Source of the DNA: Candidatus Krumholzibacteriia bacterium
GTDB lineage: Bacteria; Krumholzibacteriota; Krumholzibacteriia; JAJRXK01
Assembly: GCA_029932915.1 (NCBI GenBank)
Contig: JAOZPE010000010.1
Coordinates: forward strand, 31,340-75,058
Direction: 5' to 3'
DNA length: 43,719 nt
Part shown: positions 1-43,719 of the stretch, piece by piece
How positions within the stretch are numbered: position 1 is the stretch's first letter
Layout: each line of letters starts with the position of its first letter
Translations under genes and position numbers: made by a program
The notes under the pieces: generated by a model
Database searches by the model: none
Told to the model about the DNA's origin: nothing
Seen by the model: the letters and a program-made list of their open reading frames with translations, nothing else

Positions 1-151
1 CTTCGCGCCCGAGACCGCGGCCGAGCGGCGGCGCCGATGTCCGCGCACCGGACGGACCCGTCCCCGCAGACACTTCGCCTTCGCCCTCCAGCTCGCGGAC
101 GATCTCCTCGACCAGACGGCGAAGGGCTTCACGGTTCAGCGACGACGACAC
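1..151 (-). CDS. N-terminal fragment of unknown protein, possible microcompartment cargo
   Basis: Only the first 50 codons are in the window; the gene runs off the left edge. The start is the GTG at 151, which has GGGAGG about 8 bases upstream; a second GTG at 157 is too close to that site. The N-terminus is a predicted amphipathic helix (LNREALRRLVEEIVRELEG) followed by a Gly/Ala/Ser/Pro-rich linker. Short helices of this pattern, joined by a flexible linker, are known as encapsulation peptides on enzymes packed in bacterial microcompartments (PduP, PduL, aldehyde dehydrogenases). That resemblance is only an inference, because no catalytic domain is visible. It lies 90 bases downstream of the four-gene surface operon on the same strand and may be cotranscribed. 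That a gene starts here is fairly likely; its function is unknown. Confidence 0.55.
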   Translation of the reverse strand, partial: MSSSLNREALRRLVEEIVRELEGEGEVSAGTGPSGARTSAPPLGRGLGRE

Positions 152-241
152 GCTCACGACCTCCCGGGAAAAGGCAGTCCCATCGTAAACCGCGGGCACG
201 AGAACGGCAATCGCCGGCCGGAATCCACGCCCGGCAGGGGC

Positions 242-1381
242 TCAGGAGCCGCCCTTGAAATCGCTCCAGCGTTTGTCCTCGAAGATACGGATCTGGGCTG
301 TGGCCTCGTCGACGACGTAGAGGATGGCCCCGGCGATCTCCACCTGGATCCCGCCGCGGGTCGTCTGGCCGTGGACCACGGCGATGCGCCGGGGGCGGTC
401 CAGGGGAATCGCCCCGCCCGCGTCGCTGCCGAAGACCAGATCGAAGTCGCCCAGCGCGGTGAAGCGCTGACCCCGGTGGTTCAGCGAGTCCATCACGTAG
501 ATCTTGCCCTCGCGGTCGATTCCGGCTCCCGATGGAGCGAAGAAGGCCCCCACCTCGTCCGAAGGACCGGGGACGAAGGGCTCCCCGCAGGCAGGAGCCT
601 TGCCCAACACGTGAGCGGAGATGTCGACGGTGGGACAGGAGGTCTCGAAGAAGGGCACGATGACCCCCAGGGAGGTGGAATCGCCGCCGGCCGGAGCCGG
701 GTCGAAGCGGACCACCCAGTTGCGCAGGGTATCCCGGTCGCACACCAGCAACATGCCTTCGATGTCGATGGCCAGGCCGGAGGGCTTCTGTACGAACTGC
801 GGGCTCTCGACGCTACCCCGTGAATTGCAGACCTCTCCGCGCGGCTCCAGGAGTCCGGCCTCGTGGTCGATCCACCGGTAACGGAACACCGCGCCCGAAT
901 CGGGGTCGGCGATATAGAGGAAATCGCCATGGGAGGCCAGACCCTCGATCCGGTGGACCTGGCCGGCCAGATCGAAGCTGCCCCTCCAGTTCAGGTCGCC
1001 CTGGTCGAAGAAGGACAGACGGGGCGGGGTGGCCGCGTCTCCACTTTCCCCGACCACGATGATCCGGGCCAGCGAATCGAGACACACCGCGCGTGGATGC
1101 ACCAGACCCGTGACGGGGCCCTTGTCCAGATCGCCACTGAGATTGTACTTGGCGATGGTGCCCGGCCCACCCTCGGTGATGAAGAGCTTGCCCGCCGCCT
1201 CGATGATGTCGGTGGGATCCGTGAGATCGAACTCACCCTTGTTCAGATAGGTGCTGCTGGAGGGAATACCCACCGCCTGGGGAATGGTGATCTTCTCCCC
1301 GCAGCCACTCAACGGCACAAGCGCCCATGCGGCCAGGAGGCCGAGCGCCGCGATCGCCCGCAATGCCATCTTCACCTTCAT
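242..1381 (-). CDS. Lipoprotein with NHL/beta-propeller-like repeats
   Basis: This 379-residue protein has a lipoprotein signal peptide with lipobox LSGC and lipidated Cys27. The rest consists of repeated blocks typical of NHL or six-bladed propeller proteins (for example PRAVCLDSLARIIVV, GLAIDIEGMLLVCDRD, GAGIDREGKIYVMDSLNHR). It is probably anchored in the outer membrane and binds a protein or glycan; no catalytic motif is seen. The start ATG at 1381 overlaps the stop of the PorV-like gene as ATGA, with GGAG 8 bases upstream, so translation is coupled. It is the last gene of the four-gene operon beginning at 6952. The family assignment is by repeat pattern only, and the exact ligand cannot be told. 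Confidence 0.85.
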   Translation of the reverse strand: MKVKMALRAIAALGLLAAWALVPLSGCGEKITIPQAVGIPSSSTYLNKGEFDLTDPTDIIEAAGKLFITEGGPGTIAKYNLSGDLDKGPVTGLVHPRAVCLDSLARIIVVGESGDAATPPRLSFFDQGDLNWRGSFDLAGQVHRIEGLASHGDFLYIADPDSGAVFRYRWIDHEAGLLEPRGEVCNSRGSVESPQFVQKPSGLAIDIEGMLLVCDRDTLRNWVVRFDPAPAGGDSTSLGVIVPFFETSCPTVDISAHVLGKAPACGEPFVPGPSDEVGAFFAPSGAGIDREGKIYVMDSLNHRGQRFTALGDFDLVFGSDAGGAIPLDRPRRIAVVHGQTTRGGIQVEIAGAILYVVDEATAQIRIFEDKRWSDFKGGS

Positions 1382-2445
1382 CCCCCGAACTCCAGGCTGA
1401 TGGTGTGGAAGCCGCCGAAGGCTCCCATGTCCTCATAGGAGTAACCCAGCCTCAACATTCGCCTCTGTTTCTCCCAGTTCAGGCCGAAACCAGCGGAGAG
1501 CCCTCCCTGCTCCACGTTGCTCTTCCAGCCTCCCCGCAGCGCGAAGTGTCCGAGAAGGGCGGCCTCGGCCCCGAAGATCAGCGACTCGTCCTCGTCGCTG
1601 GGATGACGGAAGTCGAAACTCAGCGTGAGACGCTTCTGGTCTCCCCGTCCAAAATCGTAGGCCAGGCCGAAGAGCGCCACCGTCGGCGCGGAAAAACTCT
1701 GCCAGTCACCGCCGGTTCCCTCCGGAGGCGTACCGTTCAGACGCAGGTCGCCGCCGAAGTTCTGCACCGTGAAACCGATCCGTGTGGTCTTGAACCCGAC
1801 GTAGTAGAGCGCGCCGAGGTCGATGAAGAACCCGCGGTTCTGGTATTCGTCGAGATTCTCCTGGAGGAACTTCACGCTGGCCGCCACGGTGAAGCGATCG
1901 GTGAGCTGCCGGCCCAGGGACAGGCCCCCGATCACCTGGTCGGCGCTGAAGGTGAAGCCCTGACCGGTCGGATGCAGCTCGGTGGTCCGCAGGATGTCCC
2001 CGCTGCGCATCACCGCCGCCATCACACCCAGTCGCCACGGACCGAAGCGGTGCACGTACGCCAGGTGGTCGACATCCATGTCCGCGGCGTACTCGGTGTG
2101 GTTCAGGAAGATCCGGTTGTTCGAAGTGACGGTGATCATCGCCGCCGGATTCCAGAACACCGAAGCCGCGCCGTCGGCCGCCGCACTCATCCCGCCTCCC
2201 ATGGCGATGCCACGGGCGTCGCCGGGCACGCGCAGGAACTGCCCCCCGCTGGTCCCGGCGCGTTCGCCGCCGTACAGCGAGATGAGTTCGCCCGCCACCA
2301 CCCCCGGGACCCGCAGGCCGCCCAGGCCCGATCCACCCACCACCGCCAGGACGGCGGCGAACACCACGAGATCCAGGCGCGCACCTGTCCGGTGCCCTCG
2401 CCTTCCCGCGAGCCGCGCGGCGATTCGTCGGACGCGGATCACCAC
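1378..2445 (-). CDS. PorV/PorQ-like outer-membrane beta-barrel protein
   Basis: This 355-residue protein has an N-terminal hydrophobic export segment at about residues 25-50. It then carries the signature of PorV/PorQ and FadL-like barrels: an ARGIAMGGG stretch followed by AAADGAASVFWNPAAM near residues 75-100. The remainder alternates in the manner of beta-strands and ends in an aromatic/hydrophobic strand (TISLEFGG). Known PorV proteins shuttle or anchor cargo in type IX secretion, but this branch is widespread in FCB bacteria without a proven role. The start is GTG at 2445 with GGTGAG 6 bases before it, overlapping the TonB receptor stop by 7 bases; its own stop overlaps the next gene. The barrel family is well supported, the function inferred. 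Confidence 0.85.
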   Translation of the reverse strand: MVIRVRRIAARLAGRRGHRTGARLDLVVFAAVLAVVGGSGLGGLRVPGVVAGELISLYGGERAGTSGGQFLRVPGDARGIAMGGGMSAAADGAASVFWNPAAMITVTSNNRIFLNHTEYAADMDVDHLAYVHRFGPWRLGVMAAVMRSGDILRTTELHPTGQGFTFSADQVIGGLSLGRQLTDRFTVAASVKFLQENLDEYQNRGFFIDLGALYYVGFKTTRIGFTVQNFGGDLRLNGTPPEGTGGDWQSFSAPTVALFGLAYDFGRGDQKRLTLSFDFRHPSDEDESLIFGAEAALLGHFALRGGWKSNVEQGGLSAGFGLNWEKQRRMLRLGYSYEDMGAFGGFHTISLEFGG

Positions 2446-5405
2446 TGGTAGCTCACCCCCATGATCCAGGTGAGGGGATTCGTGCGGTACGAGGGGTCGA
2501 CGTAGTCCTCGACGTACTCGTCGGTGCTCACCATCCGCGGCGAGCCGTTCAGACGTTGGCTGGCGATGTCGCCATCCCAGTTCCCCCGGATGTAACCCTC
2601 ACCGGTCCAAGGGTTCACCCGCCGGAAATTGTCGTGGTTGAGGATGTTCTGACCCTCGACGTAGATCGTGACCTTCCGGCGCGCATCCAGATAGAAGAAC
2701 TTGCTCAGCTTCAGATCGATCGTGCTGCGGTAGGGGCCGAGCTTTCCGTAGGTGTCGGCCGAGTTCTGCACGCTGCCCTCACCGGTGAGCACGCGCTCGG
2801 TGTAACGCTGTCCCGACCAGGCCCGGGCCAGCAGGTTCGCGCTCCAGTTCTTCGGAAGCGTCCAGCCCAGGAGCCGGGGTGGATGCTGCGGCCCAACGAA
2901 GAAGTCGAGGTTCAGGGTGACCGACCATGGCCGGTCCCACAGCAGGGGAACGTTGCGGATGCCCTGTTCGGTCTGGAAGTCCGAGTTGCCCTGGCCGAGT
3001 TCGGCGCTCAGGAAGGTGGCGTTGGCATCGCTGTTGGTACCAGTGGTGCGCTGCAACTCGAAGGTGAAACTGCCGCTGAGGTATTTCGTGGTGCGCTTGA
3101 CGATGGAGAGCTCCACCCCCAGCGATCGCGCCGCGTCGGCGTTGAAGTAGCGCACCGGGTTGACGATGACCGCGACCTTGTCGTTCGGATCGGGCGTGTC
3201 CTGGGGATCGATGACCACCTGGTCGAGGCGAACGCTCTGCGCGTAGCCGTAGATGTCGTTGCTGTAGAAGGTGATGCCGGCACTCCACAGATTGCTGAAC
3301 TCGTGCTGCACGCCGGTCTCGTACTGGACGGTGACCTTCGGGTCGAGGTTGGGATTCCCCAACAGTTGCAGGTCGGTGGCGAAGTTGGTCTGCAGTTGCG
3401 CGTAGACGTAGTTGTAGCGCGGCCACTGGTTGAAGTGGCCATAGTTGAAGAAGAACTTGTCGTGGGGGGAGACCGGGAAACTCACCCCGATGCGAGGGGA
3501 GATGCGGGCCTTCCACCGCAGCCCGAAGGCGCCAATGGTCTTGGACATATAGCTGTCGACCATCTCCGGGAAGATGAAGATGTAGTCCTCCTGGTGTTCC
3601 ATCACGTCGTCGACTTCCTTGCCCGGCGCCCAGGCATCCAGCCGCAGACCCAGGTTCAGGATGAGTCCCTTGTAGGATATGCGGTCCTGGAAGTAGCCGG
3701 CGAAGACGTTGGGATGGGCCTGGAAGATGTCCTGGCTGCGGGCGAGGAAGCCGGGCGGCGGGCTGCCCAGCGAGCCATTGAGGTCGATGAGCTGCATGCC
3801 GGTATACGTGTACTCGAAGCCGGTCTTGAATTGGCTGGTCTCGCCGGCGATCCAGGCGTAGTCGGCCTTGGCCACCCACGACTCGGTGTAGTGGTCGTGC
3901 CAGCGGTCGGCATCGCCGCCCACGTGCGCGCCGGCGATATACGACGGACAACCCTCGCAGGGCGGGTCGTGCAGATTGACCTCCGGCCCCTCGTAGGTGC
4001 TGAAGTCGTCGTTGCGGTTCTTGTTGGTGTGCTGCCGGCTGAACTGCCGGCCCAGGGTGACGTCGATGTAGCCGTTCATCCCGGTGATCTGATGCCAGTT
4101 GAGCTGGGTGAGGATGTTCTGCGTGGTGGTGACGTTGTAGTCGTAGAGGATGTTCTGGTACTTGCGGGGAAAGCCCTCGCCGGGAAGGAAGTAGCCCAGG
4201 CCCACCGTGTTCTGGTTGCTGTAGGTGATGTTCAACTTGCTCAAGGGAGAGAACATCCAGGTGAGCTTGGCCAGACCGCTCCACCGGTTCTCCGCCCGGG
4301 GCGACCAGAAATCGTCCTTGAGCACCGGCGAGAGCAGACCCTTGGTCTGCTCGATGTCGGGCATCTCGGCCACCTTGTCCGGATCGGGATTCCACAGCGA
4401 TTCGGTGGGCAGATAGGTGTCGCTGATGTCGCCGGTGACGCTGACGATGAAGTACTGCCGCCCGGGAAGCCCCAGGGCGTTCCACGGGGAGACCGGTCCG
4501 GAGAGGGTCACCCTCGCCATGTCCTTGTTGTAACAGTACGGCTCTGGAGCGATGGCATCGGTGCGGTAGGTCACCTTTCCCTCGAACTCCTCACCGCCCT
4601 CCTTGGTGGAGACGTTCACCACCCCGCTGACCGCCTGGCCGTACTCGGCGGAGAACCCGCCGGTGAGCACCTCCACCTCGTTGATCAGGTCGGTGTTCAC
4701 CCCCACCCCATACGAACCCGTCCCCAGGGGATCCTTCACCGAGATCCCGTCCAGGCGGAACTGGGTGTCGTCCTCGCGTCCGCCGCGGATGTGGATGGCG
4801 TTGTCCTGGACCGTCACCCCCGCCTGCAGGGAAACGGCGGAGATGAGGTTGTCCAGGGGAAGGGCATCGATGTCGTCGCCGCTGAGCCGTCGGGCGGTTC
4901 CCGTCTCGGTGACCACCAGCATCTTGCGCTCGGCCCGCACCTGGAAGGGATCGAAGACGTAGGCCTGCGGCGACAGCCAGAATTCGATCTCCACGTCGTC
5001 GCCGGGAAGAAGGCTGAGAGTGACCTCTCCGATGCTGTAGGTGATGTAGCTGGCCCGGATGGTGTAGGTGCCCGGCTTCAGGCCCCTCAACCAGAACTGT
5101 CCGTTGTTCAAGGCCAGGGTACCCTTGCCCGTGCCCATCACGAAGATGTTGGTGTAGCTCAGGGGCACATCCCGGTCGGTCGCCATCACCCGGCCACGGA
5201 TGGTGATGGGCAGGTCGGCGCTGCGTTCGGTGAGGTCTTCGTAACGATGCAGGTAACGGTAGCCCGTCTTCTTCTTGCCCACGTCACCGGTGACCTTGCC
5301 GATCGCCCGGTCGGCGGAAGCGGCGGGAGAGACGACCACGGCGAGCAGGAGAAGCAGGAACACGCCGCCCACGAGCGGAGGCTTCCGAGCCCGTGGCGTC
5401 CTCAT
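2439..5405 (-). CDS. TonB-dependent receptor with N-terminal carboxypeptidase-regulatory domain
   Basis: This 988-residue outer-membrane receptor has a signal peptide (about 1-31), a CarboxypepD_reg-like beta-sandwich at about 67-148 and a plug domain at about 170-270. The plug contains AIHIRGGRED and EYGQAVSGVVNVSTKEG. A 22-strand-type barrel follows to the C-terminus, which ends in the strand LTWIMGVSYQW. Such receptors import large substrates using TonB energy. No SusD-like partner is adjacent; instead it sits between a surface lipoprotein and a PorV-like barrel, each overlapping by a few bases. The ATG at 5405 overlaps the upstream stop as ATGA and has GGAG 7 bases before it. The substrate cannot be predicted. 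A 1013-codon antisense reading frame here is a GC artefact. Confidence 0.95.
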   Translation of the reverse strand: MRTPRARKPPLVGGVFLLLLLAVVVSPAASADRAIGKVTGDVGKKKTGYRYLHRYEDLTERSADLPITIRGRVMATDRDVPLSYTNIFVMGTGKGTLALNNGQFWLRGLKPGTYTIRASYITYSIGEVTLSLLPGDDVEIEFWLSPQAYVFDPFQVRAERKMLVVTETGTARRLSGDDIDALPLDNLISAVSLQAGVTVQDNAIHIRGGREDDTQFRLDGISVKDPLGTGSYGVGVNTDLINEVEVLTGGFSAEYGQAVSGVVNVSTKEGGEEFEGKVTYRTDAIAPEPYCYNKDMARVTLSGPVSPWNALGLPGRQYFIVSVTGDISDTYLPTESLWNPDPDKVAEMPDIEQTKGLLSPVLKDDFWSPRAENRWSGLAKLTWMFSPLSKLNITYSNQNTVGLGYFLPGEGFPRKYQNILYDYNVTTTQNILTQLNWHQITGMNGYIDVTLGRQFSRQHTNKNRNDDFSTYEGPEVNLHDPPCEGCPSYIAGAHVGGDADRWHDHYTESWVAKADYAWIAGETSQFKTGFEYTYTGMQLIDLNGSLGSPPPGFLARSQDIFQAHPNVFAGYFQDRISYKGLILNLGLRLDAWAPGKEVDDVMEHQEDYIFIFPEMVDSYMSKTIGAFGLRWKARISPRIGVSFPVSPHDKFFFNYGHFNQWPRYNYVYAQLQTNFATDLQLLGNPNLDPKVTVQYETGVQHEFSNLWSAGITFYSNDIYGYAQSVRLDQVVIDPQDTPDPNDKVAVIVNPVRYFNADAARSLGVELSIVKRTTKYLSGSFTFELQRTTGTNSDANATFLSAELGQGNSDFQTEQGIRNVPLLWDRPWSVTLNLDFFVGPQHPPRLLGWTLPKNWSANLLARAWSGQRYTERVLTGEGSVQNSADTYGKLGPYRSTIDLKLSKFFYLDARRKVTIYVEGQNILNHDNFRRVNPWTGEGYIRGNWDGDIASQRLNGSPRMVSTDEYVEDYVDPSYRTNPLTWIMGVSYQW

Positions 5406-6952
5406 GGCCGGGCTCCGGCCGGAAGGGTGACCGCGTGGCCCATGTGCTCCTGCAGGATGAGACCCAGCGCCTCGATGGCGTTGCCCTTCGCGTTGGCGAA
5501 CTCCAGCGGGAAACCGATGACCACGGTCCGGGCGATGCCGGTGTCGGGCCGGCGCGACGCCAGGATGGGGCTCACCGGGCGGCGGTCGTGCAGGTAGTCG
5601 TACTCCTCGAAGCGATACAGTTCAGCCGTACCGGCGGTCAGGATGAATCCGTAGAGCCCGAAGAAGAAGCCCGGCCCGTCCAGATAGTTCTTCCCCGCCG
5701 AGCCGATCGAGGGCAGATCGCCGACCTGCGGTTCGATGTCGAGAACCCCGCCGAGCGCGTTCAGGTCGGTCGAGGTGATCCGGAAGGCCGAACGCGGATC
5801 GCTGTTCTTCTCCAGGCCGAGGATCTCGCTCCGGAAGCCCGAGCCGAGATTGGAGGCCGCGCCCACCGCGTTGGAGGTCTCCAGGAAGAGCTGCCCCGAC
5901 TGGACGCCCGGAGTGTCCGGATCGAGATCGCCGGTGACGAAGTCCTCCAGGATCGACTGCGCCCGCAGGAGATTCGCGCTCTCCGAATTGCCCGTGTACC
6001 AGATGAGCAGACGGAAGGGTTCGAGGGTGAGCCGGATGTCGCTCTCGCGCTCGGGCATGCCCTCGGAGATGTCCCACAGGCTGTGTGCATCGGGCAGGAG
6101 CGTGTCGAGGGCATCGCGATAGAAGCTGTCCCGGCTGGCCAGCGAAGCGGTCACCGGCGCGTCGTCCACCAGCAGGACGTCTCCGACCACCGGGAAGACC
6201 TGCCAGGCGTGCTCGAGCACATCGACGCCGCCCGCCTCGTCGAGGATCCGCACGTAGAGGGTCTGCTGGTAGTCGGCGGCGGGATCACCCGGCGGGATGT
6301 CCCGCAACACCATGGTGAAACGGGTGGGCGGCTTGGCCAGCTGCACCCAACCCACCGACGGATCGGCCAGGGTGTCGCCGATCTCGAAGACCACCTCGGG
6401 ATCGCTTCCGGCGTAGCGGTATTCCACCCAGGGAAGCAGGGTCTCGTCCCCGTCGAGATCGAAACCGAAGAACTCGAACGAAGCGGCCGAGAAGGTCTGC
6501 CGGGCCGGGACGAAGTCCTCGGCGAATTCGAGGACCGGCGGGAAGTTCACCAGGGGGAAGGTCACCGAGACCGTGTCGCTCAGCGCGCCACGGTCGTCCT
6601 CGGCCACGACGTACAGGGTGGGGAAGGTGCGCCCGTTCTCGTCGGTGCGGTAGGTGGCGGTGGTCTCTTGCCGGGTGGTGAAGATCCAGTCGGAAGGAGG
6701 CGTACCCAACTGGGTGATGGAAACGTGGAAACCGGTGACGAAGCCGTCGACGTCGGTTCCCGACCAGTGGAAGCTCGCCTGATTGTAGGTGGTGGGCTTC
6801 AGGCTGTCCGGCTCGGCGGGCAGGACCCAGATGTCGGCGACCGGCCGACGGTTCTCCCAGTTCTGCGGATCGAAGGGCTCGTTCGCACAGGAGACGAGAC
6901 CCGCCGCCACGAGCAGGCTCAACAGGAGATGGGTGCGCCGGGAGTTCAACAT
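5402..6952 (-). CDS. Surface lipoprotein with Fn3-like and GATase-like regions
   Basis: The open frame extends to 7204, but the protein very likely begins at ATG 6952, giving 516 residues with a lipoprotein signal and lipobox LVSC (Cys22). Upstream residues are low-quality Arg/Pro-rich sequence. No strong Shine-Dalgarno precedes it. Residues about 40-130 and 140-230 look like two beta-sandwich (Fn3/Ig-like) modules. From about residue 235 a Rossmann-like alpha/beta region begins with GDVLLVDDAP and contains FRLLIWYTGNSES and GQLFLETSN. This resembles the class I glutamine-amidotransferase/ThuA fold, with no obvious catalytic Cys-His pair. It is the first gene of the four-gene operon, so it probably defines the surface partner of the receptor. 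Function unknown. Confidence 0.8.
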   Translation of the reverse strand: MLNSRRTHLLLSLLVAAGLVSCANEPFDPQNWENRRPVADIWVLPAEPDSLKPTTYNQASFHWSGTDVDGFVTGFHVSITQLGTPPSDWIFTTRQETTATYRTDENGRTFPTLYVVAEDDRGALSDTVSVTFPLVNFPPVLEFAEDFVPARQTFSAASFEFFGFDLDGDETLLPWVEYRYAGSDPEVVFEIGDTLADPSVGWVQLAKPPTRFTMVLRDIPPGDPAADYQQTLYVRILDEAGGVDVLEHAWQVFPVVGDVLLVDDAPVTASLASRDSFYRDALDTLLPDAHSLWDISEGMPERESDIRLTLEPFRLLIWYTGNSESANLLRAQSILEDFVTGDLDPDTPGVQSGQLFLETSNAVGAASNLGSGFRSEILGLEKNSDPRSAFRITSTDLNALGGVLDIEPQVGDLPSIGSAGKNYLDGPGFFFGLYGFILTAGTAELYRFEEYDYLHDRRPVSPILASRRPDTGIARTVVIGFPLEFANAKGNAIEALGLILQEHMGHAVTLPAGARP

Positions 6953-7040
6953 GCTCGAGAGACTGTCGCGCTGCCGCCAGAGGTCCGAGGAAGAGGTTTT
7001 CGATGAGCCTTGCCCGCACCGACCGGTGGGTTGGATCGGT

Positions 7041-7064
7041 GGGGGCAGAGTGTACAACGCCCCC
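7041..7064 (-). promoter_or_regulatory. Candidate operator/-10 region upstream of the surface operon
   Basis: GGGGGC (7041-7046) and GCCCCC (7059-7064) form an inverted repeat around the palindromic core GTGTAC. On the minus strand this includes TACACT (7049-7054), a fair -10 hexamer 97 bases upstream of the lipoprotein start at 6952. No good -35 is seen 17 bases away, so an activator or an alternative sigma factor may be needed, or the hairpin may be a terminator remnant behind folB. Confidence 0.3.
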
Positions 7065-7100
7065 CGGCCGGCTGGCCAGAGGGGATGCCCACGCTTTCGA

Positions 7101-7463
7101 CTAGGATTCGCCCCGGCGCCGCTGCATCTCCACCGAGACGGTGGCCACTCCGCGCACCGCCTGGGGCTTGTCCACCCGCACCCGGGCCGACTGCACCCGC
7201 GCATCCTCCAGACAGATGCTCAACACATCGCCAGCCACCGCCTCGAGGGTGGATCGCCGCGTGCTCTCCACCTGGCGGCGGACGCGACGGCACAGCCAGT
7301 CGTAGTCGACGGTGGCATCGAGTTCATCGCGGCGAGCCGCACTGTCCAGATCGAGTTCCAACTCGATCCACAGGCGCAACGGACGGGGAAACGTGCGCTC
7401 GCGCGGATGGACGCCCACCACCGTCCACACCCGGAGATCGTCGATGCGGATACGGTCGTTCAT
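7101..7463 (-). CDS. folB: Dihydroneopterin aldolase
   Basis: This 120-residue protein matches the size and layout of FolB, which converts 7,8-dihydroneopterin to 6-hydroxymethyl-dihydropterin and glycolaldehyde in folate synthesis. Visible features are the N-terminal strand RIRIDDLRVWTVVGV, the GVHPRERTF segment with the conserved acidic residue, a Tyr in TVDYDWL, and the C-terminal RVRVDKPQAVRG with the catalytic Lys followed by Pro. It starts 22 bases after the stop of the upstream barrel gene and is likely cotranscribed with it. The Shine-Dalgarno is weak. Related epimerase-only members (FolX) share the fold, but the Lys and acidic residue favour FolB. No other folate gene is in the window. 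Confidence 0.88.
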   Translation of the reverse strand: MNDRIRIDDLRVWTVVGVHPRERTFPRPLRLWIELELDLDSAARRDELDATVDYDWLCRRVRRQVESTRRSTLEAVAGDVLSICLEDARVQSARVRVDKPQAVRGVATVSVEMQRRRGES

Positions 7464-7485
7464 GGCTGCGCCGAAGCAGTGGGCG

Positions 7486-8271
7486 TCAATCGCCGAAGAA
7501 GGAGTAGCCGAGAGTGAACACTGCGTTCCAACCGCTGAAGTCCCAGTCGAGCGTACCCAGGGGCAATTGCTCGGCCTCGAACGTGCCGTCGAGATCGGTC
7601 TGGGTGGTGGTGCCGTCGGTGCCGGTCATCTTCAGGTAGCGGTAACCGCCCCGCAGGGTGATCACGGTGCCGGCCACGAAGTCGAAGTGGTAGCCCAGGT
7701 AGGCCTGGGCGGTGATGCCACTGGCCGTCCACACCCCATTGAGGAAGACATCCTGCTCGGAGTCGGCCTCGTCGGTGAGACCGACATCCTGGCTCATGTC
7801 ACTCCAGCCGTAACCGGCGCCGCCTCCGAGGAAGAGACCGTCGTCCAGCGAGGGGAACCAGGTGATGTCCAGGGTGACATCCTGCACCTTGCCGCAGGCG
7901 CTGTTGAGGAAGCCGATGTGCTCGTGCGGTTCACCCTCGAAGGTGTTGTTCTCCAGACTCCGCTTGCTGTAGTGGTACTCGACACCCAAACCCACCCGCT
8001 TGCTCAGCTGGTAGCTCAGGCCCCCTCCGTAGCTGAAGGCCAACCCGAAGGTCGAGTAGTTGGCCTGGACGAAGTTCTCCCTGAGGGAAGCCTCGGTCTC
8101 CAGCAACGAGGCGTTCACGTCGTCCATCGTGAGATTGATGCCCCCGGCGAAGCCGTACACCGTCACCCCACCCTGGGAGGGGAGGGACTGCGCAGCGGCC
8201 GGTGAAGAGGCGGTCACCAGGACGAGCAGGGCCATACACGAGAGCCCGATCCAATACAGAGTCGATCTCAC
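7486..8271 (-). CDS. Outer-membrane beta-barrel protein (OmpA/OmpW-like size)
   Basis: The start is GTG at 8271, preceded by AAGGAGA about 5 bases upstream, giving 261 residues; the frame open further upstream is not coding. A clear signal peptide ends at about residue 28 (SSPAAAQ). The mature part alternates polar and hydrophobic residues with Gly/Tyr-rich strands (GLGVEYHYSKRSL, GGGAGYGWSDMS) and ends in the strand VFTLGYSFFGD, close to the aromatic C-terminal pattern read by the BAM complex. It is probably an 8- to 10-strand barrel. It is followed closely by folB. Substrate unknown; a simple structural barrel is as likely as a pore. Confidence 0.82.
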   Translation of the reverse strand: MRSTLYWIGLSCMALLVLVTASSPAAAQSLPSQGGVTVYGFAGGINLTMDDVNASLLETEASLRENFVQANYSTFGLAFSYGGGLSYQLSKRVGLGVEYHYSKRSLENNTFEGEPHEHIGFLNSACGKVQDVTLDITWFPSLDDGLFLGGGAGYGWSDMSQDVGLTDEADSEQDVFLNGVWTASGITAQAYLGYHFDFVAGTVITLRGGYRYLKMTGTDGTTTQTDLDGTFEAEQLPLGTLDWDFSGWNAVFTLGYSFFGD

Positions 8272-8295
8272 AGCGTCTCCTTCGGGGCTGCTGCC

Positions 8296-8311
8296 GCGGG
8301 GAATCCCCCGC
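8296..8311 (-). promoter_or_regulatory. 5' leader hairpin before the barrel gene
   Basis: GCGGGG (8296-8301) and CCCCGC (8306-8311) form a 6-bp stem with a four-base loop, 25 bases upstream of the GTG start at 8271. It lies in the leader just before the Shine-Dalgarno AAGGAGA. It could protect the transcript or tune translation; no T-run follows, so it is not a terminator. Confidence 0.3.
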
Positions 8312-8412
8312 CGGGTAGGGCGATCGGCAGGCAGGCATGGTAGCACCCCCATACAGTGGCGTCCAGATCGCCCCGAAGCAAGCCCCCCCACTGCGATCGA
8401 CCCCGGAGCGCT

Positions 8413-9039
8413 TCATTCCTCCCGTTTCTGCTGGCGGGCCTGGTAGATGAGCCAGATCCCGAAGCCCACCACGGCCAAGGGCCACCATTCGGCCATCCAC
8501 CGCAGATCCAGACCGAAGCGGGTGTGGAGGAAGAGGAGGATGCCCAGGGCCACCGCGAGGATACCCCCGCCGAGGCTGCCGCTGCCGGGCAGATCGATGT
8601 CCCCGTCCAGCTCGGGGGCGTTCTCCCCCCGCAAGAGGAAGTAATTGAAGAGCTTGGCCCGCCGATGGGCATCGATCACCCCGAAGAACCACCAGAAGCT
8701 GACGAAGATGCCGAGCAGGGGTTCCGCCCCCGGCAACGATTCGGCCGCCAGAAGGGTGATCGTCCCGGCGAAGACCAGGATCTGCAGGAAGGCCATCCGG
8801 TAGTAGCCCAGATAGAGGTTGCCCAGGCCGGGGAGGATCGCCGACAGGACGGCCGCGATCACCGGGCTCTTGCGGGGAAGCTCCGTGGATGCCCGAAGGG
8901 GGGAAGGAGGAGGGGATCCAGCCGGAGCCGCTCCCCAGGCGGGGGCGTCGACCGGCGACCCCGGGAAAGGGGAAGCCGGGGCGTCGGATGCGGGCCCGCT
9001 TCGGGTCCGGGGGTCCATGGGTTCATCGATGCCGTTCAT
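8413..9039 (-). CDS. Membrane protein with TM2-like and LiaF/DUF5668-like segments
   Basis: The start is ATG 9039, with AAGGAG 5-6 bases upstream, inside the end of the anti-sigma gene (17-base overlap); it gives 208 residues. A Pro/Ser/Ala-rich cytoplasmic stretch (1-57) precedes a TM2-like hairpin (KSPVIAAVLSAILPGLGNLYLG, about 58-98) and a further segment at about 106-122. The C-terminus (about 156-200) has two helices around a W-rich turn (WMAEWWPLAVVGFGIWLIY), as in the membrane part of LiaF-like DUF5668 proteins, which take part in envelope stress sensing. Its place behind a sigma/anti-sigma pair suggests it is part of, or a target of, that stress response. This is inference from context. 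Confidence 0.8.
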   Translation of the reverse strand: MNGIDEPMDPRTRSGPASDAPASPFPGSPVDAPAWGAAPAGSPPPSPLRASTELPRKSPVIAAVLSAILPGLGNLYLGYYRMAFLQILVFAGTITLLAAESLPGAEPLLGIFVSFWWFFGVIDAHRRAKLFNYFLLRGENAPELDGDIDLPGSGSLGGGILAVALGILLFLHTRFGLDLRWMAEWWPLAVVGFGIWLIYQARQQKREE

Positions 9040-9835
9040 CTGCACTCCTTCGGTGAGGCCGAAATTCCGCTCGTCTGTCATCCATGTGGGGGGAGGTCGT
9101 TCCCCGCACCAGCCACGTGAAGCCCTCGCCCACCTTCTGCAGGGCCGCTCCGATACCCTCTCCACCCCCCAGCAGGGCCGCCAGGAACTCCCCCACTCCA
9201 CCGCCGATCTGCTCCAGCCCCCGGCGGGAACCCTGGCTTCGCTCCCTCAACTGCCGGTACAGGTCGACCCGAAGCGCACGGAGACGCTCGGCGCTCGGTC
9301 CGAGTTCGCCCCCCACGTTCCGGCGACCCGTCTCGGCGAGCTGCGCCAGCGAAGTGCCGGCCGTCAGCAGGCCGCCGTCCTCGCCCCGCAACCAGGCGGC
9401 AGTGCGTTGGGGAAGGGTGCCCAACGATGCCGGACCCACCGTCAACACCAGCACCACGGTGGCCAGATAGGCGGCTTCCACCGCGAATCGGGGGCGTTCG
9501 GTCCAGCGGCGCCACCACTCCGCCGCCGAGCGGTACCAGCCCTTCGCACGCCCGCGGGGGGCCCGGGTGGTGGCCTCCAGGACCGCTTCGGTGAAGGCTG
9601 CGTCGGCCGGGAGCTCCCGCAGGGAGGGCAGGACCGTGGGCAACCAGGTCAGGGTGGCCTCGACCGCCCGGCACGAGGGGCAGTGGGCCAGGTGCATGCG
9701 GACGAGTTCCTCGTCCCCCGCCGTCTGCTCGCCCATCTCGCGCCCGATGAGACGGAGGCGGCAGCTTCGGCAGGTGCTGCCGGAGGTGGCGGCGAGGATC
9801 GACGCGATCAGCTCTTCCCGTCGACGATCGCTCAT
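9023..9835 (-). CDS. Zinc-binding anti-sigma factor
   Basis: This 270-residue protein carries the ZAS zinc motif H-x3-C-x2-C (HLAHCPSC, His48, Cys52, Cys55), with a further CxxC at 22/25. One transmembrane helix follows at about 115-137 (AAYLATVVLVLTVGPASLG). The extracytoplasmic region (about 140-270) is helical, with Leu/Arg heptads. Such proteins hold an ECF sigma factor at the membrane until a signal releases it. Its ATG overlaps the sigma-factor stop as ATGA, so the two are made in a fixed ratio. Its end overlaps the next membrane protein gene. The signal is unknown. Family confidence is high from motif plus context. Confidence 0.88.
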   Translation of the reverse strand: MSDRRREELIASILAATSGSTCRSCRLRLIGREMGEQTAGDEELVRMHLAHCPSCRAVEATLTWLPTVLPSLRELPADAAFTEAVLEATTRAPRGRAKGWYRSAAEWWRRWTERPRFAVEAAYLATVVLVLTVGPASLGTLPQRTAAWLRGEDGGLLTAGTSLAQLAETGRRNVGGELGPSAERLRALRVDLYRQLRERSQGSRRGLEQIGGGVGEFLAALLGGGEGIGAALQKVGEGFTWLVRGTTSPHMDDRRAEFRPHRRSADERHR

Positions 9836-10407
9836 GCCGCCCCCTTCGCCGACCCGTCCGGGTGGGTCCACTCGACGATCTTCTCGGCCAGGGCCAGCCG
9901 CGCTCGGTGGCTGCGTGACTTGGCGGTGCCGACAGGCACCTGCAGCACCGCCGCGATCTCCTCGAAGCCCAGGCCCTCGATGTCCCTCAACACCAGGATC
10001 TCCCGGTGCGTCACGTCCAGGTGGGACAGGGCCCGCTGGACGAGCCGGCGGCGGGCGTTCATCCGGGCCCGCTCCTCTCCGGAGGCGGCCGAATCGGCCA
10101 GATCGCGGAGTTCCTCGGCGGGAAGGTCCTGCGCCGGCGGCCGGACCTTGCGCCGGCGCAGATGGTCCAGGCAGGTGCTGCGGCCCACCTGGAGCATCCA
10201 TGCCTCGAAGCTCTCGGCACCGCGGCACGAGGACAGATGGCGATAGATCTTCACGAAGATCTCCTGGGCCAGGTCCCGGGCGTCCTCGCCGTTCCCGACA
10301 TAGCCGGTGGTCAGGCCGAGGATACGCCCCTGATAGCGCCGCACGAGCGCCTCCCACGCCAGTTCATCTCCCCTGAGGCAGGCATCGAGCAGCTCGGGCA
10401 GCTCCAT
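9832..10407 (-). CDS. ECF-type RNA polymerase sigma factor
   Basis: This 191-residue protein starts at ATG 10407 (AAAGAGAG lies upstream; the open frame reaching 10875 is antisense to the phosphatase). Region 2 is at about 5-87, with YQGRILGLTTGYVGN, EDARDLAQEIFVKIY and the -10-recognising AWMLQVGRSTCLDHLRRR. Region 4 is at about 125-177, with DVTHREILVLRDIEG and a helix-turn-helix around FEEIAAVLQVPVGTAKSR. The length and the lack of regions 1 and 3 are typical of ECF sigmas. It is coupled to the ZAS anti-sigma factor and divergent from a PP2C phosphatase. It probably controls an envelope regulon and its own promoter, though I could not pick out a convincing ECF promoter in the 214-base divergent gap. 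Confidence 0.93.
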   Translation of the reverse strand: MELPELLDACLRGDELAWEALVRRYQGRILGLTTGYVGNGEDARDLAQEIFVKIYRHLSSCRGAESFEAWMLQVGRSTCLDHLRRRKVRPPAQDLPAEELRDLADSAASGEERARMNARRRLVQRALSHLDVTHREILVLRDIEGLGFEEIAAVLQVPVGTAKSRSHRARLALAEKIVEWTHPDGSAKGAA

Positions 10408-10490
10408 TCCACTCTCTTTCGATGGCTTCGTGCGGCCGCGGCGGTCCTTCTCCTGCGGAGAGTCCCGCCCCTGCAATTCCAGACGCAGAA

Positions 10491-10512
10491 GGGGGCTCGA
10501 CGGTTCGCCCCC
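10491..10512 (+). promoter_or_regulatory. Leader stem-loop in the sigma/phosphatase divergent gap
   Basis: GGGGGC (10491-10496) and GCCCCC (10507-10512) form a stem with a ten-base loop. After a few bases comes TGTTTTCTT on the plus strand. It lies 110 bases upstream of the phosphatase start. It could be an attenuator-like leader structure or an operator. The rest of the gap (10408-10621) shows no clear -35/-10 pair to me. Confidence 0.3.
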
Positions 10513-10621
10513 GATGGTGTTTTCTTGGACCCATCGTCCGCCGCATCCCCGCCGAACGCTCTGGAGGGGGCGTGCCCGAGCATCTCCCGCCCACGGGGAT
10601 CGAGCAAGCCAGGAGACGATC

Positions 10622-13171
10622 TTGACCGAACACCTTCCCGCAACCGTGAGCTCCTTCGGAGGTCTGCTCCCCTCCCGGTCCCGGCGCCCCTCCTCGGCCC
10701 TGGACGACCCGGCGTGGAGGCTCTGCCTGGGGGCGGTAGCCGCCACGGTCCTGGCTGTCCTGCTCACCCGCCTGCCGGGGCTGGGCCCACCGGTGGTTCT
10801 CTGGCTGATCGCCACGCTCGCCGGCATCGGCTGGCTTGCCACCGTCCGGATGCTCCTGCTCGATGCCCGCCTCAAGCTGCTGTGGATCCTGTGGCTGGCC
10901 GGTGGCCTGATGCTGCTGGCCGACCCCGATCACCTCACGAGCGCCCACTTCACCGCCCTGCTCTTCCTGGTACTGCGGCGCTACCGGCCCCTGGGCCACC
11001 TCTCGTCGAGCCGCCGGGGACGGCTCTTCCTCCTCGCCCTGCTCTGCCTGCCCCTGCTCCTGCTGGGCCTGCGGCTGCCGACGGTCCCCGAGGCGGGAAC
11101 GCTGGCCCTGGTCGGCCGCTTCGCCCGCTACGCGGTCTTCGCCCTGGGCTTCTTCTGGCTGATGGTGATCGTGCAACTGACCCTGCGGGCGCGCCTGCAC
11201 TTCGTCCGCCTCAAGCCCAAACTGGCCATCGCGGCCGGCTTCATCGCCATCGTGCCCCTGATCCTGGTGATCGCCCTGGGCCTGCTCGCCAGCTACGGCG
11301 CCCTGGGCGGACGCACCGCCGATCGGGGCAAGGACGTCCTGCTCGACTGGAGCCGGCTGATCGAGCAACAACCCGAAGTGGGGAATCTCCTCTTCGGCGA
11401 GGGATTCGTCGATGTCGCCCCGGCGGGATCGGTGCCCTCGCCGGCGGCGGCCGAATCGGCCTCCGCGCCGCCTTCGTCCCCTTCCCCCACCCCGAGCGCG
11501 CCGGCCAAGGCACCGTGGTGGATGACACAGTTCCGCCAGGCGTTGCAGACCACCCCCCCGGGGGAACAGTGGGCTCCGCGCGACACCACCGCCTTCTTCG
11601 TGCTCCGCGACGAGATGTGGCTGCTCACCCTCGAGGGGGTCGGCGGAGAAGAGACGCTGATCCGGGGCTGGCCGGTGCGCGAGCCCCTGCTCGACCGGCT
11701 CTCCTCGCTGGTGCGCGGAGACGTGGGCATCGCCCTCTCCCTGTCCACCGCCGAAGCCATCTTCGGGCGGGCCGACCCGAAGGCCGGCGACGTCCTCGTG
11801 ACCGGCCACTACCACCACGGAGCCGAGAGCGACTCGCTGCAGGGCTTCTTCAACCGGCCCCACTACTTCGGCGGGGCGCTGCTCGACGCCCTGAAGCTCG
11901 ACGACGGAGGCTTCCTCCCGGACAACTACCTCTTCACCGTCCGGGTGCGCCTGCGCGATCTCGCGCGCGACTTCCTGGCCGGGAACAACCAGATCAGCCT
12001 GGGACTGGTGGTGATGCTGGCCGTGCTGGCGTCCCTCTTCCTCTTCGTCGAACTCGCCTCGCTCTTCTTCGGACTGCGCATCGCCTCGGGCATCACCTCG
12101 GCGGTGAAGACCCTGCACCAGGGCACCCGTCAACTGGCGCAGGGAAGGCTGGACACCCGGATCGAAGTGCCCAACGAGGACGAGCTGGGCGACCTCGCCG
12201 CATCCTTCAACGAGATGATCGAGGCGGTCCGCCGGGGACAGGAGGAATTGCTGGCCCGCGAGCGCTACGAACGCGAACTGGAGACCGCCCGGGAGATCCA
12301 GCTCCGCCTGCTTCCCTACACCGTTCCCCGGGTGGAGGGATACCAGATCGCCGGCATCAGCGAACCCACCCGTCAGGTGGGCGGCGACTACTACGACTTC
12401 CTGCTGCTGGACGACGGCCGCATCGGCGTCGCCGTCGGCGACGTGTCGGGCAAAGGCATCCCGGCGGCCCTGTTGATGGCCAACCTCCAGGCCAGCCTCA
12501 AGGGACAGATCCTCCACCCCAGTTCCGTTTCGCAGACGGTGGGCATGGTCAACCAGCTCCTGGTGAACTCGACCGACGTGAACATGTTCGCCACCTTCTT
12601 CTACGGCGAACTCGACCCCCGCGACGGCGCCCTGGTGTCGACCAATGCCGGTCACGATCCGCCCATCCTGTGCCGCATGGACGGCAGCATCGAACGCCTG
12701 AGGAAGGGCGGCCTGGTGCTCGGGGTGATGGAGGACATCGCCTACCAGGAGGAGACCGTCCACCTGCAACGGGGCGACGTGCTGGTGATCTACACCGACG
12801 GCATCACCGAGGCGCAAGGGCCCTTGGACGAGCTGCCCGACGAGAAGAAGGATGCGCCGGCGGCGAAGGAGAGTCGGCGCGGCAAGGCCTCGCGGTGGAG
12901 ACGGGGGCGGCGCAACACCGGAGAGCCGGCGGAAGAGGAGAGCTCCGAGGAGCACGAAGAGGACACACGGGTGAATCTCTTCGAGGAGGAGCGCTTGATC
13001 GAGGTCATCCGTTCCCAGCGGCATCGCAGCGCGCAGGAGATCCAGGCCGCCATCCTCGCCGCCGTGCGCCGTCACACCACCGCCGTACCCCAGTCCGACG
13101 ACATCACCCTGGTGGTGATCAAGCGGGAACTCCAGGAGGTTCCCGGCGGATCACCGCCCGCGCAGAAGTGA
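10622..13171 (+). CDS. Membrane-bound PP2C/SpoIIE-type serine phosphatase with HAMP domain
   Basis: The best start is TTG 10622, with AGGAGA five bases upstream, giving 849 residues; sequence before it in the same frame is Arg-rich noise. About seven hydrophobic segments fill residues 30-225, then an extracytoplasmic region (about 225-445), another membrane helix (about 455-485), HAMP and coiled coil (about 487-550), and a SpoIIE/RsbU phosphatase domain (about 555-849). Metal-binding motifs are visible (RQVGGDYYDF, GVAVGDVSGKGIPAALLM, VIYTDGITEA). It probably dephosphorylates an anti-anti-sigma protein in a partner-switching pathway, but no STAS or HATPase partner is nearby. A highly charged insert of about 45 residues (about 738-783) interrupts the phosphatase domain after the last Asp motif. 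Antisense frames of 903 and 1157 codons here are artefacts. Confidence 0.92.
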   Translation: MTEHLPATVSSFGGLLPSRSRRPSSALDDPAWRLCLGAVAATVLAVLLTRLPGLGPPVVLWLIATLAGIGWLATVRMLLLDARLKLLWILWLAGGLMLLADPDHLTSAHFTALLFLVLRRYRPLGHLSSSRRGRLFLLALLCLPLLLLGLRLPTVPEAGTLALVGRFARYAVFALGFFWLMVIVQLTLRARLHFVRLKPKLAIAAGFIAIVPLILVIALGLLASYGALGGRTADRGKDVLLDWSRLIEQQPEVGNLLFGEGFVDVAPAGSVPSPAAAESASAPPSSPSPTPSAPAKAPWWMTQFRQALQTTPPGEQWAPRDTTAFFVLRDEMWLLTLEGVGGEETLIRGWPVREPLLDRLSSLVRGDVGIALSLSTAEAIFGRADPKAGDVLVTGHYHHGAESDSLQGFFNRPHYFGGALLDALKLDDGGFLPDNYLFTVRVRLRDLARDFLAGNNQISLGLVVMLAVLASLFLFVELASLFFGLRIASGITSAVKTLHQGTRQLAQGRLDTRIEVPNEDELGDLAASFNEMIEAVRRGQEELLARERYERELETAREIQLRLLPYTVPRVEGYQIAGISEPTRQVGGDYYDFLLLDDGRIGVAVGDVSGKGIPAALLMANLQASLKGQILHPSSVSQTVGMVNQLLVNSTDVNMFATFFYGELDPRDGALVSTNAGHDPPILCRMDGSIERLRKGGLVLGVMEDIAYQEETVHLQRGDVLVIYTDGITEAQGPLDELPDEKKDAPAAKESRRGKASRWRRGRRNTGEPAEEESSEEHEEDTRVNLFEEERLIEVIRSQRHRSAQEIQAAILAAVRRHTTAVPQSDDITLVVIKRELQEVPGGSPPAQK

Positions 13172-13193
13172 TCCCCAAGCTGTGGAGCCCGCC

Positions 13194-13856
13194 ATGTCCG
13201 ACTTCCCGCTCCGTTCCCTTCCCCCGCGACCCCGTCCAGCGGCCGGCACGGCCGAACTGCGGCCCGCTTCCGCCATCTCCCGGCGCCCCGCGGCCATGCT
13301 CGCGACGGCGATGCTCGCCCTTGGCGTGCTCCTGGTCCTGGGCGCATGCGGAGGCGGTGGCAAGGGCGGGCGCACGGGCGGCGACGACGCACGCCCCACG
13401 ACGGCGCAAGCTCCCACGTGGTCGGAGCTGGCCGAGGCGAGCTATCCCCTCGACGAGATCGAGGCCGGGCTGCGGGTGAAGCTCCACGAGGGGCGCTGGG
13501 AGAACGAGCCCCGGCGGATCTTCATCAACCTGGTGAAGGAGCCCATCGCCCAGGGCGACATCGACGGCGACAGCAGCGCCGAAGCGGCGGTGACCCTGGG
13601 CTGCAATACCGGCGGAAGCGGGGTCTTCGTCGTGCTGGCCCTGATGGGCACGAGCGAGGCCGACACCCTCGTGTGCCGGGGTACGGCCCTGCTGGGAGAC
13701 CGGGTCCGGCCCCTCTCCCTGCAGGTGGAGAAGGGAGGGGTGGAGGTGGACATGATCACCCACGGGCCCGACGATCCCATGTGCTGTCCCACCCTGCGGG
13801 TGCGACGCAGCTACGAGTGGAAGGACGGGACCTTGACCCTTCGGTCCGAAGGGTAG
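13194..13856 (+). CDS. Lipoprotein of unknown function
   Basis: This 220-residue protein starts at ATG 13194 with GGAG six bases upstream; a GTG at 13182 is an alternative. A long n-region precedes a hydrophobic stretch and lipobox LGAC (Cys52), followed by a Gly-rich tether. The globular part contains GDIDGDSSAEAAV, an Asp-rich loop that could bind calcium as in VCBS/FG-GAP-type repeats, and a CC pair (MCCPTL). The design fits a periplasmic or outer-membrane lipoprotein reporting a measured quantity, but I do not recognise a family. It starts 22 bases after the phosphatase and is probably cotranscribed with it. Confidence 0.75.
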   Translation: MSDFPLRSLPPRPRPAAGTAELRPASAISRRPAAMLATAMLALGVLLVLGACGGGGKGGRTGGDDARPTTAQAPTWSELAEASYPLDEIEAGLRVKLHEGRWENEPRRIFINLVKEPIAQGDIDGDSSAEAAVTLGCNTGGSGVFVVLALMGTSEADTLVCRGTALLGDRVRPLSLQVEKGGVEVDMITHGPDDPMCCPTLRVRRSYEWKDGTLTLRSEG

Positions 13857-13873
13857 ACGTGGAAGCGATGAGT

Positions 13874-13901
13874 GAGGGCCACCCCGGCAAGGGCGGCCCT
13901 C
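13874..13901. terminator. Hairpin between convergent genes, likely bidirectional terminator
   Basis: GAGGGCC (13874-13880) pairs with GGCCCTC (13895-13901) around a GC-rich loop in the 81-base gap between the converging lipoprotein and chalcone-isomerase-like genes. No long T-run follows on either side, so termination may need Rho or a U-less mechanism. Confidence 0.5.
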
Positions 13902-13937
13902 ATTCCACATCATCGTACTGAAGTCTGCCGAAGTGCT

Positions 13938-14543
13938 CTACTGAACTGCGGCGACGAGCTTCTTGCGCATGTCCTTCGAGGCCGGCTTGTGGCCGAACCA
14001 CACGCTCCACAGCGCCTGGGCGAAGACCTTGTCGTTGATGACCCCGATCTCCTTGCCGTTGAGGGTGGTGTGCAGACCGCTGGCCGGATCCCAGTCGAAG
14101 ATGATCTGGTCCTTGTCCTGGGCGTCGCGTGTCCAGTAGGCGTCGAAGGTGGCCATCGACTCGGCAATCTCGTCGATGCGGTCGCCGTAGTTCTTCTCGA
14201 CCCCCTCGCGGAAGGCCCCGATGAGCTTGCTCCTGGAGAAGCCCCGGCGCAGGTCCATCTGCAGGCGCTTGGGCACGTCGGCCAGCATCAGACCCAGGGC
14301 GGGGTCGTCGCCCAGGTCGGTGTCCTTCGCCACATAGGAGACGATGGTGTAGACGTCGACCTTCATGAAGGTCTTCTCCCGAAGCGCCACGCCGGTGGCG
14401 ATCATCTCCACCGGCTGGCCGCCGATCTCGACGGTGATCGTATCGGGATAGCTCGTGCCACTCTTCTCTTCGGTGATTCCCCAGGCCAGGGTCGGCAGTG
14501 CCGCCACCAAGGCGAGGGTCAGGACGAAATCACGGATCTTCAT
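13938..14543 (-). CDS. Exported chalcone-isomerase-like domain protein
   Basis: This 201-residue protein has a signal peptide ending near LAWG (residue 22). The mature part matches bacterial chalcone-isomerase-like proteins: VEMIATGVALREKTFMKVDVY near the start, LQMDLRRGFSRSKLIGAF in the middle, and WDPASGLHTTLNGKEIG near the end. Bacterial members lie in the periplasm and are thought to bind small hydrophobic molecules rather than to isomerise chalcones. ATG 14543 is preceded by AAAGGGG. It follows the S9 peptidase gene by 131 bases on the same strand and probably has its own promoter (see 14617-14645). Family assignment is good, role unknown. Confidence 0.85.
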   Translation of the reverse strand: MKIRDFVLTLALVAALPTLAWGITEEKSGTSYPDTITVEIGGQPVEMIATGVALREKTFMKVDVYTIVSYVAKDTDLGDDPALGLMLADVPKRLQMDLRRGFSRSKLIGAFREGVEKNYGDRIDEIAESMATFDAYWTRDAQDKDQIIFDWDPASGLHTTLNGKEIGVINDKVFAQALWSVWFGHKPASKDMRKKLVAAVQ

Positions 14544-14616
14544 GGGCCAGGCCCCTTTCTCCAGCGTCAGGCGGATCTACAAGGTGGAACCGGCGGCGCC
14601 GGTCACCACGGCAGCG

Positions 14617-14645
14617 AGCATAGACCCCAATGGAGGTCAGGTCCA
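14617..14645 (-). promoter_or_regulatory. Candidate promoter of the chalcone-isomerase-like gene
   Basis: On the minus strand TGGACC (14640-14645) and TATGCT (14617-14622) are separated by 17 bases and match -35/-10 at four of six positions each. The predicted transcript would start near 14610, 67 bases before the ATG. Confidence 0.35.
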
Positions 14646-14674
14646 CCGCTCGGCGAGGATCCGCCCCCTCCCCT

Positions 14675-17464
14675 CTACTCCTTCTTCCCGGCCCCTTCGT
14701 CCTCACCCTGCCCCCACAGGAAGTCCCACCAGCTCCGGTCGCCCTTGAGGGTGCGGTCGAACCACGCCACGATGGTCTCACTCCAGAGCTTGCGGTGCGG
14801 GTATTCCAGGATCCAGTGCTTCTCCCCGCCGATGCGGATGAAGTCGACCTCCCGCCCGAGCACCTTCAGCGCGGTGTAGAGCTGTTCGCTCTCGCCGGGC
14901 GGCACGTTGTTGTCGATGTCGCCGTGCAGCAGGAGCAGGGGCGTATGGATCCGGTCGGCGCTGAAGAAGCTTCCCTGCTGCACGTAGAGATCGGCGGCAT
15001 TCCAGGGATACTTGCCGGCGGTGGCCACCGCGCTGTAGAACGCGCCCCAGTCGCCCTGACCCCAGTACGAACCCAGGAACGAGATGCCGGCGTGGCTCAC
15101 CGCCCCGGCGAAGAGATCGCTGTGGCTGACCAGGTATTCGGTCATGAAGCCGCCGTAGCTGGCGCCGATGCAACCGACCCGCTCGGGATCGACGAAGTCG
15201 TGCGCGGCCAGGAAGGCCTCGGTGCCCTCGAGGATGTCCCGGCCGGCGTGGCGTCCCCAGTCGTTCACGTGGCGGGCGCTGAACGCCTGTCCGAAGCCGG
15301 TCGCGCCGGAGGGCTGCAGTACGTACACCACGTAGCCGTTGGCGGCCCACCAGTTCTTCGGATAGCGCCCGCCGAAGTCGCGGGTGACCGGAGAGGTGCC
15401 CCCGTAGTAGTAGACGATGAGCGGCCACTTGCGTCCGGCGTTCTCCTCGAAACCGGGCGGATAGTAGATGCGCCCGATGATGGTGGTGCCGTCGCTGGCC
15501 TGGAAGTCCCAGTCCTCCACGCGCCCGAAGACCACCCGGTCGAAGCGCTCGGCGTTGGGAGCGGCCAACAGCTGCGGCTTCGACTTCCCCTGTGCCTTCT
15601 GCACGAAGATCCGTTCGGGCACCTTGGAGGACTCGGCCAGGTAGGCCAGCATGGTCCCGTCACGGCTCAGGGTGAGCCGGCCCGCCACATCCCCCGCGTT
15701 TGGGAGTTCCTCGAAGTGTTCCTTCCCCGGGTCCCAGCGATAGAGGAGGACCCGGCTGCCCGTCTCCGCCGTGCAGTACAGGGCGCCATCCTTGCGCGAC
15801 CACCGGAAGGCACCGACGGAGGGATCGAAGTCGAGGGTGATCGATCGCACCTGCAGGTCGTCGCGGTCGAGCAGGTAGAGTTGTTCGTCGTAGTCATTGG
15901 GGATGACGCCTTGGGGAAGGGCCACGCCGACGCGGCCGAAGGCCTCCGGCCCGCCCTGCACTGCGATGGTGCGACCGTCGGGCGCGTAGGCCGCCGCGCC
16001 GGCCCATTTGCTCTCGAAGAGCTTGCGCAGAGTGAGATCGTCCAGATCGAGCTCGTAGTACTCGGTGATGCTGAACGGTCTTTCGGTGCGGTCGTAGAGT
16101 TCGCGGGAGAAGAGCAGGAAGCGGCCGTCCGGCGCGATGTCCAGCAGCCGGGTGCTCTCCATTCCCGCGGTCAATCGCCGCGGCTGTCCGGCCGGCCACG
16201 GGGCGAAGTGGAGGTAGCCCTTGTCGCGGTAGTCGCTCCAGCGATCGGCCAGGTTCTCGTAGTGCTTGAAGTCGTCGTGCTTGCGACGGCCCTTCTCGGT
16301 GACCGTGTAGACCACGCCGCTGGCGTCGGGGAGCCAGCGGTAGCCGCCGAAGTGCTCCACCTTCTCGAGCACCATCTCCGTCGCCTGGCCCTCGAGGCCA
16401 GCCAGCCACAAGGTGGTCTTGCCCTCGTCAGAAGTGGTGAAGCTGTAGCGCTGCCCCTCGCCGGGGACCCAGGCGAACGATCCCAGTTTCCCCTCGCCCT
16501 CGAACGAGCGCACCAGGTGGCCGTCGCGCGTCGAACGGATCTCCCACCAGCTCCGCCGATCCTCGCTGGGCACACTGGGTTCGCGCAGGCGGTAGGCCAG
16601 CAGGCGTCCGTCCTCGGACAGCGTGAGTCCGTCGATCGAGCGGGCATCGAGCAGATCGCCCAGGCTCAGTGCATGCTGCGGCACGAGTTCGATAAACGGT
16701 TGCACCCCACCGGCCGTTTTCACTGCAGCCGCCACCTTCCACCCGTCCGGATCCCCCGGACCGCGCGCGGCGCGCACCAGCACCCGGTGCTTGCCCCGGG
16801 TCAACGGAAGCGAGGCCGTCCATGTGCCATCCCCTCCGTCGCCGTCCTTGCCCTCCGCCTTCTCCAGCTTCGCCTTCTCTCCGTCGACGAAGAGCTGAAG
16901 GAGAGGACCGCCATGCAGTTCGAGGGTGACGCGGGCGAAACGGCCGAGCCCGAGATAGAAGGCGGCCAGGGCCTGTTGCGCCACCGCCGAGTCCGCAGGA
17001 GCGGACATGGAGGCGAGATCGAGACCTTCCGGCCCGGTGGCGATCTCCTCCCACCGCAGTGTGCGGCGCGGTCCGTGCCAGGACACACCCGCCGCCGGCC
17101 ACAGCTCCTCCACCCCTGCGGGGGGCGCCTCCACCAGATCCTTCCACTTCAGCTCGTGCCGGGGTTCGTCGTGCAGGGCGGGCAGAGGCAGGGGCTGCGC
17201 CGGCACGACCAGCCACGACGAGACGGCAAGGGTGGTGGAATCGACCGGCGATGGCGAATCGGGTGACGCCGTCGAATCGAGCGGTGTCGCCTCGGAAGAA
17301 GCGGTCGGCAGGGAAGACGGCGCCGGCTGCACGGACACGGCCGCGGTCCCCGCCTTCGGGGAAGACAGCGCCGATTGTGCCGACAGGCTCGAGCCGAGCG
17401 CAAGGACGACGAACAATGTGCTCCAGGGGAGCGCGGCGCCGGGGATCCCACGGGGAAGATGCAT
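14675..17464 (-). CDS. Exported S9 family (prolyl oligopeptidase/DPP-like) serine peptidase
   Basis: The start chosen is ATG 17464, with AGAGAGG six to seven bases upstream (an ATG at 17497 lacks one), giving 929 residues. A signal peptide ends near residue 35 (SSLSAQ), followed by a Ser/Pro/Ala/Thr-rich linker. A small beta-domain at about 150-240 (PLLQLFVDGEKAKLEK, RGKHRVLVRAA) resembles PA14 or carbohydrate-binding modules. A beta-propeller (about 280-650) precedes the alpha/beta hydrolase domain. The catalytic triad is visible: Ser in GASYGGFMTEY (about 771), Asp in LLLHGDIDNNVPP (about 849), His in GGEKHWIL (about 882). It probably cleaves short peptides outside the cytoplasm. The gene follows an unknown 169-residue protein on the same strand. 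Confidence 0.93.
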   Translation of the reverse strand: MHLPRGIPGAALPWSTLFVVLALGSSLSAQSALSSPKAGTAAVSVQPAPSSLPTASSEATPLDSTASPDSPSPVDSTTLAVSSWLVVPAQPLPLPALHDEPRHELKWKDLVEAPPAGVEELWPAAGVSWHGPRRTLRWEEIATGPEGLDLASMSAPADSAVAQQALAAFYLGLGRFARVTLELHGGPLLQLFVDGEKAKLEKAEGKDGDGGDGTWTASLPLTRGKHRVLVRAARGPGDPDGWKVAAAVKTAGGVQPFIELVPQHALSLGDLLDARSIDGLTLSEDGRLLAYRLREPSVPSEDRRSWWEIRSTRDGHLVRSFEGEGKLGSFAWVPGEGQRYSFTTSDEGKTTLWLAGLEGQATEMVLEKVEHFGGYRWLPDASGVVYTVTEKGRRKHDDFKHYENLADRWSDYRDKGYLHFAPWPAGQPRRLTAGMESTRLLDIAPDGRFLLFSRELYDRTERPFSITEYYELDLDDLTLRKLFESKWAGAAAYAPDGRTIAVQGGPEAFGRVGVALPQGVIPNDYDEQLYLLDRDDLQVRSITLDFDPSVGAFRWSRKDGALYCTAETGSRVLLYRWDPGKEHFEELPNAGDVAGRLTLSRDGTMLAYLAESSKVPERIFVQKAQGKSKPQLLAAPNAERFDRVVFGRVEDWDFQASDGTTIIGRIYYPPGFEENAGRKWPLIVYYYGGTSPVTRDFGGRYPKNWWAANGYVVYVLQPSGATGFGQAFSARHVNDWGRHAGRDILEGTEAFLAAHDFVDPERVGCIGASYGGFMTEYLVSHSDLFAGAVSHAGISFLGSYWGQGDWGAFYSAVATAGKYPWNAADLYVQQGSFFSADRIHTPLLLLHGDIDNNVPPGESEQLYTALKVLGREVDFIRIGGEKHWILEYPHRKLWSETIVAWFDRTLKGDRSWWDFLWGQGEDEGAGKKE

Positions 17465-17591
17465 GACGAACCTCTCTGGAATGATCCGTTGCTTCATACG
17501 AAGAAGACACTCGAAGAAGAGCCGCCCGAGCGGCCCTCACCGGAAGAAACCCCACTGTCCGGGCCGGCACCGGCCCGTGGCCGCCGGGCGC

Positions 17592-18101
17592 CTACCACCA
17601 ACGCCATCGCTTGCGGCGGGAGCCCGAAGAAGAGGAGGCGCCGGATTCATCGCCTTCGACGACCGGACGGGGTACCCGCGCCCCTTCCTTCTCCATCTGC
17701 GCCTGGCGCATGGCCACCAGACCCTGCAACACCGCCTCGCGCTGGAGGGTGTCGCCGAGCTGGGGATCGAAGACCTCCCACCGGGTCCATCCCTGGAGCA
17801 TGAACACCAGGGCGAAGACCCGCGGGCCCCGCTCCATCACCCACGGGCGGGGGATCTCCGTCTCGATGCTCTCCAGCTGTCCCTCGGCGGGCAGGAAGCG
17901 GATGCCCATCGCGCCCCGATCGCCCTCCTCCGCGAATTCGTAGCTGCCATCCTCCAGCCGGCGGACGCCGGGAATGGCCACCAGACGTTCCTCCAGCTCG
18001 AGCCGTGACACCTCGGTGGCCTCCACGGACGGCTCGGGCCGCGACACCCCTTCGGCCGCAGTGGACGGCGGCCGCAGGACGATGCGATAGGGAGCTTCCA
18101 C
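17592..18101 (-). CDS. Unknown protein with Arg/Trp-rich C-terminal tail
   Basis: The start is GTG 18101, with AAGGAGA seven bases upstream; 169 residues. No signal peptide or membrane helix is seen. Residues 30-80 look like a small alpha/beta unit (LELEERLVAIPGVRRLEDGSYEF), and 80-140 carry PRPWVMERGPRVFALVFML and GWTRWEVFDPQLGD. The C-terminus is a Ser run followed by RRKRWRWW, an unusually basic aromatic tail that could contact membranes or nucleic acid. I do not recognise the family. The good ribosome site and codon use support a real gene. It lies between the large sorted exoprotein gene and the S9 peptidase on the same strand. Confidence 0.7.
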   Translation of the reverse strand: MEAPYRIVLRPPSTAAEGVSRPEPSVEATEVSRLELEERLVAIPGVRRLEDGSYEFAEEGDRGAMGIRFLPAEGQLESIETEIPRPWVMERGPRVFALVFMLQGWTRWEVFDPQLGDTLQREAVLQGLVAMRQAQMEKEGARVPRPVVEGDESGASSSSGSRRKRWRWW

Positions 18102-18239
18102 GACGTGTTCTCCTTCGAAGCCTCGCTTGGGCGGGCCGGTGGCCCCGGCTTCCCCTCTCCCGTTGCAGGCAGTGCCGACTCCCTGACGCCTGCCTGTTAC
18201 AGGCGGTACCGGCTTCCCGTTCCAAATGGCCCCGGTTCG

Positions 18240-20201
18240 CTACTTCAGGATCACGAACTTCCCCCGCTGGACCTCACCGGTGTCCAGGTTCTCCACCGCG
18301 AAGACGTAGAGCCCCGGCGCCAGGGCGCGGGTGTGTTCACTGAGCATGTCCCAGGCGACCTGACCGGTCGTGGCGTCCTCGCGCTGCAAGCGGTCCACCA
18401 GCGTTCCGCTGAGGTTGTAGATGGAGATCACCGCTCTCGCCGGCACGTTGGTGAAGTAGATGGTCCGCCCCAGTTCGGCCGGCTCGCCGGTGGGACGCCG
18501 CTGGTCGAAGAGCGAGCTGCCCCGGTAGGGGTTGGGATAGACACCCACCGGGTTGGGATTGTCCCCGCCACCGGGAGCCGATCCGGGGATGACCAGGATG
18601 GAGTTCTCGTTGAAACCGCTCTCGAGTTCGTCCAGTCCCAGCCGCGGCTGGCGATTGGCATAGGAGGTCACCGCGTACCAGTACGGGAAACCGTCGCGAA
18701 CCCCGCGGTCGATGTACTCGCGCTTGCCGTCGGTGGTCATCGGCGGCAGTCCCAGGTTGTAGCCCCAGATGTCCGGCGTGCCGTCGGGCCACACCACCCG
18801 GTCGAACTCGGCCAGCAGGGTGGCCTGTTCGAAGGGATCGCCGGTGATCGCCTCGCCGTCGATGCGGTAGATGCGGTAGCCCTGGAAGTCGTACTCACCG
18901 GTGAACTCGCTGCGGTGGTACTCCGGAGAGGCCTTCGTGGCGTCGTACTCGTCGCCCGGCTCCTCGCCGGGGTCCCAGCGCAGGACGACCTCGTTCTCGC
19001 GGGTGGTCACCTCCAGGACCGGGCTCGGCGGCCCGGAGGGAAGCTGGAAGCCCGCATCGAAGGTGCTCTGGGCGACCTGGCTGTTGCGCACCATGCCGGT
19101 GCTGTCCGGACCGGCCACCAGGGCGATGGTGAAGTGGGCCTGGTCGCCGGGAAGGAGCAGCGGCCACGGACCGATCGCGAGCAGCGACGACCAGTTGCCG
19201 ATCGCGTCGTAGTTGGTCTGGCCATCGTCGCCACGGTCGATCTGCCCAGAGGCCATGAAGCGGTACTTTCCGGTGTCGTAGCGCCGGCGGGCGTCGTTGA
19301 AACGCCACTGCCGGTAGGAGAGCACCGGAGGAAAACCGCCCTCGGCCCCGAGCAACCGTACCCCCGCCCACGACTCGGCCTTTCCCCCCTCCCCGTCGGC
19401 GTCGTAGCAGTACATGATGCGCGCCTCGGGATCGTCCGGATCGTCACCGGGAGCGATGAAGCCGTTGCGGTCGTCGTAGAAGTTCCAGCCGTTGGTCTCG
19501 TCGCCGGGAATGGTCACCGTCGTGTTGCCCACGCTCAGCTCGTTGTACCAGCCCAGGTAGACCTCGCTGAGCTCCTGATCGCTGACGTTCTCCACGGTGA
19601 AGTCGATGATGACGAAGTCGTCGGCGTAGGGAGGCGAGTAGGCCAGCACCTTCGTGTCCACCCGCAGACCCATGGCGATGTGGGGGTCGTCGGGGCTCGC
19701 GTCACCCGGTCCGAGTTCGTCGTACATGGAGAAATCGAACTCCTGATCGGCCAGGGCCGCGGTCGAGAAGTTCGGACTCAGCGGATTCGAACTGAGGACG
19801 ACGATGGTGTCCTCCGGGAGCGGACCGTATTCCTGGGTGGGCGAGGACTGGCCCGCGCTGGTGTCGTCCGCCCCGGCCGAGACCAGGGTATCGCCGGCCG
19901 CCTCGATCGCGCCTACCCAGATGCCGCCGACGAACATGTGCTCGACGTGCGAATTCAAGGGGTACTCGAAGCTCGGCGAACTGAGAGTGGGGTTCAGGAG
20001 ATTCCCGAAGTAGCCGACGTTGGTGACGCTCAGGCCCACGCTGCCGATGTTGGTGAAGACCGCCCTCGAAGTGCGCTTCAGCGCGCTGGCAGCGAAACGC
20101 CAGTCACCGGGACCGGCCCACGCCCTCCCGGGTGCCGTCAAGCAGACGGCCGCCGGCAGGATCGCCAGGACGATGAGGAGAAGGAACAGGCGGCGGTGCA
20201 T
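18240..20201 (-). CDS. Large exported protein with FlgD/type IX-like C-terminal sorting domain
   Basis: The start is ATG 20201, with AGGGA five bases upstream (an ATG at 20219 is an alternative); about 653 residues. The signal peptide ends near residue 29 (GRAWA). The body has beta-rich Fn3-like parts: PSPVLEVTTRENEVVLRWDP begins a module that continues to YRIYRIDGE. The last 100 residues carry the PNPY motif (VGVYPNPYRG), ISIYNLSGTLVDRLQ and a final strand GKFVILK, the layout of FCB C-terminal domains used for type IX secretion or surface attachment. No enzyme motif is visible. A good promoter lies upstream (20246-20274). Export is well supported; the secretion route is inferred. Confidence 0.88.
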   Translation of the reverse strand: MHRRLFLLLIVLAILPAAVCLTAPGRAWAGPGDWRFAASALKRTSRAVFTNIGSVGLSVTNVGYFGNLLNPTLSSPSFEYPLNSHVEHMFVGGIWVGAIEAAGDTLVSAGADDTSAGQSSPTQEYGPLPEDTIVVLSSNPLSPNFSTAALADQEFDFSMYDELGPGDASPDDPHIAMGLRVDTKVLAYSPPYADDFVIIDFTVENVSDQELSEVYLGWYNELSVGNTTVTIPGDETNGWNFYDDRNGFIAPGDDPDDPEARIMYCYDADGEGGKAESWAGVRLLGAEGGFPPVLSYRQWRFNDARRRYDTGKYRFMASGQIDRGDDGQTNYDAIGNWSSLLAIGPWPLLLPGDQAHFTIALVAGPDSTGMVRNSQVAQSTFDAGFQLPSGPPSPVLEVTTRENEVVLRWDPGEEPGDEYDATKASPEYHRSEFTGEYDFQGYRIYRIDGEAITGDPFEQATLLAEFDRVVWPDGTPDIWGYNLGLPPMTTDGKREYIDRGVRDGFPYWYAVTSYANRQPRLGLDELESGFNENSILVIPGSAPGGGDNPNPVGVYPNPYRGSSLFDQRRPTGEPAELGRTIYFTNVPARAVISIYNLSGTLVDRLQREDATTGQVAWDMLSEHTRALAPGLYVFAVENLDTGEVQRGKFVILK

Positions 20202-20245
20202 CTTTTCCCTGGGAAGCATGGAGATCGGCCTCTGGGCTGATGGAC

Positions 20246-20274
20246 AGCCTAATCCGCTCCGGCTGCGGGGTCAA
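20246..20274 (-). promoter_or_regulatory. Sigma-70-type promoter of the sorted exoprotein gene
   Basis: On the minus strand TTGACC (20269-20274) and TAGGCT (20246-20251) are separated by exactly 17 bases. The TAGGCT form of the -10 box is common in high-GC bacteria. Transcription would start near 20239, leaving a leader of about 38 bases. The -35 overlaps an inverted repeat GGGGTC-N8-GACCCC that could be an operator. Confidence 0.6.
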
Positions 20275-20368
20275 TCGTACGACCCCGATTTCCCGCTCCT
20301 TCCGGCCTCCGACGCCCCCACCCCTGGAGTGGGGGGCAGGGCCGCCACCGGATTCGACGGTGTACCCC

Positions 20369-20397
20369 TTGTCCCCACCCACCGGATGCGACACTAT
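20369..20397 (+). promoter_or_regulatory. Candidate promoter of the pirin gene
   Basis: TTGTCC (20369-20374) and CACTAT (20392-20397) lie 17 bases apart on the plus strand, about 57 bases upstream of the ATG at 20454. The match is modest. Confidence 0.3.
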
Positions 20398-20453
20398 GGA
20401 GAGGCCATCACCCATCCCCGGCGCGTCCCACGCTTCGACGATCGCGAGTGCCC

Positions 20454-21155
20454 ATGCTCACGCTTCGCAAGAGGGAAGATCGCGGACACATCCGCCACGA
20501 CTGCATCGACTCGTACCACACCTTCTCCTTCTCCCACTATTTCGATCCGGCCTTCACCGGGTTCCGCCGGCTGAAGGTCCTCAATGAAGACCTCTTCCCG
20601 CCGTCCTGCCCCGGCTACGACAAGCATCCCCACAAGAACATGGAGCTCCTGGTCCTCGTGCTCGAAGGCGAGTTGCGCCACTTCGACAGCATCGACGGCG
20701 AGATGGTGCTCCCGGCCGGGACGGTGCGGTGGATGAGCGCGGGACGAGGGATCTCCCACGCCGAGAGCAACGCCAGCGACGAGCTCCCCTGCCGGATGAT
20801 GGAGGTATGGTTCGATCCCACCCTGAACGACCTCGAGCCGCGGGCCCAGACCCTGCGGATCCCCTCCTTCACCGGAGAGAATCGAACGACCCTGATCGCC
20901 TCGTCCGACGGCCGCGACGGAAGCCTTCCGATCGGTCAGGAACTGCGGGTGCAGGTGATCGATCTCGTGGATGGTGGCAAGTCACGGCACTTCCCCGAAC
21001 CGGGACACGGCACCTGGTTCCAGCAGTTGAGCGGAGAGGTGCAGATCAACCAGCGCAGGCTGCGGCCCGGAGACGGCCTGGCGGCCGAACGCATCAGTCG
21101 GATCGAGATCACCGCGCTGAGCGACGCGCGCCTGATGCTCTTCGACCTTCCCTGA
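20454..21155 (+). CDS. Pirin family protein (cupin metalloprotein)
   Basis: This 233-residue protein starts at ATG 20454; a GTG two codons earlier is possible, but the pirin N-terminus normally begins as MLTLRKREDRGH does here. Metal ligands of the N-terminal cupin are visible as HxH in DKHPHKNMELL and HxE in GRGISHAESN. SYHTFSFSHYFDPAFTGF is the family signature near residue 20. Bacterial pirins of the YhhW type can act as quercetin dioxygenases or modulate metabolic enzymes; which applies here is unknown. The protein has the usual bicupin length, its second cupin lacking metal ligands. It converges with the acyl-CoA synthetase gene, 42 bases away. Confidence 0.92.
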   Translation: MLTLRKREDRGHIRHDCIDSYHTFSFSHYFDPAFTGFRRLKVLNEDLFPPSCPGYDKHPHKNMELLVLVLEGELRHFDSIDGEMVLPAGTVRWMSAGRGISHAESNASDELPCRMMEVWFDPTLNDLEPRAQTLRIPSFTGENRTTLIASSDGRDGSLPIGQELRVQVIDLVDGGKSRHFPEPGHGTWFQQLSGEVQINQRRLRPGDGLAAERISRIEITALSDARLMLFDLP

Positions 21156-21197
21156 TCGTCCTGCGCTCGGATCATCCGCCGCCGCGCGCGCCGGCCC

Positions 21198-23453
21198 TCA
21201 ACACGGCCTTCCCTGCCAGTAGTCGACCGCGGCCGACAGGGCGCGGCTCGCCCGATCGATCTTGCGGTACACCGGCAATCCGGCGCGCTCGAGCAGCAGG
21301 ACGCTCGGGTCGTACAGACGGCCCGAGTCGATGACGAAGACCATGGGCTTGCTCGACTCCCGGCTGAGACGGATGAGTTCGCCGGGAAGGGAGTGCATGG
21401 AGAAGATGTTCTCGTCGTGCCGGCCGCTCAGGTCGGGGGCGAGGATGTCCAAGGCCGGCGTGGCGGGAACCGCCGATACGATGAGCGCGTCGACCTCCGG
21501 CGCTTCGGCGATGGCGCGGACCGCGGCCACGAATGCCTTCGTGTCGGTCATCGGCGTGGCGTCCACCGGATTGCCGGTGTGCGCGATCTCGGGCAACACC
21601 TCGGACAGACGCGTGCGCGTCGCCTCGCTGAACTCGCTCAACTTCAGGTGATAGAGGTGGTCGGTCACCGCACCGGCCTCGAAGCCCGCATTGGTGATGA
21701 CGCCGACCCGCGCTCCCTGCGCCCGCTTCCCCGAGAGCATGGTCAACACCTTCGTGTAGTCCTCGAACTGGTTCAGGGTGTCGCACACGATCGCGCCGGC
21801 CTGGGTCAACAGGCTGCGGGCCACGGTGTAGTCGCCCGCGATGCTCGCGGTGTGGCTGGCCGCGGCCTTGGCTCCGCCCTCGGTCATGCCCGCCTTGTAC
21901 ACCACCACCGCCTTGTCCGCGGCCACCGCGCGGCGGACGAGACGCACGAAGCGCTCGCCCTCGGTGGGCTGGAAACCCTCGATGTAGAAACCGAAGACCT
22001 CCACGTCGTCCTCGTACTCGAGGTAGTACTCGAGCAGGTCCGAGGCGGTCAGGTCCATCTCGTTCCCGTAGGAGACGGAGACACGGGGAAAGATGATGCC
22101 GTCCAGGTTGGAGGTGAAGCTCACCAGGTAGGCGCCCGATTGGCTGACCGCCACCAGGTTGTTTCCCGGCGCCTCGTGGAAGGGCAGCTTGTAGGTGGGC
22201 AGGAAGAAGGTGTTGTACTCGTGCTTGGCGACGATGCCCAGACAGTTGCCCCCGACCATCACCGGGCCCCCGTCTTCGCGCTCGCGCGAAGCGGCCAGGA
22301 TGTCCTGGATGCGGCGTTCCAGATCCCTCTGGCCGGTCTCGGCGAAACCGCCGGGGATGAGGATGATGCTGCGCGCGCGGCCGGTCTCGGCGATCTCGGC
22401 GATGATGTCGGGAACGGCGGGGGCGGGAACCGCGATCACCGCCAGATCGACGGGCTCGGGCAGCGAGGCCAGATCGGGGACACAGGGTACGCCGTCGATG
22501 CGCTCGGCCTTGGGATGGATCGCCCACAGCTTGCCGTAGGTGATGCCCTCGCTGGCCTTCAGGTTGTCCAGGATGATGCGGCCGGCGTTCATCGCCTTGG
22601 TGGACGCGCCGAAGACCGCCGCACTGCGCGGATGCAGGAGGTGGCGGATGCGGGTGATCGGACGCGGCTTGCGCGGCGGCGCCTGTACCACATCCAGACG
22701 CGCCATGGCATCGAGCGCGAGCAGGCCGCCCTCGTGGGCCACGATGGGATTCAGCTCGAGTTCGCTGAGACGAAGCCCGCCCACCTCCACTTCCTCGGTG
22801 AAGAGGGCGGCAAGGGAGGCGAAGACCCCGGCCAGCTTCTGCGCGTCCAGCGGAGGCGCCGGATGCAGGCGACTGGCCTGCAGGGCGATCGCGCCGAGCG
22901 CGCCCTGCCGCAGGCATTCGAGCTGCCGATCGACGTCCAGTCCATCGGCGTTCATCAACAGGTGGGCGCGCTCACCGCCCAGGCGCCCGTACCACTCGCT
23001 GAGCAGCCCCCCCAGGCCGAACATCAGGTAGGGACCGAGGGCCGGATCGCGCCGCGCGCTCAGGAGGTACTCGACCCCGGGACGATCGGTCTCGACAGCG
23101 ATCTTCTCCACCACCAGCGCGCCTTCGATGTGCGCGTCAGGGGCCCGGCGGGCGACCTCCTCCCACATCTCGTCCAGGGCCGCCGTGACCTCCGCTTCGC
23201 CGCCGCCGACCATGCGCACCCCGCCGACGTCGCTCTTGTGGAGGATCTCCGGAGACACCACCTTCAGCACCACCTCGGTGGCACCCATCGCGGCCAGCTC
23301 GGCCGCGTCGGGCCGCTCTCCCCGGGGCACGAAGAGATGGCGGGGGGTGTCGATGCCCAGGCTCTGCAACAGGGCATAGGCTTCGTGCTCGAGCAGGACC
23401 TGCCGGCCCTGTTCGTGCGCTCGGCCGAGGATCTCTTGGACGGTCAGGGACAT
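21198..23453 (-). CDS. ADP-forming acetyl/acyl-CoA synthetase, fused beta-alpha subunits
   Basis: The start is ATG 23453 with GGAG eight bases upstream, giving 751 residues; the frame continues upstream as noise. The order is an ATP-grasp (beta) domain at about 1-235, with VVLKVVSPEILHKSDVGGV, then the CoA-binding and ligase (alpha) domains from about 265. HPRSAAVFGAS opens the CoA-binding part, GGNCLGI follows, and the phosphohistidine segment SHTASIAGDY is near residue 534. The enzyme interconverts acyl-CoA, ADP and phosphate with acid, CoA and ATP, conserving energy from acyl-CoA. The beta-first order differs from the alpha-first order of many archaeal and Pat-like fusions. The acyl group (acetate, propionate or another) cannot be told. 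Confidence 0.92.
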   Translation of the reverse strand: MSLTVQEILGRAHEQGRQVLLEHEAYALLQSLGIDTPRHLFVPRGERPDAAELAAMGATEVVLKVVSPEILHKSDVGGVRMVGGGEAEVTAALDEMWEEVARRAPDAHIEGALVVEKIAVETDRPGVEYLLSARRDPALGPYLMFGLGGLLSEWYGRLGGERAHLLMNADGLDVDRQLECLRQGALGAIALQASRLHPAPPLDAQKLAGVFASLAALFTEEVEVGGLRLSELELNPIVAHEGGLLALDAMARLDVVQAPPRKPRPITRIRHLLHPRSAAVFGASTKAMNAGRIILDNLKASEGITYGKLWAIHPKAERIDGVPCVPDLASLPEPVDLAVIAVPAPAVPDIIAEIAETGRARSIILIPGGFAETGQRDLERRIQDILAASREREDGGPVMVGGNCLGIVAKHEYNTFFLPTYKLPFHEAPGNNLVAVSQSGAYLVSFTSNLDGIIFPRVSVSYGNEMDLTASDLLEYYLEYEDDVEVFGFYIEGFQPTEGERFVRLVRRAVAADKAVVVYKAGMTEGGAKAAASHTASIAGDYTVARSLLTQAGAIVCDTLNQFEDYTKVLTMLSGKRAQGARVGVITNAGFEAGAVTDHLYHLKLSEFSEATRTRLSEVLPEIAHTGNPVDATPMTDTKAFVAAVRAIAEAPEVDALIVSAVPATPALDILAPDLSGRHDENIFSMHSLPGELIRLSRESSKPMVFVIDSGRLYDPSVLLLERAGLPVYRKIDRASRALSAAVDYWQGRPC

Positions 23454-23544
23454 CGGCGATCTCCGGGAAATGGGTGTCGGAGCGGTGGACGGAGCGGTCG
23501 CGCAAGCCCGCCGACGCGGAACGATCGGCCGTGGGCTCACCGCT

Positions 23545-23572
23545 ATCTTAGCCTGCGGCCGGTGGGCACCAA
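23545..23572 (-). promoter_or_regulatory. Candidate promoter of the acyl-CoA synthetase gene
   Basis: On the minus strand TTGGTG (23567-23572) and TAAGAT (23545-23550) are 16 bases apart, about 90 bases upstream of ATG 23453. It lies just beyond the terminator at 23594-23619, as expected for a new transcription unit. Confidence 0.4.
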
Positions 23573-23593
23573 GGTCTTTTTGCCGATGGAAAA

Positions 23594-23619
23594 GGGCCCG
23601 GCGGAGATCCACCGGGCCC
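23594..23619 (-). terminator. Rho-independent terminator of the OB-fold exoprotein gene
   Basis: GGGCCCGG and CCGGGCCC form an 8-bp stem with a ten-base loop, followed on the minus strand by TTTTCC. It lies 64 bases after the stop at 23683. The plus strand also has a T-rich stretch after it, so it may work both ways. Confidence 0.75.
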
Positions 23620-23682
23620 TCGTTCCTTTTCGCAGGCGGAGGGCGCGCGCGAAGCGCCGCCGTCCGCGGGGGTGTTCCTCGT

Positions 23683-25620
23683 CTACTTCACCAGGGTCAC
23701 CTTCTGGACCACGCTCGACTCGGTGTCCAGGCGCAGGCGCACGTAGTACACCCCGCTGGAGACCGGCGAACCGCCGTCGTCCATCCCGTTCCAGACCCGC
23801 GCGTAGTCACCGGCCTCGAGTTCACCGGCCTCGAGGGTCTTCACCCTCTCCCCCCTCGCGTTGAAGATCGCCAGCTCCGTCAGGCCCTTGTGGGGCAGAT
23901 GGAATTCGATCCGGGTCATCGGGTTGAAGGGGTTGGGGAAGATCCGCGACAGGGTGGCGAAGTTCCGTGCCGGCGCTCCGCCCTCGACCGCGGTGGTGTA
24001 CAGACGCAGGTCGTTGTCGTCACGCGGCGAGAGACGGTAGCTGCCGTAGCGGCCGTCGAGCAGACCGGTGGCGATCTGCGTCTCGCCCGGCAGCGGCTCG
24101 ATGCTGACGGCGAAGAGGGGATTGACCGTCAGCAGGCTGTCGCTGGTGGTGTCCTGCAGGTAGTAGTTGTCGCTGGAGGCGACGGTGTCGACCACCGTGG
24201 ACATGAAGGTGCGCACCACGACGTTCTCCAGCGCCTCGGTGGTGTCCAGGACGGTGCTGGTGAAGGCCGCGATGGGCGGCAGGGGCTGGTTGAAGCTCAC
24301 CAGTTCGACGGCGTCACCCCGCTGGGGGATGATCTGGGTAGTGCCGGAGAACTCGTTCACCGTTCCGGAGATCCGCACCTTGTCGCCGCGGAAGAGGGTG
24401 TTCGAACCCGAACTCTCGAAGACGAACAGGCCGCTCCAGAAGCCACCCTCGGGATCCTCGATGATCCACTGGCTGCCCGGCGCGTTCAGCTCGCCCGGAG
24501 CCAGGGTGACGATGCCCTCGACGTTGACCAGCTGGCCCGCGTAGGCGCTGCCACCGGTCTCATCCATGTTCGACTGGATGTCGTAGATGCTGGTCAGACC
24601 CACCGCCACCTGCAGGTAGTCGGTCGGGGCGGTTCCGGGCACCAGGGTGGTCTGGCTGCTGTTGTCGGTGGCTTCGATGTAGTACTCGATGGAAGCCTCA
24701 CTGGTGCCGGGGATGGTGGCCTCGTAGGTGTCGCCGCCGGTGTTGGTCATCGCCATCTGGGTGAAGCTGCCGCTGCCGCCGTAGGCGTAGTACAGGTACG
24801 CTGTACTGATCGCACCGTTGTCGGTGATGGTGGCCGAGACGGTGACCGTCTCGCCCGGTTCGGGCGTCCACGGCGACGGCGTGATGTCCTCCACGACCGG
24901 GTAGGGATCGCCCGGATTCTTGACCAGATCGGTCTGGAAGCGCGGCTTCAGCTCGATCAGGCCGTTGTAGGGCGAGAACATCCCGGTGATCTGGAAGAGG
25001 TCGCCGTTGCCCATCGACGAGGCGTCGATGCCGGTGGTGCGGTCGACGAAGACGATGAGGGTGTCGCCCGAGGCGTCGGTCAGGCCCACCGAGCCCTGGC
25101 CGGTGTTGTTGGGCCAGGGAGGAGCTTCCTGATCGGGCAGGTAGGCGATGGTGCCGGTGACCTGGCCCAGGAAACCGATGATCTCGTAGTCGCCCGCGCT
25201 CTGCTGGCCGTCGCCGTCGTAGTCGAGGGCCTCCGAGACGGTGACCACCAGGGGCGCAGGAACCGTGGACACATCGAGGAAGGTGATGGTGAGACTGCTC
25301 AGGTCGATCTCACTGCCGTTGTACGAGCCCACCGTGCCGGTGACCTCGGCCGAGTCGCCCAGGGCCAGGCCCGCGGTGGTGGAGAAGAAGGTGATGCCGC
25401 CGGTGGGATCCTGGATGTAGTAGCTGCCGCTGTTGAGCACGCCGGCGGGCATGGTGATCACGCCGCGCACGGTGACGGTGCTGCCCCACAGAGGGGCTTC
25501 GGTGTCAGGTGCGCCGGCGTCGGTGTAGACCTGGACGTCGTCGATGTTCGTCTGGGCAGAGGCGCTGCCCACAAGGCAGAGGAGCGCGCAGAGCGCGACT
25601 GCCAGGGTTGTTCGCAACAT
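23683..25620 (-). CDS. Exported multidomain protein with OB-fold-like repeats and PNPFNP sorting domain
   Basis: This 645-residue protein starts at ATG 25620, with GAGGAGG about ten bases upstream, and has a signal peptide ending at SASAQ (residue 23). At least three repeats of the pattern VRGVITMPAGVLNSGSYYIQD / VEGIVTLAPGELN / GDKVRISGTVNEFSG indicate OB-fold-like modules, as in the non-catalytic parts of FCB secreted nucleases. An Ig/Fn3-like module lies between them (about 250-340). The C-terminal 95 residues carry IFPNPFNPMTRIEF, LAIFNARGERVKTL and YYVRLRLDT, a FlgD-like/type IX sorting-type domain. No nuclease motif is visible. It is probably surface-bound or released. The leader and promoter are at 25621-25840. 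Confidence 0.9.
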   Translation of the reverse strand: MLRTTLAVALCALLCLVGSASAQTNIDDVQVYTDAGAPDTEAPLWGSTVTVRGVITMPAGVLNSGSYYIQDPTGGITFFSTTAGLALGDSAEVTGTVGSYNGSEIDLSSLTITFLDVSTVPAPLVVTVSEALDYDGDGQQSAGDYEIIGFLGQVTGTIAYLPDQEAPPWPNNTGQGSVGLTDASGDTLIVFVDRTTGIDASSMGNGDLFQITGMFSPYNGLIELKPRFQTDLVKNPGDPYPVVEDITPSPWTPEPGETVTVSATITDNGAISTAYLYYAYGGSGSFTQMAMTNTGGDTYEATIPGTSEASIEYYIEATDNSSQTTLVPGTAPTDYLQVAVGLTSIYDIQSNMDETGGSAYAGQLVNVEGIVTLAPGELNAPGSQWIIEDPEGGFWSGLFVFESSGSNTLFRGDKVRISGTVNEFSGTTQIIPQRGDAVELVSFNQPLPPIAAFTSTVLDTTEALENVVVRTFMSTVVDTVASSDNYYLQDTTSDSLLTVNPLFAVSIEPLPGETQIATGLLDGRYGSYRLSPRDDNDLRLYTTAVEGGAPARNFATLSRIFPNPFNPMTRIEFHLPHKGLTELAIFNARGERVKTLEAGELEAGDYARVWNGMDDGGSPVSSGVYYVRLRLDTESSVVQKVTLVK

Positions 25621-25808
25621 TCTCGTGATGCCTCCTCACAGAAAAAGCAGGTGGAGCAAGTGGGGACGGAGGGGTGAAGACCTTCTGCGGGAAGCCCTTC
25701 CCCGGAAAAGCCCTTCACCAATGGAGCCGGGGGAGCCTCTACGTGCCCCCAGGGGGGACGCAGACCCAAAGACGCCTCCAGCGGGAATCTCTACTCGATT
25801 TCGACCGC

Positions 25809-25817
25809 AGTATAGCA
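25809..25817 (-). promoter_or_regulatory. Extended -10 promoter of the OB-fold exoprotein gene
   Basis: On the minus strand TGCTATACT (25809-25817) is an extended -10 box. No strong -35 lies 17 bases upstream, which extended -10 promoters can tolerate; a TTGACA 24 bases away sits in the loop of the hairpin at 25825-25858. The leader to ATG 25620 would be about 180 bases. Confidence 0.5.
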
Positions 25818-25824
25818 CAGAGAG

Positions 25825-25858
25825 GCCGTTTTCTCGACTGTCAAGACGAGAAAACGGC
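25825..25858 (-). terminator. Perfect 12-bp hairpin after the cyclic-nucleotide-binding gene
   Basis: GCCGTTTTCTCG (25825-25836) and CGAGAAAACGGC (25847-25858) pair perfectly around a ten-base loop, starting two bases beyond the stop codon at 25860. There is no T-run after it, but the stem itself contains a TTTT/AAAA block. It could end the upstream transcript or act as an operator for the promoter just downstream. Confidence 0.5.
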
Positions 25859-25859
25859 T

Positions 25860-26282
25860 TCAGACTGCCCCGTAGCGGTCCTCTCCCTCCCGCCGGGCCC
25901 GGTCCAGCGCTTTCTGGAAGTCGCCGGAAGCCGCCCCCGCCAGCTCGTCGAGGCGCCCCAGGGGCAGGCGCAGGATCCGGGCGTCCTCCAGGGCCTCCGC
26001 GTAACCGCCGCCTTCGGCCCCGTCGGGCCGGGTCTCGTCCACCAGCAGATCGCCCTCCTCGAGGATCGCCCGCACGACCTCCCTTCCCTGCGCGTCGAAG
26101 CGCGAGAGCCGCAGGCGGCCCGCATCGACCAGATAGAGGAAGCCGCCGGGGGTGTCGGCGGCCAGGAGGATCTGGCCGGTGATCAGGCGCAGCGCCTCGG
26201 CCTCGCGGTCGGCTTCCTGCCGGGCGGACTCGGAGAGCTGCCGGCGCCAGTCGTGGTGTTTGAGAAACCAGCTCGTCGCCAC
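25860..26282 (-). CDS. Stand-alone cyclic-nucleotide-binding domain protein
   Basis: The open frame runs to 27299, but the coding part begins at GTG 26282 (AAGGA eight bases upstream), giving 140 residues. Residues about 30-125 form one cNMP-binding beta-barrel: GFLYLVDAGRLRLSRFDAQGREVVRAILEEGDLL matches the Crp/Fnr effector domain, with the GD-turn before LLVDE. There is no DNA-binding helix-turn-helix and no membrane helix, so it is not a Crp-type regulator. The phosphate-binding cassette (normally RxA/S) is not clear, so nucleotide binding is uncertain. It may regulate a partner by contact. It is divergent from the rhomboid gene. Confidence 0.75.
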   Translation of the reverse strand: MATSWFLKHHDWRRQLSESARQEADREAEALRLITGQILLAADTPGGFLYLVDAGRLRLSRFDAQGREVVRAILEEGDLLVDETRPDGAEGGGYAEALEDARILRLPLGRLDELAGAASGDFQKALDRARREGEDRYGAV

Positions 26283-26453
26283 GTCCCCATCCTTTCGCCG
26301 CCCGCCGGTCAGGGGTATGCTCCACCCGACGGCGTCGCCCGGCCCTCTGCCCGCACCGCTTGCGAGGGATTCATCTTCGGACAGGAGCGCGGCGCTGACA
26401 AGCCGTAGCGAGCCCTGCTGTGTCCACCCCCCGACTTCCCCCGAGGATCCGGG

Positions 26454-27374
26454 ATGTTCCTTCCCCTGAAAGACCACAACCCCACCCGGACGACGCCCTA
26501 CGTCACCGTGACGCTGATCGCCCTGAACATCCTCGTGTTCCTGGTGGAGATGGGACAGGGACAGCAACTGCCGCAGTTCCTCGCCCGCTGGGGAGCCGTG
26601 CCCTACTTCCTCCTCCACGGCCGCGAGGCGATCGAGCTGACCGGAGGCCCCCTGATCGCCCAGGACTACCCCGGCTGGTTCACCGCCTTCAGCAGCATGT
26701 TCCTGCACGGTGGATTCCTCCACCTGGCCTTCAACATGCTCTACCTGTGGATCTTCGGGAACAACATCGAGGACTTCCTCGGGCACCTCCGCTTCCTCTT
26801 CTTCTACCTGGCAACCGGCCTGGCCGGGCTGCTCGCCCACGTCCTGCTCCATCCGGCCGCCACCGTGCCGGTGATCGGGGCCAGCGGAGCCATCAGCGGG
26901 GTACTGGGAGCCTACATGGTGGTCTATCCGCATGCGCGGGTGACGACCCTGGTCTTCCTGCTCTTCTTCGTCACCTTCATCCAGCTGCCAGCGATGGTGC
27001 TGCTGGGCTTCTGGATCTTCATCCAGGTGCTCTCGGGCCTCGGATCGCTGGGCAGCGGGCAGGGGGGGACCGCCCACTGGGCCCACATCGGCGGTTTCGT
27101 CGCCGGCTACCTTTACCTGCGCTACGTCTTCGGGCCGGGACGGGCGGTGGTGGCTCGCCGCAAGCAGGCCATGGCCGGTTTCGTCCCCCCGGAGGACATC
27201 GGCTCCGGGCCGCGGCGGCCGACGCCGGATCCCTTCTCTGCGCACCGGCCCTTCCGTCAGCCCGGCCAGCCGCCTCCACCCCCACCGCGGGTGGGTCACG
27301 GCCCCGGCGGCGACCCGATCAGCCGCTTCCTCCAGGAACTCGACCGCCGCGAGGACGACGACGAAAAGCCCTGA
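26454..27374 (+). CDS. Rhomboid family intramembrane serine protease
   Basis: This 306-residue protein starts at ATG 26454 with GAGG about eight bases upstream. About six membrane helices fill residues 15-225. The catalytic dyad is visible: Ser144 in IGASGAISG and His211 in AHWAHIGGFVAG. The HLAFNMLYLWIFG segment (about 90-101) carries the family HxxxN motif. The C-terminal 80 residues are cytosolic, Pro-rich (a run of six prolines) and acidic at the end. It cleaves membrane-anchored substrates within the bilayer; none can be named. The gene stands alone between the cyclic-nucleotide-binding gene and a converging flippase. Confidence 0.93.
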   Translation: MFLPLKDHNPTRTTPYVTVTLIALNILVFLVEMGQGQQLPQFLARWGAVPYFLLHGREAIELTGGPLIAQDYPGWFTAFSSMFLHGGFLHLAFNMLYLWIFGNNIEDFLGHLRFLFFYLATGLAGLLAHVLLHPAATVPVIGASGAISGVLGAYMVVYPHARVTTLVFLLFFVTFIQLPAMVLLGFWIFIQVLSGLGSLGSGQGGTAHWAHIGGFVAGYLYLRYVFGPGRAVVARRKQAMAGFVPPEDIGSGPRRPTPDPFSAHRPFRQPGQPPPPPPRVGHGPGGDPISRFLQELDRREDDDEKP

Positions 27375-27422
27375 TCGCCGATGGGGCGGAAGCCACCGAC
27401 GCAGCGAAGCTCTCCAGGCCGG

Positions 27423-27487
27423 CCCGGGCGCCGGGACCTGCGGGCGAAGCGTGGCGCTGGGATCTCCCGACCGACCCGGGCGCCGGG
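27423..27487. repeat. Two copies of a 13-base GC-rich repeat between convergent genes
   Basis: CCCGGGCGCCGGG occurs at 27423-27435 and 27475-27487 in the 132-base gap between the rhomboid and flippase genes. Each copy contains CCCGGG and GGCGCC-like palindromic parts. It could fold into a terminator-like structure; no T-run is seen. Confidence 0.5.
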
Positions 27488-27506
27488 CTTCCCCCGGGCG
27501 GCGCGC

Positions 27507-28937
27507 TCAACGGCGGCGCAACAGGCGCCAGCCTTCGCGCAGTTCCTGCAGCACGTTCACCCGCAACAGGAAGAGCACCGCCAGCCACACGGCCCCGGAG
27601 GCCGAGGCCCGCAGCCACAGGCTCTCCCCTTCCAGCAGGTAGGTGCTCGCGGCCGCGGCGGCCAGGGCGATCAAGGCACCGCCGGAGGATCGCCACAGGG
27701 GAACGCGGTAACCGCTGCGCGCGGCATAGATGTAGTAGAGAAGGAGGGTCAGGGCATAGCTGACGACGGTGGCCAGGGCGGCACCGTCGATGCCCAGGAT
27801 GGGAATCCACTTCCGGTTCAACACCACGTTGGCCACGATGCCGATGATCCCGATGGGCAAGAGATCGCGTTCGCGATCGGCGGCGAAGAGCAATCGCACC
27901 ATCATGTGCGCGCCGGCCTGCAGGGCGATGGCCCAGGCAAGCACCCGCAGCGCACCGATGGCCGGCTCATAACCACCGCCGGCCATCACCCGCACCGCCA
28001 CCGGAGCGAAGATCCACACCAGCAGGGCCAGTGCCGAACAGCTCACCACCGTCAGACGGGTGCTCGCGGTCATCAGCCGAGCCACAGAGGGGGGACCGTA
28101 CTCGCGGGCGAGACGGATCTGGGGATAGACCGCCGTCGCCAGGATCCGCGGGGCCAGGACCACCACATCGACCACCCGTACCGCCACCCCGTAGTAGCCC
28201 CAGTGGGCCTCATCGACCATGCGGCTGAGCATGAGGATGTCGATGCGGTGGAAGACCAGGCTGAGGATGGTGGCTCCCATCAGGGGCACGGCGGCGCGGG
28301 TGAGCCGCCGCAGCTCCTTCCGCCGCACCTCCTTCGGTGAGAGGCGGCCGAAACGGCGGCGCAGGAAGCCGACCCCCACCACCATCCTCACCAGGCATCC
28401 CAGGGTGATCCCGGTGACGAAACCCACCAGGCCCAGCCCGCTCAGCAGGGCACCGGCCGCGAAGACGAAGATGGCGGCCGAGGAGACCAGCATGGTGCGG
28501 GTGGTGAAATCCATCCGCTGGAAGCCCTGGAAGACCGCGTCGGCGACGTCGCTGATGTTCTCGAAGAAGATGATGGTGCCCAGGATGAGCACCACGTGCA
28601 GCACCGCCGCCGGGTAGTGCAGACGCCAGACGACGGTGACCACCAGCGCATAGGCCACCGCCGACAGGAGCACCTTCACCGCCGCCGCCCCGGAAGCCAC
28701 CCGGCTCACGGCCTCGCTGTCGTCGGTGACCTCGCGGGTGACGAGATAGTCGAGGCCGCCTCCGGCCAGGACCCGCCCCACCTCGATGAAGGTGTTGCCC
28801 GCGGTATACAGCCCGTAGCCGGCCGCTCCGAGGATACGGGTGGCGAACATGGTGAGCAGCAGGCTGAAGAACTTGGACGCGCCGTGGGCAAGACTCAGGA
28901 ACAAGGTGTTGCGCGCTATGCGTCCGGTGTCCGCCAT
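27507..28937 (-). CDS. Polysaccharide/lipid-linked oligosaccharide flippase (Wzx/MATE-like)
   Basis: This 476-residue integral membrane protein has about 12-14 hydrophobic helices. The start resembles the polysaccharide-synthesis transporter family: NTLFLSLAHGASKFFSLLLT, then ATRILGAAGYGLY. It would move undecaprenyl-linked sugars across the inner membrane. ATG 28937 has AGGATCC just upstream and starts 10 bases after the Omp85-like stop at 28948, so the two are one operon. No glycosyltransferases are nearby, so the sugar is unknown. It lacks features specific to MurJ that I could identify. Confidence 0.9.
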   Translation of the reverse strand: MADTGRIARNTLFLSLAHGASKFFSLLLTMFATRILGAAGYGLYTAGNTFIEVGRVLAGGGLDYLVTREVTDDSEAVSRVASGAAAVKVLLSAVAYALVVTVVWRLHYPAAVLHVVLILGTIIFFENISDVADAVFQGFQRMDFTTRTMLVSSAAIFVFAAGALLSGLGLVGFVTGITLGCLVRMVVGVGFLRRRFGRLSPKEVRRKELRRLTRAAVPLMGATILSLVFHRIDILMLSRMVDEAHWGYYGVAVRVVDVVVLAPRILATAVYPQIRLAREYGPPSVARLMTASTRLTVVSCSALALLVWIFAPVAVRVMAGGGYEPAIGALRVLAWAIALQAGAHMMVRLLFAADRERDLLPIGIIGIVANVVLNRKWIPILGIDGAALATVVSYALTLLLYYIYAARSGYRVPLWRSSGGALIALAAAAASTYLLEGESLWLRASASGAVWLAVLFLLRVNVLQELREGWRLLRRR

Positions 28938-28947
28938 GGATCCTCGC

Positions 28948-30735
28948 TCAGAAGACGTGTCCGGTGCCGATGCTCACCACCGGCGCCGAACGATGCGTCG
29001 AATACAACACCGGCCAGCCCAGATCGATCCGCACCGGCGCGTTCGTCGCCGAGCGGTTCAAGCCCAGGCGCAGACCCACCCCGATCGCGCCGCGGACGTC
29101 GGAGAACTGGAAATCCGTCTCGTCCTCGAACCACGTGCTGCCGAAGTCGGCGAAGACGGTGATTCCCGGCGTGAGCAGGTCGACCAGGCCCTTCCGGTAG
29201 ACCCATCTCAGCTCCAGGTTGGCCCGCAACAGACGGTCCCCGGGATACTCCCTCACCCGTGCCGAACGCAAGCCGGTATCGAGGCCCAGGGTGTAGACCC
29301 GGTGGCGATCGATGTTACTGCCCGTCTTCCCCAGGAGCGAGCCCGCGATGCTCAGCGAGGGCAACCAGTTCCAGTTGAGGCGGGCCTGGAGGAAGGCCTT
29401 GATGTTGGGATTCTTCGCCTCGCCCAGGTGACCCTGGGCCCCGGCGTCCAGCCGCACGATGGTACGGGTGGAGGCGATGTTCCAGTGGTCGGCCCCCTGG
29501 AACCACAGGCCCGAGAAGCTGCTGCCGAGGGCCTTGGTGACCCAGCCGGCCGAGACGCTCAGATCGTGACCGGTCGCGATGTCCTCCTGCCGGCCCATCT
29601 GGTCGAGGAAACGGCGGTGTTGATAGCTCATGGGCACGCGGCTCAAGGTGGCGATGGGACCGCGGACCCGGCGGTTCTCCGGATAGTTCCCCCCGAGATC
29701 GACCACGAAGGGAGTTGGACCGGCCGCATCGTAGAGCACCGCGTCCCTCTGCGGATTGAAGCGCTGGTCCTGGATCCTCATCCCTGCGCCGACCCGCACC
29801 ACGCCTTCGCCCCAATGCCCCACCCGGCGCTGCAGCTCGAGCATTGCATGGCTGAGGTCGCCGTGGGGACGGACATAGTACGGCCCCCCCACGTAGTAAC
29901 GGGGAGAGGCCCCGCCGTGCACGTAGCTGGTGACCCATCCCCAGCGCGAATCCAGGCTGAAGAAGGGCCGGTCCAGATGCCAGGCGAAGGACCCGCCGTC
30001 GCTGGCATCGCGCAGATCGAAGCCGATGTCCCAGCGGTGGTCGAAGGCGTGGCGATCGCGCAGGGACACCGCCCAGGTGGTACGGTCGAGATCCTCGTTG
30101 CGGGCGACGCTGAACTCACGGCCCGTCCCCAGCAGGTTCTTCTCGGCCAGACGGAAGGATAGCAGACGGGTGCCCTCGAAGCTCTCGAACCTCAGATCGA
30201 CGGTGGTAGTCCACACCTCCCGGGTGTGGACATAGAGGTCGACGCTATCGGGGGCGACGTGCTGGGTCTCCAGGCGCACCTCGGTGACGATGCCCGTCGC
30301 CCGCAACTTGCGCTCGCTCTCCTCCAGCAGGCGGGGTTCGGCGCGGTCCCCCTCGGCCACCAGGAGTTCCTCGCGCAGGGTTCCCTCCCGGGTGTCGATA
30401 TGGAAGGCATCGACCCAGGACAGGGGCAACCAGGGAAAACGCTCGCGGTCGCTCTGGGAGAAGATGGGCATCCCCCCGAAGACGATGTGGCGGATGTAGG
30501 GAGCGCCCGCCGGGGAAGGCGGCCCCGGGGAGCCGGTGGCGGCCCCCACCACCGCGTCCGCCGGCCGAACCGCGACGAGCAGCGCCGCCACCAGGATCAG
30601 GATGAACAATGCCACCGACGGGACCAGGACGAGCAACGTCGCCCCCAGGGCTCGTCCCCATCCCTGGAGGAACCCGCAGGGAAAAGGTTTCCCCGCCCAA
30701 CCTGACGCCCTGACGGATTTCATGTGCAGATTCAT
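28948..30735 (-). CDS. Omp85-like outer-membrane protein with one POTRA-like domain
   Basis: This 595-residue protein has an N-terminal hydrophobic segment at about residues 28-60 (a long n-region), then a POTRA-like unit at about 80-180. That unit contains IRHIVFGGMPIF, ERKLRATGIVTEVRL and VDLYVHTREVWTT. The remaining 400 residues are a beta-barrel ending in SIGTGHVF, a terminal Phe as expected for BAM substrates. The barrel includes an RRVRG turn and a late DFGSTWF strand, as in BamA/TamA relatives. The ATG at 30735 has no Shine-Dalgarno; GATACT lies 11 bases before it, so the message may be nearly leaderless, or the real start may be internal. It is cotranscribed with the flippase, suggesting envelope assembly. 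Confidence 0.85.
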   Translation of the reverse strand: MNLHMKSVRASGWAGKPFPCGFLQGWGRALGATLLVLVPSVALFILILVAALLVAVRPADAVVGAATGSPGPPSPAGAPYIRHIVFGGMPIFSQSDRERFPWLPLSWVDAFHIDTREGTLREELLVAEGDRAEPRLLEESERKLRATGIVTEVRLETQHVAPDSVDLYVHTREVWTTTVDLRFESFEGTRLLSFRLAEKNLLGTGREFSVARNEDLDRTTWAVSLRDRHAFDHRWDIGFDLRDASDGGSFAWHLDRPFFSLDSRWGWVTSYVHGGASPRYYVGGPYYVRPHGDLSHAMLELQRRVGHWGEGVVRVGAGMRIQDQRFNPQRDAVLYDAAGPTPFVVDLGGNYPENRRVRGPIATLSRVPMSYQHRRFLDQMGRQEDIATGHDLSVSAGWVTKALGSSFSGLWFQGADHWNIASTRTIVRLDAGAQGHLGEAKNPNIKAFLQARLNWNWLPSLSIAGSLLGKTGSNIDRHRVYTLGLDTGLRSARVREYPGDRLLRANLELRWVYRKGLVDLLTPGITVFADFGSTWFEDETDFQFSDVRGAIGVGLRLGLNRSATNAPVRIDLGWPVLYSTHRSAPVVSIGTGHVF

Positions 30736-30962
30736 GACATTTTGGCAGTATCAAAGGAAAGGGTGTCAGCGAGATGGCGGACCGCGGCGCTTCGCCCCGC
30801 AGCACGGAAATCTCTAAGTGACAGTAGTACAAGCCCTTACCGAAATGCAAGCAGAGCCTTCATTCTTTGGCATCGAGGTTGATAAAGGCGAAGGTCGAAG
30901 GCAAGACGAATCGAAGACTCGCAGAAACGCGAGAATCCAGGATGGAAAGGAAGGGATTGGAC

Positions 30963-31376
30963 ATGCTCAACAAGATGCTGACTCCATTCGACGCTTTTGA
31001 CGCTCTGTTCGACGGCCTTGGCCGGTACTCGCTGGCCGAGGAAGGGGAAACCCTTTTGACCCCTCGCGTGGACATCCACGAGGATGACGCGCAGTTCACG
31101 GTGGAAGTCGACCTTCCCGGCGTCGACAAGAAAGACCTGAAGGTGGAAGTGGAGAACGGAACGCTGATCATCGAAGCCGAGCGGAAGACCGAGGAGAAGG
31201 AGAACCGCAAGGCCATCCGCATCGAGCGGGTCGCGCGGGCTCGTTACCGCCGGACCTTCACCCTCGGCGACGAGATCAACGGAGACGACATCAAGGCCGA
31301 GCTGCGCAACGGCGTGCTGGTCGTGACCCTGCCGAAGCGCGAGAAGGCCCTGCCGAAGCGGATCGAGGTCCGCTGA
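30963..31376 (+). CDS. Small heat-shock protein, Hsp20/alpha-crystallin family
   Basis: The start is ATG 30963, with AGGAAGGG seven bases upstream, giving 137 residues; earlier in-frame ATGs (30867 and 30942) lack a site. Residues about 30-125 form the alpha-crystallin domain, beginning TPRVDIHEDDAQFTVEVDLPGV and including LKVEVENGTLIIEAER. The C-terminal GVLVVTLPKRE is followed by the PKRIEV tail, in which an I-x-V motif replaces the usual I-x-I. It is an ATP-independent holdase chaperone. The 227-base upstream region is more AT-rich than its surroundings, as expected for a regulated promoter, but I could not identify a sigma-32 box or a CIRCE element. A strong terminator follows at 31458-31490. 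Confidence 0.95.
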   Translation: MLNKMLTPFDAFDALFDGLGRYSLAEEGETLLTPRVDIHEDDAQFTVEVDLPGVDKKDLKVEVENGTLIIEAERKTEEKENRKAIRIERVARARYRRTFTLGDEINGDDIKAELRNGVLVVTLPKREKALPKRIEVR

Positions 31377-31457
31377 GGCCCGGTCGTCGAAACAGGACTC
31401 AGCGAGGGTCCAGGCGCGACGGTCATCCGGGCTCACTGCCGCACCTCCCCCGCTGAG

Positions 31458-31490
31458 AAAGGGGTTCACCCGAAAGGGTGGACCCCTTTT
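31458..31490 (+). terminator. Strong Rho-independent terminator after hsp20
   Basis: A 14-bp stem (31458-31471 with 31476-31489, one G-U pair) is closed by a GAAA tetraloop, and the downstream arm runs into TTTT (31487-31490). The stem sequence AAAGGGGT is repeated as ACCCCTTT. It ends the hsp20 message and separates it from the next gene. Confidence 0.9.
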
Positions 31491-31604
31491 GCGTTCTCGG
31501 CGGCAACGGGCCGCGCTGGAACGGAGTATGCCTTTCCCGAAGCTGGAATCAACGGAACCTCCCGTGCACCGAAGGGACACACAGCGCAGCGATGAGGAAG
31601 GTCC

Positions 31605-32144
31605 ATGAGCGATAGCGCCGAACTCTACCCCCTCCACTTCGGTGAGGTCTTGAACGCCCTTCCCGAGTACGAGGAGTACCGAGATCCCGAATCGTCCTAC
31701 CGGGGCGAAGCACCCTACCGGATGGCGGTGGGACGACACATCAAGAGCTGGGGAGAGCGGCTGCTCGACCTCAGCGAGCTGCAAGGCAACATCCTGCCCC
31801 GCCGTGACCATCGCATCGTCGATCACCTGGTGAACATGATCACCGACCTCTTCGGCATCCTCAATTGCGGGGGAACCATCCGCAGACGGATCGCCGAGGA
31901 CGGCGCGATGCGGGAGCTCCAGGCCTGTGACGCGCGGATCCTGCGCCTGCTCGAGGATTGCAGTACGCTCCTGGAGGGCATGCACCGCAGCGAATGGGCC
32001 GGCGAGTGGATCGAACAGGACGCCCGGCTCTTCTACCGCAAATTGAGGGAACTGCAGCGGGAACTCCGCGACCGCAATCTCCTGCTGGGCCTGCGCACGC
32101 GCTCGATCCCCGAATCGGAGGAGACCGAACTCGACCTCTATTAG
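31605..32144 (+). CDS. Unknown mostly helical protein
   Basis: This 179-residue protein starts at ATG 31605 with GAGGAAGG just upstream. No signal peptide or membrane helix is seen. From about residue 40 it is predicted to be almost wholly helical and charged (RMAVGRHIKSWGERLLDL, VDHLVNMITDLFGILNC, RKLRELQRELRDRNLLLGLR), suggesting a bundle or coiled coil. The first 40 residues are acidic and Tyr-rich (YEEYRDPESSYRGE). I do not recognise a family. The clean ribosome site and gene-like composition make it real. It precedes an Omp85-like gene by 47 bases. Confidence 0.72.
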   Translation: MSDSAELYPLHFGEVLNALPEYEEYRDPESSYRGEAPYRMAVGRHIKSWGERLLDLSELQGNILPRRDHRIVDHLVNMITDLFGILNCGGTIRRRIAEDGAMRELQACDARILRLLEDCSTLLEGMHRSEWAGEWIEQDARLFYRKLRELQRELRDRNLLLGLRTRSIPESEETELDLY

Positions 32145-32176
32145 TTTCCCCTCTTTCCGTCCGCTGCGCTTCTGTG

Positions 32177-32182
32177 TAGTCT
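32177..32182 (+). promoter_or_regulatory. Possible -10 box for a leaderless message
   Basis: TAGTCT (32177-32182) lies nine bases before ATG 32192, and no Shine-Dalgarno is present in between. Transcription would begin at or next to the start codon. No convincing -35 is seen. Confidence 0.3.
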
Positions 32183-32191
32183 CTCCGCATC

Positions 32192-33538
32192 ATGAAGCGA
32201 TATCGCCTCTGCCCATCGCAGTGTCTGGCCCTGCTCGCCGCCCTCGTCCTGCTGACGACGAGCCTGCCCCTGCCCGCACCGGACGAGACGGCCGGCCGCG
32301 GCGTCCCGTCCTTCCGCATCGAGGGCATCGCCGATGCACACGCGGGGAACCCCTTCGCGAAACAACAGGGACCCCGCGTCATCCGCGAGATCCGTTTCCA
32401 GGGCAATCACACCACCCATGAATACATCCTGCGGAGGGAACTGGGCTTCCACGAGGGAGACGTCTACGACGACGACGCCCTCAACGACGCCTGGTTCCGC
32501 CTCGAACAGCTCGACTTCATCGCCTACGTCGACATCCAGGTGCAACGCCCCGAGCCCGGACAGGTCGTGCTGATCATCCAGGTGGAGGAGGACCATCGTT
32601 TCGACGGACGCCCGACCCTGCGGTGGACCCGGCGCTTCGACTGGATGTATGGGCTCACGGGCAGGATGATCAACTTCCGCGGGCGCGGGGAGACCCTGTG
32701 GGCCCAGATGCACTGGGGCCACCAGCACCACTACTCGCTGGGCTGGAAGAATCCGTGGATCCTCGGCGGAGCCCACCTCGGCGTGGGCCTGAGCGGCTAC
32801 TACGAGCGCTACCGCTTCGTCTACGAACCCTTCGAGTTCGAGGACATCGGCGGCACCTTCTCCCTGTGGCGCGATCTCCTCTCGCACCTGAGGGCAACAG
32901 CGAGCTACACCTATCGCACAACGAAGATCAGCCATTCCGCCTGGAACGACGTGTACCCGGAGGGCACGACCGACGATCCGTACATCGTCGCCCAGCTCGA
33001 GTACGACAGCCGGGATCTGCGCTACTACCCCAGCCACGGCATCGACGCCCGGGCCAAGGCCACCTTCGGCGCGATCGGAAGCGGCGATCTCGACGCCTAC
33101 ACCTTCTATGAACTCTTCCTCTCGGCCTTCCAGGAGGTTCCCGTGCTGGGGATCCTGGCCGGCCGGGTGAGTTACCTCGGAGCGAGCGACCCCCTGCCGG
33201 TCTACGAGCGCAGCTACCTGGGTGGTCCGTGCGACATCCGCGGCGTCGAATTCTCCAGTGTGCGCGGCGACGAGAACTTCCTGGCCACCATCGAGCTGCG
33301 GCACCCCATCCTCATGGTTCCCCTGCGCGACGGGAAGGCCGTGGGTGTGGGTGTGCACGGCTTCTTCGACTGGGGAACGGCCTGGGAACAGGCGCAGACC
33401 ATCAGCGACGCCGACATGCGCCACGCGGGGGGCGTGGGGTTGCACCTCAACCTCAACACCTACAATCTGCGCTTCGAGTGGGCGTTCAGCGACCGTGACG
33501 GCAACAGCTTCATCTTTGCGGACACCTTCACGTTCTGA
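32192..33538 (+). CDS. Omp85/BamA-like outer-membrane protein with one POTRA domain
   Basis: This 448-residue protein has a signal peptide (about 1-30) and one POTRA domain at about 65-135 (VIREIRFQGNHTTHEYILRR, ALNDAWFRLEQLDFIAYVDI, VLIIQVEED). A barrel follows, containing CDIRGVEF, which fits the conserved (V/I)RG loop-6 motif of Omp85 proteins. It ends ANTFTF-like (ADTFTF), a terminal Phe. Full BamA has five POTRA domains, so this is more like the small BamA/TamA relatives or FhaC-type proteins. The start lacks a Shine-Dalgarno. It lies 40 bases upstream of selD and is read in the same direction. Confidence 0.88.
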   Translation: MKRYRLCPSQCLALLAALVLLTTSLPLPAPDETAGRGVPSFRIEGIADAHAGNPFAKQQGPRVIREIRFQGNHTTHEYILRRELGFHEGDVYDDDALNDAWFRLEQLDFIAYVDIQVQRPEPGQVVLIIQVEEDHRFDGRPTLRWTRRFDWMYGLTGRMINFRGRGETLWAQMHWGHQHHYSLGWKNPWILGGAHLGVGLSGYYERYRFVYEPFEFEDIGGTFSLWRDLLSHLRATASYTYRTTKISHSAWNDVYPEGTTDDPYIVAQLEYDSRDLRYYPSHGIDARAKATFGAIGSGDLDAYTFYELFLSAFQEVPVLGILAGRVSYLGASDPLPVYERSYLGGPCDIRGVEFSSVRGDENFLATIELRHPILMVPLRDGKAVGVGVHGFFDWGTAWEQAQTISDADMRHAGGVGLHLNLNTYNLRFEWAFSDRDGNSFIFADTFTF

Positions 33539-33578
33539 CGGCTCTGTACCTTCCCTCTACCGGAAAGGAGGTGCGGGC

Positions 33579-34634
33579 ATGAGCGCGTCCGAGCGCATCC
33601 GTCTCACCCAACATGCCGGCGCCGCCGGCTGAGCGGCGAAGATGAGCCCGGAGGATCTGGGCCGCATCCTCGAAGGACTTCCCCTGAGTGTCGACGATCC
33701 GCGCGTGCTGGTGGGCTTCGAATCGTCGGACGACGCCGGCGTCTACCAGATCGACGAGGATCGGGCGCTGGTGCTGACCGTCGACGTCATCACTCCCCTG
33801 GTGGACGACCCCCGCGATTTCGGACGCATCGCCGCCACCAACGCCATCAGCGACGTCTGGGCCATGGGGGGCCGTCCCCTGGTCGCGTTGAACATCTCCG
33901 GTTTCGCCGTCGGCCTGCCGGTGGAGGTCTACCAGGAGATCCTCTCCGGGGCCTCGGAAGTGGCTCGCGCAGCCGGAGTGGCCATCGTCGGCGGTCACAC
34001 GATCAAGGACCAGGAGATCAAGTTCGGAATGGCGGTGGTGGGCGAGGTCCACCCCGATCGCATCCTGGCCAACACCGGAGCCCATCCCGGCGACGCGCTG
34101 GTGTTGACCAAGGCCCTGGGAACCTCGGCCCTGGTGACCGCCTTCAAGAACGACGCCTTCGGTGAGGACGACCCGCGCTACCGGGCCATGCTCGCCTCGA
34201 TGACCCGGAGCAACCGTGAAGCGGCGCGCCTGGCGGCGAAGGTGGGCGCGCACGCGGTGACCGACGTCACCGGTTTCGGTCTGAGCGGTCATGCGCTGGA
34301 GATGGCCGAGGGAAGCGGTGTGTGTTTCGAGATCTCCTTCTCCGCCCTGCCGGTGTTGGAAGGAGCGATGGAGATGCTCCAGGAGAACTTCACCTGCGCC
34401 GGCGGCCATTCCAATCGGGAACGCGCGCGGGGAAAGATGGAGATCCCCGACGGCATGGAGCGTTTCGAGGAATACCTCCTGCACGATCCCCAGACCTCGG
34501 GCGGCCTGCTCATGGCCCTTCCTCCCGAAGAAGCGGCCGCGGCCGCCGCGCAACTGTCGGCCTCGGGCCACGCGGCGGCGGTGATCGGTCGTGTACTTCC
34601 CGTACAGGGCGCTCCCCTGCAGATCGTCCGCTGA
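33579..34634 (+). CDS. selD: Selenide, water dikinase, selenocysteine-containing (UGA at 33630-33632)
   Basis: SelD makes selenophosphate from selenide and ATP. The real start is ATG 33579, with AAAGGAGGT six bases upstream. Codon 18 is TGA (33630-33632), flanked by IRLTQHAGAAG before and AAKMSPEDL after. This aligns with the E. coli SelD stretch around Cys17 and Lys20, so UGA encodes selenocysteine and the enzyme has 351 residues. Further SelD motifs are ESSDDAGVY, DFGRIAATNAISDVWAMGG, IVGGHTIKD, TDVTGFGLSGH and DPQTSGGLL. The second Cys of the usual C/U-G-C-K loop is Ala here; the catalytic Lys is kept. A conventional call would start at ATG 33642 and lose the active site. Selenocysteine machinery (selA, selB, selC) must lie elsewhere. 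Confidence 0.95.
33641..33668 (+). promoter_or_regulatory. Predicted bacterial SECIS element of selD
   Basis: GCCCGG (33646-33651) pairs with CTGGGC (33657-33662, one G-U pair) around the loop AGGAU, and GATG (33641-33644) can pair with CATC (33665-33668) below. The apical loop begins 19 bases after the UGA and has G as its second base, which fits the published rule for bacterial SECIS elements read by SelB (loop 16-37 bases downstream, G in the first two loop positions). Confidence 0.7.
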
Positions 34635-34703
34635 GATCCTTGCGTCGTCCGCCCCGGGAGATTATCTCTAGATGGACCGCCCGGGTGGTCAGCACGGGCG
34701 AAG

Positions 34704-34827
34704 GTGATTGTACTCTTTTGGACTGACAGGAGTGTGTGGGTCACGATCCAGATGACTCAGTGACAATCACCCGCTGATTTGGCAAAGAAGTTCCCCGCTC
34801 GTTGTTTCGCGCTCCCAACAGTGATTG
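34704..34827 (+). repeat. Three copies of GTGATTG upstream of the NYN-S1 gene
   Basis: GTGATTGT (34704-34711), its inverted copy ACAATCAC (34763-34770) and a third direct copy GTGATTG (34821-34827) lie in the 242-base gap before ATG 34877. They could be regulator binding sites or arms of a long stem. An almost palindromic GACCGCCCGGGTGGTC (34676-34691) may end the selD message. No convincing -35/-10 pair is seen. Confidence 0.4.
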
Positions 34828-34876
34828 AACGAGCCTCCTACTTTGGAACGACCCATGTCACGGATTGGAGCTGAAC

Positions 34877-35851
34877 ATGTCCGAACGCGTCGCCGTCTAC
34901 ATCGATGGAGCCAACGCCTACTTCGCACAGAAGGAAGCCCTGAACTGGTGGATCGACTGGCCCTCCTTCCTTCGGTGGGCCGGCGAAGGACGTGAAGTGG
35001 TCAGTGCGCGCTGGTACCAATCGTATCGCAATCCGCCCGAGCCTGAACAGGAGCGCTTCCTGCACCATCTGACACTGGTGGGTTTCGCCGTCCGCAAGAA
35101 GATCCTCAAGAGCATCTACGACCGCGAGACCGGCCAGACCTCACTCAAGGGCAACCTCAACGTCGAACTGGTCATCGACGCATTGACCGAGGCCGCGCAC
35201 TACGACACGGTCATCCTCGTCACCGGAGACAGCGATTTCGTACCCCTGGTCGAGGCCCTGAGGGTGCGCGGCAAGCGGGTCATCGTCGCCGCGACCCAGC
35301 AGAACGTTGCGGTCGAACTGCGACAGGCGGTCGGCGTGAACTACGTCGATCTGCGCGACCTGCGCGACCGCATCGAGAGCGACAAGCGTGGACCCGAGCG
35401 CGTCACGGTCGCCGACAATGGCTATGAGCCACCCCGGGAGGATCCCAACCGGGGAAACGGTGATGAGTGGGTGGAAGACGATGACGAATACGTCGACGAC
35501 GGTGAACCCAATGGCAACCTCCGCGGCAACGAGAACGACCACTACAAGGTGACTTCGGCCCTGGATCCGAATCCGCCCTCGGTTCCGCACGAGAACATCG
35601 ACCTGCCCCAGGAGGGCGAGATCATCCGCTGCCACGTACAGGCGGTGAAGAAATACGGCGTCTTCCTCGATCTGCACGAGAGCGCCAAGACCCTCCTGCA
35701 CGTCAAGGACATGCACCGGGGCTACGTGGCCGACGCGGCCGAGTACTACCGGGTGGGCGAGGAAGTGACCGTCCAGGTGGTGGGCATCGACTGGAGCCGC
35801 CAGCCACCGGAGGTCCGCGTACAGGTTGTCACCCCGGAGATGGAGTACTAG
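34877..35851 (+). CDS. NYN-domain (LabA-like) ribonuclease fused to an S1 RNA-binding domain
   Basis: The start is ATG 34877 with GGAG six bases upstream; 324 residues. The NYN/PIN-like domain (about 3-165) has the expected metal-binding acids: Asp10 in AVYIDGANAYF, Asp101 in ELVIDAL, Asp118 and Asp120 in LVTGDSDFVPLV. A very acidic linker (about 180-235) joins it to an S1 OB-fold (about 245-318) with GEIIRCHVQAVKKYGVFLDL and LLHVKDM. NYN proteins are RNases or RNase-like; S1 domains bind RNA. The fusion suggests a targeted endoribonuclease in RNA decay or translation control. I infer nuclease activity from the conserved acids. It ends nine bases before the PAP2 gene. Confidence 0.9.
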   Translation: MSERVAVYIDGANAYFAQKEALNWWIDWPSFLRWAGEGREVVSARWYQSYRNPPEPEQERFLHHLTLVGFAVRKKILKSIYDRETGQTSLKGNLNVELVIDALTEAAHYDTVILVTGDSDFVPLVEALRVRGKRVIVAATQQNVAVELRQAVGVNYVDLRDLRDRIESDKRGPERVTVADNGYEPPREDPNRGNGDEWVEDDDEYVDDGEPNGNLRGNENDHYKVTSALDPNPPSVPHENIDLPQEGEIIRCHVQAVKKYGVFLDLHESAKTLLHVKDMHRGYVADAAEYYRVGEEVTVQVVGIDWSRQPPEVRVQVVTPEMEY

Positions 35852-35860
35852 GCTCGCGCC

Positions 35861-36676
35861 ATGGCGCGTATCCTTCCCGTCCTCCTGTTGGTGACCCTGC
35901 TCATCGGGCCCGGGCTGTGCCCAGCCCGGGCCACGCTCTACGAGGCCTCCTCCTATCCCTACGAACTGGAGACCACCCGCGAGGTGGCCCTCTTCGGCAC
36001 CGGAGCGGCACTGCTGGGCCTGTCGGTGATCCTCCACGACACCTTCACCCCCTCGGCCGAGCAGATCGACGCCCTGTCAGCGGCCCCTGCGAGCGGAGGC
36101 ATCGACGCCCCGGCCCGCCGCCGCTGGTCGCCGACGGCCTCGAGGATCAGCGACCTGGGCGTGGGTCTGGGTCAGGCCGCACTGGTGATCCAGGCCGGTG
36201 AGGCGGCCCTGGACGACGACAGCGCCGCGGCGGCCGCGATGTACGGGGAGACCGTCCTGCTCACCGTCGGCGCCACCCAACTGTTGAAGGTGCTCATCCA
36301 CCGACCCCGTCCCTTCCTCTACAATCCCGACCCGGACATTCCCGAGCGGGTACGGCGAAGCTCCGACGCGTGGCGCTCGTTCCCTTCCGGCCACACCGCC
36401 CTGGCCTTCGCCGCCGCGCTGCAGTTCGGCTTGATCCACGAACGGCTGCACCCGCACAGCTCGGGCTGGGGATGGAGTGTGGGGCTCTCGGTGGCCACCC
36501 TCACCGGCTGCCTGCGCTACGTGGCGGGCAAGCACTACCCCAGCGACATCCTGGCCGGAGCAGTCCTGGGCTCCTTCGTGGGCTGGCTCGTCCCCACCCT
36601 GCACGAGGTGGACGAGGACGGCGAGTGGGGAGGCGAGCTGCCTGCCCCGACCCTCAGCTTCGGTTTCGCGTTCTAG
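35861..36676 (+). CDS. PAP2 superfamily phosphatase
   Basis: This 271-residue protein carries all three PAP2 catalytic motifs: KVLIHRPRP (Lys143, Arg150), FPSGHT (175-178, His178), and RYVAGKHYPSD (Arg219, His225, Asp229). A signal peptide or first helix occupies about 1-24, and further hydrophobic helices lie at about 40-58, 100-112, 128-147, 178-193, 205-220 and 228-245. The C-terminus ends in LSFGFAF, with a terminal Phe unusual for inner-membrane PAP2 proteins. Such enzymes dephosphorylate undecaprenyl pyrophosphate or phosphatidic acid; the substrate is not shown. It starts 10 bases after the NYN-S1 stop, with a weak ribosome site, so coupling is likely. Confidence 0.92.
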   Translation: MARILPVLLLVTLLIGPGLCPARATLYEASSYPYELETTREVALFGTGAALLGLSVILHDTFTPSAEQIDALSAAPASGGIDAPARRRWSPTASRISDLGVGLGQAALVIQAGEAALDDDSAAAAAMYGETVLLTVGATQLLKVLIHRPRPFLYNPDPDIPERVRRSSDAWRSFPSGHTALAFAAALQFGLIHERLHPHSSGWGWSVGLSVATLTGCLRYVAGKHYPSDILAGAVLGSFVGWLVPTLHEVDEDGEWGGELPAPTLSFGFAF

Positions 36677-36695
36677 TTCAGATATGACAGCGAGG

Positions 36696-36771
36696 CGCCA
36701 TGCCGGCAGCGATGTCCTGGACCGACGTCAGCTCGCCATGCCGGCAGCAGGGCTGCTGGACCGGCAGCCGT
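36696..36771. repeat. Two tandem imperfect copies of a 38-base unit
   Basis: CGCCATGCCGGCAGC begins copies at 36696 and 36734; each continues with a block ending CTGGACCG. The pair fills the 98-base gap between the converging PAP2 and arginase-family genes. GCCGGCAGC / GCTGCTGGACCGGC can fold into hairpins, so the unit may serve as a terminator or a small mobile-type repeat. Confidence 0.65.
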
Positions 36772-36774
36772 GCA

Positions 36775-37725
36775 CTAGGCCGACGGCGGTGCGAAACGGT
36801 AGCCGGCGATCTTGAACGCCAGCCGGGCGGCGACCGTCTCGTTCACCTGGCCGTGGGGCTGGGGTACGGTCTCGCAGATGTCGGCTCCCATGAGTTCGCC
36901 CCCGCCCTGGCGGAGAAGGGCGCGCAGCACGGCCATCGTCCGCGCCCAGCTCAAGCCCCCCGGCTGGGGCGTTCCCGTACCGGGGGCCAGGTGGACCTCC
37001 AGACCATCCACATCGACGGTGAGATAGAGCGGCCCTTCGACCGCGCGCAGCGCGGCGAGCAGAGCATCGAAGCCTCCGGGCGTCTCGATCCGGTGCGCGT
37101 ACCAGGTCTCGATGCGCGGATCCTCCCGGGCCAGGCGGAATTCCGCGGCCTCGGCGCTGCGGATGCCCACCGCCACGAGGCGGCCCACTCCCAGGTCGAG
37201 TACCCGGCGCATCGCACAGGCGTGGTTGAGACGGCTGCCGTGGTAGCTCTCGCGCAGGTCGGCGTGCGCGTCGATCTGCACCACCGTCCACCGCTGCGGA
37301 GGCGGGACCTCCGGTCCGGACAGCAACGCTTCGAGCAGAGCGGCGGTGACCGAATGTTCGCCACCGAGTCCGAGCAGCAGGGGAAGGGGACGGTCGCCCC
37401 GGCGCTCGAGCCTCTCACGGACGAGACGGGTCAAGCGGGGGAGATAGCTCTCCGGCGGCTCTCCGGCCTCGGCCTCCAGGCGCGGCAACACGTGGTAGCG
37501 CAGACTTCCCTCGTGCTCGAATTCGAGCTCCTCGTCGAAGCTCTCCAGGTGCAGGCTGGCCCGCAGGATGGCGTCCGGAGCGGCTGCGGTTCCCTTCCCA
37601 TAACTGACCGTGCCCTCCAGCGCGGCCCGTGCGATCAGGACATCGGCCCCTTCGAGGGAAGAGCCCGGGAGTTCCAGGAAGGTGGGGGTCGATCCCATGG
37701 CTTCATCCAGCTCCGATGGCCTCAT
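36775..37725 (-). CDS. Arginase/agmatinase family ureohydrolase
   Basis: This 316-residue protein starts at ATG 37725, overlapping the phosphohexomutase stop as ATGA; an ATG at 37698 is the alternative. The binuclear manganese ligands are visible: His124 in GGEHSVT, Asp152/His154/Asp156 in QIDAHADLR, and Asp238/Asp240 in LTVDVDGLEVHLAPG. The agmatinase-like EGTVSYGKGTAAAPDAI lies near residue 38, and GTGTPQPGGLSW follows the second metal site. The usual Asp-Pro after the second site is Glu-Val here. It probably hydrolyses agmatine or another guanidino compound to urea and an amine; the exact substrate is open. No polyamine gene is adjacent. Confidence 0.93.
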   Translation of the reverse strand: MRPSELDEAMGSTPTFLELPGSSLEGADVLIARAALEGTVSYGKGTAAAPDAILRASLHLESFDEELEFEHEGSLRYHVLPRLEAEAGEPPESYLPRLTRLVRERLERRGDRPLPLLLGLGGEHSVTAALLEALLSGPEVPPPQRWTVVQIDAHADLRESYHGSRLNHACAMRRVLDLGVGRLVAVGIRSAEAAEFRLAREDPRIETWYAHRIETPGGFDALLAALRAVEGPLYLTVDVDGLEVHLAPGTGTPQPGGLSWARTMAVLRALLRQGGGELMGADICETVPQPHGQVNETVAARLAFKIAGYRFAPPSA

Positions 37726-39554
37726 CCCAGTTGCTCGATCCGCCGCAGCAGATCCTCGACCAACTCGTCCATGCGCTCGCGCGCACGGCTCTCGGCCTCG
37801 GCCATGCTCTCGTCCTCGCCCACGGAGTGGACCAGCTCGAAGTAGAGCTTGAGCTTGGGTTCGGTCCCGCTGGGACGCAACAGGATGCGGGTCGCGTCGT
37901 CGAGCAGCAGGGCGAGGACATTGCTCGCGGGCAGACCCTCGGGAAGGGAAGGCGCCGGCATCTCGCTGTCCGCAGCCGGAGTCGCCCCCTCCGGCCGGCC
38001 TTCGCCCTGGGCCTCGCCGGCCGCCGGCGCGAGTGCCCTGGTGTGGCCGTCGAGATAGTCGAGCATCCAGGCGACCGGACGTGGGCCGATGCGCTCGGGG
38101 GGATGCTTGCGGACCGCGTCCATGATGGCGGCGATCCGGTCCGCGCCCTCCAGGCCCGGCAGCACCAGACTCTTCTGACGCGTCAGGTGCAGGCCGTGGC
38201 GACGGTGGATCTCCTCGAGGACCTCCAACACGCTGCGGCCGCGGTCGTGGTAGACCGCCGTGAGCTCGGCGAAGATCAGCGCGGCGGAGATGCCGTCCTT
38301 GTCGGCGGTGACCCTTCCCACCGAATAGCCCAGGGCCTCCTCGTAGCCCAGCAACATCTCCTCGCCCCGCTCGCGTTGGCGCTGCTGGGCCAGGTTCGCG
38401 ATCCACTTGAAACCGGTGAGGGTCTCCCCGTAGGCCGCCCCGTGGGCCGCAGCCATCTTCGAGAGCAGACGGGAGGAGACGATGGTGGTCACCAGGAGCG
38501 GCCGGATGTCGGCAGGCAGGTTCTCGGTCAACAGGTAATGGGCCAGCAGAACCCCGATCTGATCTCCGGTGAGCATCCGGTACCCACCGCTTCCATCGCG
38601 CACCGCCACCGCCAGGCGGTCGGCGTCGGGGTCGTTGGCCAGCACGAGATCGGCGTCCACCTTCCGGGCCCGGGCCAGCGCGAGGTCCATCGCCCCTTCT
38701 TCCTCGGGGTTGGGGAAGCGCACGGTGGGAAAGTCCCCGTCCGGCGTGAACTGTTCCTCGACCAGATGGAGCGGGCAGTAGCCGGCCCGGCGGAACGCCT
38801 CCACCACCGCTTCACCGCCGACTCCGTGCAGGGGGGTGTAGACGATGTCCAGGGAACTCGTCACCTCGGGATGCCGCCTCAGGCGCAGGATGTCGTCGAG
38901 ATAGTCGTCCAGCATCTTGCGGCCGACGTCGCGCACCAGGCCGGCGTCGCGGGCCTCATCGAGCATCGCCAACGGCACTTCCTGCAGACTCGAGATGGCC
39001 TCGATGGCAGCGGCGATCCCCTCGTCGTGGGGAGGGATGATCTGGGCGCCGTTGCCCCAGTACACCTTGTAGCCGTTGTAACGGGGGGGATTGTGGCTGG
39101 CGGTGACCATCACTCCGGCCGCCGCGCCGAGAGCCCGCACCGCCACCGCCACCAGCGGGGTCGGCGCCAGGCGCAAGAAGAGATGGACCCTCACCCCCAG
39201 CCCGGCCAGCACCTCTGCGGTGTCCCGGGCGAAGGCGGCCGAGAGATGACGGGCATCGTAGCCCACCACCACGCCCCGCTCGGCGGCGTCCTCGACCGTC
39301 TCCAGGAGATAGCGGCCCAGTCCACAGCTCACCCGCCGCACGAGGGCCCGGTTCATGCGGCCCGGACCGGGTCCGAGCACCCCCCGCAGACCCGCCGTAC
39401 CGAAATGCAGGCTGTGGGCGAAGCCCTCACGAAGCGCCTCTTCGTCGTTCTTCTCCAGGGCGGCCTTCAGCTCCGCCCGGGTGTCGGGATCGGGATCCTC
39501 CTGGAGCCAGGCCTCGGCCCGGCGGCGGAGTTCTTCGACGGAAACGGGGTGCAT
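37722..39554 (-). CDS. Phosphoglucomutase/phosphomannomutase
   Basis: The start is ATG 39554 with GGGGAAG six bases upstream, giving 610 residues; the frame open to 41231 is antisense noise. The alpha-D-phosphohexomutase layout is clear: LHFGTAGLRGVLGPG near residue 50, the catalytic phosphoserine loop MVTASHNPPRYNGYK near 150, the metal loop LANDPDADRLAVAV near 310, a sugar-binding GYEEALGY, and the C-terminal phosphate site LLRPSGTEPKLKLYF. It interconverts hexose-1- and hexose-6-phosphates. Length and loops fit the PGM2/PgcA type. An Ala/Gly/Pro-rich insert of about 35 residues lies before the last domain. It is coupled to the arginase-family gene. Confidence 0.95.
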   Translation of the reverse strand: MHPVSVEELRRRAEAWLQEDPDPDTRAELKAALEKNDEEALREGFAHSLHFGTAGLRGVLGPGPGRMNRALVRRVSCGLGRYLLETVEDAAERGVVVGYDARHLSAAFARDTAEVLAGLGVRVHLFLRLAPTPLVAVAVRALGAAAGVMVTASHNPPRYNGYKVYWGNGAQIIPPHDEGIAAAIEAISSLQEVPLAMLDEARDAGLVRDVGRKMLDDYLDDILRLRRHPEVTSSLDIVYTPLHGVGGEAVVEAFRRAGYCPLHLVEEQFTPDGDFPTVRFPNPEEEGAMDLALARARKVDADLVLANDPDADRLAVAVRDGSGGYRMLTGDQIGVLLAHYLLTENLPADIRPLLVTTIVSSRLLSKMAAAHGAAYGETLTGFKWIANLAQQRQRERGEEMLLGYEEALGYSVGRVTADKDGISAALIFAELTAVYHDRGRSVLEVLEEIHRRHGLHLTRQKSLVLPGLEGADRIAAIMDAVRKHPPERIGPRPVAWMLDYLDGHTRALAPAAGEAQGEGRPEGATPAADSEMPAPSLPEGLPASNVLALLLDDATRILLRPSGTEPKLKLYFELVHSVGEDESMAEAESRARERMDELVEDLLRRIEQLG

Positions 39555-39726
39555 CGCGGACTTCCCCTCGTTGCGGTGATCGGGCCACGGGCGTCGGTGG
39601 CGGGGGCCTCGGCGGGCATCGGGGCAAAGCTCCCGCGGGAGCGATCCGGCGTCCCAGGCGGGCCCGAACGTGGATTTCCAGACTAGGCCCTCCGGCGAAC
39701 GGGAGCAAGCCGGCGGCAGGCGGAAA

Positions 39727-39755
39727 TTGACGTGGGGCGGCTTTGTGCGTATCCA
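39727..39755 (+). promoter_or_regulatory. Candidate promoter of the small barrel gene
   Basis: TTGACG (39727-39732) and TATCCA (39750-39755) are 17 bases apart, about 52 bases upstream of ATG 39807. The -35 is good and the -10 weak. The rest of the 252-base gap (39555-39806) shows nothing notable. Confidence 0.35.
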
Positions 39756-39806
39756 GGGTTCTCGAAGCCCATCTTCGCCAGGATCCAGTCGAGGAGTTGC
39801 CGGACC

Positions 39807-40430
39807 ATGCGCACGACCACCGGAATCATCGCGCTCGCGCTCGCCCTCACCGCAGGCGCCGCTCCCGTTCTCGCCCAGCCACAGTGGGAGCTGCATCCCT
39901 TCGCCGGTTACGCCTTCGGCGGCCGCCTGGAGACGGTGGCCGGCGATCTCAAGCCCGACGACTCGCTGAACTACGGCCTGACGGTGGGGATCCGCATGCA
40001 GGAGAAACTGCAATTGGAGCTGAGCTGGGCCCACCAGGAGACCCGCATGGGCTTCGAACCCATCCTCTCGGGCGGAACCGAACTCGATGGTTTCGACATG
40101 GCGACGAACCAGTTGAGCGTGGGCATCAACTACGCCATCACCCAGGACAAGCTCACACCCTTCGTCAGCTTCGGCCTGGGAGCCACCAACTGGGATCCAC
40201 AGGAAGGCCGACTCGACAGCGAGTGGGAGTTCATGATGATCCTCGGCGGTGGCGCCAAGTACTACTTCAGCGAGAGCTTCGGCGTGCGCGCCCAACTGCG
40301 GATCTACTCGGCCTTCCTCAACACCCAGGGCGGCATCTTCTGCGACCCCGCGCTGGGCTGCTACGACACCCTGCAGACCAGCACCGTCCTGCAGACCGAA
40401 CTGAGCGCGGGCCTGGTGCTGGGCTTCTAG
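39807..40430 (+). CDS. Small outer-membrane beta-barrel protein
   Basis: This 207-residue protein starts at ATG 39807, with GAGGAG ten bases upstream, and has a signal peptide ending at PVLAQ (residue 24). The mature part is an OmpA/OmpW-like eight-strand barrel pattern (WELHPFAGYAFGG, YGLTVGIRMQEKLQLELSW, LSVGINYAIT, LTPFVSFGLGATNW, GGGAKYYFSESFGVRAQLRIY) and ends ELSAGLVLGF, with a terminal Phe. A CDPALGC pair near residue 180 may form a disulfide in a loop. Its stop shares a CTAG with the converging rhomboid gene. Confidence 0.88.
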   Translation: MRTTTGIIALALALTAGAAPVLAQPQWELHPFAGYAFGGRLETVAGDLKPDDSLNYGLTVGIRMQEKLQLELSWAHQETRMGFEPILSGGTELDGFDMATNQLSVGINYAITQDKLTPFVSFGLGATNWDPQEGRLDSEWEFMMILGGGAKYYFSESFGVRAQLRIYSAFLNTQGGIFCDPALGCYDTLQTSTVLQTELSAGLVLGF

Positions 40431-41065
40431 CGCCGGTTCCTGCGCCGCAACCACACGATCAGGGCCGCCGAGATCGTGACGATGCCCAGATAGAGCAGGG
40501 GCTGGGCGGCGACGATCCCCGGATGGAGAAGGGTGGTCACCGCCAGGCCGACCAAGGCCCCTCCGACGTGGGCATCGTGCCCGATGTGTCCGAAACGCGA
40601 CTGCATGCCCCAGATGGAGATCCCCAGGAACAGGATGGCGTAGACCGATGCGGGAACCGGGTAGGGAATGAAGAAGATGTACACGGAGGTTCCGGGCAGC
40701 AGGAAGATGGCGGCGTAGATGACGCCACACACCCCACCGGACGCGCCCACGGCCCGGTACGCCTCGTCCCGATGCAACCACAGTGAGAAAAAGGCGCCGC
40801 CGAGCACCCCGGAGAAGTAGATGAGCAGGAAGCTCGCGGCGCCGTAGACCCTCTCGATCCCCAGGCCGAAGCTGTACAGACTGATGAGATTGAAGGCCAG
40901 ATGTCCCAGGCCGGCGTGCAGGAACGAACTGGTCAACATGCGCTCGTACTGGTGGCCCCGCAGGATCGCCCGACTGTCGAAGAGATAGCGATCGACCAGG
41001 GAGGGGCGGAGGAAGCCCGCCAGCGAAACGACCGTGATGGCGGCGACGAGCAGGAGGTTGGCCAT
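40427..41065 (-). CDS. Rhomboid family protein (compact six-helix form)
   Basis: This 212-residue protein starts at ATG 41065 with GGAG four bases upstream. Six hydrophobic helices are visible. The catalytic dyad is Ser109 in VGASGGVCG and His166 in GHDAHVGGALVG, and HLAFNLISLYSFG (about 55-67) is the family HxxxN helix. It lacks the cytosolic tail of the other rhomboid in this window. It should be an active intramembrane protease. It is divergent from the SGNH hydrolase gene across a 261-base gap in which I see no clear promoter. Confidence 0.9.
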   Translation of the reverse strand: MANLLLVAAITVVSLAGFLRPSLVDRYLFDSRAILRGHQYERMLTSSFLHAGLGHLAFNLISLYSFGLGIERVYGAASFLLIYFSGVLGGAFFSLWLHRDEAYRAVGASGGVCGVIYAAIFLLPGTSVYIFFIPYPVPASVYAILFLGISIWGMQSRFGHIGHDAHVGGALVGLAVTTLLHPGIVAAQPLLYLGIVTISAALIVWLRRRNRR

Positions 41066-41326
41066 GGCACTCCAGGCGGGGGACGGGAACGATCCGTCCC
41101 TTCAGGGACGACTGCGCAACCGGATGCCCGGACGCGGCTCTCGCCGGTATGGGGGAGAACACCCCCGGCCGCCGGGCACGAATCTTCCTATCATGAGGCG
41201 GTGGCCCGGGAGCATCATGGTACAGGAACACCCATGATCACCGAAGGGAAGGCTTCACCGCGAAGACCGCCGTCGAAGCGTTCCCCCGAACCCGTCGGTC
41301 ATCTCTTCGGGAAAAGGATCGTTGCC

Positions 41327-42328
41327 GTGAAACTGCGTGTCTTCTCCATGTCCGGTCTGCTCGTATCCCTCGTCCTCCTTCTGGGTCTCTCGCTCCCTTC
41401 CGCGGCCACCGCCCAATGGGACGGCGCGGCCTGGGCCGACGACTCCCAGTACCTGAGCCCCATCACCGCGACCATGAAGGCCCACCTTCGCTCGATCCTC
41501 GCCCACGGGGTCGAGGCGGGACGGGTGGAGGGACGCATGGGCCAGATCGGCGACTCCATCACCGAATCGTCGGCCTATTTCCGCAACGTCGTCCTCTACG
41601 GCGCCGACCCCAACGAGACCGGCCACGACTACGATCCCATCCGCTCATGGCTGGCCTATGGAGGAGAAAAACCGGCCGACGCCAATTCCTTCTATCGCGA
41701 TCACGGGAAGGAAACCCCCTACGGCAACCGGGGCGGCTGGCGCCTGGCCAATGCCGTCGGTATCGGACATCCCCGGCTCTGCGTCGAGGAGGGTGACGGC
41801 ACGACACCGGGCGATTTCTCCTGGGCTGTGGTGATGTTCGGCACGAACGACATCAATCCGGACGACTGGAAACCCTCGGTGTGGAAGGAGCAGTACCGTG
41901 ACTTCCTGGAGGGCTTCATCGATCTCGGTGTCATTCCGGTATTGAGCACCATCCCTCCCTCCGAACGCCATGTGGACGACGGGCGGGTCGATCTGGCCAA
42001 CCAGCAGATCAAGGCCCTGGCCAGTGAACTGCAGATTCCCCTCATCGACTTCTACGCCTACATCGTGCACTACCAGCCGGACAACTGGACGGGCACGCTC
42101 ATCTCCGACGACGGCATCCACCCCTCGGCCGGAGGTGGCGGGGTCGACTTCTCCCGGGACGGCTTGACCGCCAGTGACGGCTACGCCGCCCGCTCGAAAC
42201 TCACCCTGGACATGGCCGAGAAGCTCGAGCGCATCGTCTTCGACGACGGCACCCCCGACGAGGGCGCCCCCCTGCCCGAACACAGCATGGGAGCGTGGAA
42301 GGCCGGTTACTCCAGCGCCAGCCGCTGA
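41327..42328 (+). CDS. Exported SGNH/GDSL-type hydrolase
   Basis: The start chosen is GTG 41327 (AAGGA eight bases upstream), giving 333 residues with a normal signal peptide ending at AATAQ (residue 30). An ATG at 41234, also with an AGGA site, would add 31 residues before the signal. SGNH blocks are present: Ser77 in GQIGDSITES, Asn174 in FGTNDIN, and Asp262/His265 in DDGIHPS. The family covers esterases, lipases and carbohydrate acetyl-esterases; the wide spacing between blocks and the export signal suggest a surface polysaccharide or glycan esterase. It ends 27 bases before the converging pgi gene. Confidence 0.9.
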   Translation: MKLRVFSMSGLLVSLVLLLGLSLPSAATAQWDGAAWADDSQYLSPITATMKAHLRSILAHGVEAGRVEGRMGQIGDSITESSAYFRNVVLYGADPNETGHDYDPIRSWLAYGGEKPADANSFYRDHGKETPYGNRGGWRLANAVGIGHPRLCVEEGDGTTPGDFSWAVVMFGTNDINPDDWKPSVWKEQYRDFLEGFIDLGVIPVLSTIPPSERHVDDGRVDLANQQIKALASELQIPLIDFYAYIVHYQPDNWTGTLISDDGIHPSAGGGGVDFSRDGLTASDGYAARSKLTLDMAEKLERIVFDDGTPDEGAPLPEHSMGAWKAGYSSASR

Positions 42329-42355
42329 GCGGCTGCCACCGAACGGGCGGCAGGG

Positions 42356-43657
42356 CTAGGCGCCCGGCTTGCCCAACACCCGGAAGAGATTGCGCTTGTA
42401 GGCCTCGACCCCCGGTTGGTCGAAGGGATTCACCCCCAGGAGCCGTCCACTGACGCTCACTGCCGTCTCGAAGAACATCAGCAGCGAACCCAGAGCGAAC
42501 TCCTCCACCTCGGGCAGGTGCACCGTCGCGTTGGGCACCCCTCCGTCGCAGTGGGCGTCGGCGACCGCGCCCAGCGCAAGGGCGTTGATCTCCGCCAGCG
42601 GCCGGTGGGCCAGGTAGTCCAGACCGTCCAGGTCGTCGGGGTCTTCGGGAATGAGCGGACCCGCGGCCGGGCGGTCGACGGCCAGGAAGGTCTCCAGGAG
42701 AATCCGCCGGCCGTCCTGCAGGTACTGCCCCAACGAATGCAGGTCGGTGGTGTAATCGACCGAGGCGGGAAAGAGTCCCTGGTGGTCCTTCCCCTCGCTC
42801 TCGCCGAACAACTGCTTCCACCACTCGGCCAGGTGGTGCAGGGAAGGATGGAAGGAGGCCAGCACCTCGATGGCCAGGCCGGCGTCGCCCGCCAGGTGGC
42901 GCAACGCGGCGTAGAGCAACGACGGGGCGTCCCGCAGCGCGCGCGCCCGTTGGAAGCGCTCGAGCTCGGCGGCGGCGCCGGCGAGCAGGCGCCGGGGATC
43001 GACGCCGGCCACCGCCAGGGGAAAGAGTCCCACCGGCGAGAGCACGCTGAAGCGTCCGCCCACATCGCCGGGAACGGTGAAGCGCTCATAGCCCTTGGCC
43101 GCCGCCAGTTCATGCAGCGCGCCGCGAGCGGCGTCGGTGGTGGCGAGGATGCGCCGGGCCGCGCCTTCCCGGCCGAATCGATCTTCGAGCTGGCGGCGCA
43201 ACAGGCGGAAGGCGATGGCCGGTTCGGTGGTGGTCCCGCTCTTGGAGATGACGTTCACCGCGTAGTCGCAACCCTCGAGTTCCTCGAGGAGTTCGGCATA
43301 CGCCGCGGCCTCCAGGTGATGGCCCATGAAGAGCAGGCGCGGTCCCCCGCTCTGCCGCAACCGGAACCGCAGCGCCTCGTACAGCGCGCGGGCGCCCAGG
43401 TAGCTGCCCCCGATGCCCACCACCACCAGGGTATCGATCTCCGTTCGCAGACGGGCCGCGGTGGCCACGATCCTCTCCGACTCGTCGTCCCAGCGGCCGG
43501 GCAGGTCGAGCCACCCCAGGAACTCGGCCCCAGGACCCCGGCGCGCGAGGAGATCATCGCGGGCCGAGAGCACACGCGGCGCGAGTGCGTCCAGCCTCCC
43601 CGCGTCGATCAGCGGGGACGCGCGGTCGAGATCGATGGAAACGAGATCCTGGTTCAT
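42356..43657 (-). CDS. pgi: Glucose-6-phosphate isomerase
   Basis: This 433-residue protein has the length of the compact Bacillus-type enzyme. Visible signatures are VVVGIGGSYLGARAL (phosphosugar site), VISKSGTTTEPAIAFR, GDVGGRFSVLSPVGLFPLA, the catalytic-site segment GKDHQGLFPASVDYTTDLHS, and the C-terminal GVEAYKRNLF with the conserved Lys. It converts glucose-6-phosphate to fructose-6-phosphate. ATG 43657 has only a weak ribosome site and follows an upstream stop by seven bases, suggesting coupling to the fragment at the right edge. With the phosphohexomutase nearby it may feed glycogen or cell-wall sugar synthesis. Confidence 0.97.
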   Translation of the reverse strand: MNQDLVSIDLDRASPLIDAGRLDALAPRVLSARDDLLARRGPGAEFLGWLDLPGRWDDESERIVATAARLRTEIDTLVVVGIGGSYLGARALYEALRFRLRQSGGPRLLFMGHHLEAAAYAELLEELEGCDYAVNVISKSGTTTEPAIAFRLLRRQLEDRFGREGAARRILATTDAARGALHELAAAKGYERFTVPGDVGGRFSVLSPVGLFPLAVAGVDPRRLLAGAAAELERFQRARALRDAPSLLYAALRHLAGDAGLAIEVLASFHPSLHHLAEWWKQLFGESEGKDHQGLFPASVDYTTDLHSLGQYLQDGRRILLETFLAVDRPAAGPLIPEDPDDLDGLDYLAHRPLAEINALALGAVADAHCDGGVPNATVHLPEVEEFALGSLLMFFETAVSVSGRLLGVNPFDQPGVEAYKRNLFRVLGKPGA

Positions 43658-43664
43658 CGCCCGG

Positions 43665-43719
43665 TCACCGCCCCCCGAACCGCGCCTTCCATCCCCCGAA
43701 GCTCGTGGCCTCAGCCGGC
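43665..43719 (-). CDS. C-terminal fragment of an unknown protein
   Basis: Reading back from the right edge on the minus strand, an open frame ends at TGA 43665 with the sequence SFGGWKARFGGR. It lies seven bases before the pgi start, the spacing of an operon. Only 17 codons are visible, so neither the family nor even its being a gene is certain. Confidence 0.4.
   Translation of the reverse strand, partial: PAEATSFGGWKARFGGR

Follow-up and report, generated by a model that had tools for sequence, protein, structure and literature searches.

The window, i.e., the whole stretch of 43,719 nucleotides analyzed here, carries a selD gene of a Krumholzibacteriota-class bacterium in which an in-frame TGA at codon 18 almost certainly encodes selenocysteine (Sec). 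In the proposed mechanism, which draws on knowledge of the protein family for Sec insertion, SelB binding and SelD enzyme activity, translation would initiate at 33579, SelB bound to a hairpin just past codon 18 would bring Sec-tRNA-Sec to the UGA, and the ribosome would then read on to 34634. The resulting SelD would use ATP and selenide to form selenophosphate, and Sec18, located in a mobile N-terminal loop, would serve as the catalytic residue. Because SelA would use selenophosphate to produce Sec-tRNA-Sec, SelD is expected to feed its own synthesis along with that of its clients, two peroxiredoxins and a SelW-like protein. The features are listed in Table 1.

Table 1. Features of the Sec-containing selD locus in the window, and related genes elsewhere in the same genome (G000; contig and positions given)
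Feature	Position	Strand	Basis or remark
Shine-Dalgarno sequence AAAGGAGGTG	33564-33573	+	sequence; upstream of ATG 33579
selD, selenide water dikinase, 351 aa, predicted Sec at residue 18	33579-34634	+	TIGR00476, PDB 3u0o, family alignment
In-frame TGA, codon 18, predicted to be read as Sec; equivalent to E. coli SelD Cys17	33630-33632	+	
ATG of Met22, start taken by a naive ORF caller, giving a truncated 330-aa ORF	33642-33644	+	
Predicted apical hairpin of a bacterial SECIS	33646-33662	+	covariation across 49 and 40 sequences; local fold energy
NifS-like cysteine desulfurase-SelD fusion, 739 aa	L046:5083-7302 = G000:C5:46085-48301	-	second gene, on separate contig C5
Peroxiredoxin L153, TGA at peroxidatic Cys	G000:C32:29014-29397	+	FTFV-TGA-PTE
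Peroxiredoxin L154, TGA at peroxidatic Cys	G000:C5:69649-70050	-	FTFV-TGA-PTE
SelW-like (Rdx) protein L157	G000:C40:32190-32399	-	CVQ-TGA, i.e., a CxxU motif

From the ATG, the selD translation runs MSASERIRLTQHAGAAG-TGA-AAKMSPEDL... up to the terminal stop at 34632-34634, and sites equivalent to the Shine-Dalgarno sequence (AGGAGGTG) lie upstream of selD in many of the relatives whose loci were read. The read-through protein matches TIGR00476 with 360.2 bits (cut-off 125; residues 8-318 on profile positions 1-310 of 311) and aligns to E. coli SelD (PDB 3u0o, E = 9e-68) gap-free across the UGA, which places residue 18 on Cys17. An earlier note on this DNA had held that any standard annotation would begin at 33642 and drop the catalytic residue. 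The ORF reading bears out the first part, as this ATG is the first start codon 3' of the TGA; the word "any" is too strong, since the RefSeq plasmid selD WP_213543930.1 is annotated across its own in-frame TGA. Pipelines often truncate selenoproteins, according to a 2026 review (PMC13188914). The protein encoded by the next gene downstream of selD (34865-35851 of the window, plus strand) combines a NYN ribonuclease-like domain with an S1 RNA-binding domain C-terminal to it.

We searched 118 genomes for SelD with an in-frame TGA and, by our count, found such a match in 65 of the 79 genomes of the same class. Among the 50 SelD loci that were read, the window's own included, 49 have TGA at the codon equivalent to selD codon 18; the fiftieth locus (L148) was missed by the motif search and stands outside the 49. 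The codon is embedded in the motif G-U-[AG][ASC]K, with Gly before it and [AG][ASC]K after it, and its occurrence in the same column of 49 of the 50 loci indicates that the position of the TGA is not due to chance. This conserved column, along with the gap-free alignment, confirms the proposal of the earlier note that the UGA falls at the Cys17/Sec position of a frame opened by the ribosome site and the ATG at 33579.

Conservation also bears on two other explanations of the TGA. If it were a true stop, translation from the upstream ATG would end after a 17-residue leader, and SelD would be made in truncated form from Met22, where the first start codon past the TGA opens the 330-aa frame. However, the strong ribosome site stands before 33579 rather than before 33642, the sequence of the N-terminal loop is conserved across the TGA in relatives, the truncated protein would lose its catalytic residue, and the genome contains the full Sec machinery; a true stop is therefore very improbable. 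In the relatives, the SelD N-terminus is complete and the equivalent codon is TGA, as opposed to a start at Met22, so these genomes do not show the shortened SelD that the earlier note had named as evidence against its reading. Alternatively, the TGA could stem from a sequencing error, or from mutation of a gene undergoing decay, given that an original TGC is only one base away. Dozens of independent genomes share this TGA, and the hairpin that follows it covaries; this leaves the explanation a vanishingly small probability, and TGA conservation refutes it in practice. Two genomes of the class encode a free-standing SelD, about 359 aa long, whose reading frame has no stop inside it (G020:C83:5546-6532 and G037:C179:5311-6291), with a NifS-SelD fusion alongside; these genes are possibly Sec-to-Cys conversions inside the class.

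The predicted SECIS hairpin downstream of the UGA comprises a stem of 7 bp (33646-33652 with 33656-33662) closed by the loop GGA (33653-33655; GGR generally), such that it spans 14-30 nt past the UGA, with the loop 20 nt away. These dimensions fall within the published constraints on bacterial SECIS elements, i.e., a loop of 3-9 nt, a G in the first two loop positions and a spacing of 16-37 nt (PMC13188914). Across 49 sequences, 78.1% of the cells of the hairpin are paired, compared to at most 46.8% when the partner strand is slid by 1-3 columns; in a subset of 40 sequences, the paired fraction is 82.1%. Changes on both sides of a pair were observed for 5 of the 7 pairs, amounting to 49 cells versus 13.4 in shuffled controls, and none of the 500 shuffles scored as high. 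It should be noted that these counts are subject to a coding constraint that conserves part of the sequence, that the related sequences are non-independent, and that in several relatives the assigned stem is incomplete, with a broken lower stem. For the window alone, the local 21 nt fold with -11.2 kcal/mol (z = -2.37), whereas longer single-sequence folds are no better than shuffles (39 nt, z = -1.27; 65 nt, z = -0.16); the assigned hairpin also faces competition from an alternative pairing. Because of these weak longer folds and the competing pairing, the SECIS assignment rests on the comparison of relatives. RNAalifold (ViennaRNA) gave no consensus structure for 30 sequences, probably owing to subclades with variant stems, and was replaced by explicit pair counting; an alignment of 17 sequences chosen for good pairing was kept out of the statistics, to avoid bias. 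As expected for a bacterial SECIS element, to which SelB is predicted to bind, the hairpin shows compensatory changes across relatives.

The genome that contains the window (2.92 Mb in 98 contigs, 98% complete, 4% estimated contamination) encodes the remaining components, spread over different contigs of the bin: a full-length selA (contig C58, 446 bits), a full-length selB (contig C48, 356 bits, above the cut-off, profile positions 2-576 of 581) and tRNA-Sec (selC; contig C12, 72 bits), with the anticodon TCA (UCA) assigned by ARAGORN. Together with selD, these genes constitute the bacterial Sec trait within a single genome; the working Sec pathway that the earlier note took to be implied is thus supported by the very genes, selA, selB and selC, for which it had advised a search. 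The selenouridine synthase mnmH/ybbB (TIGR03167) had no match in the genome.

We also considered that the TGA is read as an amino acid other than Sec, through an alternative code or general suppression, because an open frame by itself cannot tell which residue is inserted. However, the frames of selA, selB and the NifS-SelD fusion are uninterrupted by stop codons, meaning that TGA does not serve as a general sense codon; where it is found, it occupies redox-active Cys positions (SelD, peroxiredoxin and the CxxU of SelW), and a tRNA-Sec with the matching TCA anticodon is present. Insertion of another amino acid is accordingly given next to no probability, and decoding as Sec is the reading we retain. 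For the peroxiredoxins, the genome's own paralogue has Cys at the corresponding position (FTFVCPTE). Past the TGA of L154, on its 3' side, there is a hairpin with a GGUC loop that is SECIS-like in appearance. FdhA with UGA was not found in the genome, and AhpD/CMD and MsrA selenoproteins were sought with none found. The combination of a Sec-SelD with no UGA-containing FdhA detected agrees with the observation that Sec-decoding organisms without FdhA possess a Sec-SelD (Zhang 2006, PMC1794560).

The NifS-SelD fusion, the second SelD of the genome, has Cys at its catalytic position (GLGCACK). Thirteen other genomes of the class, scattered over families, have near-full-length homologues with 61-69% identity; the three genomes of the same family lack them. 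Tetranucleotide composition sets the C5 stretch slightly apart (0.947, compared to 0.974-0.984 for other contigs of the genome); for this reason, C5 may be a contaminant contig or the result of horizontal transfer. A rather unlikely arrangement is that the two selenophosphate synthetases have divided roles: the fusion, which would channel selenium from its cysteine desulfurase/Sec lyase domain, would prime or back up the system, and the Sec-SelD would depend on the fusion to start its own synthesis, then supply most of the selenophosphate once selenium is available. The occurrence of a Sec-SelD beside a Cys-type fusion makes the first synthesis of a Sec-dependent SelD a testable question. More broadly, the conserved Sec-SelD indicates that the Sec pathway is widespread across this class of Krumholzibacteriota, and four genes of the window's genome (selD, the two peroxiredoxins and the SelW-like protein) can be concretely re-annotated.

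Sec-containing SelD is among the commonest bacterial selenoproteins, with the protein of Haemophilus influenzae as an example, and its mechanism is textbook knowledge. The family has long been described and accounts for 19% of prokaryotic SelD (Mariotti 2015, PMC4561486). The window's selD shares with the known Sec-SelD/SPS2 (Zhang 2006, PMC1794560; Mariotti 2015, PMC4561486) the Sec codon at the Cys17 position, a SECIS directly downstream, here predicted, and the accompanying SelA, SelB and tRNA-Sec; it differs only by lineage, and a literature search found no paper linking the name Krumholzibacteriota to selenocysteine. E. coli SelD (PDB 3u0o) is alike in fold family and in the aligned catalytic position, but has Cys17-Gly-Cys19 where this protein would have Sec18-Ala-Ala20, i.e., the second Cys is missing here and the following Lys is retained. 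NifS-SPS fusions have already been described (Mariotti 2015, PMC4561486), and their counterpart is the fusion in the same bin, not the selD of the window. The window's selD is a further case of the well-described Sec-SelD, in a little-studied phylum.
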